A stretch of DNA of 64,000 bases. Origin: Salinicola avicenniae. GTDB taxonomy: Bacteria > Pseudomonadota > Gammaproteobacteria > Pseudomonadales > Halomonadaceae. The stretch covers positions 124,001-188,000 of the forward strand of contig NZ_JAKQZC010000001.1 of the NCBI RefSeq assembly GCF_023736115.1. Direction: 5' to 3'. Position 1 is the first letter of the stretch. Each line of letters opens with the position of its first letter. The position numbers and the translations under genes were made by a program. Under the pieces are notes generated by a model. It made no database searches. It was not told the DNA's origin and worked only from the letters and a program-made list of their open reading frames with translations. This document shows positions 1 through 64,000 of the stretch, piece by piece.

Positions 1-951
1 ATTGAACCCCTGCCCGGCAACCGGATGCAGCGCGTGAGCCGCGTTACCGAGAATCGCCAGGTGCGGGCGCACCGTCTCGCGGGCGGTGACCAGCGAGAGC
101 GGATAGGCGTGACGCCGGCCAATGCGACGAAAGCGTCCGGCGCGATCGCCAAATGCCTGCTGCAGCGCGGCAAGCAGATCGCCGTCGCGACGCGCGAGCG
201 TGGCATCGACCGTGGCGTGATCGTGGGTCCAGACCAGCTCCATGCGTCGACCGCCCAGCGGCAGCAGCGCCATCGGCCCCGCTGGCGTGAATCGTTCGAA
301 AGCCCAGCCACCGTGGCTGCGACTGACCTCGACATTGGCGATCAGCGCCGTCTGCTCGTAGGGGTGATGGTCGCTGGCAATGCCGAGCCGTTCCTTGAGC
401 CCGGAGCGCCCGCCGTCGGCCAGCACGGTCAAGCCCGCCTGCAGGGTTTCACCGGTATCGAGAGCGAGCCGGTAACCGTTGTCAACGGGGGTGAGGGCCT
501 CGACACGCGCCGGGCAATGCCAGTCGATCGGCAGTGTCGCCAGGCGCTGGTGCAGCACCTGCCCCATCCAGGCATTCGGCAGCACGTAGCCGAGCGCCTC
601 GACGCCCAGCTCATCGGCATGCAGGCGCGTCGCGCCGAGACGCCCGCGTTCGCTGACATGTATATGCCGGATCGGCGCGGCCTCACTGGCCATGGCCGAC
701 CATAGCCCGAGATGGGCGAAGTGACGCCGCGAGCCGTAGGCAATGGCACTGGCGCGAGCATCGAAACTGGGCTGGTAATGGTGCGCAGCCGCATCAGGCA
801 GCGGCTGCGGCTCGACCACCGCAATTCGCAGCGGGCGTTCGCCACGCTCGCGTTCGATCAACGCGCCCAGCGCACACGCCAGGCTAGCCCCCACGAGTCC
901 ACCTCCGATGATTGCCACGTCGACCGTGGTTTCCGCTTGCGTCCGGGCCAT
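1..951 (-). CDS. ubiH: UbiH-family FAD monooxygenase (ubiquinone hydroxylase), 3' end cut by window edge
   Basis: The 317 visible codons start at an ATG at 951 and run off the left edge without a stop. The N-terminus has the Rossmann FAD motif IIGGGLVGASLACAL. Further on come the FAD/NAD contact region (VLADGGRSGLKERLGI) and, near the edge, GNAAHALHPVAGQGFN, the class A flavin hydroxylase signature. UbiH hydroxylates the ring in aerobic ubiquinone synthesis at the inner membrane. The family is about 390 residues, so roughly 75 are missing here. It is the third gene of a leftward ygfB-pepP-ubiH cluster as in E. coli, which favours UbiH over its paralogues UbiI and UbiF. An AGGAG lies 11 bases before the start. 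Confidence 0.88.
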   Translation of the reverse strand, partial: MARTQAETTVDVAIIGGGLVGASLACALGALIERERGERPLRIAVVEPQPLPDAAAHHYQPSFDARASAIAYGSRRHFAHLGLWSAMASEAAPIRHIHVSERGRLGATRLHADELGVEALGYVLPNAWMGQVLHQRLATLPIDWHCPARVEALTPVDNGYRLALDTGETLQAGLTVLADGGRSGLKERLGIASDHHPYEQTALIANVEVSRSHGGWAFERFTPAGPMALLPLGGRRMELVWTHDHATVDATLARRDGDLLAALQQAFGDRAGRFRRIGRRHAYPLSLVTARETVRPHLAILGNAAHALHPVAGQGFN

Positions 952-1009
952 CGACCGCCGCACTCCTTTACGATTGTCATTCACGAAACCGATAACGACG
1001 CACCCTACA

Positions 1010-1038
1010 TGACAATTACAGGCGTTACGTAATTGTCA
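1010..1038. repeat. Perfect inverted repeat between pepP and ubiH
   Basis: TGACAATTAC (1010-1019) and GTAATTGTCA (1029-1038) are perfect complements separated by 9 bases. They lie in the 116-bp gap just upstream of ubiH. A further half-site (ATTGTCA) is at about 973-979. No T-run follows the arms. An operator of a dimeric regulator is as plausible as an RNA hairpin; the binding protein is unknown. Confidence 0.5.
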
Positions 1039-1067
1039 TGGGCACAACGACGTCGATCAAAAATCCA

Positions 1068-2405
1068 TCAATCCGCCGCCTGCATCAACGCCTCGATCGC
1101 ATCGGCCGACTTGGGCACCTTGGCGGTCAGCACCTCGCCGCCCTCGGCAGTCACGACAACATCGTCCTCGATGCGAATGCCGATACCGCGAAACGCGACG
1201 GGAATGTCGTCGGCATCGGGAATGTAGAGCCCGGGCTCGATGGTCAGCACCATGCCCGGCTCCAGCGACCGCGACTCCCCCTCGACCTTGTAGCGACCGA
1301 CATCGTGAACGTCGAGTCCCAGCCAGTGCGACGTCGAGTGCAGGTAGAAACGGCGATAGGCCTCCGCTTCGAGGCAGGCTTCCAGCTCGCCCTCGAGCAG
1401 CCCGAGCTCGATCAGGCCGGCGGTCAGGTCGCGGACCACGCCCTGATGCAGCGCCGCCAGCGTGGTCCCCGGGCGCACCGCGGCCACGGCACGCTCCTCG
1501 GCGGCCAGTACGACATCATAGAGGGCACGTTGCGACGGCGTGAAACGGCCATTGACCGGAAAGGTTCGCGTGATGTCGCCGGCATACAGGTCGAATTCGC
1601 CGCCGGCATCGATCAGCACCAGATCGCCGTCAGCCAGCCTGGCCCCATTCTCGACATAGTGCAGCACGCAGGCGTTGGCGCCGCCGCCGACAATGGTACC
1701 GTAGGCCGGCGCGCGCGCGCCGTGCCAGACGAACTCGTGCTCGATCTCGGCCTGCAGCTGATATTCGTAGCGGCCGGGGCGGCTCGCGCGCATGGCGCGG
1801 CAGTGCGCCAGCGCGCTGATCTCGCCGGCGTGTCGCATCAACGCGAGCTCCGCCTCGCTCTTGGTCAGGCGCAATTCGTGAATCAGCGGGCTGATGTCGG
1901 CGAAGCTGGTCGGTGCCACCGCGCCGCGCCGCGCCCGGGCACTGAGCTCGCCGCGCACGTCGTCCGCCAGCGCCATGGCCTGGGCATCGGCCAGCGGCAG
2001 ATAGAGCGTATGCCGGCCATCCAGCAGTTCGCTCAGCGTCTCGAGCTCGGTATTGTCGAACGCCTCATCCAGACCGTAGTCACGCACGGCGCCTTCGGGC
2101 CCGATACGAATGCCGGTCCAGGCCTCCTTTTCGGGATCCTTTTCCTGACAGTAGAGCACCGCCTCGCCGGCATCGCGCCCGGGCAGCAGCACCAGCAGCG
2201 CGTCCGGTTCGGGAAAGCCGCACAGGTAATGGAAATCGCTCTGCTGGCGAAAGGGATAGTCGCTGTCATGGTTGCGCGTCTTGAGCGTGGCGCCAGGCAG
2301 CAGCACGGCACTGCCTTCGGGCAGCTCGGCCATCAGGCGCTCGCGCCGCGCGGCAAACTCGTCGTTGGCAATCGGCGCCGGGCGGGCTAGCGGCTCGGAA
2401 TGCAT
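1068..2405 (-). CDS. pepP: Xaa-Pro aminopeptidase (aminopeptidase P)
   Basis: This 445-residue protein has the full-length bacterial aminopeptidase P layout: an N-terminal AMP_N domain (about 10-150) and a C-terminal pita-bread metallopeptidase domain. The five metal ligands can be placed: Asp266 (VLIDAGGEF), Asp277 (GDITRTFP), His360 (HSTSHWLGL), Glu390 (LTIEPGLY) and Glu413 (IRIEDD). The spacing matches E. coli PepP. It is a cytosolic Mn-dependent enzyme that removes N-terminal residues preceding proline. The ATG at 2405 has an AGGAG seven bases upstream. It lies between ygfB and ubiH on the same strand, the conserved gammaproteobacterial arrangement. Identification is firm. Confidence 0.96.
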   Translation of the reverse strand: MHSEPLARPAPIANDEFAARRERLMAELPEGSAVLLPGATLKTRNHDSDYPFRQQSDFHYLCGFPEPDALLVLLPGRDAGEAVLYCQEKDPEKEAWTGIRIGPEGAVRDYGLDEAFDNTELETLSELLDGRHTLYLPLADAQAMALADDVRGELSARARRGAVAPTSFADISPLIHELRLTKSEAELALMRHAGEISALAHCRAMRASRPGRYEYQLQAEIEHEFVWHGARAPAYGTIVGGGANACVLHYVENGARLADGDLVLIDAGGEFDLYAGDITRTFPVNGRFTPSQRALYDVVLAAEERAVAAVRPGTTLAALHQGVVRDLTAGLIELGLLEGELEACLEAEAYRRFYLHSTSHWLGLDVHDVGRYKVEGESRSLEPGMVLTIEPGLYIPDADDIPVAFRGIGIRIEDDVVVTAEGGEVLTAKVPKSADAIEALMQAAD

Positions 2406-2471
2406 GCGGTCTCTCCTGAATAACGGGGGTACGGCGGCCGATCAAGCCGCGGGCGGCCAGACAAACGTCGG

Positions 2472-3089
2472 CTAGTGGACCTGCGGCGCTGGTTCGTCGC
2501 CGGCGGCCGGCGGATTGCCGTTGTCATCCTCAACCTGCTCGACCTGCGGCTGTCCCGGATGCTGTTCGGTGTAGAGCAGCATCGCGGCCATGCGGGCATG
2601 TTCGGTCAGGGCAAAGAGATCGTTCTCGTTCTCGGCGTCATCTTCGATATCGACGTCGATCGCGGTCAGCTGCCCCAGGTCCTCCAGCGCTTCACGCAGC
2701 GACACCGACCAGGCGTCGTAGGTATCGCCGTTGACTTCGTTGACCACCTCGAGGAAGCCCTGGACCCACTCCTTGAGCCCCTGGGCCCGCTCGGAGAGCG
2801 CGAACAGCTCGTCGGGCAGCAGCGGTTCGAAATTGAGCTCGGCGGCGGCAAGCGCATCAAGCGTCTGGCGTCGCCAGCCCAGCAGGACGTCGGCGGCCTC
2901 GCGACTCTGCGGCTGCTCGACGTTGAGCGCCAGGCAAACTTCCTCCAGCCAGCGCTCCGGGCTCAGGTCGTGGAGGCCAAGCTCGGCACACAGGCGGCCG
3001 TCGAGAAACGCCGGCGATTGCATGCTGCCGTGGGCGAGAAAGACATTGGCGACGGTGGAAAAATCGTGCTGGTCGTTGATGATCGACAT
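2472..3089 (-). CDS. ygfB: UPF0149 / YgfB family protein
   Basis: An acidic, helical 205-residue protein of the YecA/YgfB (UPF0149) family. Typical features are the GWVQGFLEV-like segment (LKEWVQGFLEVVNEV) and the FALTEHARMAAMLLYTE stretch near the C-terminus. The function is poorly defined; in Pseudomonas YgfB has been linked to regulation of a peptidoglycan amidase. It is the first gene of the leftward ygfB-pepP-ubiH cluster, 66 bp before pepP, and divergent from zapA, exactly as in E. coli. The C-terminal 25 residues are rich in Asp, Glu and Pro and probably disordered. Confidence 0.88.
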   Translation of the reverse strand: MSIINDQHDFSTVANVFLAHGSMQSPAFLDGRLCAELGLHDLSPERWLEEVCLALNVEQPQSREAADVLLGWRRQTLDALAAAELNFEPLLPDELFALSERAQGLKEWVQGFLEVVNEVNGDTYDAWSVSLREALEDLGQLTAIDVDIEDDAENENDLFALTEHARMAAMLLYTEQHPGQPQVEQVEDDNGNPPAAGDEPAPQVH

Positions 3090-3284
3090 GTCGGCATCCG
3101 TGGTTGAGAGACCGTCGGCGGTCCGGCGCGCCGAACGCCGCGTTGACCGGCCATGGGCGGCTCTCTATAGTGACTGATCAGTCGCGGCGGCGGCCGGCTC
3201 GCCTCAGCATAGCCAATCGCCGGGCACCGCGAACGCCTGCCATCTTACCGCATCGATCTTCACCGCCCACCCCGGAGCGATACC

Positions 3285-3608
3285 ATGAGCGACACGTCTC
3301 GCCCCACTACCGAAGTCACGCTGCTGGGCAAACCCTACGTGATCGCCTGTCCGCCGGAAGAGCAGGAACAGCTGATGCGCTCCGCTCGCTATCTAGATCG
3401 CGCCATGCACGGCATTCATTCCCGCGGCAAGGTCCTGGGTGCCGAGAAGATCGCGATCATGGCGGCACTCAACATCACCCACGAGCTGCTCTCGGCGCTC
3501 GACGACAACCGTGCCGGCGAGCAGACCCTGAACGACCTGACCGCACGACTCGAGCGCGCCCTGGAAAAGGTCGGCGATCCCAAGCCGGCTCAGGAACCGT
3601 CCACCTGA
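3285..3608 (+). CDS. zapA: Cell division protein ZapA
   Basis: A 107-residue protein matching the ZapA length and pattern. A short N-terminal globular part (VTLLGKPYVIACPPEEQEQL) binds FtsZ. The helix AEKIAIMAALNITHELL and a following heptad-rich coiled coil drive dimer/tetramer formation. ZapA bundles FtsZ protofilaments at the Z-ring. The gene is divergent from ygfB and immediately upstream of the 6S RNA and fau, the standard zapA-ssrS-fau locus. The ATG at 3285 follows a GGAG (about nine bases upstream). Confidence 0.95.
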   Translation: MSDTSRPTTEVTLLGKPYVIACPPEEQEQLMRSARYLDRAMHGIHSRGKVLGAEKIAIMAALNITHELLSALDDNRAGEQTLNDLTARLERALEKVGDPKPAQEPST

Positions 3609-3649
3609 GTGTCAGTCGTCGCATGATCGTGACAACGCTAAATCCTTGA

Positions 3650-3678
3650 TTGGGCAACTCGCCTGCCTCTGCTAGGAT
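3650..3678 (+). promoter_or_regulatory. Sigma-70-like promoter of 6S RNA
   Basis: TTGGGC (3650-3655), a 17-bp spacer and TAGGAT (3673-3678) lie 7 bases before the predicted 5' end of the 6S RNA. The match to consensus is moderate, and the position fits the RNA fold. Confidence 0.6.
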
Positions 3679-3684
3679 AGAGGC

Positions 3685-3867
3685 GTTCCCTGGGGTGTGC
3701 GCCAGTCGTTACAAGTCCCTCGAGCCTATGCGCAGTACCCAGGGGGCCAATAGCTAGGCAGGCCCGTGTGCATGTCCGCGCGACGGAAAGCCTGAAGGCC
3801 TGCCTGCGGCCACCCACCTTGAACCAATGGGTTCAAGGGCCAGAACGACAGCGGCACTCTGGGGAAC
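3685..3867 (+). ncRNA. ssrS: 6S RNA
   Basis: The region between zapA and fau has the hallmarks of 6S RNA, the open-complex mimic that sequesters sigma-70 RNA polymerase. The 5' end GTTCCCTGGGGTGTG pairs with the 3' end CACTCTGGGGAAC to close a long rod. A conserved 3'-proximal hairpin TTGAACCAATGGGTTCAA is at 3819-3836. The length of about 183 nt equals the E. coli RNA (184 nt). Synteny zapA-ssrS-fau is conserved across gammaproteobacteria. The exact ends are inferred from the pairing and may be off by a few bases. Confidence 0.88.
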
Positions 3868-3872
3868 TCTTA

Positions 3873-4535
3873 TTGTCTGCACCGACCCTCACACCCGGTA
3901 CGGATGCGTCCACCGCTGAAGGACGCGCCCAACGCCACTCGCTTCGCCGCAGGCTAAGACAGCGTCGACGTTCACTGACGCCGCGGCAACAACGTCAGGC
4001 TGCCCAAGCGCTCTGTCGCCGACTCAAACGTCTGCCAATGCTGCAACGTGCCCGCCGCGTCGCGCTCTACCTGCCCAATGACGGCGAGATCGATCCACGC
4101 CCGCTGATCGACTGGCTCGAACGGCGACGCGCCCGTGTCTACCTGCCAGTACTACGCCCGCTGTCCGATAACCGCCTCTGGTTCGTGCACTATCATGCCG
4201 GCACGCGCATGACCCGCAACCGGTTCGGTATCGCCGAGCCCAGTACTCGCTTCGGCGCCCACCGTGCCAACCGCCTGCCGGCCTGGGCGCTCGATATCGT
4301 GCTGCTTCCGCTGGTGGGGTTCGACGGCGACGGACAGCGCATCGGCATGGGGGGCGGCTTCTATGACCGGACCTTCGCCTTTGCCCGCGAACGGCGACCC
4401 CGACCGGCGCTGATCGGCCTGGCTCACGACTGCCAGCGCGTGGAGACCTTGCCGACCGCCAGCTGGGACGTGCCGCTGGATGCGATCGTCAGTGATCGGG
4501 AAGTGATTGCGCCGCGCGGCGACGATAGGGGCTGA
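3873..4535 (+). CDS. fau: 5-formyltetrahydrofolate cyclo-ligase
   Basis: A 5-FTHF cyclo-ligase (YgfA/MTHFS) converting 5-formyl-THF to 5,10-methenyl-THF with ATP. Supporting motifs are the basic N-terminal helix (RRRLRQRRRSLTP), VALYLPNDGEIDPRPL, and the ATP-binding stretch LVGFDGDGQRIGMGGGFYDR. The start is uncertain. The reading frame is open back to 3768, inside the 6S RNA. No ATG lies before the conserved core, but a TTG at 3873 has GGGGAA six bases upstream and gives 220 residues, close to the family's usual 180-200. With this start the ribosome site overlaps the 6S 3' stem. It is co-located with zapA and ssrS. Confidence 0.9.
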   Translation: MSAPTLTPGTDASTAEGRAQRHSLRRRLRQRRRSLTPRQQRQAAQALCRRLKRLPMLQRARRVALYLPNDGEIDPRPLIDWLERRRARVYLPVLRPLSDNRLWFVHYHAGTRMTRNRFGIAEPSTRFGAHRANRLPAWALDIVLLPLVGFDGDGQRIGMGGGFYDRTFAFARERRPRPALIGLAHDCQRVETLPTASWDVPLDAIVSDREVIAPRGDDRG

Positions 4536-4556
4536 AAAGCGGAAGACGGAAACGAC

Positions 4557-4588
4557 GACGGCCGGCAGCCAAAAGGCTGCCGGCCGTC
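4557..4588. terminator. Strong hairpin after fau, no T-run
   Basis: A perfect 14-bp stem, GACGGCCGGCAGCC and GGCTGCCGGCCGTC, with a 4-base AAAA loop, 21 bases after the fau stop. Neither strand shows a clear T-run after it. It could stop transcription from fau and from the leftward small gene beyond, but classic intrinsic termination is not assured. Confidence 0.55.
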
Positions 4589-4657
4589 GAGGGCCAACCG
4601 AGACAATCGTGACAAAGGCGACAGTGACAAACCAGGGCGACATCCGTATCGCGACGT

Positions 4658-4753
4658 TCAGGCACCCATCAGGGTCTGGGCGTAACCGGTCGCGACCACC
4701 CCCACGCCGAAAATCAGTACCAATGCCATCACCAGGTCGGGTTTACGTCTCAT
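4658..4753 (-). CDS. 31-residue small membrane protein
   Basis: A leftward ATG at 4753 with GGAG six bases upstream opens a 31-codon frame ending in TGA at 4658. The product begins MRRKPDLVMALVL and continues IFGVGVVATGYAQTLMGA. It has a basic N-terminus, then a single hydrophobic segment of about 19 residues, then a short polar tail. This is the layout of a small single-pass inner-membrane protein. An inverted repeat (CCGCTAC/GTAGCGG, 4779-4797) lies just upstream and could be part of its control region. I do not recognise a named family. Support is the good ribosome site, the clean topology and the otherwise empty gap between fau and ilvA. Confidence 0.6.
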   Translation of the reverse strand: MRRKPDLVMALVLIFGVGVVATGYAQTLMGA

Positions 4754-4997
4754 GTCGACTCCAATACGTTCGGTTTGGCCGCTACCCCCCGTAGCGGCGG
4801 CACGACTATAGGTTCAGGCTAAAACCCTGACAAGAGGGTTTCTAGCCATGAATGCCCCTTTTTCGTTACCAAACATTATCGACACTAACACAAAAACATT
4901 GAGCCTGAATTTACGCCATTAAGATGAGCTATTTCAGCCTTTCCAGGCTTGAATCATGGCAACGGCATCCGCGCGTGGCGCGACCTCACACCATGAA

Positions 4998-6515
4998 TCA
5001 CGCCATGAACAACCGATAGGCCGTATTGTCCGTCTCCTTCCAGAACCGGTAGCCGATCCGCGCGAAATGCTCTTCCGCATGCGCACGATCGCCGTTGGGC
5101 ATCTGCAGGCCCACCAGCACACGACCGTAGGCGGCACCGTGGTTGCGGTAGTGGAACAGCGAGATGTTCCAGTCCGCTGGCAGGTGCGTGAGGAAGTTCA
5201 TCAAGGCACCGGGGCGCTCGGGGAATTCGAAGCGATAGAGCTCTTCCTCGAAACGCTCCTTCGGGCGGCCGCCGCCAAGATGGCGAATATGCAGTTTCGC
5301 CAGCTCATTGTCGGTGAGATCCTCGACCGGATAGTCCGCCTCGCGCAGACGATGGATCACGTCGGCCCGATCCTCACCGCCCGGTTTCACCTGCACACCG
5401 ACGAAAATGTGGGCGCGCTCGGGGTCGGCATAGCGATAGTTGAACTCGGTGACCATGCGCCGTCCCAGCACCCGGCAGAACTGCTTGAAACTTCCCGGGC
5501 ATTCGGGAATCTCGACCGCCAGAATCGCCTCGCGCTGCTCCCCCAGCTCGGTCCGTTCGGCCACGTGCTGCAGGCGATCGAAGTTGATATTGGCACCGGA
5601 GTTGATGCTCAACAGCGTCTGATCACGAACCTGGGTCTGCTGGATGTACTTCTTCAGTCCCGCCAGTGAGAGCGCGCCGGAGGTCTCGGCGACCGCGCGG
5701 GTGTCGTCGAAGGTGTCCTTGACCGCCGCGCACATCTCGTCGGTATTGACCGTGATGACCCCGTCGACGTGATGACGCAGGATCTCGAACGGCGCCTCGC
5801 CGATCTGCGCCACGGCGACCCCCTCGGCGAATACCCCGACTTGATCCAGCGTCACCCGTTCGCCGGCTTCCAGCGCCGCCTTGAGACAGGCCGAATCTTC
5901 CGCTTCGACACCGAAGACCTTGATCTCCGGGCGCAGGTACTTGATGTAGGCGGCGATACCCGCCAGCAGCCCGCCACCGCCAACCGGCACGAAGACGGCA
6001 TCGAGCGGCCCGGTGTGCTGACGCAGGATCTCCATCGCCACCGTGCCCTGGCCGGCGATGACGTCGTTATCGTCGTAGGGCGGAATATAGGTGTAGCCGT
6101 GCTCCTCGATCAGCGTTTTCGCGTGCGCCAGTGCCTCACCGAAGGCGTCGCCCTTGAGCACCACCTTGGCCCCCCAACCGCGCACCGCAGCGACCTTGAT
6201 CTCCGGCGTGACGCGCGGCATCACGATCACCGCCTTGACCCCCAACTGGCGTGCGGCCATGGCCAGCCCCTGAGCATGGTTGCCCGCCGAGGCGGCAATC
6301 ACGCCCTTGGCTTTCTGCTCGTCGCTCAGCAGCGCCATCTTGTTGTAGGCACCGCGAATCTTGAACGAGAAGACCGGCTGCAGGTCCTCGCGCTTGATCA
6401 GAATCCGATTGGAGAAGCGCTTCGAGAGCGCCGGCGTGTCGGAGATAGGGGTTTCCCGGGCCGCCTCGTAGACGCGGGACTGGAGGATCTTCTTGACGAT
6501 ATCTTCGAGTTGCAT
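4998..6515 (-). CDS. ilvA: Threonine ammonia-lyase, biosynthetic
   Basis: Deaminates threonine to 2-oxobutanoate, the first step of isoleucine synthesis. The catalytic PLP domain (about residues 1-320) has the lysine loop SFKIRGAYNK (Lys52), SAGNHAQGLA, and the glycine loop VPVGGGGLLAGIAAY. Two C-terminal ACT-like regulatory domains follow (about 330-505), including RFEFPERPGALMNFL. These are the allosteric part for isoleucine inhibition and mark the biosynthetic class. I chose the ATG at 6515 (505 residues; E. coli IlvA has 514), not the longer open frame to 6611, because homology begins at MQLEDIVKKIL. The gene is divergent from rpiA, as in pseudomonads. Confidence 0.96.
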   Translation of the reverse strand: MQLEDIVKKILQSRVYEAARETPISDTPALSKRFSNRILIKREDLQPVFSFKIRGAYNKMALLSDEQKAKGVIAASAGNHAQGLAMAARQLGVKAVIVMPRVTPEIKVAAVRGWGAKVVLKGDAFGEALAHAKTLIEEHGYTYIPPYDDNDVIAGQGTVAMEILRQHTGPLDAVFVPVGGGGLLAGIAAYIKYLRPEIKVFGVEAEDSACLKAALEAGERVTLDQVGVFAEGVAVAQIGEAPFEILRHHVDGVITVNTDEMCAAVKDTFDDTRAVAETSGALSLAGLKKYIQQTQVRDQTLLSINSGANINFDRLQHVAERTELGEQREAILAVEIPECPGSFKQFCRVLGRRMVTEFNYRYADPERAHIFVGVQVKPGGEDRADVIHRLREADYPVEDLTDNELAKLHIRHLGGGRPKERFEEELYRFEFPERPGALMNFLTHLPADWNISLFHYRNHGAAYGRVLVGLQMPNGDRAHAEEHFARIGYRFWKETDNTAYRLFMA

Positions 6516-6613
6516 GGTTGGGAGTGTCCTGGCGAGCAGCGCTCCCGCCTCGGATGGCGGGTTATAGTGGACCCGTATTGTTAACAGACGCCGGGGCCGA
6601 GCGTCCAGCACCG

Positions 6614-6642
6614 TCGGCAGCGCCGGCGCCTTGCTCTATAAT
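6614..6642 (+). promoter_or_regulatory. Candidate rpiA promoter
   Basis: A perfect -10 TATAAT (6637-6642) with a weak -35 TCGGCA (6614-6619) at 17 bp spacing, about 60 bp before the rpiA start. Confidence 0.5.
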
Positions 6643-6701
6643 GGCCGACGCCCGCGTGGCCCATGCGTGACGCCCTCTTTCCTCTGCCTGCCGGAAACGA
6701 C

Positions 6702-7373
6702 ATGACCCAGGACGACCTCAAGCGCGCCGTTGCCGCCGCCGCTCTCGATGACATCGACTCCCTGCTGACGCCGGATGCGGTAATCGGTGTCGGTACCGGC
6801 TCCACCGCCAACCACTTCATCGACCTGCTGGCCGCCCGCCGCCAGGATTTTCGTGGCGCCGTCGCCAGCTCCGAGGCTACCGCCAAGCGACTCAAGTCCC
6901 ACGGCATCGATGTGCTCGAACTCAATCACGTCGGCAGTGTGCCGGTCTACGTCGACGGTGCCGATGAGATCGACCCGCACCTGCGCATGATCAAGGGCGG
7001 CGGCGCAGCGCTGACCCGCGAGAAGATCGTTGCCGCCTGCGCCGAGCGCTTCGTCTGCATTGCCGATGCCAGCAAGCGGGTCGAGGTGCTGGGCGGCTTT
7101 CCGCTGCCGGTCGAGGTGATTCCGATGGCTCGCTCCTATGTGGCACGGGAAATGGTCAAGCTGGGCATCACGCCGGTCTATCGCGACGGCGTGCTGACCG
7201 ACAACGGCAACCGCATCCTCGACGGCTACGACAAGCTGTTCGACGAGCCTGAAACCATGGAGGCCACGCTCGACGGCATTGCCGGTGTCGTGACCAACGG
7301 TCTGTTTGCCCGCCGTCCGGCCGATGTGCTGCTGCTCGGCGGCCCCGGCGGGGTCGAGCGTTTCACGCGCTAA
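6702..7373 (+). CDS. rpiA: Ribose-5-phosphate isomerase A
   Basis: Interconverts ribose-5-phosphate and ribulose-5-phosphate in the pentose phosphate pathway. The phosphate-binding loop [15 protein letters not shown], the active-site block [24 protein letters not shown] (positions about 83-106) and the C-terminal [17 protein letters not shown] are all typical. The ATG at 6702 gives 223 residues, near the 219 of E. coli RpiA. An upstream in-frame ATG at 6663 would sit close to the predicted transcription start, so it is less likely. Divergent from ilvA. Confidence 0.96.
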
Positions 7374-7576
7374 GCCAGTTCGCTAGGCGGCCCGGTCTGG
7401 ATCGAAGCCGGGATCGCCGGCATCAAATTCTCCCGGTGGCGGCCGATATCCTCTTCTAACGGCCGTCGCGATCGACGCGGCGACCTCGCCGTGGCGCGTG
7501 GCCTTCCCGCCGCCACGACGGCACGCCACGCTCGCGCGCCCTCGCGCCGGGCCCGCATTCGATCAGAGGATCCCGT

Positions 7577-8008
7577 ATGACGATCGCCAACCCCGCCACG
7601 GTCGCGGATATCATGAGCCGTGACGTCGTGACACTCCATCTGGCCCAGACGCTTCACGACGGCAATGAACTGATGCGCCAGCACCGCATTCGCCATATCC
7701 CGGTGGTGGATGACGACGGCCGAATGGTCGGCCTGCTGGACCAGAAGGTCGCCCTGCGCGAAGCGATGCGGATCGCCGACGATTACGGCACGCAGCGTCT
7801 GGAGCATCATCTGCGACAGGTGCCGCTGGCCCAGGCCATGCGCCCCGATTTCATCGCGCTGGCCGCCGAGACGCCGCTCGCCGATGCCGGGCGCAAGCTG
7901 CTGGCCCACCGCCAGGGCGCCATGCCGGTGCTGGCGGGAGAGCACCTGGTCGGCATTCTCTCCTCGGTCGATTTCGTGCGGCTTGCCATCACGCTACTGG
8001 AGCGCTGA
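7577..8008 (+). CDS. Tandem CBS-domain protein
   Basis: A 143-residue protein consisting of two CBS domains: about 8-65 (VADIMSRDVVTLHLAQTL, then RHIPVVDDDGRMVGLLD) and about 83-140 (QAMRPDFIALAAETPL, then GAMPVLAGEHLVGILSSVDF). CBS pairs bind adenine nucleotides and act as energy or ligand sensors. No enzymatic or channel domain is attached, so the partner is unknown. It lies 200 bp after rpiA, with GAGGATCCC before the ATG, and converges on ldhA. The specific role is not inferable from context. Confidence 0.85.
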   Translation: MTIANPATVADIMSRDVVTLHLAQTLHDGNELMRQHRIRHIPVVDDDGRMVGLLDQKVALREAMRIADDYGTQRLEHHLRQVPLAQAMRPDFIALAAETPLADAGRKLLAHRQGAMPVLAGEHLVGILSSVDFVRLAITLLER

Positions 8009-8029
8009 TCGGGCTCCTGCCTTCGACGC

Positions 8030-9025
8030 TTACAACCGGTTGGGACACTCGAGGCCCTCGGCAAACGCCAGCAGGTTGGCACAGGTGACCTGCGCGATCT
8101 CGGCAAGGGCCTCGACGGTAAAGAATCCTTGGTGGCCGGTGATCAGCACGTTGGGAAAACTGGCCAGCCGGGCAAAGACATCATCGGTGATGATCTCCGC
8201 CGAATGGTCGTGAAAGAAGAGTTCGCTCTCCTGTTCGTAGACATCGATCGCCAACGCCCCCAGGTGCCGCGACTTGAGCGCCTCGACCACCGCCGGCGTG
8301 TCGATCAGGGCGCCGCGCGAGGTGTTGACCAGCATCGCACCTGGCTTCATGCCAGCCAGCGCCTTCGCGTCGATCAGGTGGTGCGTCTGTTCGGTCAGCG
8401 GGCAGTGCAGCGAGACGATATCGGCACGCGCCAGCAGCGCCTCGAGCGGCACCATCTCGCCGAACGCCTTGAACGCCTCGCTGGGGTAGGGGTCGTAGCC
8501 CAAAACCTCGCACCCCAACCCCTGAAGAATGCGCGCCATGCACAGCCCGATCCGTCCGGTCCCGACCACGCCGGCAGTCTTGCCATGCAGGGTCACACCC
8601 AGCAGCCCGTCCAGTGCGAAGTTGCCCTCGCGCACGCGGTTGAAGGCGCGATGCGTCTTGCGGTTCAGCGTCATAATCATCGCCAGAGCGTGTTCGGCGA
8701 CCGCCTCCGGCGAGTAGGCCGGCACCCGCGCGACGAACAGGCCGAGACGATGCGCGGCCTCCAGATCGATATTGTTGAAACCCGCACAGCGCAGCACAAT
8801 CGCCCGCACGCCCTGCGCTGCCAACGCCTCGAGCACGTCGGCATCGAGCTGGTCGTTGACGAAGACACAGACGGCGTCGCTCTTATCGGCCAGCGCCACC
8901 GTATGAAGATTGAGACTCGCCTCCTGATAGACGAATTCGAGTTCGGCGTCCGGAAAGTGCGAGGCAAGAACCTCGTCGAAGGAGCGGCAATCGTAGGGCT
9001 GGGCGCTGTAGAGTGTGATTTTCAT
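8030..9025 (-). CDS. ldhA: D-lactate dehydrogenase (fermentative, D-2-hydroxyacid dehydrogenase family)
   Basis: A 331-residue member of the D-isomer 2-hydroxyacid dehydrogenases, the same size as E. coli LdhA (329). It has the NAD-binding motif GVVGTGRIGLCMARIL (about 149-164), the catalytic Arg in LVNTSRGALID, and the Glu/His relay (VYEQESELFFHD, then NVLITGHQGFFT) including the LdhA-type FFHDHS segment. It would reduce pyruvate to D-lactate with NADH. I chose the ATG at 9025 (MKITLYSAQPYD) over an in-frame upstream start because homology begins there. Confidence 0.92.
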   Translation of the reverse strand: MKITLYSAQPYDCRSFDEVLASHFPDAELEFVYQEASLNLHTVALADKSDAVCVFVNDQLDADVLEALAAQGVRAIVLRCAGFNNIDLEAAHRLGLFVARVPAYSPEAVAEHALAMIMTLNRKTHRAFNRVREGNFALDGLLGVTLHGKTAGVVGTGRIGLCMARILQGLGCEVLGYDPYPSEAFKAFGEMVPLEALLARADIVSLHCPLTEQTHHLIDAKALAGMKPGAMLVNTSRGALIDTPAVVEALKSRHLGALAIDVYEQESELFFHDHSAEIITDDVFARLASFPNVLITGHQGFFTVEALAEIAQVTCANLLAFAEGLECPNRL

Positions 9026-9152
9026 GGGGTCACTCGCCACGATACGGGATTTTTCTTAGCGTAGTGAATCCTCGTCGCGCCGCCAGAGACGCGTCGCCGC
9101 AGCGGCGCGACAGCGCCATCGGACCGGCCCCGTTCACCGCACAGGAGCGCGC

Positions 9153-10091
9153 TTGACGCTACCGATCGTTCATCACCCGGGCTACCGCATCGACTGGCCC
9201 GTCCGCCATCCCTTCCCGATGGAGAAGTTTCGCGTACTGCGTGAGCACTTGGGTGCGCTCGGTTTCGATAACCTCGATGCGGTTCGCTGGATCACGCCGC
9301 GCCCGGCCGGCGATCGTGCACTCCTGCGCGTCCATGGCGCCGACTATCTGCAGCGTTTCTATCTCGGCGATCTGCCGAGTGCGGCACTCGCGGCACGCCG
9401 CCCACCGAGCGGCTTTCCCTGGTCTCCGGCCCTGGTCACACGCACGCTGCTCGAGGTCGGCGGCACCCTGGCCGCGGTGGATCAGGCGCTGATCCACGGC
9501 CTCGCCCTCAACAGCGCCGGCGGCACGCACCATGCGCATGCCGACCATGCGAGCGGCTACTGCCTGCTCAATGATCTGGCCGTCGCCGCTCGCCACCTGC
9601 TCGCGCATCACGGCCTCGAACGCGTACTGATCGTCGACTGCGACGTGCATCAGGGCGACGGCAGCGCCGATATCTTCCGCGACGAGACGCGGGTGTTCAC
9701 GCTCTCGATACACGGCGAGACGAATTTTCCCTTCGAGAAACGCCGCAGTGACCGCGATGTGGCCCTGCCTCGCGACACGGGGGACATCGCCTATCTCGAC
9801 GTGCTCGCGCGCGAGCTGGATGCAGCGATGATGACCTTCGCGCCCCAGTTCGTGCTCTACGATGCCGGCGTCGACGTGCATGCGGCGGATCGCCTGGGCC
9901 ATTTCGCGCTGAGCGACGCCGGCCTCTACCGCCGCGACCGGACAGTGCTGTCGCGCTGCCTGGCGGCCGGCGTCCCGGTCGCCGGCGTCATCGGCGGCGG
10001 CTATGACCGCGACCTGGCAGCGCTGGCCAGGCGTCATGCCCAGCTGTTTCTTGCCGCGCTGGCGGCGCTCGGCCACGCGCGCGAGGGCTAG
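9153..10091 (+). CDS. Histone deacetylase-family (acetoin-utilisation AcuC-like) hydrolase
   Basis: A 312-residue arginase/deacetylase-fold protein. Zinc-site motifs are visible: GGTHHAHADHASGYCLLND (His pair), VLIVDCDVHQGDG (Asp and His ligands), and YDAGVDVHAADRLG (Asp ligand). C-terminal GGGYDRDLAAL carries the active-site Tyr-loop equivalent. Bacterial members deacetylate small amines or proteins; the substrate cannot be told from the sequence. The start is a TTG at 9153, with AGGAG in good position and homology beginning right after. The stop overlaps the waaA stop by 4 bp (convergent). Confidence 0.87.
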   Translation: MTLPIVHHPGYRIDWPVRHPFPMEKFRVLREHLGALGFDNLDAVRWITPRPAGDRALLRVHGADYLQRFYLGDLPSAALAARRPPSGFPWSPALVTRTLLEVGGTLAAVDQALIHGLALNSAGGTHHAHADHASGYCLLNDLAVAARHLLAHHGLERVLIVDCDVHQGDGSADIFRDETRVFTLSIHGETNFPFEKRRSDRDVALPRDTGDIAYLDVLARELDAAMMTFAPQFVLYDAGVDVHAADRLGHFALSDAGLYRRDRTVLSRCLAAGVPVAGVIGGGYDRDLAALARRHAQLFLAALAALGHAREG

Positions 10092-11353
10092 GGCGTCATC
10101 AATGCGTCGAGGGCGCGGCAAGTCTGCGCCAGCGCGCCACGGTTGGCCGCCACCACCGCTCTGCCCGACTCGCCGAGGCGACGGAGACGTTCGCGATCGT
10201 CGAACAACGCGATCAGGGTCTCGCCCAGAGCGTCGCCATCAGCCACTTCGAGGCGCGCCTCGCTCGCCGCCAGGGTGTCGGCGATCTCGCGCAGGTTGTC
10301 GAGATACGGGCCACTCAGCACCGCCACGCCCAGCGCTGCCGGCTCAAGCAGGTTATGCCCGCCGATCGGCACCAGCGAGCCCCCGACGAAGGCGATATCG
10401 GCTGCGCCATAGAGCTTCATCAGATCGCCCATGGTATCGCCCAGCAGCACGCTGGTCGCCCGCGTGACCGGTGTGCTCGCACTCAGCCGCGCCACCGAAG
10501 CGCCATGATCCCGGCATAGTGCATCGACGGCGTCGAACCGCTGGGGGTGGCGTGGCACGAGCACCAGCAGCGCCTCGGGGAATCGCTGCCGCAGTGCAGC
10601 GTGCGCGGCCAGCACCGCTTCGTCCTCGCCCGGGTGGGTCGAGCCCGCTACCCACACCGGCCGCTCCCCCCACCGCTGGCGCAACGCCTCACTGTCGCGG
10701 ATCTGGCAGGCACTCAGGTCGAGATCGAACTTCAATGCACCGGTCACCGTCACGCGAGCCGGCACCGCTCCCAGGGCCCGAAAGCTCTCGGCATCGGCCG
10801 CCGACTTGGCGCCGATCCAGGTGACATTCGCCAGCATGCCCCGGCTCAGGGCCGAGAAACGCCGATAGAGCCGGAAGGCGCCGGGGCTCAGTCGCGCATT
10901 GGCGATCGCGACCGGAACCTCCTGACGTTGGCAGGCGTGGAGCAGATTGGGCCACAGTTCGGTTTCGACGATGATCGCCAGCTGCGGGTTCAAGCGTCGC
11001 AGGAAACGGCGCGTGGCACCGGGAAAGTCGAGTGGCAGGAAATGGTGACGAACGCTGTCGCCGAAGGTCTGACGAACGCGCGCCGCGCCAGTGGCGGTCA
11101 TGGTCGTGACGATCAGCGCGCGCTCGGGGTGCGTCGCCAGCAGCTCGCGGATCAGTGGCGTCGCAGTGACAACCTCGCCGACGGAGGCAGCGTGCAGCCA
11201 CAGACAGCGACGCTCGCCGGTGGACGGCACGCAACCGAGACGCTCGCGGCGGCGGTGAGTGGGCAACCACTCACGCCATACACGCCACCAGATAAGCGGT
11301 GAAAGCAGATAGAGCAGCAACGTGTAGAGCGTGCGTGCACCCGTGGATGACAT
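10088..11353 (-). CDS. waaA: Kdo transferase (3-deoxy-D-manno-octulosonic acid transferase)
   Basis: Transfers Kdo from CMP-Kdo onto lipid IVA at the inner face of the inner membrane, starting the LPS core. The 421-residue protein has an N-terminal hydrophobic anchor (LYTLLLYLLSPLIWW), the GT30 motif IVETELWPNLL with the essential glutamate pair, and the C-terminal donor site (FVGGSLVPIGGHNLLEPAALG). It is third in a leftward operon with the GT9 heptosyltransferase and hldE, 6 bp after hldE. Whether it adds one or two Kdo residues cannot be read from sequence. The nearby Kdo kinase and OpsX-like enzyme hint at one. Confidence 0.95.
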   Translation of the reverse strand: MSSTGARTLYTLLLYLLSPLIWWRVWREWLPTHRRRERLGCVPSTGERRCLWLHAASVGEVVTATPLIRELLATHPERALIVTTMTATGAARVRQTFGDSVRHHFLPLDFPGATRRFLRRLNPQLAIIVETELWPNLLHACQRQEVPVAIANARLSPGAFRLYRRFSALSRGMLANVTWIGAKSAADAESFRALGAVPARVTVTGALKFDLDLSACQIRDSEALRQRWGERPVWVAGSTHPGEDEAVLAAHAALRQRFPEALLVLVPRHPQRFDAVDALCRDHGASVARLSASTPVTRATSVLLGDTMGDLMKLYGAADIAFVGGSLVPIGGHNLLEPAALGVAVLSGPYLDNLREIADTLAASEARLEVADGDALGETLIALFDDRERLRRLGESGRAVVAANRGALAQTCRALDALMTP

Positions 11354-11359
11354 GGCCGC

Positions 11360-12790
11360 TCAACGCTCGCGGTCAAGGATGGTATCGATCATGGTGGTCG
11401 TCGAAACGCCATCCTCGAATCCCAGTACCTTGACCTCGCCACCGTTGGCGATCACGGCTTCGCCGCCGGCGATCGATTCCGGCTGATAATCCCCCCCCTT
11501 GACCAGGAGATCGGGCAACACCGCCTCGATCAGCCGCGCGGGGGTGTCTTCACCGAATGCGACGACCCAGTCCACCGCTGCCAACCCGGCCAGCACCTGG
11601 GCGCGCCGGGCCAGGGTATTGATCGGGCGCTTGGGGCCCTTGAGCCGCGCGACCGACGCATCGTCGTTGACGGCGACGATCAACCGGTCGCCAAGGCGCC
11701 GCGCCTGCTCCAGATAGGCCACGTGGCCGGCATGCAGGATATCGAAGCAGCCATTGGTCATGACGACCGTCTCGCCGCGCGCCTGGGCGGCCCGCACCGA
11801 ATCGACCAACGCCCGTTCGGCGATCACGCCGTACTCCGCGAGCTTGTCGCCGTGGAGCGCCGTATAAAGCTCGGCTACCGACAGCACCGCCGTTCCCGGC
11901 TTTGCGACCACCAGTCCGGCGGCCAGGTTGGCGAGCATCACCGCTTCGCCGAAGCCGTGACCGGCCGCCAGCGCCAGCCCGAGCACGCCGATCACCGTGT
12001 CGCCAGCCCCGGTGACATCAAACACCTCTCGGGCATGGGTCGGCAGATGCAGCGGCGCATAGCCTTCGCGAATCAGCGTCATGCCGCGCTCGCTGCGCGT
12101 CACCAGCAGTGCCTCCAGGCCCAGCTCGGCGCGTAGTTGCTCGCCCTTCGCCGCCAGCGTCTCGTCATCGGGACAGGGACCGACGACTGCCTCGAATTCG
12201 CTCAGGTTGGGCGTGATCAGGCTGGCGCCGCGATAGCGCCGGAAATCGCTGCCCTTGGGATCGACCAGCACGCGCTTGCCGGCCTGTCTCGCGGCGGCAA
12301 TCAGCGCCTCGACCCGACTGAGCGAGCCCTTACCGTAGTCGGAGAGAATCACCACGTCGGCCTCGGCCAGTGCCTTCTCCACCTGCGCGGCCAGCGGCGT
12401 GGTATCGATCCCCCATAGCGGCGACTCAAAATCGAGCCGGATCAGTTGCTGATTGCGACTCATCACTCGCAGCTTGGTAATCGTCGGCACTTCCGCGCTA
12501 CGCTGAAAGTAAGCACTCACATTGGCCGCTTCCAGCGCCTGCTCCAGCCGGTCGGCGTTGTCATCGTCACCGACGACGCCGGCCAGGCTCGCCTGGCCCC
12601 CCAAGGAGGCGATGTTAAGCGCCACGTTGGCCGCCCCGCCCGGCCGGTCATCGGCATCCTCGACCTTGACCACCGGCACCGGCGCCTCCGGCGAGATGCG
12701 CGACGTGCCGCCGTGCCAGTAGCGGTCCAGCATGACATCGCCCACGACCAGTAGGCGGGCATGCTCGAGCTGGGAAAGATCAACCTTCAT
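11360..12790 (-). CDS. hldE: Bifunctional heptose-7-phosphate kinase / heptose-1-phosphate adenylyltransferase
   Basis: Two steps of ADP-heptose synthesis in one 476-residue protein, the same length as E. coli HldE (477). The N-terminal ribokinase-family kinase (about 1-318) shows [15 protein letters not shown] and the catalytic [13 protein letters not shown]. The C-terminal cytidylyltransferase-fold domain (about 344-476) shows [19 protein letters not shown] (HxGH motif) and [12 protein letters not shown]. Together with gmhB (33.6 kb) and hldD (29.0 kb) the window holds three of the four ADP-L,D-heptose genes; gmhA is not seen. It overlaps the upstream GT9 gene by 11 bp, so the two are probably translationally coupled. 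Confidence 0.97.
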
Positions 12791-13880
12791 CGGCGGGCTC
12801 CGTTTCGGGATCGATGGTCACGGTCGCGGCCAGCAGGCGATCCAGATGGACAACGACATCGTCGAGTGTAATCAGTGACATGGCATCGGCATGACGCACT
12901 CGCGTGCCCCAGGTGATCTGGTCCAGAGGCTTCTGCAGGTAGCGCGCGACGGCATCGGGATAGCGATTGACCACATACTCGCGCCAGCAGTAGGGCGCGG
13001 CACGATCCGGGTTGGTCGTGGCATAGAGGCCGAGCGTGGGCGTTCGCAGCGCGTTGGCCATGTGTACCGGCCCGGAGTCGGGGGCGATCACCGCCCGGGC
13101 ATTGTCGAGTAGCGCCAGCAGACCTTTCAGCGACGTGCGACCGATCGCATCGATGATCTCGACACCCGGGCAGAGCCGACGAATCTGCGCACCCATCTCG
13201 CGCTCCTGGGCGCTGCCGCCGCCGCTCAGGACAGTACGCAACCCGTGCTGCGCCCAGGCATGCTCGATCACCGCAGCGTAACCTTCCGCCGACCAGTTGC
13301 GGAAATTGCGCAGGCGCGGATTGGCGCAGGGGCTGATGACCAGATACGGCTGGCCTCCGGTCAACTCACGGGCTTCCGCATAGGCCGCCTCCGGTACCGG
13401 CAACGACCACTCGAGCGGCGCAGGCTCGACACCCAGTAGATGGGCAAAATCCATGAACGACTCGAGCACATGCGCCTGCGGATGGGGAGCGAGCTGACGC
13501 TGGGTGAACCAGTGCTGCCAGTCCTTGGCGCGCGCCTTGTCGTAACCGATACGCAGATCGCACTTCAGCCCGAGCGACAATACGCTCGCGCGCAGCGCCT
13601 GCTGCATATGCAGGAGCACGTCGAAGCGCGTGTCGGCAAACCGCCGCCACAGTTCGCGCATGCCCTTGAGCCCGGTGGCCTTGTCGTAGACCTCCAGTTC
13701 GACACCGGAGAGCCCCTCGAGCAGCGCGGCCTCCGCCTTTCCGACAATCCAGGTAATGCGCGCCTCCGGCCACTGGCGCTGCAGCGCGCGCACGGTCGGC
13801 ACCAGATTGCAGACATCGCCCAGCGCGGAAAGGCGCAGGATGGCGATGTGTCGGGGGCGCTCGGGCAGTGAATGCTTCAT
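12780..13880 (-). CDS. GT9 heptosyltransferase, OpsX/WaaC-like
   Basis: A 366-residue family 9 glycosyltransferase. The N-terminus [21 protein letters not shown] is the GT9 acceptor-side motif with catalytic Asp. The C-terminal ADP-heptose site includes [15 protein letters not shown]. The internal signature [17 protein letters not shown] resembles the OpsX class of heptosyltransferase I more than enterobacterial WaaC. The expected role is adding the first L,D-heptose to Kdo at the inner membrane. It is first in the operon with hldE and waaA, next to the AT-rich gap. WaaF at 28.0 kb supplies the second heptosyltransferase. A Q- or other branch-type heptosyltransferase cannot be fully excluded. 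Confidence 0.85.
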
Positions 13881-14847
13881 GGGCGGAACTGATTTCCCAT
13901 CGGTAAAAGCGACATTCTACCGAAATGCGCTCGAATTCGCGTCCTTGTTGACATCGCGATATCCACCCCCCGGGGTGGCTGATAAGGTTCTGCAGAAATC
14001 AGCGTTTGTCGGTGTCCAGACGCCATTGCCATTGCCATCGCCACGGCTAGATATCTCGCATGCACCGGCACTCTTGCATTTAACAACGGCTGTCACGGCA
14101 ACCTTATCAACAAACGGCTGGCTGCCGAAAACGTTTCGCCATGCAAGCGGTTGTTTAGGCGTTACTACCACTAATAAAAAGTCTAAAAACACCTGGGCCG
14201 GCCCCATTCCCCTGGGTATACCTACTGAAAAACCGTGCCGCATCATTCTAAGAATGGCGTTTCCGGATATAAAAACAACGACTAGGCCTTATTGACAAGC
14301 ATCTGCATTCGCCCTCGAAGTATAAAAATCGACTCAAGCTTTAGCACCCACTACCCGCTGACTGAATTCCGTTATCGACCCGTCCAAAAGTTCAAGAAAC
14401 CAACATGAAAACTCGCTGCATTTTTGTCGAAAAACCAAAAATTATACACGCAGTCCATTTAAAAACATCGTTGCAGTCATGGCAGTAATATTGACATGCC
14501 ATACGCCGCCCCCAATTAAAAAATCTTCAAATTTACATTGAACTCGAGATAGAACCAGGCGGTTACGGGGAGATTCCAGTCGAGCGCGGCATCGCGACTT
14601 TCGGTTATTGGAGGCGATGAGCACAATCGCTCACTCACCCAACAAAATTCAACCACACACCGAGCCAAACCGATTTCGACAGCATAAGCAATCATTCAAA
14701 AGTGATCGGTAAACCCTTTTCTCTCGCTGGCACTTGTCATGTCGTTGACTATCAGTAGGTGGTTAGCATTCGACCAGCATCAACCTGCATCTTGTGACAT
14801 AATTAAATTATCTTATAAGGGCTGAACAATACGCAGGAGGTCATGGC
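13881..14847. other. AT-rich 967-bp intergenic region in the LPS locus
   Basis: No convincing gene on either strand. The few open frames lack ribosome sites, recognisable motifs or the codon bias of the neighbours. The stretch is clearly richer in A/T than the flanking genes. It separates the leftward waaA operon from a rightward glycosyltransferase, so it must carry both promoters. A palindrome CCACCCCCCGGGGTGG (13963-13978) and a promoter before 14848 are the only sites seen. It may be a remnant of a replaced LPS-core gene or a long untranslated leader. Confidence 0.6.
14792..14819 (+). promoter_or_regulatory. Candidate promoter of the 14.8-kb glycosyltransferase
   Basis: TTGTGA (14792-14797), a 16-bp spacer and TATAAG (14814-14819). 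The spacer contains the 13-base palindrome ATAATTAAATTAT (14799-14811). It lies about 30 bp before the ATG. Confidence 0.5.
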
Positions 14848-16053
14848 ATGACGCACACCGAAAAACAGGCCCGTGAAGCGCCCCATATTGCGCATCTCGT
14901 AAGTCTGAGGAACCTAGGCGGTGTCGAGCGTTTCTTTACGCGTTTTTTTGACCACTATGGCCGAAATCAACCAAGTGATGTGTTGCTTCAGACCAATGGC
15001 GTACACCCCTACCTCCAGGCATACCTTCAAGGATTGGACTCGCATATTCATAGCATCAAGGGCCCCGACGGGCTCAAGCTGCCAGCCTTCGCCGGTATGC
15101 GTAGCTATTACCAGCATCGATTGTTGCGAACCCTATCCCCTGAAGCCCTGCTGGTCTGGAACAAGATTTCCAAACATCCATTGGCGTTGCCGAAGCATCT
15201 ACCGATCTATCATTTCGAACGTGGCAGTGCTTGGCTGGCAAACGATCATCCATCCCTACGCCGCTACATCGCCCGTCTTTCAGGCGTGCTGGGTATCTCA
15301 CGTGCCGCACATAGAATTTTACAGATCAAGTGGGGAGTCGACCCTCAACTGCCCTCTCTAACCTTGAATAACGCCATTGAGCTTCCCACTCTGGCATCCG
15401 AACATCCCGCAGGCCGCTTTCGAATTGGCTTCGCAGGCCGCCTGACCGGGCTAAAGGCCCCTATAATTGCGTTGGAAACCCTCCGTGCTCTGTTACCTCG
15501 CTTTCCCGATGCCGAGCTCTGGGTTGCGGGACAGGGTCCGATCGAGCCCATCATGCGACAATGGACTCAGCGCTGGAAACTTCAGGATAGGGTGAAATTC
15601 TGCGGCGCCGTCGAGGATATGTCGGGATTCTATTCTCAGCTGGATGCTTTCTTATGTCCTTCATGGCGTGAGCCCTTCGGGAACGTCGTGCAGGAAGCCG
15701 TCGCCCATGGACTACCAACGATTGTCGGCAACGTCGACGGGTTGCCTGAATCCATACTCGATGCCCGGAATGGCGCCATTCTGGAGCCAACGCGTGCGCG
15801 CGATGCATTACGTCAATATGGCGAGGCCTGTTTGTCAGGCCCCAAAGAAGTGTACTCGCCTAATCAGGATGATCTCGTGGAAGCGAGAATCCTGGATCCC
15901 GAAGCCATCGCGACGTCGCTACTACCTTGGGCAGAGAATCCGCGGCAGCGACAAAAAATCGCCGAGCGCGCCCGCGCGCAGGTCGCTCGGGACTACACAC
16001 TTGAACGCTACGTCGAAACGCTGCAGAACTTCTTTACGCAACAGCTCCGCTAG
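14848..16053 (+). CDS. Family 4 glycosyltransferase, atypical base composition
   Basis: A 401-residue GT-B enzyme. The N-terminus has VSLRNLGGVERFF, and the C-terminal GT4 domain (about 190-370) has RIGFAGRLTGLKAP, LWVAGQGPIEP, and the EX7E donor motif in EPFGNVVQEAVAHGLPTIVGN. It probably adds a sugar to the LPS core; donor and acceptor are unknown. The ATG at 14848 has AGGAGG seven bases upstream; the ATG five bases earlier meets a stop at once. Codon use is visibly less GC-biased than in neighbours, and it follows an AT-rich gap. Both suggest acquisition by transfer. It converges on the next gene with 3 bp between stops. Confidence 0.88.
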   Translation: MTHTEKQAREAPHIAHLVSLRNLGGVERFFTRFFDHYGRNQPSDVLLQTNGVHPYLQAYLQGLDSHIHSIKGPDGLKLPAFAGMRSYYQHRLLRTLSPEALLVWNKISKHPLALPKHLPIYHFERGSAWLANDHPSLRRYIARLSGVLGISRAAHRILQIKWGVDPQLPSLTLNNAIELPTLASEHPAGRFRIGFAGRLTGLKAPIIALETLRALLPRFPDAELWVAGQGPIEPIMRQWTQRWKLQDRVKFCGAVEDMSGFYSQLDAFLCPSWREPFGNVVQEAVAHGLPTIVGNVDGLPESILDARNGAILEPTRARDALRQYGEACLSGPKEVYSPNQDDLVEARILDPEAIATSLLPWAENPRQRQKIAERARAQVARDYTLERYVETLQNFFTQQLR

Positions 16054-16056
16054 CCA

Positions 16057-17196
16057 TCATGTCGAGGACATCAGCGACTTGAAAGACTGTTTCAGCTTCT
16101 CTGTCTGGCGCCGGTAGGAGTAGTCCGTCACCCGGGTCGAGAGGACAGTGCCCAGCGCTTCCAGGTCGACATTGTCGAGCAGGTGCTGGAGCCGCTCGGC
16201 CCAGCCTTCGCTATCTCCGCTGTCGAGAATCAAGTCATCGTGCTCGCCCTCGAGCAGTTCGGCGGCACCCACCGTGCGAGAAAGCAGAACCGGCGTGCCG
16301 CAGGCCATGGCTTCCAGCGCCACACGCCCGAACTCCTCGATATGAGCGGGCAGCACAAAGACGTCCAGGGCTCCATAGAGCGTCTCGACGTCACTGACGG
16401 TCGAGCGCCAGAGGAATCGGTCGCCGATACCAGCCTGCTCGGCCTGTTGCTGATAGGCCGTGGCATCGTCCTTGCCCACCACCAGAAAACGACAGCGGCC
16501 GGGGCAGCGAGCTTCGAGTGCGGCGGCCATCTGGACGAACCCGGCCACGTTGCGCTTGGGGAAGTTGCCGGAGGTGATCAATCCGATCAGCCGCGTTTCT
16601 TCGTCGGCACCGAACTCCCGGCGGCGTGCGGTTCGGTCAGCCTGCGCTCTGGCCACATTGAAAGTGTCGGGATCGTAGCCCGGGTAACTGATCTCGATCT
16701 TGGCTTCGTCGATACCGTAACGATCGCGGAAATCCTCGGCCATCAGTCGAGAGTTGACCGCGACCTTCCGAAACTTGCCGCCACTCAACACATGATCGTG
16801 AATGGCGGCGACTTCCGAGAGTCGCGATGCGGTATCACCATGGATGAGCTGCGCGGCCAGGTGAACACAGTTGTGCATGTAGACCGTATCCGGCGTCTCG
16901 ACGTCACCGTGGCTGACCAGCAGCGCCGTGCCATGGCGTCGACACCAGGCCTGCACGCGTCGATTGAACCAGAACCGGCGAAAGGGTCCTTTGAACGGCC
17001 AACGCTTCAGACGCACGAGCTCAGCGCCGAAGTGTGTCGCTAGCTCCCGTCGGCCACGCTCGGCGAGAATCACCACCCGGTAACCGAGCGCTTTCAGCGC
17101 CACCGCCTGCTCGAACGCGTTGCGGCTGGCCCCGGTGCTTTTCTCGACCTGGCGAATGGCGATCACGGCCAGGGGCGCTTGGGAATCAGAGGACAC
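16057..17196 (-). CDS. Family 4 glycosyltransferase
   Basis: A 379-residue GT4 enzyme. Motifs: VEKSTGASRNAFEQAVALKALGY near the N-terminus, LIGLITSGNFPKRNVAGFV at the start of the GT4 domain, and EEFGRVALEAMACGTPVLLSR containing the EX7E donor site. The GTG at 17196 is preferred: AGGAAG lies seven bases before it and homology begins there. An open frame runs back to 17301. This start leaves 127 bp to the divergent Kdo kinase gene. The sequence recalls RfaG-type core glucosyltransferases, but the sugar cannot be assigned. Presumed LPS core assembly at the cytoplasmic membrane face. Confidence 0.87.
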   Translation of the reverse strand: MSSDSQAPLAVIAIRQVEKSTGASRNAFEQAVALKALGYRVVILAERGRRELATHFGAELVRLKRWPFKGPFRRFWFNRRVQAWCRRHGTALLVSHGDVETPDTVYMHNCVHLAAQLIHGDTASRLSEVAAIHDHVLSGGKFRKVAVNSRLMAEDFRDRYGIDEAKIEISYPGYDPDTFNVARAQADRTARRREFGADEETRLIGLITSGNFPKRNVAGFVQMAAALEARCPGRCRFLVVGKDDATAYQQQAEQAGIGDRFLWRSTVSDVETLYGALDVFVLPAHIEEFGRVALEAMACGTPVLLSRTVGAAELLEGEHDDLILDSGDSEGWAERLQHLLDNVDLEALGTVLSTRVTDYSYRRQTEKLKQSFKSLMSST

Positions 17197-17323
17197 GGTG
17201 GCTTCCTTGCTGTTGATGAATCGGCGCACTGCTGCCGGGAATAGGCGCGAGAGAGACGGGACGCGTACAATGCCCGGCGGCCGTTGGCGGCCCGCGACCA
17301 CGACTCACCGCACGGGTATTCTC

Positions 17324-18058
17324 ATGTCACTGGCGACCTATCACCGTCGAGGCACGCATATCTTATACGATAGCGCCCGTCTCGCTCAGCCCGATTCGCC
17401 CCTCCTGCCGGCACCGGGCTCCGACTGGCTCGATCCACAAGCCTGGGTGGCCAAGGGCTTGGTGACAGGCTCCGCGCCGGGGCGCGGCGCGAGCCAATTT
17501 CTCGCCGTCGGCGATGAAGAGTGGGTGCTGCGTCCCTATCGACGTGGCGGGCTCGCGGCCCGCATCAGCCAGGCCGACTACCTCTGGCTCGGTCTGGAGC
17601 GGACAAGAGCATTTCGCGAATGGCGACTGACGCAGACGCTGTTTTTGCAGGATCTGCCCGTCCCCGCGCCCGTCGCGGCAATCGTCGTTCACACCGGGCC
17701 GTCCTATCAAGCAGGACTGATGACCGCACGCCTACCTCGGACCGACGCCCTGGCGGAACGCTTGCCGACGGCGTCGCCGGACCTGCTCCGCCGTGTCGGC
17801 GCCACCATTCGCCAATTCCATGACGCCGGACTCGATCACGTCGATCTCAATGCCCGCAACCTGCTGGTTTCAGACACCGATAAGGTTTGGCTGATAGATT
17901 TCGACCGCTGTCGCCTGCGCCCCCCCGGCGCCTGGAGACAGCGCAACCTGGCGAGGCTCAAGCGCTCGCTGGAGCGGTTCCATCCCGCCGGTGCGGCGTC
18001 TTCTCACGCCCTGATTCTACAAGGCTACGACCAGGTTCCCGCCGGCTGTTCATCCTGA
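17324..18058 (+). CDS. kdkA: 3-deoxy-D-manno-octulosonic acid (Kdo) kinase
   Basis: A 244-residue LPS-kinase-fold protein matching the size of Haemophilus KdkA (241). The eukaryotic-like kinase core shows the catalytic-loop equivalent FHDAGLDHVDLNARNLLV and the metal-binding VWLIDFDRCRLR. N-terminal GSAPGRGASQF and WVLRPYRRGGLAARI are also KdkA-like. It phosphorylates O-4 of lipid A-linked Kdo, usually in organisms with a single core Kdo. The ATG at 17324 is taken as start because homology begins there; the frame is open further upstream. It is first of a probable rightward run kdkA-lapC-waaE-GT4. Confidence 0.88.
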   Translation: MSLATYHRRGTHILYDSARLAQPDSPLLPAPGSDWLDPQAWVAKGLVTGSAPGRGASQFLAVGDEEWVLRPYRRGGLAARISQADYLWLGLERTRAFREWRLTQTLFLQDLPVPAPVAAIVVHTGPSYQAGLMTARLPRTDALAERLPTASPDLLRRVGATIRQFHDAGLDHVDLNARNLLVSDTDKVWLIDFDRCRLRPPGAWRQRNLARLKRSLERFHPAGAASSHALILQGYDQVPAGCSS

Positions 18059-18071
18059 GGTTCTCTCGTTC

Positions 18072-19913
18072 ATGCAAGACTCGCTGAGGCGCCGCTGGCG
18101 CGCCACACTGACCTTTGCGCTTCTGCAGCTCCCGCTGGTCTGGTTGATCGCCCTCCGCTACGTTCCCTACCTGGAAGTGCCCCACGATGCCATGGGCATT
18201 ACCTATCTGATACTGACCTGGGCCGGTCACTTCGGCATGCTGGTCCTGCTCGGCTGGCTACCCTTGGTCATACTGGCGGCACTCTTGAAGGCCCGGTGGC
18301 TGTGGCTACCCAGCGCGCTGCTCGCGTCACTCAGCCTTTGCATACTGCTGCTCGACACCGTGGTCTACGCGCAGTACCGCTTCCATGTGAACTACTTCAT
18401 GATCTCGCTGTTCCTGAATGACAAGAACGGCGAGATCTTCAGCTTCACGACCTCCACCTGGCTTGTGGTCGCCGCCTCCGTCGCACTGGCGCTGCTCTTC
18501 GAGGGCTGGCTGGCTCGACGGCTGATCGTCGGCGGCCGGGGCCAACGCCTGCCAGCGGGCAAAAGCTGTGCCGTCCTCCTTCTGATGCTGATCGGCAGCC
18601 ATGTGCTGCACATCGTCGCCGATGCCCGCTACGTACGCAGCGTGACCCAGCAGGTTGGCATCTATCCGCTATTGTTTCCGGCGACCGCAAAGGATGTCAT
18701 GGAGAAATATGGCTGGCTCGACCCCCGCGCCGCGCGCGCCGCGCGAGCCGATATCGAGGCGAAACCAGCTGAGAGCCTTGACTGGCCCAAACATCCGTTG
18801 ACCTGCCAAGCCGAGACCCCACCCAACGTGCTGGTGGTACTGATCGACTCCTGGCGTGCCGACGAATATGGGCCGAAGAACACGCCGAACCTCTATGCCG
18901 CGCTTCATGAAGAGGGGCGTCGCTACCGCGATCACTACAGTGGCGGCAACGCCACGCGCAACGGCACCATGAGCCTGTTCTACGGCCTCACCGGCAACTA
19001 CTACGCCCACCTGGACAACACCCAGACGCCGCCGCTGCTGATTACCCAGCTGCAGCAGCAGGGTTACTCGCTTGGCATTTTCTCGTCGGCCAGTCTCAAC
19101 GGCGTCGGCTTTGATCGCACCATTTTCTCCTCCGTCAGTCCGCTGCGTCTGCGTACCGAAGGCGATTCACCGGCCACCCGCGACCATCGCATGACCGAAG
19201 ACTGGCTCGCCTGGCAAACGCAGCAGGAGCAGCAGGACGAGTCCCCGTGGTTCGGCATGCTGTTCTACGATGCCCCACACGGCTACGACGTGCCCGAGGA
19301 CGCTGCGCAGCCGTATCAGCCCTCAACCGACGGCATCGACTATCTGGATCTCGGGCCCGAGACCGATCCGACGCCCTACCGCAATCGTCACCGCAATGCC
19401 GTGCACTACGACGATGCCGAGCTTGGCCGGGTCATCGATGACCTGAAGTCGAAGGGTGAGTGGGAAGATACGCTGCTGGTCGTCACCGCCGATCACGGCC
19501 AGTCTTTCAACGACTTCGGCAAGAACTACTGGGGCCACAACAGCAACTTCGCCGCCCCCCAGACTCACGTGCCGATGGTCGTCCGTGGACCGGGCGTGCC
19601 CGCCGGCGATATCGAGGGCACCACCAGTCATCTCGATGTGGCACCGATGCTGATGCGCCACGCGCTCGGCTGCACCAATCCGCTTTCGGACTACGCGCAG
19701 GGCCAAGACCTGCTTGACCCGGACATCGATCACCCTTGGGTTCAAGCCAGTAGCTACATCGATTACGGCATCATCGAGCCGGATCGCATCACGGTCGTGG
19801 ATGGCACTGGCCAGTACGAATTTCTCGACCGCCAGCTCGATCCCATTCAGGGCGGCGATTTTTCGCCGGCGGTGTTCGAGGCCGTTCAATGGATGCGCCG
19901 GTTCTATCGCTAG
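18072..19913 (+). CDS. LapC/YejM/PbgA-like inner-membrane protein (DUF3413 plus sulfatase-fold domain)
   Basis: A 613-residue protein with five predicted N-terminal membrane segments (about 14-30, 44-74, 77-100, 125-147, 163-184) and a periplasmic alkaline-phosphatase-fold domain from about 250. The N-terminal half follows E. coli YejM closely (for example the VADARYVRSVTQQVGIYPL region), as does SGGNATRNGTMSLFYG. YejM/LapC senses periplasmic LPS and controls LpxC turnover through LapB. Unlike E. coli YejM, this protein keeps Asp259 (VLIDSWRADEY), Asp474-His475 (VTADHGQSF) and His489, the metal-binding pattern of active relatives, with Thr295 a possible nucleophile. It could therefore be enzymatic. 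It lies 13 bp after kdkA. Confidence 0.85.
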   Translation: MQDSLRRRWRATLTFALLQLPLVWLIALRYVPYLEVPHDAMGITYLILTWAGHFGMLVLLGWLPLVILAALLKARWLWLPSALLASLSLCILLLDTVVYAQYRFHVNYFMISLFLNDKNGEIFSFTTSTWLVVAASVALALLFEGWLARRLIVGGRGQRLPAGKSCAVLLLMLIGSHVLHIVADARYVRSVTQQVGIYPLLFPATAKDVMEKYGWLDPRAARAARADIEAKPAESLDWPKHPLTCQAETPPNVLVVLIDSWRADEYGPKNTPNLYAALHEEGRRYRDHYSGGNATRNGTMSLFYGLTGNYYAHLDNTQTPPLLITQLQQQGYSLGIFSSASLNGVGFDRTIFSSVSPLRLRTEGDSPATRDHRMTEDWLAWQTQQEQQDESPWFGMLFYDAPHGYDVPEDAAQPYQPSTDGIDYLDLGPETDPTPYRNRHRNAVHYDDAELGRVIDDLKSKGEWEDTLLVVTADHGQSFNDFGKNYWGHNSNFAAPQTHVPMVVRGPGVPAGDIEGTTSHLDVAPMLMRHALGCTNPLSDYAQGQDLLDPDIDHPWVQASSYIDYGIIEPDRITVVDGTGQYEFLDRQLDPIQGGDFSPAVFEAVQWMRRFYR

Positions 19914-20024
19914 GCGACAGCCGGCTACAATGGGGCAGTGTCATGGGCGTCGCGGGTTCCGCGGCGCCCATGGCGTATTGCGACCTCTTGTACGCTTACC
20001 CATTGACGATTTCAGGACCGAGCC

Positions 20025-20813
20025 ATGGCGAATATCACCGGCGTCGTGATCACGCTCAACGAAGCGGACAATATCGAAGCCTGTCTGGCCTCGCTCGCGC
20101 GCGTCTGCGACGAGCTGATCGTGGTCGATTCCGGCTCGCATGACGACACCGTCGCCCGAGCCGAAGCGGCGGGCGCCCGCGTGATCCACCAGCCCTATCT
20201 TGGCGACGGCCCACAGAAAAACGTCGGCCCCCGGGCGGCCAGCCACCGCTGGGTGCTATCGCTAGACGCCGACGAACGCCTGACCGATGCGGCCGTGGAC
20301 ACCATTCAGGCGCTCGAACTCGAGACCGCGCAGCCGGAAGCCTATGCGCTGCGCCGACGCAACTTCATCGGCAGCCGTTGGGTGCGCCGCTGCGGCTGGT
20401 ATCCGGACTACTGCCTGCGGCTGTTCGATCGCGAACGTACGGGGTTCTCGGAGAGCCGCCAGCACGCCTCGGTGCAGGCCGCTCGCCCACAACGGCTGGA
20501 CGCGGATCTGGAGCACTACTCCTTCGCCAGTCTGGGCGAGCTTTTCGGCAAGGCCAGCGGGCGCTTTTCCAACCGCGCGGCGAAGATCATGTATCTCAAG
20601 GGCAAGCGTGCCAACGCCTGGTCTCCCGCGCTGCACGGCGCCAATGCGTTCATGCGCAAGTATGTGTTTCAGGGCGGCTGCCTGGCGGGACAGGATGGCC
20701 TGTCGGTGGCTTTGTCGGCCGGCATCAATGCCTACCTCAAGTACGCCAAGCTGCTGGAGTTCCAGCGCGACGCCCGCGTGCGCGAGGCGGAAGATTTCGA
20801 CAGGGTGTGGTGA
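20025..20813 (+). CDS. waaE: Family 2 glycosyltransferase, WaaE-like
   Basis: A 262-residue GT-A enzyme with the GT2 N-terminus GVVITLNEADNIEACLASL, VVDSGSHDDTV and the LSLDADERL metal motif (DxD). The central CGWYPDYCLRLFDRE is typical of the WaaE/KdtX/LpsA group, which adds a beta-1,4-glucose to the first core heptose. This fits the inner-core context. It follows the LapC-like gene by about 110 bp and is nearly contiguous with the next GT4 gene. The sugar specificity is inferred from the family only. Confidence 0.85.
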   Translation: MANITGVVITLNEADNIEACLASLARVCDELIVVDSGSHDDTVARAEAAGARVIHQPYLGDGPQKNVGPRAASHRWVLSLDADERLTDAAVDTIQALELETAQPEAYALRRRNFIGSRWVRRCGWYPDYCLRLFDRERTGFSESRQHASVQAARPQRLDADLEHYSFASLGELFGKASGRFSNRAAKIMYLKGKRANAWSPALHGANAFMRKYVFQGGCLAGQDGLSVALSAGINAYLKYAKLLEFQRDARVREAEDFDRVW

Positions 20814-20818
20814 CGGCG

Positions 20819-21907
20819 ATGATTAATGAGCGCGCTCCCCGAAGGCCGCTGCACGTTCGACACGTCAATCTGGCGCGCGGCTTTCGCGGTGGCGAACGCC
20901 AGACCCTGCTGCTGATCGAGGCCCTGGCCGCGCTCGAGGGTGACGCCGTTCGACAGAGCCTGGTGTGCCGACGCGATTCGCCGATGCGGGCACGGCTAGC
21001 GGCGGGCAACATCACGTTCATCGATGCGGACCACGCGCTCGCCGGGCACGTTGGCACGCCGCGGGCCGATATCGTTCACGCCCACGAGGCCAAGGCGGTG
21101 CACTGGGCCTGGCTCGAGCAGCGCCTGCGCGGCACGCCCTACCTGCTGACACGGCGCGTGCCACAGCCGGTCAAGGATAAGCCATTCAATCGGCTGACCT
21201 ATCGCGGCGCGGCCTGCGCGGTCGCGATCTCGTCGGTGATCGAACGCCATCTGCGCGAGCGCGACTGGTGCCCGGTGGTGCGCATTCCCAGCGTGCTCTC
21301 CGGCCAGCCAGCCGACCCCGCCCGTATCGCGGGATTGCGCGAGCGCTTCGCCGGGCGCCGCGTGATCGGCCATATCGGGGCGCTGGTCGACCGCCACAAA
21401 GGCCAGCGCGTACTGCTGGAAGCCGCCCGCCAGCTAGGTCCACGCTATCCGGACGCCGTGTTCCTGCTGCTGGGTGAAGGCGAGGATGCCGAAATGCTGA
21501 AGGCGGAAAGCGCTGACCTCGATAACGTGATCTGGGAAGGCTTCCAGTCCCATGTCGGCGACTATCTCGAGATCATGACGCTCTTTGCCTTCCCCTCCCG
21601 CAACGAGGGGCTCGGTTCGACGCTACTCGACGCCATGGATCATGGCGTGCCGATCGTCGCGAGCGATGTCGATGGCATTCCCGACCTGATCGAACACGAT
21701 ATCAGCGGCCTGCTGGTCCCGCCGGGCGACGCAACGGCCCTCGCACGCGAACTGGCCGCGCTGCTGGATGATCCCGACTGTGCAGCCAGGCTCGCCGCCG
21801 GCGCGCGCCAGCGGCTGGCCGACTTCACGCCGGCGGCGATGGCCACGGCCTATCGCGCACGCTACCGCGACATACTCGGTTCTCGGGAGACGCCTGGCGA
21901 TCGCTAA
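20819..21907 (+). CDS. Family 4 glycosyltransferase
   Basis: A 362-residue GT4 enzyme. It begins [22 protein letters not shown] with [10 protein letters not shown]. The donor domain has [21 protein letters not shown] and [22 protein letters not shown] (EX7E-type motif). The ATG at 20819 is 5 bp after the waaE stop, so co-translation is likely. The open frame runs far upstream in the third frame of waaE, but that part is a shadow. The expected role is LPS core extension; substrate unknown. It is the last glycosyltransferase before ddl. Confidence 0.87.
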
Positions 21908-22020
21908 GCCGAAAGACAGCGTTCAGCCACGCGAACAGGGTACGCGGACGCCATGATCGTGGCATCATGGCGCCCGGGCGTCGCCGCGGCGGCAATCAGC
22001 AAGACAAGCGGAGCAGTGCC

Positions 22021-23118
22021 ATGAGCAAGATTCGAGTCGGCGTCGTCTGCGGCGGCAAGTCGGCGGAGCATGAAGTGTCGTTGCAGTCTGCCAGGAATAT
22101 CGTCGATGCGCTGGACCGCGACCGGTTCGACGTTGTCGTCATCGGCATCGACAAGCAAGGCCACTGGCATATCAACAACGCCGACAATTTTCTCGTTAAT
22201 GCCGACGACCCAAGCCGGATCGCCCTCAATCCATCGCCGGGCGAGCTGGCGCTGGTACCGGGAAGGATACATGAGCCACTGATCGCGACCGACGCCGCGG
22301 CGACCTCGCTGGGCCATCTGGATGTCATCTTCCCTATTGTCCACGGCACGCTGGGCGAAGACGGCTCGTTGCAAGGCCTGCTGCGCATGGCCAACCTCCC
22401 CTTCGTCGGTTCCGGCGTGCTCGGGTCGGCCGCCGGCATGGACAAGGATGTTGCCAAACGCCTGCTGCGTGATGCCGGCATCCCGATTGCCCCCTTCGTC
22501 ACGCTGACGCGCCGAACCGCGCGTGAGGCGGATGCCGAGGCATTGCTGGCCGAGCTGGGCTCGCCGCTGTTCGTCAAACCGGCCAATCAGGGTTCCTCCG
22601 TCGGCGTCAGCCGCGCCGATGATGCCATATCGCTGCGTGAGGCGATCGACCTGGCACTGGCGTTCGACCACAAGGTGCTGATCGAGTCCGCCGTCGACGG
22701 GCGAGAGATCGAGTGCGCCGTGCTCGGCAACGACGAACCGCAAGCCAGCGGCTGCGGAGAAATCGTGGTCGAACAGGGGTTCTACTCCTACGATACCAAA
22801 TACATCGATGACGATGCCGCGACCGTGGCCGTGCCCGCCGCGATCGACGAGGACGCCAGCGAACGGATTCGTCAGCTGGCGATTCGTACCTTCCAGGTGC
22901 TCGAGTGCGCCGGGCTGGCACGAGTCGACGTCTTTCTCACCGCCACCGGAGAGATCGTGGTCAACGAGATCAACACCCTGCCGGGCTTCACCCGCATCAG
23001 CATGTATCCCAAACTGTGGCAAGCCAGCGGGCTCGGCTATTCGGCACTGGTCACACGCCTGATCGAGCTGGCCCTGGAACGCCATGCCGCGGATACGACA
23101 CTACGCAGCTCGCGCTGA
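22021..23118 (+). CDS. ddl: D-alanine--D-alanine ligase
   Basis: Joins two D-alanines for peptidoglycan precursor synthesis. The 365-residue length and an internal insertion resemble E. coli DdlA (364), not DdlB (306). Motifs: [69 protein letters not shown] (ATP loop), and [25 protein letters not shown] with the Mg ligands. The ATG at 22021 begins the conserved core. It sits inside an LPS locus, away from the dcw cluster where the second Ddl is usually found; whether one exists elsewhere is not visible here. Confidence 0.94.
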
Positions 23119-23247
23119 CCTCGACCGACACGCAGAACCTGTTTGTCATCTGCGTGTCTTGTCTGCGTCATGCTAGAGTCATGATTCATCATGCGATGCC
23201 CGGAATCGGCATCGACGGAAACCGACGTTCACGGAACGAAGCACGTC

Positions 23248-24810
23248 ATGACCATCTCCCGTAATACCCGACGTTGGTGTGCGCTCACCTACATCGGCCT
23301 CTGCATCGGCTACGCCATCATGGTGATCTGGGTATTGCCCTGGTGGACGCCGTTGCTCGTCGGCGCGCTCTGGCTAGCCCTGAGCTATCGCTTCCAGTGG
23401 GGGCATGCGAATCAGCGGGCTGCCCGCCGCAAAGCCTGGCCCTGGTCGCTGCTGCCGCTGATGCTGTGGTGGGTCTATATCTATCTTGACGACAGCTTCG
23501 GCCAGCTCGATCTCGGCGCGGTGATCTTCCATCTGCAGGCCGGCATCGAGGAGAACGGTAGCACCGACCGTCAGATTGCCGGTGTTCTCTACACCCTGGC
23601 GGCTATCGCCATGCTGGTGGCCGTGACCTGGCTGGTGCGCGCGGATCACCGCTGGCGCCTGTGGGAACGTGTCCTGAGCCTGTTCCTGCTGGCACTCAAT
23701 CCGCTGCTTTTCGGGTTGTCGCTGCGCGGCGCCTCCGCCATCGACGACGACGAATCCTGGCTCAATGATCACTACCATCCACCGCAGATCGCCGAGGCGC
23801 CAGCGCGGCCGCCCAACCTGATCTATCTCTACATGGAAAGCACCGAGCGGACCTACAGCGACACCCAACGCTTCGGCGATGTCTACGAGGATCTCGAGCA
23901 GCTGGGCGAACGAGGCGTGGTATTCAAGGGCGTCCAACAGCTCGACAACACCGGCTGGACCATGGCCGGCATGGTCGCCAGCCAGTGCGGCGTGCCACTG
24001 ATGCCGGCCGGCCTGATGCACGACAACCAGTTCGAACCGCTGTCCGATGTGCTGCCGGGGGTCAACTGTCTGGGCGATCTGCTGCATGAGCGGGGCTATG
24101 ACTTGGCCTACATGGGCGGCGCCAGCACCAAGTTTGCCGGTAAGTCGAAGTTCTACAACGGCCATGGCTTCGATACCGTGCTCGGCCGCGATGAACTGGA
24201 GGATCAGGCCCCACCGGGCTATCTCAATGACTGGGGGCTCTACGACGATACGCTGCTGGATCTGGCCGAAACGCGCATTCGTCGGATGCACGACAGCGGT
24301 GAACCCTATGCCTTCTTTGGACTGACGCTGGCCGGGCACCCACCGTTCGGCAATCCATCGCGCGCCTGTATCGAGAATCAGGGACCATTCGACGGCACCG
24401 ACATTCTCTACTCGGTCAAATGTACCGGCTGGCTGGTGAAGAACTTCATCGAGCGACTCGAGAACCAGGGCCTGCTCGACAACACGCTAGTCGTGGTCGC
24501 CAGTGATCATCTCTCGATGAAGAATTCGGCCTGGGAAGACCTGATCGCCGAAGAGCGCGAGAACACACTGATGATGCTGGGCAACGGTCTACGCCCGCGG
24601 GTGATCGAGCGCCCGGCAAGCATGGTCGATGTGCTGCCGACGGTACTGGAAGCGATGGGCTACGAGGTGCCGGCGCATCGTGCCGGGCTGGGTGTCTCGC
24701 TGCTCTCGAACTCGCCGACGCTGATCGAGGACTACTCCTTGGAGGAGATGAACCAGCGCATGCGCAGCGAGAACCGCCTGCAGGAGCGGCTCTGGAGCGG
24801 CGTCAACTGA
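23248..24810 (+). CDS. OpgB/MdoB-like phosphoglycerol transferase, short form
   Basis: A 520-residue protein with N-terminal membrane segments (about 12-47, 66-80, 111-130, 142-160) and a sulfatase-fold domain. It parallels E. coli OpgB closely: YLYMESTERTYSD, QLDNTGWTMAGMVASQCG (Thr nucleophile region, about 235-238), GGASTKFAGKSKFYNGHGFD, NDWGLYDDTLLD, and VVASDHLSMKNSAW (Asp420-His421). OpgB transfers phosphoglycerol from phosphatidylglycerol to periplasmic glucans. This protein ends about 240 residues earlier than E. coli OpgB (763), lacking its C-terminal extension. No opgG or opgH is in view, so the acceptor could instead be the LPS core. The stop overlaps the convergent next gene. Confidence 0.8.
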   Translation: MTISRNTRRWCALTYIGLCIGYAIMVIWVLPWWTPLLVGALWLALSYRFQWGHANQRAARRKAWPWSLLPLMLWWVYIYLDDSFGQLDLGAVIFHLQAGIEENGSTDRQIAGVLYTLAAIAMLVAVTWLVRADHRWRLWERVLSLFLLALNPLLFGLSLRGASAIDDDESWLNDHYHPPQIAEAPARPPNLIYLYMESTERTYSDTQRFGDVYEDLEQLGERGVVFKGVQQLDNTGWTMAGMVASQCGVPLMPAGLMHDNQFEPLSDVLPGVNCLGDLLHERGYDLAYMGGASTKFAGKSKFYNGHGFDTVLGRDELEDQAPPGYLNDWGLYDDTLLDLAETRIRRMHDSGEPYAFFGLTLAGHPPFGNPSRACIENQGPFDGTDILYSVKCTGWLVKNFIERLENQGLLDNTLVVVASDHLSMKNSAWEDLIAEERENTLMMLGNGLRPRVIERPASMVDVLPTVLEAMGYEVPAHRAGLGVSLLSNSPTLIEDYSLEEMNQRMRSENRLQERLWSGVN

Positions 24811-25777
24811 GGTGTTGGTCTGGACTCGGGCCGGGGTGGTCGACATCACGTCCGCCTGCGTCCGGCACTTTCGGCGCCGGCCACGGCATATCACCGAGAT
24901 CCTGGCTAGGGTCGCGCGGGCCGGGCTCGGTTTCCGGTAAACAGGCTTGCAGAGCCTCACCGAGGCGCGCGAGCGCCTCGTCTCCCCGCGTACCCTGAAC
25001 GACGTCATCCCACCATTGGCGATGCACACCCCGCACCCGCACCGGAACGCTTGGCAAGCCCAGCCGCTGTGCCATCGCCAGACGGTGCAATCCCCGGTTG
25101 ATCTTCAATAGCCGGCCCTCGCGCGTCACCGCCACCCCAAGGTCATCCTTGCCCAGCTCGGCGTTGAATCCCTCCCGCGCCATCGCATCGAGAAAACCCA
25201 GGTAGGTCTCGAGATAGGCAAGTATCTTCGCCTCCGAATCGAGCAGCAGCCCCTGCTGGTAGGAAGACCAGGGCTTGCCCGCGCGCAGGCGCGACTGTAG
25301 CTGGCGAAAGCGCTCGGTGCGCGAAAGGTCGTCGCGATGCTCATCGAGATCACTGATGAAACGATAGCGCGAACCACGACGCAGGTCGCCTCGGCTCTGG
25401 TCCCACTCGCCCTCCCACAGGAAGGTGGACGAATTGGGCTTCTTCCCGCCGTTGCCCTTGGCATTGAAGTCTCGGATCAGGGAGCGGGGATTCACGTGAA
25501 GCACCAGCGCCTCGCCCAGGCGTCGTTCAATGGAACGCCTCGGCAGTCCACGACGCTCGATCCAGGCAGCTCCAGGGCGATCCTTCATCCAACAGCGAAA
25601 GAAGCGTTCCTCGACAGGAATGCCAATTCCCCGCTGGAACGCCTCGCGCAAGCCGGTCTGGAACCGAGCACGCCGCACACCCCACTTCATTCGTGGGTCG
25701 AGAAGCTCACGGAATGCCGTATCTTCAGCCGGTAGACGCGGCGAGGAAGATGGCGGGGAAGGCGAGGCTCGTGACAT
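24803..25777 (-). CDS. Hypothetical protein with ParB/sulfiredoxin-like segment
   Basis: A 324-residue protein I cannot name. The N-terminal third is Arg-rich. The middle has EWDQSRGDLRRGSRYRFISD and KPWSSYQQGLLLDS. Residues about 225-265 read VAVTREGRLLKINRGLHRLAMA followed by QRLGLPSVPVRVRG. That recalls the ParB-like nuclease fold, where a DGxHRLxAAxxLG helix precedes a PVRV strand. The C-terminal 45 residues are Pro- and Asp-rich. It sits in the LPS/glycan locus, converges with the OpgB-like gene (8-bp overlap) and is about 100 bp after the next glycosyltransferase start. The start is uncertain (ATG 25777 or GTG 25786). Similar proteins seem to accompany surface-glycan genes, but the function is unknown. 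Confidence 0.6.
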   Translation of the reverse strand: MSRASPSPPSSSPRLPAEDTAFRELLDPRMKWGVRRARFQTGLREAFQRGIGIPVEERFFRCWMKDRPGAAWIERRGLPRRSIERRLGEALVLHVNPRSLIRDFNAKGNGGKKPNSSTFLWEGEWDQSRGDLRRGSRYRFISDLDEHRDDLSRTERFRQLQSRLRAGKPWSSYQQGLLLDSEAKILAYLETYLGFLDAMAREGFNAELGKDDLGVAVTREGRLLKINRGLHRLAMAQRLGLPSVPVRVRGVHRQWWDDVVQGTRGDEALARLGEALQACLPETEPGPRDPSQDLGDMPWPAPKVPDAGGRDVDHPGPSPDQHLS

Positions 25778-25877
25778 GAACACCACATCTTGCGGCGGAG
25801 AAGCCGACGGTTAAAGAACAGCGTTCACAACAGAATACCACGATAGTAAGCACGCTATTAAGTTTTTCCGCCTGCCT

Positions 25878-27038
25878 TCACTGCGTCGGCAGGTCGAGGA
25901 ACTGTTGCATGATCCGTGTATCCCGGAAGCGCTCGATCAGCTCAGGGTCCTGTTCCAGCGAGGGCGGTGATGCCAAACCTTCGCGAATCTTCATCGCCAG
26001 CCCGGTGACAGAGTTTTCGGCAATGAGCCTCGCCTGATCGTTGATCAGCACATTCCGCACGCCTCCAGGACAGTCCACCGCAACGCAGGGTGTCCCGCAG
26101 ATCATGCTTTCCGCGAGCACGATACCGAATGCCTCGCTACGAGAGCTCAACACGAAGAGTCGAGCGTGCTTCATCCACGGATAAGGATTGGGACGGCTGC
26201 CGACAAAATGAATGCGCTCGCGAACACCGGATGCTTCCACCAGCGCTTCCAGACTCTCGCGCTTGGGCCCGTCACCGACAATGACCAGATCCTCGTCGAT
26301 ACCGGCTTCCAAATAGGCCTTGATCAGCCACGCCTGGCGTTTGACATCGGATAGCCGGGAGACATGCACGATGTAGGGCCTTGCGGGCAACTCAACCGTC
26401 TCGTCGGCTTGCCGGCGTATGGCATCGATATCGCAGGGGTTCATGATTGTCGCCCAGCGGCGGGGATGAATATCATGATGCCCCAGTTGCGCCTCCAGCT
26501 GGTGGCGAACGTTGGGCGTATTGCAAATCACCTGCTTGTCGGCATAGAGACAACGCAGATACAGCCCTTTTAGACGCCCGCCGAAGTCTCCCGGCCAGGA
26601 AACCGTGACCTGCCATAGCCGGGAGTCGCGCCAGGACCAGACCGTTTCGAATGCCCCTTGGCCCCGCATGATGACGCGATCAATCGGTCCATGCTCACGC
26701 TCCAGCCGAGCCACGAAGCGCTTCAGATAGGCGCCACCATAGAGTCCACGCCAGAGAAAACCGGAACCCGGCAACAGCGGTTTCAATAGGGCTCGTGTCG
26801 CCAGATCGTAAATCAGGCCTACCCCCGTACGTCGGAACGCCTTGTCGAAATCGATCCGGTGAACGATAACGCCGGGATCGGGAGACAGCTCGTTTCCTCC
26901 CTTGAGCACCAGGACATGCACCTCATGGCCTTCTCTGGCCAGCACATTGGCCAGATTGACGGTGACACGCTCGATCCCGCCAATGCTCAACTTGCGTACG
27001 ACCAGTAGAACTCTCTGGGTCACAGTAGGTTCTTCCAT
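25878..27038 (-). CDS. Family 4 glycosyltransferase
   Basis: A 386-residue GT4 enzyme. It begins with LLVVRKLSIGGIERVTVNLANVL (GG-ER motif), has YIVHVSRLSDVKRQAWLIKAY at the start of the donor domain, and SRSEAFGIVLAESMICGTPCVAVD with the EX7E motif. It is related to WaaB/RfaB-like and capsule GT4 enzymes. It lies 10 bp downstream of the next gene (27.05 kb) on the same strand, so they form a pair. Its composition is somewhat less GC-biased than the housekeeping genes. Substrate unknown; LPS outer core or other glycan assembly is likely. Confidence 0.86.
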   Translation of the reverse strand: MEEPTVTQRVLLVVRKLSIGGIERVTVNLANVLAREGHEVHVLVLKGGNELSPDPGVIVHRIDFDKAFRRTGVGLIYDLATRALLKPLLPGSGFLWRGLYGGAYLKRFVARLEREHGPIDRVIMRGQGAFETVWSWRDSRLWQVTVSWPGDFGGRLKGLYLRCLYADKQVICNTPNVRHQLEAQLGHHDIHPRRWATIMNPCDIDAIRRQADETVELPARPYIVHVSRLSDVKRQAWLIKAYLEAGIDEDLVIVGDGPKRESLEALVEASGVRERIHFVGSRPNPYPWMKHARLFVLSSRSEAFGIVLAESMICGTPCVAVDCPGGVRNVLINDQARLIAENSVTGLAMKIREGLASPPSLEQDPELIERFRDTRIMQQFLDLPTQ

Positions 27039-27048
27039 CTTCAGTGAA

Positions 27049-27951
27049 TCAAGGAGCCGGCGCCTGACTCACAGACACCGAAGATTCGAATATCAACGGC
27101 TTGAGTTCCGGGAAATACTCAAGACAGTTGGCAAACTGTCTGTCATTGCCTCCCCGCTTGATGTTGTCTTCATGCAATGCCGATTCCCCGGCTACCGGGG
27201 TCGGCAGAAAATCGACATTCTTGGCATTGATTCTGACACAGCGCGTGCCCGCTTTCAGCGACGCCATCTTGAACCAAATATCGTCCGCGTTCGGCGCCAG
27301 TTTACGGAACGCTTCCGTGTCGAAGACAACAGGATCAAGCACGCCCGGCGGATACAGCACGCCACCGCTACCAGTTGGCATGAGCGCCAGGTTCGGCGAT
27401 GTCGCCCGCGAGTCCTTGCGGCTTTTCACGACCTGATAAGAGATCGTGCCGGAGCCCGGCGAGCTCTCGCATAACATGTGCCCGCGATGACAGATAATAC
27501 TGCCAGGGTGGCGCCGACTGCCCTCGAGCAGTCGCCTCGCCCAGTCACGCGGGTACATCATGTCATCATCGGCAGTAATGATGGTGGCATCGGGATAACG
27601 CTTCAGCGCGTGGAGTAGCTTGTCATACGAGCGGTAATCCTCATCGCTGATCACGATCTCGACACCTCTACGCTGCAGCCGGTCCAGCGAGCTCGGCAAC
27701 TCGCCGATCGTGTCTGCGTCCTTTCTGGAGAGGTAGAGATGGACATCAAAGGCATCGAGCGTCTGCTCGCACAGTGACTCGAGTGTCGCGTAGACCTGAT
27801 CGATACGCGGCGGATGTGTCGTGAGAGAGAGGATCAATCGATTTCCACTACCCGGCACGCGCCGGCGGGAGCCTAGATTCTTGAGCCGATAATGAAGCAG
27901 GTAACACGCCGCCCTTAACTTTCGCTTCCGCTTCTTGGTCAATATTGCCAT
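27049..27951 (-). CDS. GT-A type glycosyltransferase (family 2-like)
   Basis: A 300-residue protein with a GT-A fold pattern. RLILSLTTHPPRIDQVYATLESL forms the first strand and helix. EIVISDEDYRSYDKLLHAL is followed by ATIITADDDMMYPRDW, a DDD metal motif. SNNDDIWF-like ADDIWFKMASLKAGT resembles the acceptor/catalytic-base helix. The N-terminus is strongly basic (TKKRKRKLR). Such proteins occur in O-antigen, capsule and core loci; the sugar is unknown. The ATG at 27951 is chosen because a weak GAG ribosome site precedes it. An ATG at 27981 is possible and would add ten residues. It is paired with the GT4 gene. Confidence 0.78.
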   Translation of the reverse strand: MAILTKKRKRKLRAACYLLHYRLKNLGSRRRVPGSGNRLILSLTTHPPRIDQVYATLESLCEQTLDAFDVHLYLSRKDADTIGELPSSLDRLQRRGVEIVISDEDYRSYDKLLHALKRYPDATIITADDDMMYPRDWARRLLEGSRRHPGSIICHRGHMLCESSPGSGTISYQVVKSRKDSRATSPNLALMPTGSGGVLYPPGVLDPVVFDTEAFRKLAPNADDIWFKMASLKAGTRCVRINAKNVDFLPTPVAGESALHEDNIKRGGNDRQFANCLEYFPELKPLIFESSVSVSQAPAP

Positions 27952-28018
27952 ATCGGCTCTCGTGGTTGGCGCGAGGAACATGGCTCGCGTGCCAGCATCG
28001 CGCAGGCTGGCATTCGGC

Positions 28019-29053
28019 TTAAATGGCCTCGGCGAGGCTTTCGGGACGTATCTGCTTCAGACAGTTGCGGTGCCCCAGCGGGCAGTGACGCTCGAAACAG
28101 GGCGAACAGGAGAGCGCCAGATAGTGGATATCGGCATTGTCGGTCAGCGGCGGCGTGTAGGCCGGCGACGACGAGCCGTACAGCGCCTGGATCCGCGTGC
28201 CCACGGCGGCAGCCACGTGCATCAGACCGGAGTCGTTGGTCACGACCTGTTCACAAGCGGCCAGCAGATCGACCGCATCCGCCAGCTTCGTCTTGCCGCA
28301 CAGGTTGTGCGCGTGTTCAAGCTCGGCGGTGATGGTACCGCCGGCCTCGGCATCCTTGGGACCGCCCATCACCCAGACGGCATACCCGCGCGCGATCAAT
28401 GACTCGGCCAGTTCGCGGAAATACTCGAGCGGCCACTGCTTGGCCGGCCCATACTCCGCACCGGGCATCATGCCGATGGCCGGGCGATCGCCGAGCGCCA
28501 GCTCGGCACGTAGCGCGACCTGCCGCTCGCCGTCGACGCGCAGCCGCGGGTGGGGCGTCGGAAACTCGCCGCTCGTCGCCGCTCGTGCGTCCAGGCCAAG
28601 CGCGACGAACCGCTTGACGGTCTGATCGAGCACGCTCTTGTCGAGCCTGCGCCGCTCGTTAAGCAGCACGAAGCGCTGCTCGCCAGTGAAGCCGGTACGC
28701 CGCGGAATCCGCGCGAGAAACGGCACCAGCGCCGACTTCAGCGAACGTGGCAGCACGATGGCGTGATCGTATCGCCCTTTCAGCGAGCGGGCGACGGCAC
28801 GGCGCGTCTGCCACCCGAACTCGCCATGTTTCACGTCGAGCGCGATCGCCTCGTCGACCTCCGGCATGCGCTCGAGAATCGGCAGCGACCAGCCCGGCGC
28901 GACCACCCCGAGGAAGGCACCGGGATGACGCGCCTTGAGGGTGATGAACAGACTCTGCGCCATGACCATGTCGCCCACCCAGGAAGGGCCGACGACCAGG
29001 ATTCGCGGCGATGGCGAGGTGGTCTCGCGCATGGCGGCGGCGGCTTCAGCCAT
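28019..29053 (-). CDS. waaF: ADP-heptose--LPS heptosyltransferase II
   Basis: A 344-residue GT9 enzyme matching E. coli WaaF (348). [20 protein letters not shown] is the WaaF N-terminal motif. [26 protein letters not shown] and [21 protein letters not shown] carry the substrate-binding residues, and [16 protein letters not shown] is the GT9 donor motif. It adds the second heptose to the inner core. The start overlaps the hldD stop by 8 bp, so the two are coupled. The residues before ILVVGP are variable, so a shorter start at an internal Met (MRETTSPSP) cannot be excluded. Confidence 0.94.
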
Positions 29054-30005
29054 TCAGCCATTCCAGATAGGCCAGGACACCCTCGCGCACGGTCTTGAAC
29101 TCCGCCGTGTAGCCGGCTTCGCGCAGGCGGCCGATATCGGCGCGCGTGTAGCTCTGATAGCGCCCCTTGAGCTCGTCGGGAAAGTCGATGTACTCGATGT
29201 CCCCTTTTCCGTAGAACTCGATCGCGGTCTCGGCGATCGCCTTGAACGGCTCGGCGCGACCGGTACCGAGGTTGTAGATGCCGGAAACGTCGGGGTTGTC
29301 GAGGAACCAGAGATTGACGTCGACGACATCGCCGACATAGACGAAGTCCCGGCTCTGCATGCCGGCTTCATAACCGTCCCAGGCGCCGAAAAGCTTGGGG
29401 TTCTCGCCGCGCTGCACCTGGGTGTGATGATGGTAGGCAACACTCGCCATCTTGCCCTTGTGCTGCTCGCGCGGCCCATAGACGTTGAAGTAACGAAAAC
29501 CGACGACCTGGCTGTCGAAGGTGTCCCAGCGAGCCCGCACGTACTGATCGAACAGCAGCTTGGAATAGCCGTAGACGTTGAGCGGTTTCTCGTGCGCGGG
29601 ATCCTCGACGAAGACCTCGCTGCCGCCGTAGGTGGCAGCGGAAGATGCATAAAGAAACGGGATGCGCTTGGCCTGGCAGTACTCGAGCAATACCTTGGAG
29701 TACTCGAAATTGTTCTCCAGCATGAAGCGGCCGTCCCACTCCGTGGTATCGGAGCAGGCCCCCTCATGGAAGATCGCCTCGATCGGCGGCAAACCGGCAC
29801 CGATCTCGCCGCGCAGCGCGGCTTTCACGCGTGCCAGGAAATCATCCTTGTCGAGATAGTCTCCCAGGGTGCAGTCGGCCAGATTGACGAACTTGGTGCC
29901 ATCGCTGAGATCGTCGACGACCATGACGTCCAGATGGCCGCGCGCGTTGAGTGCCTTGACCAGATTGGCCCCGATGAAGCCGGCGCCGCCGGTGACTACG
30001 ATCAT
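29046..30005 (-). CDS. hldD: ADP-L-glycero-D-manno-heptose 6-epimerase
   Basis: The final step of ADP-L,D-heptose synthesis. A short-chain dehydrogenase fold with NADP motif [19 protein letters not shown], the catalytic Tyr-x3-Lys in [15 protein letters not shown], Ser in [10 protein letters not shown], and [18 protein letters not shown], all characteristic of HldD. The ATG at 30005 gives 319 residues (E. coli 310) and has GAGGAAAG upstream. The open frame extends to 30137 but lacks homology. It forms an operon with waaF and is divergent from glyQ. Confidence 0.96.
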
Positions 30006-30164
30006 GTCGCTTTCCTCTTGTCTCGACTCGGCCAGATATCTCGGCGCGTCCTGGATGCATCCCGAGACTCGGCCCGAGGTGGATTCGTGACGGTGCCTAT
30101 AACCGATTAGGCGGTAATTGTATACTTGGCGGCTCACGAATTCATGGGCAACGGTACGCAGTCA

Positions 30165-31123
<959 letters not shown>

Positions 31124-31127
<4 letters not shown>

Positions 31128-33196
31128 GCATGGCAGCCAATACCCTACTGATCGAACTGGGCGTCGAAGAGCTGCCGCCGAGTGCCCTGAGCCAGCTCGC
31201 GACGGCGCTGCGCGACGGCGTCGTCAAAGGTCTGGAGACCGCCGGGGTCGCTTTCGACGAGGCCCGCGCCCTTGCCTCTCCGCGTCGTCTGGCCGTGCAT
31301 ATCGAGTCGCTTGCCGACAAGCAACCCGACCGGGAAGTCGAGAAACGCGGCCCGGCACTGGCGGCCGCCTTCAAGGACGGCCAGCCCACCAAGGCCGCCG
31401 AGGGGTTTGCACGTTCCTGCGGCGTCAGTGTCGAGGAACTCATCCACCTGGAAACCGACAAGGGCACCTGGCTCGGCTACCGCGAGCAGCAGACGGGCGA
31501 GGCAGTCGACCAACTGCTGCCCGGTATCATCGCCGATGCCGTTCATGCGCTACCCGTGCCCAAGAACATGCGCTGGGGCGCATCGCGCCTCGAGTTCTCT
31601 CGCCCGGTGCACTGGCTGGTACTGCTACATGGCGATCAGGTCGTGCCCGCCAGCGTACTGGGGCTCGACGCAGGACGCACCACCCGCGGTCACCGCTTCC
31701 ATGCGCCCGAACCCATCGAGCTGGCCCATGCGGGCGACTACGAATCGGCGCTCGAAAACGCCTATGTCCTGGTCGATCTCGAACGCCGGCGCGAACGCAT
31801 TCGCGAACAGGTGCTGGCGGAGGCCGAGGTGCATGGTGGCCAGGCCGTCATCGACGAGGACCTGCTCGAGGAGGTCAACGGCCTGGTCGAATGGCCGGTC
31901 GCGCTGACCGGCAGCTTCGACGAGCGCTTCCTGGAAGTGCCGGCCGAATGCCTGATCTCTTCGATGAAGGCCAATCAGAAGTACTTCCACCTGCTCGATG
32001 ACGCCGGCAACCTCAAGCCGCAGTTCATCACCCTCGCCAACATCGAAAGCGATGACCCCCAGCAAGTGATCTACGGCAACGAAAAGGTGATCCGCCCCCG
32101 TCTGGCGGATGCGGCCTTCTTCTACGAGACCGATCGCAAACAGACGCTGGAGTCGCGTCGACAATCGCTGGAAAACGTCGTCTTCCAGCAGCAGCTGGGC
32201 ACGCTGGCCGACAAGGCCGCGCGCAGCGAGGTCATTGCCCGCTTCATCGCTGAGAAAATCGACGGCGACAGCACGGCTGCCGCGCGTGCCGCCCAGCTGG
32301 CCAAATGCGATCTGGTCACCGAGATGGTGCTCGAGTTCCCCGAGCTTCAAGGCATCATGGGCACCTACTACGCGCGCCATGACGGCGAGCCGGAAGCCGT
32401 CGCCGAGGCGCTGCACGAGCAGTATCTACCCCGCTTCGCCGGCGATGCCATTCCGCAGACCGCCACGGGCCTGGCCATCGCGCTCGCCGACCGACTCGAC
32501 ACCCTCACCGGGATCTTCGGTATCGGCCAGCGCCCAACCGGCGCCAAGGACCCGTTCGCGTTACGTCGGGCGACGATCGGCGTACTCAATATCCTGATCA
32601 AGGGCGAGCTGAACCTCGACCTGCGCGAGCTTCTGGAACTGGCAGCGTCCCAGCACCGGGACCTCCCCAAGGCCGAAGGGTTAGTCGACGACGTTCTTGC
32701 CTACATGCTCGACCGCTTCCGTGCCTGGGCGCAGGACGAAGGGCTGCCAGTCTCGGTCTATCTCGCCGTGCGTGCGCGCCCCGTGACTCGCCCGCTCGAC
32801 TTTGCCCGTCGCCTGCACGCCGTGCACCGCTTCGAGCAGCGCGAAGAGGCCGCTGCCCTCGCCGCCGCCAATAAGCGTGTCTCGAATATCCTGGCCAAGC
32901 AGTCTCACGACGGCCGCACTGCCGTCGAAAGCGAGCGCCTCGTCGAGGATGCCGAGATCGCGCTGGCCAATGCCGTTGCCGACTGCCGTCAGCAGGTCGA
33001 ACCGCTGTTTCGCGAGGCGGCCTACGCGGAAGCACTCGACATTCTGGCCACGCTGCGTGCGCCGGTGGATCGCTTCTTCGACGAAGTCATGGTCGCGGTC
33101 GACGATGAAGCGATGCGTGCCAACCGCCTCGCGCTGCTGGCAAGCCTTCAGGCACTGTTCCTCGAAGTCGCGGACATCGCCGAACTGCAGCAGTAA
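31124..33196 (+). CDS. glyS: Glycyl-tRNA synthetase beta subunit
   Basis: The 690-residue beta chain (E. coli 689) binds tRNA-Gly and completes GlyRS. Typical features are [15 protein letters not shown] at the N-terminus, [19 protein letters not shown], the HD-like core region [21 protein letters not shown], and the C-terminal anticodon-binding helical domain ending in [14 protein letters not shown]. The start ATG overlaps the glyQ stop (ATGA), and GGGAG lies just upstream. A terminator follows at 33240. Confidence 0.97.
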
Positions 33197-33202
33197 TCCT
33201 GT

Positions 33203-33218
33203 GGTTTCACGTGAAACC
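33203..33218. promoter_or_regulatory. parS-like site 1 (14/16 match)
   Basis: GGTTTCACGTGAAACC, which matches the parS consensus TGTTTCACGTGAAACA at the 14 inner bases. It lies 7 bp after glyS in a perfect 20-bp palindrome (33201-33220). Confidence 0.75.
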
Positions 33219-33239
33219 ACCCTGGCGACTGTCGCCACC

Positions 33240-33265
33240 AAACACCCGGCCACGACCGGGTGTTT
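33240..33265 (+). terminator. Intrinsic terminator after glyS
   Basis: Stem AAACACCCGG / CCGGGTGTTT (10 bp) with a 6-base loop, then GCATTTC. The T-rich 3' arm and its place 44 bp after glyS fit a rho-independent terminator for glyQS. Confidence 0.75.
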
Positions 33266-33332
33266 GCATTTCAAGAACCGTCTTTGGGCCGCCATACCGT
33301 TAGGGAGCCACCTCCCCCTTGAAGAAGCCCAG

Positions 33333-33348
33333 TGTTCCACGTGAAACA
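33333..33348. promoter_or_regulatory. parS site 2 (15/16 match)
   Basis: TGTTCCACGTGAAACA. The only difference from the consensus is C at position 5, a variant common among chromosomal parS sites. It lies 130 bp from site 1, in the glyS-gmhB gap. The rest of that gap (about 33350-33560) shows no gene. Confidence 0.88.
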
Positions 33349-33563
33349 TTTACGCCGGGGTTCCGGCTCAAAAGGTATGGTTCTATCCCCCACCCCACTA
33401 TCTGCGACGATCTACCCAGTGCGATTCCCGAACTGACTTAGCCGAGCTGACTTGGCCGTCGACGCCCCGCTCTCATACGGTCTCCCACTAAACCGCCTGC
33501 TTTGCCAACCCCGACGCCGACCGGGATAATGCGTCTCGGCCCTATTCTCCAGATGGACCGACC

Positions 33564-34121
33564 ATGCCCAACGAACCCGGAATCGTCATACTCGACCGCG
33601 ACGGCGTCATCAATCGCGATTCGGATGCCTATATCAAATCTGTCGACGAGTGGCAGGTGCTGCCCGGCGCCATAGAGGCGATCGCACGGCTTTCACAAGC
33701 CGGCTGGCGCGTCGCGGTAGCCACCAACCAGTCAGGCATCGGACGCGGATACTACGACACGCAAACTCTTTCGCAGATCCATCGTCTGCTGGTTGCCAAG
33801 GTCGAGGCCGCTGGCGGTCAGCTCGAGCGCATCGAATACTGCCCCCACCTGCCGGATGCCGGGTGTCGCTGCCGCAAACCCAATCCCGGCATGCTGGAGC
33901 GGATACTTTCGGCGGTCGACCGGAATGCCGTACCGTGCTGGATGGTCGGCGACAGCCTGCGAGATCTTGAGGCTGGTCTAGCCGCGCACTGCCGAACCGC
34001 GCTCGTACTTACCGGCAATGGGAAGGCAACGCGGGACAAGCTGGACCGGCGCTTCACCGAGACCTGGATCTGCGACGACCTCCATCACTTCGCCACACGG
34101 CTGCTCAGCGCCTCTGACTGA
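33564..34121 (+). CDS. gmhB: D-glycero-beta-D-manno-heptose-1,7-bisphosphate 7-phosphatase
   Basis: A 185-residue HAD phosphatase, the size of E. coli GmhB (191). Motif I is VILDRDGVINRDS, motif II is VATNQSGIGRGYY, and motif III/IV is KPNPGML and MVGDSLRDLEAGLAA. The zinc-binding set Cys-x-His...Cys-x-Cys is visible in CPHLPDAGCRCRKP, diagnostic of GmhB. It removes the 7-phosphate during ADP-heptose synthesis, between the HldE kinase and adenylyltransferase steps. It follows glyS, as in pseudomonads, with two parS sites between them. Confidence 0.95.
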   Translation: MPNEPGIVILDRDGVINRDSDAYIKSVDEWQVLPGAIEAIARLSQAGWRVAVATNQSGIGRGYYDTQTLSQIHRLLVAKVEAAGGQLERIEYCPHLPDAGCRCRKPNPGMLERILSAVDRNAVPCWMVGDSLRDLEAGLAAHCRTALVLTGNGKATRDKLDRRFTETWICDDLHHFATRLLSASD

Positions 34122-34154
34122 CGTGCCTTGGCGGCCCCGTCGTGGTGACTGTGC

Positions 34155-34170
34155 TGTTTCACGTGAAACA
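34155..34170. promoter_or_regulatory. parS site 3 (perfect)
   Basis: TGTTTCACGTGAAACA, identical to the universal parS consensus, between gmhB and the AsmA gene and outside both coding regions. Confidence 0.93.
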
Positions 34171-34253
34171 TGGCGACTACCCGAAAGGCGAAGGAGGCAA
34201 AACGTCACCTCGTCTATCCTTGGAGCACAAGCCCAAGGGACGGGATCAACCTC

Positions 34254-36335
34254 ATGACACTCGGAAAGAAGATCGGCCTCGGCGCGCTGGCCGTTCTACT
34301 GATTCTCCTCGCCGCGCCTTTTGCGGTCGTGGCCTTCTATGACTGGAATGGCCTGAAGCCGCAAATCGAGGAACGTGCCTCTGCCACACTGGGGCGTGAG
34401 GTCGCCATCAGCGGCGATCTCGATATCGGATGGCAGTGGCCTTCTGGCGACAGTGGTTGGCGCCGCTGGGTACCCTGGCTCCAGCTGCACGCCGAACGTC
34501 TCCGCATCGGTAGCCCGGCGGCCCTCACCGACACCGATCTGGTCAATGCCGAGGCACTTTCCATCAGTTTCGCCCCTCTCCCACTACTAGATCGCAGGCT
34601 GTCGCTTCCGGCCATCACATTGCGAGGCGCCCAGGCCTCGCTGGTGCGGGTGGAAGATGGCAACAATAACTGGACGTTCGATCTCACCGGGGAAGATAAC
34701 GTGACCAAAGAGGAAGGCGCCGGAAACGAAGATAGCCAGAGCGGATGGACAGTGGACGTTGGCACGCTCGATTTCGATCCGATCGACATCGACTATCGTG
34801 ATGCCACGCTGGCAGCCGACATCAATGCCTCACTGGAACTGCTGGGTGAACCGATCGCCTTCGACGAGCTGACCGATCGCCAGGGCGTCGAGGCCGTCGC
34901 CGATCAACCGGTCGTCGACTACCGGTTCGGCTGGCAGGTCGAAGGCACCTATCAGCATCAGCCGGTGACCGGCTCGGGGCGTCTAGGCGGGCTCGCCGCA
35001 CTGCGCTCACCGGGTGCCCCCTACCCGCTGCAGGCCTCGCTCGAAGCCGGTGGTACACAAGTCGACATTAGCGGCACCTTGACCGACCCGTTATCACCGA
35101 AGCAGCTGAATCTCGACCTCGGCCTTTCCGGACGCAGTCTGGGGGATCTCTACGACATCCTCGGTGTCACCCTGCCCGAGACGCCAGCCTATGCTACCCG
35201 CGGCCATCTGACCGCCAACCTCGACACGCAGGAGGCGCTGGTATTCACCTACGATGACTTCGACGGCGAAATCGGCGAGAGCGACATCCATGGTCATCTG
35301 ACCTACCGTATGGGAGAGCCGCGTCCTTCGCTGACCGGCGAGGTCATCTCGAACCAGCTGCGATTTGCCGATCTCGCGCCGTTGATCGGCGCGGACAGCA
35401 ATGAAACCACTTCGCCCTCCAACGAGGAAACACAGGACGAAAGCCGCACGCAGCCGGCCGACAAGTTATTGCCCGTCAGCGAATTTCAGACGGCGCAATG
35501 GCGCACCATGGATGCTGATGTCACCTTCACGGCGGAGCGGATCGAACATGGCAACTCGCTGCCGTTGGAAGATCTCTATACACACGTGACGCTGAACGAT
35601 GGCGAAATTCTGCTCGATCCGCTTCGATTCGGCGTCGCCGGCGGCGATCTCAATACCACGCTGCGGCTCGACGGAAGTCAGACACCGATGCAGAGCCGGG
35701 TCGATATGCACATACGTCGCCTGCGTCTTGGCCAGCTGTTTCCCGACGTCGACATGATGGATGAGAGCCAGGGTGAACTGAATGGCGATGCGACCCTGAG
35801 CGGTAGCGGCAATTCCGTGGCCTCGGTTCTGGGCTCCAGCAACGGCAACCTGCAGATGCTGATCAGTGACGGCCGAATCAGTCAGAATCTGATGGAGCTG
35901 GCCGGCCTCAATGTCGGTAACTATCTGATCGGACAGCTATTTGGTGACGAGCAGGTCGATATCCATTGTGCCGCGACCCATCTTGAAGTCGAAAAGGGTA
36001 TCGCGCGGACCCGATTCTTTGTGATCGATACCGAGAACGCGCTGGTCCGCATATCCGGAACGGTCAATCTGGGCGATGAGACACTCGATCTGACCGTCGA
36101 GCCGGAGAGTAAGGGCGCTCGCATTTTTACGCTGCGATCCCCCCTTTACGTACGGGGTACGTTCAAGAACCCGTCACCCGGCGTCGATACCGGCTCGCTG
36201 CTGACCCGCGGGGCTGTCGGTGCCTTCCTGGGGACCGTCGCGGCACCGGCCGCCGGACTGCTTGCGCTGGTCTCCCCGAGCACCGACGAGACGACTCCAT
36301 GCAATGACTTCCTGAGTCAGCTGGAAACCGAGTGA
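34254..36335 (+). CDS. AsmA family protein
   Basis: A 693-residue AsmA-like protein. There is a short cytoplasmic N-terminus, one membrane segment (about 7-28, LGALAVLLILLAAPFAVVAF), then a long periplasmic beta-rich region. The typical AsmA start is FYDWNGLKPQIEERASATLGR followed by GDLDIGW. The conserved C-terminal AsmA_2 block has DMMDESQGELNGDATLSG and LRSPLYVRGTFKNPSPGVDTG. AsmA-like proteins are proposed bridge-type phospholipid carriers or outer-membrane maintenance factors. The ATG at 34254 starts the homology; the frame opens earlier, next to the perfect parS site. It is a single gene. Confidence 0.9.
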   Translation: MTLGKKIGLGALAVLLILLAAPFAVVAFYDWNGLKPQIEERASATLGREVAISGDLDIGWQWPSGDSGWRRWVPWLQLHAERLRIGSPAALTDTDLVNAEALSISFAPLPLLDRRLSLPAITLRGAQASLVRVEDGNNNWTFDLTGEDNVTKEEGAGNEDSQSGWTVDVGTLDFDPIDIDYRDATLAADINASLELLGEPIAFDELTDRQGVEAVADQPVVDYRFGWQVEGTYQHQPVTGSGRLGGLAALRSPGAPYPLQASLEAGGTQVDISGTLTDPLSPKQLNLDLGLSGRSLGDLYDILGVTLPETPAYATRGHLTANLDTQEALVFTYDDFDGEIGESDIHGHLTYRMGEPRPSLTGEVISNQLRFADLAPLIGADSNETTSPSNEETQDESRTQPADKLLPVSEFQTAQWRTMDADVTFTAERIEHGNSLPLEDLYTHVTLNDGEILLDPLRFGVAGGDLNTTLRLDGSQTPMQSRVDMHIRRLRLGQLFPDVDMMDESQGELNGDATLSGSGNSVASVLGSSNGNLQMLISDGRISQNLMELAGLNVGNYLIGQLFGDEQVDIHCAATHLEVEKGIARTRFFVIDTENALVRISGTVNLGDETLDLTVEPESKGARIFTLRSPLYVRGTFKNPSPGVDTGSLLTRGAVGAFLGTVAAPAAGLLALVSPSTDETTPCNDFLSQLETE

Positions 36336-36423
36336 GGAGACGGCAATCCACCAACTTGATGACCGTGCATGCCCCTGGCGAGGGCGGGGGCGCTATCGTG
36401 AATGCAGGAGATGTCATGTCGCC

Positions 36424-36439
36424 TGTTTCACGTGAAACA
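36424..36439. promoter_or_regulatory. parS site 4 (perfect)
   Basis: A second exact copy of TGTTTCACGTGAAACA, in the 188-bp gap between the convergent AsmA and hypothetical genes. Confidence 0.93.
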
Positions 36440-36462
36440 TGAGGTAGCCGATCAACCGGACC

Positions 36463-36490
36463 GCCACCGGGCAACATCTTTCCCGGTGGC
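36463..36490. terminator. Hairpin between convergent genes
   Basis: GCCACCGGG and CCCGGTGGC (9-bp perfect stem), 10-base loop CAACATCTTT. It sits between the AsmA stop and the stop of the leftward hypothetical gene. No T-run, so it may act as a weak bidirectional terminator. Confidence 0.45.
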
Positions 36491-36523
36491 TCGCCGCCGT
36501 TGGCAAACTCGAGAGCCAACGTC

Positions 36524-36943
36524 TCAGTCTGCGGCCGTCGCCTCGGCATTTCGATTATCGTCGTACTGCTTGCCGAGCGCATCCAGGGCCTGAATCAGCT
36601 TCTCGATTTCAGCATCGAACTTCTGCTGCTGCTGGTGATAGAAGTGACGTGTAAACGTCGCCCCTTTGTGCTTCTTGGCTAAGGTGGAGAACTGATCGCC
36701 CAGCTGCTCGGTGTGGTAGCGCAGCCGTTCGGAGAGGAATGACGAATGTCCCTGCCGACAGGCGACATCCATCAGGGCACGGACCTGGACGGTCAGTAGA
36801 TAGAGCTGCAACACGTTGCGCTCCTGCACCTCCCGCTGGGTGGAAACGCTGTCGTCGAGCAGGTTGATGGCACTCATCTCGCAGCAGTCGTTGTCGCGGG
36901 GCGAAGACGCTGACACCTGGGCGTATTTCTCTTGAGCGGACAT
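36524..36943 (-). CDS. Conserved-looking helical hypothetical protein
   Basis: A 139-residue protein, almost all helical by appearance, with heptad-like stretches (NVLQLYLLTVQVRALMDVAC, FDAEIEKLIQALDALGKQY). There is no signal peptide or membrane segment. Two adjacent cysteines (DNDCCEM) and one more at ACRQGH are present. The ATG at 36943 has AGGAGG ten bases upstream. An earlier GTG at 36964 would put that site inside the gene. It is next to a perfect parS site and converges on the AsmA gene. No family is recognised. Confidence 0.6.
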   Translation of the reverse strand: MSAQEKYAQVSASSPRDNDCCEMSAINLLDDSVSTQREVQERNVLQLYLLTVQVRALMDVACRQGHSSFLSERLRYHTEQLGDQFSTLAKKHKGATFTRHFYHQQQQKFDAEIEKLIQALDALGKQYDDNRNAEATAAD

Positions 36944-37130
36944 GAGAATGCTGCCTCCTGACACGGTGATGGGACCGAAAGGTACAGTCTAACTCTGTAA
37001 CTTCCGTTGACTGTTCGCCATTGGTCGAATCGCCGCAGGGCCTCCTAAAGCGTAATGGCGAAGCGCCGGCGTCGGCGCCAGAGTGATCGAAAGTTCTGCG
37101 TTAGGGGCCTATGCCCCGGGAGAGATCAGC

Positions 37131-38651
37131 ATGCGCTACGCCAACCCCAACACCCCGGATGCCCTCGTCAGCTTCGAGCAGCGTTATGACAACTATATCG
37201 GCGGCGAGTGGATCCCGCCGCGCGACGGGCGTTATTTCGAGAACATCACCCCGGTCACGGGCGAGGTGTTCTGTGAGGTGGCACGCTCCAGCCAGAAGGA
37301 TATCGATCTCGCCCTGGATGCGGCTCACCGCGCGGCACCGGCCTGGGGCAAGACGTCCGTCCAGGAGAGAGCGAACCTGCTTTTGAAGATCGCCGATCGT
37401 TTGGAGCAGAATCTCGAGACGCTGGCCGTCGCCGAGACCTGGGACAACGGCAAGGCCGTCCGCGAGACACTGGCAGCGGATATTCCGCTGGCCATCGATC
37501 ATTTCCGCTACTTCGCCGGCTGCATTCGTGCCCAGGAAGGGACGACTGCCGAGATCGACGAGCACACGGCCTCCTACCACTTCCACGAACCGCTCGGCGT
37601 GGTGGGCCAGATCATTCCCTGGAACTTCCCCATCCTGATGGCGACCTGGAAGTTGGCGCCGGCGCTGGCGGCCGGCAACTGCGTCGTACTCAAGCCGGCA
37701 GAGCAGACGCCCGTCTCGATCTTCAAGGTAATTGAGGTCATCCACGATCTCCTGCCCAAGGGCGTGCTGAATATCGTCAACGGTTTCGGCGAAGAGGCCG
37801 GCCAGGCGCTGGCCAGCAGCAAGCGCATCGCCAAGATCGCCTTCACGGGCTCGACGCCGATCGGTTCGCACATCATGAAGTGTGCCGCCGAGAACATCAT
37901 TCCCTCGACGGTAGAGCTCGGCGGTAAATCGCCGAACATCTACTTCGAGGACATCATGAACGCGGAGTCCGAGTTCATCGACAAGTGTGCCGAAGGCGTG
38001 GTGATGGGATTTCTCAACCAGGGCGAAGTTTGCACCTGCCCCTCGCGAGCACTAGTTCAGGAGAGCATCTACGATGCCTTCATGGCGCGCGTGGTTGAGC
38101 GGGTCAAGACGATCAAGCGGGGCCATCCGCTGGACACCGATACCCAAGTTGGCGCCCAGGCCTCTCAAGAGCAGTTCGACAAGATCATGTCCTACATGGA
38201 TGTCGCCCGCGACGAAGGCGCGGAGTTCCTCGCCGGCGGCGAACGCGAGACGCTCGGAGAGGAACTCGCCCGCGGCTACTACATTCAGCCGACGCTGCTC
38301 AAGGGTAACAACAAGATGCGCGTTTTCCAGGAGGAGATCTTCGGCCCGGTGGTTTCGGTGACGACTTTCAAGGACGAAGCCGAGGCGTTGGCCATCGCCA
38401 ACGATACCGAGTTCGGGCTCGGCGCCGGTGTCTGGACCCGTGATATCAATCGCGCCTACCGCATGGGGCGCGGTATCCAGGCGGGCCGTGTCTGGACCAA
38501 CTGCTACCACCAGTATCCCGCTCACGCCGCCTTCGGGGGTTACAAGAAATCCGGAGTCGGTCGTGAAACCCACAAGATGGTGCTCGAACACTATCAGCAG
38601 ACCAAGAACCTGTTGATCAGCTACGACATCAACCCCATGGGCTTCTTCTGA
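37131..38651 (+). CDS. NAD-dependent (acet)aldehyde dehydrogenase, ExaC/AldB type
   Basis: A 506-residue aldehyde dehydrogenase, the same length as Pseudomonas ExaC. Motifs: [33 protein letters not shown] (NAD loop), [14 protein letters not shown] (catalytic Glu), and [16 protein letters not shown] with the nucleophilic cysteine (the ExaC/AldB subgroup has the CTCPSR context). The C-terminus ends YDINPMGFF, also a subgroup marker. It oxidises acetaldehyde and related aldehydes. The ATG at 37131 begins homology, with GGGAGAG upstream. It is a single gene; no adjacent alcohol dehydrogenase or regulator is present. Confidence 0.92.
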
Positions 38652-38684
38652 TCACCTTCAGCCATTGCGCTATCGAGACTGAAG

Positions 38685-38726
38685 CCTGACGCGCGCCTCG
38701 ACCAGACCGGCGAGGCGCACGTCAGG
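38685..38726 (+). terminator. Hairpin after aldehyde dehydrogenase
   Basis: Imperfect stem CCTGACG-CGCGCCTCG / CGAGGCGC-ACGTCAGG around a 10-base loop, 34 bp after the stop. It is followed by TAGTCTCTTC, with no proper T-run. Confidence 0.45.
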
Positions 38727-38786
38727 TAGTCTCTTCTACACTGTCGGAGACACGCTCAACCAGAAGCCACAAGCCCGAGGTGAGCC

Positions 38787-39095
38787 ATGACCGATCTGAA
38801 GTCCTTCATTGCCAGTCTTGATCAACCGGCACCGCCCCGGACGCTGGGCCGCGAGTTACGCGCGCTCTGGTGGGCCGGACGTTCCGAGTGGGCCCGCGCG
38901 CACGGCCAGGTAGACACCGCCTCCAGCCGAGAAGCCGCCTGGGTTCACGCCTACCTGCACCGCTGGGAGGGAGACCTCGGCAATGCCGGCTACTGGTATC
39001 GCCGGGCCGGTCGCGATATGCCCGACCAGAGCCTCGACGAAGAGTGGCGCGAGATTGCCGACCGCCTGCTCACGACGCACGCTCCCGCAAACTGA
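38787..39095 (+). CDS. Conserved small hypothetical protein
   Basis: A 102-residue protein rich in Trp, Arg and Glu, with no signal peptide or membrane segment. The core EAAWVHAYLHRWEGDLGNAGYW leading into YRRAGR looks like a conserved motif found in many proteobacterial hypothetical proteins. The repeat-like helical pattern could be TPR-related. GAGGTGAGCC precedes the ATG. It converges on the dehydratase gene with 40 bp between stops. Function unknown. Confidence 0.72.
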   Translation: MTDLKSFIASLDQPAPPRTLGRELRALWWAGRSEWARAHGQVDTASSREAAWVHAYLHRWEGDLGNAGYWYRRAGRDMPDQSLDEEWREIADRLLTTHAPAN

Positions 39096-39135
39096 CCTCC
39101 CGACGCCCGCCAAGCGATTCAGCCGCCTGGCTGCC

Positions 39136-40104
39136 TCAGCGACCGTGTACGAGTGCCGCGAAGCGTGGGAGATCGATGTTGCCACCGGAAAGCATCACAC
39201 CCACGCGGTGCCCCGCCAGCTTCTCGCCGGCCTGAAACGCCGCCGCCACCCCGAGACACCCGGTCGGCTCGATGATCTGCTTCAACCGCGAGGCCATAAA
39301 GGCCATCGCCTCGACGAGCCGGGCATCGCTGACCGTCACGATGTCATCGACCCGCTCGCGAATCACCGGAAAGGTAAGGTCTCCCAGCGCCGGCGTCTGG
39401 GCACCGTCGGCGATCGTATGCGGCGTGGCAATCGACACGATCTCGCCGCGTCGCAGGCTCTGCTGCGCATCGTTGCCGGCCTCGGGCTCCACCCCGATGA
39501 TGCGACAGCCGGGATAGCGCGCTCGGGCCACCGTGGCACAGCCGGAGAGCAGCCCCCCGCCGCCCAGCGGTACGAAAAGGGTGTCGAGTTCACCGACGTC
39601 GTCAAACAGTTCCTTGGCCGCCGTGCCCTGCCCCGCCATCACGTGGGGGTGATTGTAGGGCGGTATCAGTGCCAGCCCTTCGGCTTCGGCCAGCGCCCTG
39701 CCGAGTGCTTCGCGATCCTGCGTGTAGCGGTCGTAGAGAACGACCTCGGCGCCATAGCCCCGCGTGGCCGCGATCTTGATCTCGGGCGCATCCTCGGGCA
39801 TCACGATGACGGCTCGCGTGCCATGAAGACGCGCAGACAGCGCGATCGCCTGGGCGTGATTGCCGGAGGAAAACGCAATGACACCGGCTCGCTTCTGCGC
39901 CTCGCCAAGCAGGCTGACCGCGTTGTAGCCGCCGCGGAACTTGAATGCACCGACACGTTGAAGATGCTCTGCCTTGAAATAGAGCCTCGCGCCAGTGCTG
40001 GCATCGGCCGTGGTCGAGTGCAGCACCGGCGTGTGATGCGCGATACCTTCGAGTCGGCGGTGTGCCGCCGCGACGTCGTCATAGTCGATAGCCAGGCGGG
40101 TCAT
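39136..40104 (-). CDS. PLP-dependent threonine/serine dehydratase-like enzyme
   Basis: A 322-residue fold-type II PLP enzyme without regulatory ACT domains. Motifs: the Lys loop AFKFRGGYNAVS, FSSGNHAQAIALSA, VPLGGGGLLSGCATV and the C-terminal MLSGGNIDLPRF. Size and motifs fit catabolic threonine dehydratases, threo-3-hydroxyaspartate ammonia-lyases and serine racemases; these cannot be separated without a tree. It differs from the biosynthetic IlvA at 5 kb. It is divergent from elaA, about 180 bp away. A role in hydroxyamino-acid catabolism is inferred. Confidence 0.85.
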   Translation of the reverse strand: MTRLAIDYDDVAAAHRRLEGIAHHTPVLHSTTADASTGARLYFKAEHLQRVGAFKFRGGYNAVSLLGEAQKRAGVIAFSSGNHAQAIALSARLHGTRAVIVMPEDAPEIKIAATRGYGAEVVLYDRYTQDREALGRALAEAEGLALIPPYNHPHVMAGQGTAAKELFDDVGELDTLFVPLGGGGLLSGCATVARARYPGCRIIGVEPEAGNDAQQSLRRGEIVSIATPHTIADGAQTPALGDLTFPVIRERVDDIVTVSDARLVEAMAFMASRLKQIIEPTGCLGVAAAFQAGEKLAGHRVGVMLSGGNIDLPRFAALVHGR

Positions 40105-40283
40105 GGCGTCTTTGGTCTCCTCGAATGGTCCTGGGCAATCGCCCGACCGTCGATCTGGAACGGCCGGGCAGTGATGCCGGTGTCGTCCTGCTGACGACGA
40201 TCGCCAACAGCCGATACCCGGCCTTGGCCGGCACGGGCGGATCGACGATCATGACGCCAGTGAACCAACGAGGAAAGAGACAG

Positions 40284-40751
40284 ATGGAAGCATACGACTG
40301 GCGCTGGAGCACGGGTCCGACGCTCGATCCTCGCGGGCTCTACGATCTGCTCGCCCTGCGCGAGGCGATTTTCGTCGTCGAACAGCGCTGCCCGTATCCT
40401 GAGCTGGATGGCCGCGATCTGCTACCCTCGACCCACCATCTCGAGGTACGAACCCCCGACACCCTCGTGGCCACGCTACGCCTGCTGGTGCCGGCGACAC
40501 TCGATGAACCCGTGGCGATCGGTCGGGTAGCGATTCACGCCGATCATCGCGGCGGTGGGCTCGGTCACGCCCTGCTGCGCGCCGCGCTGACGCGGATCGA
40601 AACACACTGGCCGGGGCGGGACGCCAGGCTCTCGGCGCAGGCCCATCTACAGCGCTATTACGGCCGCCACGGCTTTGTGCCGACGAGCGAGGTCTATCGG
40701 GAAGATGGCATCCCGCATGTCGACATGCATCGCGCGGCCGCTCCCCGATGA
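40284..40751 (+). CDS. elaA: ElaA-like GNAT acetyltransferase
   Basis: A 155-residue protein, as E. coli ElaA (153). ElaA hallmarks are LYDLLALREAIFVVEQRCPYPELDG and the CoA-binding VAIHADHRGGGLGHALLRAAL. The C-terminal SAQAHLQRYYGRHGFVPTSE contains the AQ-L--YY-GF pattern. The acceptor substrate is unknown. The ATG at 40284 has AGGAAAG upstream and begins homology; the frame is open back to 40125. It converges on gabT. Confidence 0.92.
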   Translation: MEAYDWRWSTGPTLDPRGLYDLLALREAIFVVEQRCPYPELDGRDLLPSTHHLEVRTPDTLVATLRLLVPATLDEPVAIGRVAIHADHRGGGLGHALLRAALTRIETHWPGRDARLSAQAHLQRYYGRHGFVPTSEVYREDGIPHVDMHRAAAPR

Positions 40752-40764
40752 GCGGACATGAAAA

Positions 40765-40790
40765 AACCGACGCCGTTGCCGGCGTCGGTT
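40765..40790 (-). terminator. Intrinsic terminator of the permease-gabT operon
   Basis: Stem AACCGACGCC / GGCGTCGGTT (10 bp), 6-base loop. Read leftward it ends in TTTTTT (complement of the six A at 40761-40766). It lies 40 bp past the gabT stop and is also just after elaA. Confidence 0.82.
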
Positions 40791-40829
40791 CGATCATCGG
40801 CTCACCCGATGTCGACGGTCGCGTCGATT

Positions 40830-42107
40830 TCAGGCGCCGAATTCGCTCAGCATCGACTCGATCAGATCCAGCCCTTCGTTCAGCACCTCGTCGCTGATGG
40901 TGACAGGCATCAAGAAGCGAATGGTGTTGGCGTAGAGACCGCAGGAGAGCAGGATCAGGCCGCGTTCGCGAGCCGTCTTGCAGAGCTTGGCGGCCAGTTC
41001 GGCATTCGGTTCGCCGCTTGACGTGTCGGTAACCAGATCGAACGCCGCCATCGCGCCGAGGTTGCGAACGTTGGCGACGCTCGCGTAATCCCGCTGCCAC
41101 TGGTCGAAGCGCCCCTTCAGCTTCTCGCCCAGCGCGAGGCTCTGGTCGAGAATGCGCTCCTCCTCGAAGACTTCCAGCACGGCCAGCACGGCCGCACAGG
41201 AGACGGGGCTACCGGTGTAGGTGCCACCGAGCGAGTTGCCGCCGGAAGCGTCCATCACCTTGTCGGTCCCCACCACGGCAGAGATCGGCATGCCATCCGC
41301 CATGCTCTTGGCCATGGTCATGATGTCCGGCTCGACGCCGCTGTGCTCGATCGCGAACAGCTTGCCGGTGCGCCCGAAGCCCGATTGCACCTCGTCGACG
41401 ATCAGCAGGATACCGTGCTCGTCGCAGATCTCGCGAACCGCCGTCAGGAAGCTGGCCGGCGCGGCGTGAAATCCCCCCTCGCCCAGCACCGGCTCGAGCA
41501 CGATCGCCGCCGTGTCCCGCGGGTTAGCATCGGTCTTCAGCGTCATCTTCAGGCTACGTAGCGCGTCCTCTTCGCTGACGCCGAGAGACGGCACCGGATA
41601 GGCCGCGCGATAGACCTGCCCCGGCATCGGACCAAAATCGTTGCGGTACGGGGCCACCTTGCCGTTCATCGCCATGGTCATGAAGGTCCGCCCGTGATAG
41701 CCGCCGGTGAAGCAGATCACGCTCGAACGGCCGGTCGCGGCACGCGCCACCTTGACCGCGTTCTCCAGCGCCTCGGCACCGGAGTTCGCCAGCATCACCT
41801 TGGCATGGCCACGGACCGGCGTGACTTCGCTCAGCTTCTGGGCGACGCGGACGTAGCCCTCGTAGGGCATCACCGTCTGGCAGGTGTGCATGACCTTATC
41901 CAGCTGCGCCTTGACGGCCGCCACCACCTTGGGATGACGGTGGCCGATATTGAGCACGCCGATCCCGCCGGCGAAGTCGATGAAGCGCTTGCCGTCCTCA
42001 TCCCACAGCTCGGCGTTTTCCGCACGGGCAGCGAACTCCGTCGCCGGGCTGGCGGCGCCGCTCGCGACGTAGCGCTGCTTGAGTTCGTTGAGTTCTGCGT
42101 TGGTCAT
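40830..42107 (-). CDS. gabT: 4-aminobutyrate aminotransferase
   Basis: Class III PLP aminotransferase converting GABA and 2-oxoglutarate to succinate semialdehyde and glutamate. The 425 residues match E. coli GabT (426). Motifs: MLANSGAEALENAVKVARA, CFTGGYHGRTFMTMAMNG, LLIVDEVQSGFGRTGKLFA (PLP Asp), MAKSMADGMPISAVVG (catalytic Lys) and LGGTYTGSPVSCAAVLAVL. The ATG at 42107 begins homology; the frame is open to 42335. It follows the APC permease gene by about 105 bp on the same strand and faces a divergent MocR-type regulator, which together suggest a GABA uptake and use unit. Confidence 0.94.
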   Translation of the reverse strand: MTNAELNELKQRYVASGAASPATEFAARAENAELWDEDGKRFIDFAGGIGVLNIGHRHPKVVAAVKAQLDKVMHTCQTVMPYEGYVRVAQKLSEVTPVRGHAKVMLANSGAEALENAVKVARAATGRSSVICFTGGYHGRTFMTMAMNGKVAPYRNDFGPMPGQVYRAAYPVPSLGVSEEDALRSLKMTLKTDANPRDTAAIVLEPVLGEGGFHAAPASFLTAVREICDEHGILLIVDEVQSGFGRTGKLFAIEHSGVEPDIMTMAKSMADGMPISAVVGTDKVMDASGGNSLGGTYTGSPVSCAAVLAVLEVFEEERILDQSLALGEKLKGRFDQWQRDYASVANVRNLGAMAAFDLVTDTSSGEPNAELAAKLCKTARERGLILLSCGLYANTIRFLMPVTISDEVLNEGLDLIESMLSEFGA

Positions 42108-42211
42108 TGACGAATGCTCCTCGTGACGCGGCACTCGCGGTGCCGCTGGCTTGAATTGCGCGTCGTCGTCGAGGTCGGCAGGCGGCGCGCCATGAAATCG
42201 CTCTCGTGCGC

Positions 42212-43639
42212 TCAGGACTCGGTGTCGGTGTAGGCGCCACGGATAATGCGGTCGCCCATCTCTCGACCGTAGTGCCGGCGAGCCCATCCGTACAGCCCCA
42301 ATCCACCCAGCATCCAGACGCCGAAGATCCACCACTCGGTCGCCGTCAACGCCGACGGGCTACCCGGCAGATAGAGACAGGCCATGCCCAGAGACAACAA
42401 TGTCGCCAGCACGCCAACCAGCTTGCCGCTACGGACGAGGTAGGGACGTGGCATATCGGGTTCGCGCAGTCGCAGGACCAGGAACGACAGCGCAACGAAC
42501 AGATAGGCCAGCACGATGCCCAGCCCGCCGGCATCGACCAGCCAGACCAGCGCCGGGCGGCCAAAGAACGGTGCCAGCGTGGAGAGCACACCAATCAGGA
42601 TGATCGCGTTGGTCGGCGTCTTGTAGCGCGGATGCAACTTACCCAGGAACGCCGGCAGCATGCCGGAGTGGGCGAGCGCATAGATCGCGCGGGAACCCCC
42701 AATATAAAAGGCGTTCCAGCTGGTGATGATCCCGGCGATACCAGCCAGCACCATCAGGTTGCCAGCCCATGCACCACCGAAGACCACCTCCATCGCCGCC
42801 GGCACACTCAGCGCGGCGCTGCCAAGCGCGGCATCATCGAGCATCAGGCTGGTGCCGAGCACGATCAACGTGTACCAGGCGACCGCCATCAGCACCGACA
42901 GCACCAGGACCTTGCCGATATCGCGAAACGGCAGATCGATCTCTTCGGCCGCCTGAGGAATCACGTCAAAGCCGACGAACAGAAACGGCACCAGGATCAA
43001 TACCGCGGTAATGCCGCCCAGGGCACCATGCTCGCCGCTGGCGAACAGCGGCTGCATGTTGGCGCTGTCACCGGTGAATAACGAGCCGGTCACGAACATC
43101 ACGCCGGCAACCAGGATCAGGCAGGTCACGACCTTCTGCAACAGCGCCGCCGTGGAGATCCCAAGATAGTTGATCACCATCATCGCCAGCGAGCCGGCCA
43201 CGCCGACAGCAACCCAGGTCGCCTTGACGTCCCAGCCGGCGACGGTCCACAGATCACCGACCGCATAGCCGGGGAAGAGGTGTTCGAACACGGTAGGCAA
43301 GGCGACCGCCTCGAAAGAGGCGACGCTTACATAGCCCAGCACGATGCTCCAGGTACACACGAAAGAGGCGGCATGGCCCAGCGCACGATAGCTGTAGACA
43401 TGCTCGCCGCCGACCTGAGGCATGGCCGAGGCCAACTCCGCATAGGTCAGACCGACCAACAGCACGGCAATACCGCCGATCACGAAAGCGATCATGGCTC
43501 CCAGGCTGCCGCCATCGAGAATGGCACCACCGGTGAGCACGATCCAGCCCCAGCCGATCATGGCGCCGAACGCCAGGGCGAGGACATCGGTACGGGCAAG
43601 AACCCGCACGAATTGAGGGGGTTGGGCAGATTGGGACAT
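42212..43639 (-). CDS. APC-superfamily amino-acid permease (possible GABA or amine uptake)
   Basis: A 475-residue transporter with about 12 hydrophobic segments. The APC N-terminus is VLALAFGAMIGWGWIVLTGG (the unwound TM1 motif), with YAELASAMPQVGGEHVYSYRALG next and FLFVGFDVIPQAAEEIDLPFRDIG in the middle. It imports amino acids or amines by proton or sodium coupling. It is the first gene of the leftward unit with gabT. GABA as substrate is inferred from gabT and the GabR-like regulator only. Confidence 0.87.
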   Translation of the reverse strand: MSQSAQPPQFVRVLARTDVLALAFGAMIGWGWIVLTGGAILDGGSLGAMIAFVIGGIAVLLVGLTYAELASAMPQVGGEHVYSYRALGHAASFVCTWSIVLGYVSVASFEAVALPTVFEHLFPGYAVGDLWTVAGWDVKATWVAVGVAGSLAMMVINYLGISTAALLQKVVTCLILVAGVMFVTGSLFTGDSANMQPLFASGEHGALGGITAVLILVPFLFVGFDVIPQAAEEIDLPFRDIGKVLVLSVLMAVAWYTLIVLGTSLMLDDAALGSAALSVPAAMEVVFGGAWAGNLMVLAGIAGIITSWNAFYIGGSRAIYALAHSGMLPAFLGKLHPRYKTPTNAIILIGVLSTLAPFFGRPALVWLVDAGGLGIVLAYLFVALSFLVLRLREPDMPRPYLVRSGKLVGVLATLLSLGMACLYLPGSPSALTATEWWIFGVWMLGGLGLYGWARRHYGREMGDRIIRGAYTDTES

Positions 43640-43725
43640 AGCAGGGCGCTCATCAGGTTATTCTTGGAGGGTCGCGCGAGTCATACGACCCTGAGGCCAC
43701 GCTATCACCAAAAGGCGGCGATGCG

Positions 43726-43759
43726 ACTAGACCACTTCGGCGGTAGACTGGACCACCTT
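43726..43759. promoter_or_regulatory. Direct-repeat operator for the MocR/GabR-type regulator
   Basis: ACTAGACCACTT (43726-43737) and ACTGGACCACCTT (43747-43759) are direct repeats starting 21 bp apart, two helical turns. They lie in the 174-bp gap between the permease and regulator genes. MocR proteins typically bind such repeats upstream of divergent promoters. Confidence 0.7.
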
Positions 43760-43813
43760 TCCCGTCCGGTCTGCCCACCGGAAGCCCCTGCTGATGGTCG
43801 TCGGGAGTGCCTC

Positions 43814-45271
43814 ATGACCGAACAATCCACGCCGGCCCTACTGGCACAGATCGAACGCCGCTATCGCGCCCAGGCGGATCCGTTGAGCAAGCGCTGCCGC
43901 CTCGAGCAGGCCCTGCGCGAGCTGATCGAGACCTCCTGGCACAACGGCCAGCGCCTGCCGGGACACCGGGCGCTCTGCCGTCATCTCGGCGTCGCCCGCA
44001 ATACGCTCGCCGGTGCCATCGACACGCTGCAGCAGCAGGGCTATCTGCTGACCGATCATGGCCGCGGCACTTGGGTACGCAAGGCACTGGTATCGAGTGT
44101 ACCGTCGACCTCCGCCCCCGCACTGTCCGCGCGTGCCGATGCGGTCCTCGCCGAGGTCGGCGCCAGCCATATCCAGAGTGGCGCCTTCGTGCCCGGCGTC
44201 CCGGATATCATGCATTTTCCGATCGCCAAGTGGCGCCACCTCTACTCACGCATCACGGCACCGCACAATACGCTGATGCTCTCCTACTCCTCCGGCGGCT
44301 ATGGTCCGCTCAAGCGGGCGATCGCCGACTTCCTGGAGCGCTGGAGAGGCATCCGCTGCGAGCTGGACCAGATCATCATCACTGAAGGCGCCCACCACGG
44401 CATGCAGCTATGCACGCTGGCGCTGGCCGACCACGGCGACCGGGTGGTCATGGATTCACCATTCTACTGGGGCGCGCGCAACGTGTTCATGGGCAGCGGT
44501 CTGACGCTGGATCATGCCATCTGGCAACCCGCCACCGGCTATGTCTCTCCGCTACCGCCGGCCCAGCCCCGGCTACTCTATTTCACCGGTTCGCATCACT
44601 ACCCGATGGGCTATCACACAGTGAGCGCCCACAAACGCGACCTCGCCGAACGTCTGTCGCCGACCTGGATCCTCGAGGATGACTATGAGTTTGGCAACGG
44701 CCATGCCCCTGATCTGCTGTTCACACCCGACACGTCAAATCACGTGTTGATCGGCTCTTTTTCGAAGCTGATGTTTCCCGGTCTGCGTCTCGGCTATCTG
44801 GTCGTGCCCCGCGGCATCAGCGCCGCCGTCAATCGTTTGCGCAGCGAAATCTTTCGCGAAGGGCGTCTGCTCGACCAGGCCGTACTGGCCACCTTCATCG
44901 CCGAGGGCGATCTGGATACCTGGTGCCGGCGCATGTCGCGCGCCTATCTGGAGCGTCAACAGCGACTGCATCGCCTGCTGAGCGGCCTGCCAGGGGTGTG
45001 CGCGCTGTCCCCCCCGAGCGGCAACATCAGCCTGAGCCTGCAGCTCGATGCCGATCTCGACGATGAGCGTCTGTCGCAGTACCTGCTGACGCATCATCAC
45101 CTGGTTGCCCGTCCACTGAGTCGCGTCTGCGCGGCCGGCGACCCGCGCCGTGGGCTGATTCTGGGCATCGGCATGATCGAGGGCGAGACGCTCGAGCGTC
45201 AGGGACGGCTGCTGGCGCGTGGGATTCGCGAGTTCGTGCAGCGCCAGCGGCGACGTGGCGGCGCCCTCTAG
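43814..45271 (+). CDS. MocR/GabR-family regulator (GntR wHTH fused to aminotransferase domain)
   Basis: A 485-residue protein. The N-terminal winged helix (about 25-90) has LPGHRALCRHLGVARNTLAGAI, the GntR recognition helix pattern, and GYLLTDHGRGTWV. The C-terminal fold-type I aminotransferase domain has GPLKRAIADFLERWRGIRC, ITEGAHHGMQLCTLALAD, ILEDDYEFGNG and the PLP-lysine site GSFSKLMFPGLRLGYLVVP. GabR-like proteins sense GABA plus PLP and activate gabT. It is divergent from the permease-gabT unit and flanked by direct repeats. The ATG at 43814 begins homology; the frame is open far upstream. Autoregulation is likely. Confidence 0.9.
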   Translation: MTEQSTPALLAQIERRYRAQADPLSKRCRLEQALRELIETSWHNGQRLPGHRALCRHLGVARNTLAGAIDTLQQQGYLLTDHGRGTWVRKALVSSVPSTSAPALSARADAVLAEVGASHIQSGAFVPGVPDIMHFPIAKWRHLYSRITAPHNTLMLSYSSGGYGPLKRAIADFLERWRGIRCELDQIIITEGAHHGMQLCTLALADHGDRVVMDSPFYWGARNVFMGSGLTLDHAIWQPATGYVSPLPPAQPRLLYFTGSHHYPMGYHTVSAHKRDLAERLSPTWILEDDYEFGNGHAPDLLFTPDTSNHVLIGSFSKLMFPGLRLGYLVVPRGISAAVNRLRSEIFREGRLLDQAVLATFIAEGDLDTWCRRMSRAYLERQQRLHRLLSGLPGVCALSPPSGNISLSLQLDADLDDERLSQYLLTHHHLVARPLSRVCAAGDPRRGLILGIGMIEGETLERQGRLLARGIREFVQRQRRRGGAL

Positions 45272-45312
45272 AACCGCCGCGCGATCGCCGTTCACCCCGG
45301 GCCAGAGACAGA

Positions 45313-45343
45313 ACGGCCCGCCCCCGAAGCGGGAGCGGGCCGT
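45313..45343. terminator. Terminator between the MocR-type gene and gyrB
   Basis: Stem ACGGCCCGC / GCGGGCCGT with a further inner CCCG/CGGG pairing, between convergent genes. Leftward it is followed by TTCTGTCTCTGG, weakly T-rich. Confidence 0.6.
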
Positions 45344-45365
45344 CCGGCGCCCAAGAGCGACACGC

Positions 45366-47786
<2,421 letters not shown>

Positions 47787-47802
47787 TCACTCCATGGTGA
47801 AA

Positions 47803-48888
47803 TCATTCCGGGTGCAGCCGCCCGCCGGCGAGTTGCGATGCCGTGACATCCGTGCCCGGCTGCCAGACGTCGGCCAGCGCCTCGCGATCGACGCTGGTGA
47901 TGAAGACCTGACAGCGGAGCTGCTCGAGCCACTGGCAGAAGATCTGCCGATGATGGCCGTCCAGCTCCGCCGGCAGATCGTCGATCAGATAGAGGCAGGT
48001 ACGCCCGCTCAACTGTTCGAGCAATCGCCCCTGGGCCAGTTTCAACGCACTGACCACCAGCTTCTGCTGACCGCGCGACAATACCTCGACCGCCGGGTGA
48101 CGGCCGACACGAATGCGCAGGTCGGCGCGCTGCGGCCCTTGCTGGGTAAAGCCCATCTGGCGATCGGTATCGCGACCGCTCTCGAAGACGTCGAGCAGCG
48201 CGCGTTGCCGATCCCAGCCACGTGAATAACGCAGGCGCAGATCGGGCAGCGGCAGCAGGGCCGACAGCGTCTCCTCGAACACCGGCAGAAAGCGGCGCAT
48301 GTAGGCTTCGCGCAGGCCGTCCAGATGCTCGCTCCAGTGCGCCAGTTCACGCTCCCAGACGCGTATCGACGCGACGTCGATTCTATCATGTCTGAGCAGG
48401 GCATTCCGATGTTTCAGCGCGCGTCGCGCACGCTTCCAGGCATCGAGAAAATCGCGCTCGGCGTGGAACACACCCCAGTCGAGAAACTCCCGCCGAGCCG
48501 CCGGCGCGCCCTCGAGCAAGCGGAAAGCATCCGGGTTGATCAGCTGCAGCGGCAGCGCCTCGGCCAGCTGTGCCAGACGTTCGGCACGCTCACCGCCGAT
48601 GCGCACCTCCAGCTCCTGGGTGTCGCGACGACGACGCACGCCGAGCGGCACCGGCGGATCGCCGGCAAGCCGCCCGTGAAGCGTCATCTCATCGCCCTCG
48701 TGAACGATCAGCGACTTGAGCTTCTGGGTACGAAAGGAGCGCGCCATGCCGAGCAGGTGAATTCCCTCCAGCAGCGACGTCTTGCCGCTGCCGTTGGCAC
48801 CGCTGATCAGATTGATATGCGGCCCGGGCGCCATCTCGAACGCCTCGAGATTGCGCAGGCCACGGAAGCTCAGCCGATCAAGCGGCAT
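47803..48888 (-). CDS. recF: DNA replication and repair protein RecF
   Basis: An SMC-like ATPase of 361 residues that helps RecOR load RecA at gaps. Walker A LISGANGSGKTSLLEGIHLL is near the N-terminus, signature VLSRGQQKLVVSALKLAQG near residue 270, and Walker B CLYLIDDLPAELD after it. A conserved RecF arm lies between. It is within dnaN-recF-gyrB; upstream there is a 186-bp gap with a hairpin repeat instead of the usual short spacing. Confidence 0.98.
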   Translation of the reverse strand: MPLDRLSFRGLRNLEAFEMAPGPHINLISGANGSGKTSLLEGIHLLGMARSFRTQKLKSLIVHEGDEMTLHGRLAGDPPVPLGVRRRRDTQELEVRIGGERAERLAQLAEALPLQLINPDAFRLLEGAPAARREFLDWGVFHAERDFLDAWKRARRALKHRNALLRHDRIDVASIRVWERELAHWSEHLDGLREAYMRRFLPVFEETLSALLPLPDLRLRYSRGWDRQRALLDVFESGRDTDRQMGFTQQGPQRADLRIRVGRHPAVEVLSRGQQKLVVSALKLAQGRLLEQLSGRTCLYLIDDLPAELDGHHRQIFCQWLEQLRCQVFITSVDREALADVWQPGTDVTASQLAGGRLHPE

Positions 48889-48983
48889 GAAAAGCTTTTG
48901 ATGCGAGAGACACGGATGCCATGGGAATGCTTGAACCCTGCATAGTTAGAGGAAGCTGGCGAGCGACGCTCAGGCAAGGCAAA

Positions 48984-49035
48984 AATCGGCGAACAAGCGC
49001 AGCTTATGGGTATAAGTGAGCAATGTTCGCCGATT
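48984..49035. repeat. Nested inverted repeat between recF and dnaN
   Basis: AATCGGCGAACA (48984-48995) and TGTTCGCCGATT (49024-49035) form a perfect 12-bp outer stem. The 28-base loop holds an inner CTTAT-gggt-ATAAG hairpin (about 49003-49016). Beyond the arms, CGACGCTCAGGC on the left and GCATGAGCGAGCGCAGC on the right look like an additional partial pairing. The layout resembles dispersed intergenic repeats of gammaproteobacteria. Confidence 0.7.
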
Positions 49036-49074
49036 ATTAACACAGCATGAGCGAGCGCAGCCGCTTCAATGCAC

Positions 49075-50178
49075 TCAAAGGCGCATTGGCATGACGACGT
49101 AACGGGCATCCCCGCCACCCGGCTCTTCCATCAGGGCCGAGCTGTTGGCATCCGACAGCGTCATCTGCATGCGATCGGCGTCGAGCACGTTGAGCACATC
49201 GATCAGGTAGCCGACGTTGAAGCCGATTTCGAGCGCATCGCCCGAGTACTCGATGCTGACGTTCTCCTCGGCCTCTTCCTGCTCCGGGTTGTTGGCCATC
49301 ACCTTGAGGTTGTTCTCCTCGAGGTGCAGGCGGACGCCGCGATACTTCTCGTTGGAGAGAATCGCCGTGCGCGCCAGGTTCTGACGCAGCTCGCCACGCT
49401 CGGCGATGAACACCTTGTCACCGCCCTTGGGGATGACGCGGTCATAGTCGGGGAACTTGCCATCCACCAGCTTCGACGTGAAGGTGAACTCGCCGGTGTT
49501 GGCACGAATATGGTTGGCACCGAGCATCAGCTCCACCGGCTCGTCGCTGCCGTCGAGCAGGCGCGACAGCTCCAGCACGCCCTTGCGCGGCACGATCAAC
49601 TTGCGCGGGTTTTCCAGCTCGATCTCGGCGCTGCGCTCGCAGACCGCGAGGCGGTGGCCGTCGGTGGCGACCGTGCGCACGAGATGGTTGGCCATTTCCA
49701 GCAGCATGCCATTCAGATAGTAGCGCACGTCCTGCTGGGCCATGGCGAACGAGGTCGCGTCGATCAGATACTTCAGCGTGCCGCGCGGCAGCGACAGCGT
49801 GGTGTCGTTCTGGCCGTCCTCGATGTTGGGGAACTCGGCCACCGGCAGCGTCGAGAGGGTGAAGCGCGAACGGCCGGCGCGCAGCACCACGCGGCCGTCC
49901 TCCAGCGAGAAGCTGATGTCGGACTGATCCGGCAGCGACTTGCAGATATCCATCAGCTTGCGCGCCGGCACCGTCACCGAGCCAGGCTCGTCGACCAGCG
50001 TCGGCGTCGCCCGCCCGATCAGTTCCACCTCGAGGTCGGTCCCCGTCAACGACAGCTGTTCGTTCTGCACCTCGATCAGCACATTGGAGAGCACCGGCAG
50101 CGTCTGGCGGCGCTCCACCACCCCGGCAACCAGAGTCAGCGGGCGCAGCAGGGCTTCGCGGGAGATGGAAAATTTCAT
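49075..50178 (-). CDS. dnaN: DNA polymerase III beta sliding clamp
   Basis: A 367-residue clamp (E. coli 366) with three repeated domains and no gaps. N-terminal MKFSISREALLRPLTLVAGVVERR is family-typical. The C-terminus ends in RYVVMPMRL, the conserved MPMRL tail that forms part of the partner-peptide binding pocket. It encircles DNA as a dimer and tethers polymerase III. It follows dnaA by 133 bp on the same strand. Confidence 0.99.
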   Translation of the reverse strand: MKFSISREALLRPLTLVAGVVERRQTLPVLSNVLIEVQNEQLSLTGTDLEVELIGRATPTLVDEPGSVTVPARKLMDICKSLPDQSDISFSLEDGRVVLRAGRSRFTLSTLPVAEFPNIEDGQNDTTLSLPRGTLKYLIDATSFAMAQQDVRYYLNGMLLEMANHLVRTVATDGHRLAVCERSAEIELENPRKLIVPRKGVLELSRLLDGSDEPVELMLGANHIRANTGEFTFTSKLVDGKFPDYDRVIPKGGDKVFIAERGELRQNLARTAILSNEKYRGVRLHLEENNLKVMANNPEQEEAEENVSIEYSGDALEIGFNVGYLIDVLNVLDADRMQMTLSDANSSALMEEPGGGDARYVVMPMRL

Positions 50179-50311
50179 TGGAGCTCCGTGGTTGAATTCA
50201 GTCCTGAAAGGGAATGGCGGTCGGCCAAGCAGAAAACGGCATGACGTACATTCTTGACCCGGCGGGCGTCGCTCGCAATCCCGGCTTGCATCGACCCCGC
50301 CATGCCCCGGC

Positions 50312-51784
50312 TCAGCTAGTGAGCAGGCGCATCAGATTCTTGTAGTCCTCGCGAATATCGGCACTCTCTTCCTGCAGCGCCACGACCTTGCGGCAGGCGT
50401 GCAGCACGGTGGTATGGTCGCGACCACCAAAGGCGTCGCCGATTTCCGGCAGACTGTGGTTGGTCAGTTCCTTGGCCAACGCCATGGCAACCTGGCGCGG
50501 CCGTGCCACCGAACGCGAGCGGCGCTTGGAGAGCAGATCGGCGAGCTTGATCTTGTAGTATTCCGCGACCGTGCGCTGGATATTCTCGATGCCGACCTGC
50601 TTGTCCTGCAGCGCCAGCAGATCCTTGAGCGATTCACGAATGAAATCCTGGGTGATCGGCTTGCCCATGAAGTGGGAGTCCGCAATCACCTTCTTCAGTG
50701 CCCCTTCCAGCTCGCGCACGTTGGAGCGAATCTTCTGCGCGATGAAGAACGCCGCATCGTGCGGAAGGTCGACCTTGGCCTGATCGGCCTTCTTCATCAG
50801 GATCGCCACGCGTGTCTCGAGCTCCGGCGGCTCGATCGCCACCGTCAGGCCCCAACCGAAGCGCGACTTGAGGCGCTCCTCGACACCGCTGATCTCCTTG
50901 GGGTAGCGGTCGGAGGTGAGGATCATCTGCTGGCCACCCTCGAGCAGCGCATTGAAGGTATGAAAGAACTCCTCCTGCGAACGCTCCTTGCCGGCGAAGA
51001 ACTGGATATCATCGATCAGCAGGGCGTCGACACTACGATAGAAACGCTTGAAGTCGTTGATCGCGTTGAGCTGCAGCGCCTTGACCATGTCAGCGACGAA
51101 ACGCTCGGAATGCAGATAGACCACCTTGGCGTTGTCGCGCAGGCCGGCCAGATGATTGCCGACCGCGTGCATCAGGTGGGTCTTACCCAGCCCGACGCCG
51201 CCGTAGAGAAAGAGCGGATTGTAGGCCCCGCCGGGATTCTCGGAGACCTGCCGCGAAGCCGCGCGCGCAAGCTGGTTCGACTTACCCTCGACGAAAGTCT
51301 CGAAGGTGAAGTTGGGATTCAGACCGCTCTGGTGCTTGAGGCTGCCCTCGACCTGCACCTGGCGCTCGCCGCCGCTACCACGACGTACGCCCTCCTCGCG
51401 ACTCTGGTCCTGTTCGCGCGCCTCGACGGCCTCGTCGTTGCGCGGCGGCGTCTGCACAGTCGGTGCGGCAGGTCGCTGTGGCGCCGGCGCGGAGACCGGC
51501 GCCCCCAGATCGCGGGGAGACATTGCCGCCGCACGTCGACTTCCCACGGTCAGTCTGACCTTAGGCGGCTTGCTGCTGGAGGCGACTTCGCGCAGCAGTT
51601 CGTTGATGCGCTTCAGGTACTTGTCACTGACCCAGTCACGCACGAACCGATTGGGCGCCAACAGACACAGTTCGTCCGTCTCGCCATCCTCCGCCTGCAG
51701 TGGGCGGATCCAGGTGTTGAACTGCTGCGAGCTCAACTCGTCCTGCAGCGAATTGAGACATTGTTGCCAGAGAGCGACCGACAC
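50312..51784 (-). CDS. dnaA: Chromosomal replication initiator DnaA
   Basis: 490 residues with four domains. Domain I ([21 protein letters not shown]) is followed by a Pro/Glu/Arg-rich linker (about 85-150). Domain III AAA+ has Walker [17 protein letters not shown], Walker [22 protein letters not shown], and sensor motifs. Domain IV has [24 protein letters not shown] and [14 protein letters not shown], the DnaA-box-binding signature. The start is GTG at 51784, with GAGG just upstream at short spacing. The gene reads away from oriC, and its promoter overlaps a DnaA box. Confidence 0.99.
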
Positions 51785-51829
51785 ACGACCTCACGCAATA
51801 TTCGAGAGATGAAAGAGAAACGGCTGCAC

Positions 51830-51860
51830 ATTGTAGCGTCGGCCGCCCAGGTTATCCACA
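51830..51860 (-). promoter_or_regulatory. dnaA promoter overlapped by a DnaA box
   Basis: Leftward -10 TACAAT (51835-51830) with -35-like TGGATA (51858-51853) at 17 bp. The -35 is inside the perfect DnaA box TTATCCACA (51852-51860), which fits DnaA autorepression. Confidence 0.6.
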
Positions 51861-52260
51861 CGAGGTCTCGACACCATCATGCTGTGGATAAACGGTCGAC
51901 AAGCCGTGCAGAAGATCGGGATAGCCTCGATAACATTCGATCTCAGCGTGCACCAGGCCAGTGCCGTTCGCCCACGTAAAACCCAGCCTTTGCACCACTA
52001 TTCCGCATCTTCCCCACAAGCTGAAAAACCCAACAACTCATTGAAATAGAAAATAAAAATGACTTATTAACAATTATTATCCCCATCGTTAGTCACATGG
52101 TAGGCGAGACAGATGCCACGGCCTCGCCAAAGTGACCGGAAGGGTTTTTCCCGGCTTGCCGACATCGGCCAGCCACCGAGACCGAGAAGACGTCGCGATA
52201 CCTCGAGTGTCGAATGGCGACAGCGGGCGGCGTTTCGCACACAACGGGGTGTGGATAATT
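51836..52260. other. Probable origin of chromosomal replication (oriC)
   Basis: The dnaA-rpmH gap holds three perfect DnaA boxes (TTATCCACA): 51852-51860 on +, 51883-51891 on -, and 52250-52258 on -. There is also a one-mismatch box TTATCCCCA at 52077-52085. An AT-rich stretch lies at about 52030-52080 (for example GACTTATTAACAATTATTAT), the likely unwinding element. Placement between divergent dnaA and rpmH matches the pseudomonad oriC. Outer limits are approximate, and no gene is seen in this stretch. Confidence 0.85.
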
Positions 52261-52270
52261 CACGGAAAAA

Positions 52271-52299
52271 TTGCACACGACCCGCGGATTCACTAGAAT
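52271..52299 (+). promoter_or_regulatory. rpmH promoter
   Basis: TTGCAC (52271-52276), 17-bp spacer and TAGAAT (52294-52299), about 120 bp before rpmH. It is just right of the last DnaA box. Confidence 0.7.
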
Positions 52300-52417
52300 T
52301 CCCGCTCTTGAGCCGAGTGAGCCCGGAAACCCTGTGCGTGTCGGGCATACCGTTTCGAACCTATTTCCTAAGCTATTTCAATAGCTTGAACACCCAACTA
52401 ATCAGGAAGCAGCAGCC

Positions 52418-52552
52418 ATGAAACGTACTTTCCAGCCGAGCGTTCTGAAGCGCAAGCGCAACCACGGTTTCCGCGCCCGCATGGCGACCAAGAACGGCCG
52501 TCAGGTCATCAACCGTCGTCGTGCCAAGGGCCGCAAGCGCCTCAGCGCCTGA
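52418..52552 (+). CDS. rpmH: 50S ribosomal protein L34
   Basis: The 44-residue protein begins [18 protein letters not shown] and ends GRKRLSA, the full L34 sequence pattern. It binds 23S rRNA in the large subunit. The ATG at 52418 has AGGAAG upstream. It is directly before rnpA, the standard rpmH-rnpA pair, and to the right of oriC. Confidence 0.99.
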
Positions 52553-52563
52553 TCGGACTTCGG

Positions 52564-52950
52564 GTGTCCGATCTGAGTTTCCCCCGGCAGCTGCGGTTGC
52601 TGAATGCCGGGGACTACAAGCACGTTTTCGACCACGCGCCCTATAAGGTTCACGGTAAAGGCATGCTGGCACTGGCACGCCCCAACACCTTGGGCCATCC
52701 GCGGATCGGGTTGATCTTCAGCAAGAAGAACGTGCGTCGCGCCGTCGATCGCAATCGTCTCAAGCGCCTCGTGCGCGAATCCATTCGCCATCAACAGCAT
52801 CGTTTACCGGCAGTGGATATCGTGCTCCTCGCCCGTCGTGGCGTGCACGAGCTGGACAATGCCAGCGTCTCGCGTCAGCTGAACGGCATGTGGCGAAGGC
52901 TGGAGAAGTCCGCACGTCAGACGCGACACGATCCGACGTCGTCGAGCTGA
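52564..52950 (+). CDS. rnpA: Ribonuclease P protein component
   Basis: 128-residue basic protein that helps the RNase P RNA cleave tRNA leaders. The RNR motif region AVDRNRLKRLVRESIRHQQ is present, as is the N-terminal SFPRQLRLLNAGDYKHVFD type sequence. The start is GTG at 52564, 11 bp after rpmH, so translation is probably coupled. The C-terminal 15 residues are rich in Arg, Thr and Ser. The next gene is yidC; there is no yidD between. Confidence 0.97.
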   Translation: MSDLSFPRQLRLLNAGDYKHVFDHAPYKVHGKGMLALARPNTLGHPRIGLIFSKKNVRRAVDRNRLKRLVRESIRHQQHRLPAVDIVLLARRGVHELDNASVSRQLNGMWRRLEKSARQTRHDPTSSS

Positions 52951-53055
52951 TCGGATGTCCCGCGCCGTAGGCCGGGGAGCACCGGCGACCGTCGCCGGTC
53001 GACCGCCAACGCCCGGCGCCCACCGACTCACTCCCTATACCGGGCAGACCCCTTT

Positions 53056-54747
53056 ATGGATTTGAAACGACTCCTCTTCGTGATTCCACTGGCCGTGCTG
53101 GCCTATCTGCTGATCATGCAGTGGAATCAGGACTACGGTCAGAACGTCGTGAACAACCCGGCGCCGGAAGTCGCCGCCTCCTCCTCGGGTAGCAACGACA
53201 GTGACGACGGCAATGCCCTTTCCGCACCGACGACCCGCAGCGACGCTGCCGGGCCGGTCGAGGACGGCATGCCGGCCGGCGCCGAACCGGCTCAGGACAG
53301 CAACCTGATCCGGGTCCAGAGCGACGTCCTCGATCTGCGCATCAACCCGAATGGCGGCGACATCGTCTACGCCGCGCTCTTCGGCCACGACCAGGCACTC
53401 GACTCCGATACCCCCTTCGTGCTGCTCAGCGACAACAATGTGCGCAGTTACGTGGCCAAATCGGGACTGCAGATCGATGGTCACTCCGGTCGCCTCAACT
53501 TCCAGGCCGAGCAACAAAGCTATTCGCTGGGTGACAATCAGGACAGCCTGAACGTTGACCTGCACGGCAGCGTCAACGGTGTCGATGTCATCAAACGCTT
53601 TGTCATCGATCGCGACAGCTATGCGGTCAAGGTCGAATATCGGCTCGACAACGAAAGCCAGCAGCCCGTCACAGCCCGCTTCATCGGCCAGCTCGCGCGC
53701 GACCAGAGCGACGACCCGACCAACGGTTCCGGCGTGGGCATGCACTCCTTCCTGGGGGCCGCCTTCTCCTCACCGGACGAGCACTACGGCAAGGTCGACT
53801 TCGAAGACATCCGCAACGGCGATTTCCAGAATCGCGACGTGAAGGGCGGCTGGGTCGCGATAATCCAGCACTACTTCACCTCCGCCTGGGTGCCCAACGC
53901 CGACCAGCAGAACCTCTACTACGGTAACGTCGACAACCGTGACCGCACCGTGGCGGCTTTCGCCGGCCCCAACCAGACGATCGAGCCGGGTCAGCAGCAG
54001 ACTCTGGCGGCCACGCTCTACGTGGGCCCGAAGGTGCAGTCGCGCCTCGAGGCCGTGGCGCCGAACCTCGAACTGACCGTCGATTTCGGCTGGCTGTGGT
54101 TCCTCGCCAACCCGCTGTTCTGGCTGCTGGAGAAGATCCACAGCATCGTCGGCAACTGGGGCTGGTCGATCGTTCTGTTGACCGTCTGTGTCAAGATCGT
54201 GCTCTTCCCGCTCGCCGCCAAGGCCTACAAGTCCATGGCGCGCATGCGCAAGATGGGCCCGGAGATGCAGCGGCTCAAGGAGCAGTACGGCAGCGATCGT
54301 CAGAAGATGTCGCAGGAGATGATGAAGTTCTACCAGAAGGAGAAGATCAATCCTCTGGGAGGCTGTCTGCCGATGGTGATCCAGATGCCGGTGTTCATCG
54401 CGCTCTACTGGATGCTGATGGAATCGGTGGAACTGCGTCATGCGCCGTTCATCCTGTGGATCCAGGATCTGTCGGCCAAGGACCCGTTCTTCATCCTGCC
54501 GATCATCATGGGCGCCACGATGTTCCTGCAGCAGCTTTTGAACCCGACGCCGCCGGACCCGATGCAGGCGAAGATCATGAAGATGCTGCCGGTGGTCTTC
54601 ACCTTCTTCTTCCTGTGGTTCCCGGCCGGTCTGGTGATCTACTGGATCGTGAACAACTCGATCTCGATACTGCAGCAGTGGTTCATCACCAAGAAGGTGC
54701 TCAACGACGATGCCAGCGGCGGCAAGGCCGTGAAAGCCAAGAGCTGA
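53056..54747 (+). CDS. yidC: Membrane protein insertase YidC
   Basis: 563 residues (E. coli 548). An N-terminal membrane segment (LLFVIPLAVLAYLLIM) is followed by an acidic, Ser-rich linker and the periplasmic beta-domain (about 80-340). The insertase core then has five segments: GWSIVLLTVCVKIVLFPL, RMRKMGPEMQRLKEQYG (cytoplasmic hairpin), NPLGGCLPMVIQMPVFIALYW, and PVVFTFFFLWFPAGLVIYWI. The hydrophilic-groove arginine region (AKAYKSMARMRKM) is intact. It inserts membrane proteins with or without Sec. It is 105 bp after rnpA and 130 bp before mnmE. Confidence 0.98.
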   Translation: MDLKRLLFVIPLAVLAYLLIMQWNQDYGQNVVNNPAPEVAASSSGSNDSDDGNALSAPTTRSDAAGPVEDGMPAGAEPAQDSNLIRVQSDVLDLRINPNGGDIVYAALFGHDQALDSDTPFVLLSDNNVRSYVAKSGLQIDGHSGRLNFQAEQQSYSLGDNQDSLNVDLHGSVNGVDVIKRFVIDRDSYAVKVEYRLDNESQQPVTARFIGQLARDQSDDPTNGSGVGMHSFLGAAFSSPDEHYGKVDFEDIRNGDFQNRDVKGGWVAIIQHYFTSAWVPNADQQNLYYGNVDNRDRTVAAFAGPNQTIEPGQQQTLAATLYVGPKVQSRLEAVAPNLELTVDFGWLWFLANPLFWLLEKIHSIVGNWGWSIVLLTVCVKIVLFPLAAKAYKSMARMRKMGPEMQRLKEQYGSDRQKMSQEMMKFYQKEKINPLGGCLPMVIQMPVFIALYWMLMESVELRHAPFILWIQDLSAKDPFFILPIIMGATMFLQQLLNPTPPDPMQAKIMKMLPVVFTFFFLWFPAGLVIYWIVNNSISILQQWFITKKVLNDDASGGKAVKAKS

Positions 54748-54879
54748 TCGTCTGCCCCGCGAGCCCTCCCGGACCCCCGCCCAGTGCGGGGGTTCGGCGT
54801 TTCGAGGCTGGCGTTTCCCGCACCGGCCTCGGACAATGCCCCGCAACGCCCGCCTCGTCATCGATTCCCGGAGACACTC

Positions 54880-56286
54880 ATGAACGCGTCCTCCTCTCCC
54901 GCCAACGCATCGCCGCCGACCAGCGCGCTGTATCGCCAGGACACCATCGCCGCTCTCGCCACACCGCCGGGGCGCGGGGGCGTCGGTATCGTCCGGGTGT
55001 CCGGCGTCGCGGCCGCCACGCTGGCGGCCAGTATCCTCGGCTACACGCCGACACCGCGCCATGCCCACTACGGTGCGTTTCACGGCGACAGCGGCCTGAT
55101 AGACGAAGGCATCGCGCTCTACTTCCCCGGGCCGCACTCCTTTACCGGCGAGGACGTGCTCGAACTTCAGGGCCACGGCGGCCCGGTGCTGATGGACATG
55201 CTACTGGAACGCTGCGTACAGCTCGGGGCCCGGCTCGCCCGCCCCGGCGAGTTCTCGGAGCGCGCCTTCCTCAACGACAAGCTCGACCTGGCTCAGGCCG
55301 AGGCGATCGCCGACCTGATCGATGCGAGCTCCCGCGCGGCCGCGGAGAATGCCCTGCGCTCGCTGCAGGGGGAATTCTCCACCCGCGTCTCGCAGCTGGT
55401 CAGCGAACTGATCGAACTGCGCCTCTACGTCGAGGCGGCGATCGACTTCCCCGAGGAGGAGATCGACTTTCTCGCCGACGGCGTGGTGGCGGACAAGCTG
55501 GCAGCGCTATGCGCAACCCTCGCCGGCGTTCGTGCCAGCGCCAACCAGGGCGCGCTCATGCGCGAAGGCATGAGCGTGGTGATCGCCGGGCGCCCCAATG
55601 CCGGTAAGTCAAGCCTGCTCAACCGTCTGACCGAGCGCGACAGCGCCATCGTTACCGAGATCGAAGGCACCACTCGCGATGTCCTCCGCGAGTACATCCA
55701 TATCGATGGCATGCCGCTTCACGTGATCGACACCGCCGGACTACGCGATACACCGGATGCAGTGGAGAAGATCGGCGTCCAGCGAGCGTGGGCGGAGATC
55801 GAGAAGGCGGATCGCGTACTGCTGCTGGTCGATGGTCGCGACAGTGATGCCACCGATCCCCGCGCTATCTGGCCGGAGTTCGTCGAGCGCCTGCCCCATC
55901 CGGAGCGGTTGACGCTGGTGCGCAACAAGATCGACGAAAGCGGCGAAGGGGATCATGCCGATCTATCCACAACCCCGCCGGTCGTGCGCTTGTCGGCCCA
56001 GACCGGAGCGGGTGTGGATAACCTCAAGACGCACCTGAAAACGGTGATGGGGTTCGACGCGACCACCGAAGGGCGCTTTTCCGCCCGCCGCCGCCATCTC
56101 GATGCGCTCGACCGTGCCGCCCACGCGCTCGCCAACGGCACGGCACAGCTCGAAGGTGCCGCCGCCGGCGAACTGCTGGCCGAGGATCTGCGCGACGCCC
56201 AGCATGCGCTCAACGAGATCACCGGCGAATTCACCGCCGACGATCTGCTCGGCGAGATCTTCGGCAGCTTCTGTATCGGTAAGTGA
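54880..56286 (+). CDS. mnmE: tRNA-5-carboxymethylaminomethyluridine synthesis GTPase MnmE
   Basis: 468 residues. The N-terminal folate-binding domain has [22 protein letters not shown]. The central helical part surrounds the G domain: G1 [15 protein letters not shown]2/switch [11 protein letters not shown]3 DTAGLRDT, G4 NKID. The C-terminus ends FGSFCIGK, the invariant CIGK tail. With MnmG it modifies U34 of certain tRNAs. The ATG at 54880 begins homology. mnmG does not follow here; a leftward MocR-type gene follows instead. Confidence 0.98.
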
Positions 56287-56325
56287 AGCGGTCGAAGTGG
56301 AGTCGGCGCGTGCACCAGCGGCACA

Positions 56326-57771
56326 CTAGGGCAGCGCCAACGGGGTAGGGTTGACCCTGGCCGGCGCCGACAACTCGCCGATCCGCGTCGCGATGCGCGC
56401 GACGGCATCTCGGGTGGCGTCGTCGAAGGTCGCGAAATTCAGCCGCAGGCAGTGGCGATACTTGCCTGTCGCCGAGAACATCACGCCGGGCGCGATACGA
56501 ATGCCTTCCGCCATCAAGCGCGCATTGAGCGCGACGGTATCGACCTCGGTATCGCACTCCAGCCACAGCAGGAAGCCGCCGGCCGGATAGCTGACCCGCG
56601 TCGAGGCAGGAAACGCCTCGGCGATCAGATCGAGCATGGCGTTACGATTTCTCTGATACTGCGCCCGCATCCGCCGCAGGTGCGGCTCGAAGTGGCCCTC
56701 GCGAATAAACTCGGCCACGGCCATCTGGCCCTGGGTCGCTGTCGACCCCGTGCCCACGTATTTCATGTGCAGCGCACGCTCGAGATAGCGCCCCGGCGCC
56801 ATCCAGCCCAACCGCAATCCCGGCGCCAGAGTCTTGGAGAATGAGCTGCAGAGCAGCACGCGGCCATCCTCGTCGAACGACTTGATGGTGACAGGTCGCG
56901 GAAATCCGTAGGCGAGGTCACCGTAGACATCGTCCTCGATGATCGCCACGTCGAAGCGCTGAGCCAGCGCATAGAGAGCCCGTTTGCGCTCGACCGACAG
57001 CGTGTAGCCCAGCGGGTTGTTGCAGGTGGGGGTGAGCTGGATCGCGCGGATCGGCCACTGCTCAAGGGCCAGTTCCAATGCTTCCAGGCTGATCCCGTTC
57101 TGCGGGTCGGTAGGGATCTCCATCGCCTTCATGCCGTAGGCGCGAATCGACTGCAGCGCGCCGTAGAAACTCGGCGAATCCACGGCAATGATGCCGCCGG
57201 GTTCGCAGACCGCACGCATGGCGATCGAAATCGCTTCGTGGCACCCGGTAGTCACGATCAGTTCATCGGGATGCAGTCGGCAGCCATGCCCCACCGCCAG
57301 CCGGGCGATCTGCTCTCGCAGCTCCGGCCGGCCATGCAACGTATCGTAATTGAGACCGATCAGATCCTGACGCCGGCTGACCCGCGAGAGCGAACGCATC
57401 AGCGGCTTGAGCGTCGGGGTATCGATATCCGGCATACCGCGCCCCAGATGCCGCAAATCGCTGTCGGGAAGCATGCAGGTGCCCTCGCGCACCTGCTCCC
57501 ACTGGGAGACCTCCACCGGCCGCTGGGCGGTACGTCCTACCGGTGGCAGTACCGGCCTTTCCCGCTGCGGCGCGACGAAGTAGCCGGACTTGGGCCGGGC
57601 CTCGATCAACTGGGCATCCTCGAGCAGGTGATAGGCGTGCTGTACGGTGGAGAGACTGACGCCATGGGCGCGCGCCAGCTCGCGCACCGAAGGCAGCCGG
57701 TCACGCGGCCGGTAGTAGCCCCCCTCAATGCGCTCGCGCAGCTCCTCGGCCAATCGCTCGTAGCGGTGCAT
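56326..57771 (-). CDS. MocR-family regulator (GntR wHTH plus aminotransferase), YjiR-like
   Basis: 481 residues. The N-terminal winged helix (about 1-75) has YRPRDRLPSVRELARAHGVSLSTVQHAY. The C-terminal fold-type I domain has GRPELREQIARLAVGHGC, VTTGCHEAISIAMRAVC, IIEDDVYGDLAYG and the PLP-lysine site CSSFSKTLAPGLRLGWMAPG. E. coli YjiR is divergent from yjiS (DUF1127), and the same pair is seen here, so YjiR-like is the best label. It probably controls the divergent DUF1127-PhzF genes and itself. The ATG at 57771 has GAGAGGGG upstream. Confidence 0.9.
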   Translation of the reverse strand: MHRYERLAEELRERIEGGYYRPRDRLPSVRELARAHGVSLSTVQHAYHLLEDAQLIEARPKSGYFVAPQRERPVLPPVGRTAQRPVEVSQWEQVREGTCMLPDSDLRHLGRGMPDIDTPTLKPLMRSLSRVSRRQDLIGLNYDTLHGRPELREQIARLAVGHGCRLHPDELIVTTGCHEAISIAMRAVCEPGGIIAVDSPSFYGALQSIRAYGMKAMEIPTDPQNGISLEALELALEQWPIRAIQLTPTCNNPLGYTLSVERKRALYALAQRFDVAIIEDDVYGDLAYGFPRPVTIKSFDEDGRVLLCSSFSKTLAPGLRLGWMAPGRYLERALHMKYVGTGSTATQGQMAVAEFIREGHFEPHLRRMRAQYQRNRNAMLDLIAEAFPASTRVSYPAGGFLLWLECDTEVDTVALNARLMAEGIRIAPGVMFSATGKYRHCLRLNFATFDDATRDAVARIATRIGELSAPARVNPTPLALP

Positions 57772-57803
57772 GCCCCTCTCCCTCGACGACGTCTCTCATT
57801 ATT

Positions 57804-57915
57804 GTGTATGCCTGCCCTCGCCAACGCGCGATACACCTTCAGCGGAAAACGGCCATACAGATGGCTTCAAAGGCTGTCTGTATCTCCATAATAGGTGTTT
57901 CCTACCTCTGTATGG
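57804..57915. promoter_or_regulatory. Cluster of TGTAT/ATACA half-sites between MocR and DUF1127 genes
   Basis: Five related hexamers: GTGTAT (57804), ATACAC (57831), ATACAG (57855), CTGTAT (57878) and CTGTAT (57908). CCATACAG (57853-57860) and CTGTATGG (57908-57915) are a perfect inverted pair. Probable operator of the MocR-type protein. Confidence 0.55.
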
Positions 57916-57970
57916 TATCTCGCCGCCTGCCTAAGCTGGACGCTTCCTGTCACGCTCGGGAGCGACCGCC

Positions 57971-58201
57971 ATGCGTTTCACACCTCTTTCTCTGATCGTC
58001 AGCACGCTCGATATGTTGGATGGTATCGTCTGGGGCGGGGACGCCCACGCGCAAAGGCCATTGCGCCGCTTCGCCCCTCGCGCGGGACAGCGCTGGCGAA
58101 CGCGCCGACAGCTGTCGACCCTGGACGAGCGCCAGTTGAAGGATATCGGGCTGCTGCCGAGTCAGGCCTATCGGGAAAGTCATCGTCCCTTCTGGCGCTG
58201 A
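57971..58201 (+). CDS. DUF1127 (YjiS-like) small protein
   Basis: A 76-residue protein whose C-terminal half RTRRQLSTLDERQLKDIGLLPSQAYRE is the DUF1127 signature (helical, ending in D-IG----). The N-terminus has a short hydrophobic stretch (LSLIVSTLDML). DUF1127 proteins are small, often stress-related; some bind RNA or regulate phosphate and carbon metabolism. Divergent from a MocR regulator as yjiS is from yjiR in E. coli, and 51 bp before the PhzF gene, so probably co-transcribed with it. GGGAG precedes the ATG. Confidence 0.85.
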   Translation: MRFTPLSLIVSTLDMLDGIVWGGDAHAQRPLRRFAPRAGQRWRTRRQLSTLDERQLKDIGLLPSQAYRESHRPFWR

Positions 58202-58252
58202 CCGCATGGATACTGCTAACCAACGGAAGACGGAGTGAAGAAAAGAGGCAAC

Positions 58253-59152
58253 ATGAGCGAATCCTTACTGACCGGTAAATGCCCATGTGGTGGGCGAGCT
58301 TTCCGCTACGTGCTGCTGGATGTCTTTACCGACACACCGTTCGCCGGCAATCCGCTGGCGGTCTTCCCCCAAGCCGCGGGGCTGGAGGACGAGGAGATGG
58401 CCCGCATCGCCCGGGAGCTCAACTTGTCGGAGACGGTCTTCATCGTCTCGCACCACCCCAGCCGTGCCAGACTACGCATCTTCACCCCGGGCGGCGAGAT
58501 TCCGTTCGCAGGCCATCCCACCATCGGCACCGCCTGGCTGATTCGAGCCCTCGGCTGGCAGGCAAACGACGACCCGCTGACGCTGGAGGAAGCCGTGGGC
58601 GATATTCCGATCACATTCGACGACGACAGCGTCGGCTTCACGACAGCGCAGCCACTCGAGGTGTGTGAATCTTCGCTCACTCGGAAGACAGCATCACAAG
58701 TGCTGGATCTGCCTCTCGAAGCTATCGCTACGGCGCCGGTTCGAGCCTCTTGTGGCATGCCCTTTCATCTCATCGCGCTGCGTGACCTCGACGCCCTCGC
58801 CCATGCCCGAGTCAACACGGCGGCGCTTGAGACCTACCTGGCCGAACCTGCCGAGCGCGATCTCTATCTCTACGTCGAACTGCCCGAAAGGGCGCTGAGA
58901 ACTCGCCTGTTCGCGCCCGCCATGGGCATCCCGGAGGACCCCGCAACCGGCAGTGCAGCCGCGCCACTGATCGGCTATCTCGCCACGCGCGCCAGCAGCG
59001 ACGCGGTGCAGGAATGGACGATCCATCAAGGCGTCGAGATGGGACGGCCGAGCCGAATCCGCGGTCGCGTCGATCCAGCAGGCATGGCAGCCCCCTCGAT
59101 TACCATTACCGGTCAGGCCGTCGCGGTCGGCGAAGGCACGCTCTACCTCTAA
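58253..59152 (+). CDS. PhzF-family isomerase/epimerase
   Basis: A 299-residue protein of the diaminopimelate-epimerase fold. The N-terminus YVLLDVFTDTPFAGNPLAVFP and the catalytic glutamate block ELNLSETVFIV are typical. RIFTPGGEIPFAGHPTIGTAW and GIPEDPATGSAAAPL complete the PhzF signature. The substrate is unknown; the family covers phenazine precursors and other small metabolites. I use ATG 58253, preceded by AAGAGG, not 58235. It follows DUF1127 and ends before a strong terminator. Residues before RYVLLD are Cys-rich (GKCPCGG), which is unusual. Confidence 0.88.
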   Translation: MSESLLTGKCPCGGRAFRYVLLDVFTDTPFAGNPLAVFPQAAGLEDEEMARIARELNLSETVFIVSHHPSRARLRIFTPGGEIPFAGHPTIGTAWLIRALGWQANDDPLTLEEAVGDIPITFDDDSVGFTTAQPLEVCESSLTRKTASQVLDLPLEAIATAPVRASCGMPFHLIALRDLDALAHARVNTAALETYLAEPAERDLYLYVELPERALRTRLFAPAMGIPEDPATGSAAAPLIGYLATRASSDAVQEWTIHQGVEMGRPSRIRGRVDPAGMAAPSITITGQAVAVGEGTLYL

Positions 59153-59174
59153 TCCCGACGATCTGTCGGTTCGA

Positions 59175-59207
59175 GCTGAAGCCAGGCAGCCATCGCCTGG
59201 CTTCAGC
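59175..59207 (+). terminator. Intrinsic terminator after the PhzF gene
   Basis: A perfect 13-bp stem GCTGAAGCCAGGC / GCCTGGCTTCAGC with a 7-base loop, followed by CTTGTCC, 22 bp after the stop. The remaining gap to 59411 is AT-rich (TTTTTGTTTCCC, GATAATATGATCTTATAAA) and probably holds the MFS promoter, but no clear element could be fixed. Confidence 0.78.
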
Positions 59208-59411
59208 CTTGTCCCTACCGCCGAGCAGCTTAGCCCACGCCTGCTATGCTGACAGGACGCACCAGGAGGGTGCGTCAAAGCAATAAACCAGGATATGGTT
59301 TTTGTTTCCCATTGATAATATGATCTTATAAATAAGGGCTTTTCACGCTAGAACGGCCAGCTCGGCACGCTTACTGCATGGATAGGTTTAAGCGATAGCA
59401 AGGAGAGAGCC

Positions 59412-60707
59412 ATGTGGTCGTTGCTGCGACCCATTCGCGCCCTGCTGGGCAGCGTCGCACTGCTGCTGCTCGGCAACGGCCTGATCAATACCCTGTTGAC
59501 CTTGCGCGGTGCTGACGAAGGATTTTCCACCAGCCTGATCGGCATCATCATGTCCGGCTACTTCGTCGGTTTCATCTGCGGCACCTGGATCAGTGGCCGC
59601 CTGATACGCCGCATGGGGCATATCCGGACCTTCGCCTTCTGTGCGGCGCTGTGCGCCTCTTCCGCCCTGCTGCACCTGATCTTCATCGACCCCTGGGTGT
59701 GGCTGGCGCTGCGCGTGCTCTACGGCCTCTCCTTCATCACGCTGATGACGGTCATCGAAAGCTGGCTCAACAGCCAGGCGGCCAGCCACCAGCGCGGGCG
59801 CGTCTTCGCGATCTACATGGTGGTCAATCTCGGCTCACTGGCCATCGCCCAGCAGATTCTGCGCCTCGACACGCCGGGCGGCTTTCTACTGTTCGCGCTG
59901 ATCGCGATCCTGATCTGCTGGGCGCTGCTGCCGATTACCATGACCCGCCGTGCCCAACCGGTAATCGCCGAGCGCCCCAAGAGCAGCCTCAAGGCACTAC
60001 TCGGCTTCGCGCCGCTGGCAGTGGCCGCTTCAGCGATGTCGGGCCTTGCCATGGGCGCGTTCTGGACGCTGACGCCGGTCTATGCACGCAATGTCGGCTT
60101 CGACGTGGCGGGTGTCGGCGTCGTGATGAGCTGCGCCATTCTCGGCGGCGCGCTGTTGCAGATTCCCATCGGTCGTTTCTCCGACAAGCACGACCGCCCG
60201 CGCGTGATGACCTACGTGGTCATTCTGGCTGCACTGGCCGCCGCCGCGATGCCGTTTGCGCCGGGTCAGAACTCACTGCTGGCACTCTATTTTTTATGGG
60301 GGGGGCTGGCGTTTTCGATCTACCCGATCGCGGTCGCGCAGCTGATCGACCAGCTGCACCCCGAGGAGATCGTTGCCGGTTCCGCCGACATGCTGGTGGT
60401 TCAGGGCGCCGGCAGCGCAGTGGCACCGATCCTGGGCGGGGCCATCATGCACGTCGCCGGCGACCAGGGCCTGCCGCTCTATATCGCCGCAACGCTCGCA
60501 CTGCTGGCGATCTACGCGATCTATCGCCGGCGTCATGTGTCGGTGCTGGTCAGTGGCGACACCGCCCACTTCGAACCCATGACGCCTACCAGTAGCCAGG
60601 CACTGGAAATGATGTACGACGACGTGCAGAAGGATCTGTTCGCCGACCCCAGCTTCTACGAAGAGCACGAACGCCAGCGCATCGTCGAAATGGCCGGCAA
60701 GGTGTGA
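59412..60707 (+). CDS. MFS transporter, YcaD-like
   Basis: A 431-residue major facilitator protein with about 12 hydrophobic segments. Features: GIIMSGYFVGFICGTWISGRLIRRMG (motif A-like loop), ESWLNSQAASHQRGRVFAIY and IGRFSDKHDRPRVM. These recall YcaD/DUF894-type transporters. A cytoplasmic tail of about 50 residues follows the last segment. Substrate unknown. The gene lies 66 bp before the GgpS fusion on the same strand, so they may be co-transcribed; a role with the osmolyte is speculative. AAGGAGAGAG precedes the ATG. Confidence 0.87.
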   Translation: MWSLLRPIRALLGSVALLLLGNGLINTLLTLRGADEGFSTSLIGIIMSGYFVGFICGTWISGRLIRRMGHIRTFAFCAALCASSALLHLIFIDPWVWLALRVLYGLSFITLMTVIESWLNSQAASHQRGRVFAIYMVVNLGSLAIAQQILRLDTPGGFLLFALIAILICWALLPITMTRRAQPVIAERPKSSLKALLGFAPLAVAASAMSGLAMGAFWTLTPVYARNVGFDVAGVGVVMSCAILGGALLQIPIGRFSDKHDRPRVMTYVVILAALAAAAMPFAPGQNSLLALYFLWGGLAFSIYPIAVAQLIDQLHPEEIVAGSADMLVVQGAGSAVAPILGGAIMHVAGDQGLPLYIAATLALLAIYAIYRRRHVSVLVSGDTAHFEPMTPTSSQALEMMYDDVQKDLFADPSFYEEHERQRIVEMAGKV

Positions 60708-60773
60708 CGCTTCGCGACGCACGTTCGCGCAGGGAAATCGTCCCGATCCAACGATCGGGCAGGAGGAGAAACA

Positions 60774-63053
60774 ATGTTACTTGCAACCGATCTCGACGGT
60801 ACCTTTCTCGGCGGCGATCCCGAGGACCGACTGAGTCTCTATCAGACGATCGCCGCCCACCCGGACATCCAGCTGGCCTATGTCAGCGGCCGCAGCCTCG
60901 AGGCGATCCTGCCGTTGCTGTCGGACCCGACACTTCCGCAGCCGGATTTCATCGTCGCCGACGTCGGCGCTAGCTTCTATCACGGCGACAGCCTGCAGCC
61001 GATCCAGCCACTGCAGAACGATATCGATGCCCGCTGGCCGGGCGAGTCGCGCATCGCCAGCGCCATGGAGCGCTTTCCCGATGTGGTGCGCCAGGACGAG
61101 CCCCAGTTGCGCCGCTGCTCCTACTACTGTCCGCCGGAGCGCGCCAACGATGCGGCCCTGGCAGGCCTGGCCGAGGAGCTGGACTGCGAGATGCTCTACT
61201 CCGCCGGCCGCTACCTCGACTTCCTGCCCAAGGGCGTCAACAAGGGCGCCAGCCTGCGCAAGCTGGTCGAGTGGCTCGGGCTGGACAGCGAAGAGGTACT
61301 GGTCGCGGGCGATACCATGAACGACCTCGCCATGCTCACCGAAGGCTTCAAGTCAGTCTGTGTCGGCGGTGCCGAGCCGGCACTGTTGGAGCAGACACAA
61401 GGCCAGACGCGCGTCATGCATGCCACGGCCGAGGGCTGTGCGGGCATTATCGAGGCTTTCGCCCACTTCGGTTTCCTCGGCGCCCACGGTGTGGCTGCCG
61501 AGAACCGACGCGACGAGACCCAGACCGGCAAGGCCGAGCTGGTCATGGTCTATCACCGCCTGCCCTACGAGGAGTTTCGGGTCGACGGCAAGATCCAGCG
61601 TCGCCGGCCGACCTCGCCCAACGGCATTATTCCGACGCTGTTGAGTTTCTTCGCCGACCAGCGCGGCTCCTGGATCGCCTGGTCGATTCACGAAGAGGAC
61701 GACGAAGAGCCCTTCGAGACCCATACCAGCGTCGATGCCAAGCAGTATCCGCTGCTGACGGCCGCTCGCGTGCCGCTGACCAAGTTCCAGGTCGATACCT
61801 TCTACAAGCGCTTCTCCAAGGAGGCATTCTGGCCCACGCTGCATACCTTCTGGGAGCGGGCCGTGTTCCGCGAGGAGGACTGGGAGGTCTACTGCGAGGT
61901 CAACCGGGCCTTCGCCGAACGCACCGCCAAGGAAGCCGCCGAGGGCGCGCTGATCTGGATTCACGACTACAACCTGTGGATGGTGCCCGCCTACCTGCGC
62001 GAGATGCGCCCGGACCTGCGCATCGCCTTCTTCCACCACACCTACTTCCCGTCGGCGGATGTGTTCAACGTGCTGCCGTGGCGGCGCCAGATCATCGGTA
62101 GCCTGCTGCAGTGCGACTACGTCGGCTTCCACATCCCGCGACAGGTGGAAAACTTCGTCGACGTCGCCCGCGGCGTCGTGCCGCTGACCACGCTGGCCCA
62201 GCAGAGCTGCGCACCGCGTTTCCTCACCTACGGCTGCGCCGTGGGTCTCGAGAGCATGACGACAGCGGTCGATACCGGCACGCGTATCGTGCGCATGGGC
62301 GCGCATCCGGTGGGGCTGGATCTCAACCGCATCAGGAACGCACTGGCCCAGGAAGGCGCGGAAGCACGCATGGCCGAGCTGCGTGAGGAGTTCTCCGGGG
62401 TCAAGCTGATTCTCTCGGTGGAGCGTCTTGACTACACCAAGGGCATCCTAGAAAAACTGCAGGCCTACGAGCTGCTGCTCGATGAGAACCCGGAGCTGCG
62501 CGGCAAGGTCACGCTGGTCAGCATCTGCGTGCCAGCGGCGCGCGAGATGACCATCTACAACGAGCTCCAGACCCAGATCGAGCAGACCATCGGGCATATC
62601 AACGGCCGCTTCGCCGACGTCGGCTGGACGCCGGTACAGTTCTACTTCCGCGGCTTCCCCTTCGAGGAAGTGGTCGCCTGGTACGCGATGGCGGACGTGA
62701 TGTGGATCACGCCACTACGCGATGGCCTGAACCTGGTCGCCAAGGAATTTGCCGCGACCCAGGGCATGACGCAGGGCTGCGGCGTGCTGGTCCTGTCGGA
62801 GTTCACCGGGGCCGCCGCCGAGCTGAAAGGGGCGATCCTGACTAATCCGCACGACCTCCACGATCTGGCCAGAACCTGCTATCTGGGGCTCAATCTGCCG
62901 CGCGCCGAAGCCGAGGCACGATTGCGCCAGCTCAACGATATCGTCAGCTACAACGATATTCGCCGCTGGGGTGACGAGTTCATCGACGCGATTCGCGGCG
63001 AGGCGACGGACACAAGCGAGAGTGCGGTCGATCCCCGCCCGCGTCTGGCCTAA
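60774..63053 (+). CDS. Glucosylglycerol-phosphate synthase/phosphatase fusion (GgpPS type)
   Basis: A 759-residue two-domain enzyme. Residues 1-235 are a HAD phosphatase with nucleophile motif [11 protein letters not shown] (Asp6/Asp8) and the metal motif [12 protein letters not shown] (Asp180, Asp184). From about 255 a GT20 domain follows. [17 protein letters not shown] and [15 protein letters not shown] are GgpS-like, not OtsA-like; [35 protein letters not shown] and [15 protein letters not shown] complete the fold. GgpS transfers glucose from ADP-glucose to glycerol-3-phosphate, and the HAD part would remove the phosphate, giving the compatible solute glucosylglycerol. Fused enzymes are known in Azotobacter and some pseudomonads. 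GGAGGAG lies before the ATG. Confidence 0.9.
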
Positions 63054-63082
63054 CCATCAGCGGCTGATGGCTCCACCTGTCT

Positions 63083-63934
63083 TCACGGTTCGCCGGTCCA
63101 CCACTCGCCGTGGTGGCTGGCGTGCTCGCCCAGCAGCGGTGCCACCCGTGCCAGCGCCGTGGTTAGCGCATCATCGAACTGCCACGGCGGGTTGAGCAAC
63201 AGCAGACCGCTGCCATACATGCCGCGCTCGGCCTCCGGGCGGCGCACCTGAAGTTCGCTACGCCACAGCTTGGGGATACCGGCCTCGCGGATCTGCTCCA
63301 GCATCGCCTGGTGACGCCCGGCCGGCAGCAGCGGATACCAGATCAGCACCACAGCATGGCGCACCTTGCGCACTACCTGCGCCAGCGTCGCGGCCACCTC
63401 TTCGTACTCCGCCTTGCGCTCGTAGCTGGGATCGATCAGTACGCAAAGCCGCGGCGTCGAGACCGGCAGCAGCTTGACCAGACCACCGAGGCCATCCGCC
63501 TGACGCCGCTGAACGCGGCCGTCGGCGGCCAGCGCCTGGTCGGCCAGATGCCGGTGCTCACCCGGATGCAGCTCGAACAGGGTCAGCCGATCCTGAGTCC
63601 GCAGCTGCGACCCCAGCCACCACGGTGAACCGGGATAGCAGCTCAACTCCGGCCCCGTCTGCTGTGTCGCCAGCGCCGCCAGCCAGTCGCCGACGAGCGG
63701 GCTCGCAGCCAGCGCACGCCGCCGCTGCCAGAGTGGCTCGACACCCGTCCGATACTCGCCCAGGCGCTGTGTCTCGGCGGCGGTCAGTGGATAGCGGCCA
63801 CGTCCGGCATGGGTATCGACAAAGCTGATCGCCGACGACTTGTGCATCAACGCCTGGACGAGGGCGTGAAGCGCGAGATGCTTGTGAACATCGGCGAAAT
63901 TGCCGGCGTGATAGGCGTGCTGGTAGGCAAGCAT
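63083..63934 (-). CDS. rlmJ: 23S rRNA (adenine2030-N6)-methyltransferase
   Basis: 283 residues (E. coli 280). The N-terminus MLAYQHAYHAGNFADVHKHLAL is the RlmJ signature; FVDTHAGRGRYPL binds SAM, and CVLIDPSYERKAEYEEV contains the DPPY-like catalytic motif (here DPSY). GSGLLLLNPPWQFD is near the C-terminus. It methylates A2030 of 23S rRNA. It converges on the GgpS fusion with 29 bp between stops, and the start is close to the right edge. Confidence 0.95.
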   Translation of the reverse strand: MLAYQHAYHAGNFADVHKHLALHALVQALMHKSSAISFVDTHAGRGRYPLTAAETQRLGEYRTGVEPLWQRRRALAASPLVGDWLAALATQQTGPELSCYPGSPWWLGSQLRTQDRLTLFELHPGEHRHLADQALAADGRVQRRQADGLGGLVKLLPVSTPRLCVLIDPSYERKAEYEEVAATLAQVVRKVRHAVVLIWYPLLPAGRHQAMLEQIREAGIPKLWRSELQVRRPEAERGMYGSGLLLLNPPWQFDDALTTALARVAPLLGEHASHHGEWWTGEP

Positions 63935-63957
63935 GGAAGCCTCTCGAGCAGAGAAAA

Positions 63958-63983
63958 CGGGCGCGACCTAAAGGTCGCGCCCG
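63958..63983 (-). terminator. Intrinsic terminator of a leftward gene beyond the right edge
   Basis: An 11-bp perfect stem CGGGCGCGACC / GGTCGCGCCCG with loop TAAA. Read leftward it ends in TTTT. It lies upstream of rlmJ, so it must end a gene right of the window. Confidence 0.75.
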
Positions 63984-64000
63984 GGCAGGATCGGTGCTGA

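Follow-up and report, generated by a model that had tools for sequence, protein, structure and literature searches.

Four palindromes, all in one 3.2-kb stretch of the Salinicola avicenniae chromosome, very probably constitute the parS array of a ParABS system, and with it the chromosome centromere. Judged from its sequence, the array is very probably an ordinary bacterial centromere of known type that marks where the Salinicola chromosome is pulled. This predicted main array of Salinicola is located in intergenic gaps, and the pair of sites found inside most other sampled gammaproteobacterial recF genes is missing. Coordinates refer to the window, the whole 64-kb stretch of DNA that was analysed. 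The array and its neighbours are as follows.

30848–33196, plus strand: glyS, glycine-tRNA ligase beta subunit (first-start open reading frame)
33203–33218: parS-like site 1, GGTTTCACGTGAAACC, a perfect palindrome with 2 mismatches to the consensus, 6 bp 3′ of the glyS stop
33333–33348, plus strand: parS site 2, TGTTCCACGTGAAACA, in the glyS–gmhB gap
33564–34121, plus strand: gmhB-type heptose bisphosphate phosphatase gene
34155–34170: parS site 3, TGTTTCACGTGAAACA, perfect, in the gmhB–asmA gap
34254–36335, plus strand: AsmA-family gene (predicted start)
36424–36439: parS site 4, TGTTTCACGTGAAACA, perfect, in the asmA–orf gap
36524–36943, minus strand: orf without a name, the right boundary of the cluster (predicted start)

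The predicted parS array

All four palindromes were found where the preliminary description of this DNA had placed them and, as it had said, in intergenic gaps, bounded by glyS, gmhB, the AsmA-family gene and the minus-strand orf. The glyS family match starts at residue 99 of the first-start open reading frame, so that the true start is later, and the mechanically first ATG of the AsmA reading frame (34170) touches the last base of site 3, the start of this gene being likely at 34254. A Pfam search of the right-boundary orf gave no match. Measured against the 16-bp palindrome TGTTNCACGTGAAACA, sites 3 and 4 are perfect, site 2 has no mismatches to this N-form on the plus strand and one to the strict palindrome, and site 1, with two mismatches, may be a weak parS.

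In the window, 11 strand-matches with up to three mismatches were found against 0.72 expected, and none of 100 shuffles reached 11. Given the base composition of the window, a perfect 16-mer is expected 2.7e-6 times per 64 kb, in agreement with the earlier claim that none should occur by chance in a stretch of this length, and 1.7e-4 times per 4.03 Mb, while two were observed in the genome. Searching the whole genome (4,027,897 bases in 11 contigs, 99.99% complete) with up to two mismatches returned five places, namely the four cluster sites and one more 57 kb leftward; four of the five are thus within 3.2 kb, a pattern of clustering and not of scatter. Scattered perfect copies, which had been put forward as evidence against a centromere, were not found in the genome, both perfect 16-mers being inside the cluster, and the reversed control pattern gave no match with up to two mismatches in the same genome.

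It might be argued that the palindromes serve their neighbouring genes as transcription terminators or operators and resemble parS only incidentally, as they occupy gaps at gene ends and site 1 follows the glyS stop so closely. We consider this very improbable and rejected it: the motif is common to unrelated places, since the same 16-mer recurs in gaps next to unrelated genes and within the recF reading frame of other genera, and its two perfect copies stand against a far smaller expectation. Nor did a search of 33000–36700 return any terminator-like match, and a separate hairpin (AAACACCCGG/CCGGGTGTTT, 33240–33266, read by eye) is the likelier glyS terminator.

Predicted segregation proteins

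A ParABS system with parAB outside the window had been predicted, and both parts of this prediction held. A single parB, whose absence would have spoken against the system, was found to the right of the window on the same contig, with a parA gene adjoining it, behind mnmG and rsmG (window coordinates):

75646–77541: mnmG, which with rsmG precedes parAB
78130–78993: parA, adjoining parB, Pfam AAA_31
79022–79939: parB, a ParB-family gene

The pair (78.1–79.9 kb) is near the predicted origin and on the contig of the cluster, parB being ~42 kb right of the last site. The whole genome contains one ParB-family match (TIGR00180). Its product has all three ParB Pfam domains, scores 194 bits against the NCBIfam ParB domain model (cut-off 58) and finds its best matches among solved structures in ParB proteins; against the NCBIfam nucleoid-occlusion (Noc) model it scores 225 bits, more than against the ParB model yet below the cut-off of 315. 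ParA matches Pfam AAA_31 well above the cut-off and the NCBIfam ParA model below it (125 vs 180 bits). In the helix-turn-helix of ParB, R179 and G207 correspond in position to R173 and G201 of Caulobacter, as located via the shared VGxSR and MGHAR motifs and not by residue alignment to the Caulobacter chain. The Caulobacter residues are reported to be conserved in ParB orthologs and altered in Noc (PMC7383237), and with this motif-based placement the ParB of this genome has the parS-type specificity residues. An SMC gene is also present in the genome.

By analogy with known systems, we infer ParB binding, segregation and SMC loading at the array. ParB dimers would load at the four parS sites, close into CTP-dependent clamps and slide into the flanking glyS–gmhB–asmA DNA, and the ParB at all four sites would join in a single partition complex. 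ParA, whose gene adjoins parB and is close to the likely origin near mnmG, would separate the two copies of the complex soon after replication, and the complex would probably also aid loading of the SMC condensin.

Location of the origin

The preliminary description had taken its oriC candidate from the following region.

51785–52300: gene-free region separating dnaA from its neighbours; three DnaA boxes, all perfect, at 51852, 51883 and 52250

Our analysis places the origin probably upstream of mnmG (~75 kb), beside parAB, instead of at dnaA (~52 kb), a conclusion drawn from skew in which we have fair, not full, confidence. The names rpmH, rnpA, yidC, mnmE and dnaN, and those of the atp genes, are ones that we take to apply.

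An origin beside dnaA, with the sites still being parS but 15–19 kb from it, has points in its favour. The dnaA side combines the three perfect DnaA boxes with an AT-rich block, against one perfect box before mnmG, where seven boxes with at most one mismatch are spread over ~400 bp; in one relative (G095) the densest DnaA-box cluster is at dnaA, and the Pseudomonas origin is located beside dnaA. We nonetheless regard it as unlikely in view of the skew in five species. Raw GC skew was negative from the left of dnaA up to mnmG in 5/5 species and positive over the whole examined stretch right of mnmG, again in 5/5, except that the first 20 kb right of mnmG were still slightly negative in G103; over the examined stretches, the cumulative minimum was displaced rightward from the mnmG start by 6.2, 1.1, 14.0, 6.3 and 6.2 kb. 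When gene direction was held apart by comparing third-codon-position skew between plus and minus genes, minus genes were the G-richer ones in all five species, in the dnaA–mnmG interval as well as left of dnaA, so that the left-arm sign extends to mnmG. To the right of mnmG this skew reversed clearly in four of the five (G000, G103, G101 and G095) and only levelled out in G077 (−0.092 plus, −0.102 minus). Because GC skew switches side at mnmG and not at dnaA, oriC beside dnaA is not supported.

With the origin near mnmG, the cluster is ~39–42 kb from the predicted oriC, measured to the mnmG box cluster, in a genome of 4.03 Mb. The distances of 15 and 19 kb given earlier are correct for dnaA, but dnaA is probably not where the origin lies; the placing of the centromere on the left arm stays right with either origin.

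Comparison with known systems

In Pseudomonas aeruginosa, ParB is reported to bind four parS sites close to oriC, of which two are in recF and two between genes, and a single one is enough for segregation (PMC4368675, PMC5521831). The Salinicola array resembles parS1–parS4 in comprising four near-perfect sites near oriC in a similar neighbourhood (recF, gyrB, glyS), and in the existence of further diverged sites elsewhere, as these reports and PMC3909081 describe them. It differs in that two sites are in recF there, whereas Salinicola recF is without them and all four sites are intergenic, and in that the nearest P. aeruginosa site is put at ~4 kb from oriC (PMC3909081), compared with ~39–42 kb from the likely origin here. 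The consensus TGTTNCACGTGAAACA is likewise that listed for Bacillus subtilis parS, the target of Spo0J (PMC7022226, Table 1), which also has several sites near the origin; the same source gives ten sites, eight of them in the origin domain, as opposed to five here (up to two mismatches), four of which share 3.2 kb.

The recF pair

The recF gene of most other genera in the family carries two parS sites, located at codons 140 and ~350 and separated by 630 bp; for P. aeruginosa, too, two sites inside recF are reported (PMC5521831, PMC3909081). In our literature search no title or abstract dealt with a recF parS pair outside Pseudomonas; the 2007 parS survey of Livny and others may describe it. 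The corresponding position in this genome is:

48455–48470, minus strand: recF codon 140, TGTTCCACGCCGAGCG, 4 mismatches to TGTTYCACGTGRAACA, not a parS

The rows compared are related, and the following counts are therefore not independent events: in a sample of 27 genomes taken evenly across the class, which yielded 23 recF genes above the family cut-off (22 minus this genome), the codon-140 site was within one mismatch of TGTTYCACGTGRAACA in 19/22 and within two in 21/22, and the C-terminal site in 16/22 and 18/22; in the family minus Salinicola the corresponding counts were 21/27 and 22/27 at codon 140 and 21/27 and 23/27 at the C-terminal site; and among 29 recF genes from 77 of 80 loci retrieved by similarity (L037–L039 were left out) they were 27 and 28, and 26 and 27. 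The recF of L038 (Marinomonas) has no site.

RecF contains FHVE or FHVK in 19 of the 22 proteins of the class sample. With recF genes picked solely for the protein motif FHV[K/E], parS was matched at all four codons in 22/22, 17/19 and 27/28 cases, while in the remainder of the same recF genes CAC, GTG, GAA and AAA account for ~0.3 to 0.65 of the codons of their kind. This fit beyond background codon use suggests that the DNA is kept, and not the protein alone. We rejected the possibility that a protein constraint on FHVE makes parS-like DNA by accident, because codon choice is more skewed at the motif than in the remainder of these genes. The FHVE/FHVK residues of most sampled gammaproteobacterial RecF proteins seem to owe their presence, at least in part, to the DNA being a centromere.

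Across 18 Salinicola genomes, 17 recF genes were examined and none has a site within one mismatch; at codon 140, G077 has two mismatches and all others have at least three, and the codon-350 motif is gone. Elsewhere in the family, neither site is within one mismatch in the single representatives of g17, g18 and g22, and one of the two falls outside this limit in the representatives of g7, g9, g15, g16 and g24 and in one of two of g3. In a recF tree, Salinicola lies within the site-bearing genera, beside genus g2, in which both sites are present; the tree is of a single gene, the Salinicola–g2 join has support of only 88/89 and several outgroup branches are long. Read most simply, the absence of the recF pair in Salinicola is a loss. 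With the RecF residues apparently lost together with the sites, the genus provides a natural experiment on the purpose of the recF position, which may be to keep the sites close to the origin or to let ParB act on the genes surrounding dnaA, recF and gyrB.

A fifth, asymmetric site

The remaining place found in the genome search is given below.

Contig C3, position 100577 (window coordinate −23423; 16577–16592 of locus L135): fifth, asymmetric parS-like site, TGTTTCACGGGAAACA

The gene that contains it is of the 2-oxo-tetronate/hydroxypyruvate isomerase type, and the site occupies the codons for VSRET. The isomerase has a match in 96/101 family genomes, and among the best-scoring 30 loci, which were those examined, the site is present with at most one mismatch in 7/9 Salinicola, 8/9 of genus g2 and 0/12 others. 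Among the matches listed, the form of the fifth site is found in none of G101, G102 and G103 and once in G104. The 15 site-bearing isomerase genes spell it GTT TCA CGG GAA ACA (10) or GTT TCC CGT GAA ACA (5), which are one double-stranded sequence in opposite orientations; G003 and G027, near each other in the recF tree, have it in opposite orientations. The 15 include neither perfect parS (TCA CGT) nor TCC CGG, the full C-C form, though each is one synonymous change from the isomerase-site spelling. On the basis of codon use in the remainder of these genes, VSRET would be spelt in this way with a chance of ~4e-5 per gene, the 15 genes not being independent cases because the rows are related.

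According to PMC10419367, P. aeruginosa ParB binds the single halves GTTTCAC and GTTCCAC, and the fifth site retains one half of this kind. Its other half resembles the Noc-binding site (NBS) as given in PMC7383237 in having the NBS C at position 6, but both halves keep the parS base at position 1: C is present in one half, A at position 1 in neither, and the Noc model, as noted, is below its cut-off. We rejected Noc or a second ParB as the reader of this site on account of the single ParB-family match in the genome; this match carries R and G residues of the parS type, and no other ParB-family protein that could read the site was found. In the most interesting reading, the fifth site would be a weak ParB site that has been selected. 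More tentatively, and less likely than not, an ancient gammaproteobacterial two-site recF centromere may have been erased in Salinicola, whose centromere is now on intergenic sites, while in Salinicola and its probable sister genus the isomerase gene, at ~100 kb from the origin, may keep a lopsided ParB site selected to stay weaker than parS.

Distribution among relatives

Each of the three gaps (glyS–gmhB, gmhB–asmA and asmA–orf) contains at least one site with at most one mismatch in 10/10 fully covered Salinicola genomes, that is, in this genome and the nine others, among 18, that cover all three gaps. In seven of the nine the stretch had been picked by site location and in two by the position of dnaA, so that the count shows which gaps are used and not how frequent sites are per genome. 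Site positions and numbers vary inside the gaps, so that conservation concerns the gap more than the individual base. In at least ten Salinicola genomes, among the matches listed and with both on one contig, the cluster is 43–54 kb from parB.

Across the family, a site within one mismatch occurs in 94/101 genomes. The other seven (G002, G022, G024, G026, G042, G054 and G076) have none within one mismatch of the strict palindrome; five of them belong to genus g3, and the recF genes of G002, G024 and G026 keep looser forms of the site.

Several relatives have an outlying parS-like site to the right, with two mismatches (L161 9583, L167 10177, L156 9970, L172 10132 and L164 10128). Among the matches listed, it is 62–116 kb from parB in G003, G027, G066, G077, G095, G102 and G104, and in both genomes examined (G077 and G003, the family being named for G003) the gene containing it is of the 2-oxoacid dehydrogenase E2 type. 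In the 244 kb of this genome examined with up to three mismatches, only the sites named above and a three-mismatch place at 25488 were found, and the open reading frames at the place matching the outlying site differ.

The layout is quite different in G017, where contig C12 (6635–88459, in part L146) has eight perfect parS over 82 kb and a recF without any. An additional gene, flanked by parS sites on both sides, separates glyS from gmhB in L169 (G103) and in L148 and L149 (G100, G001).
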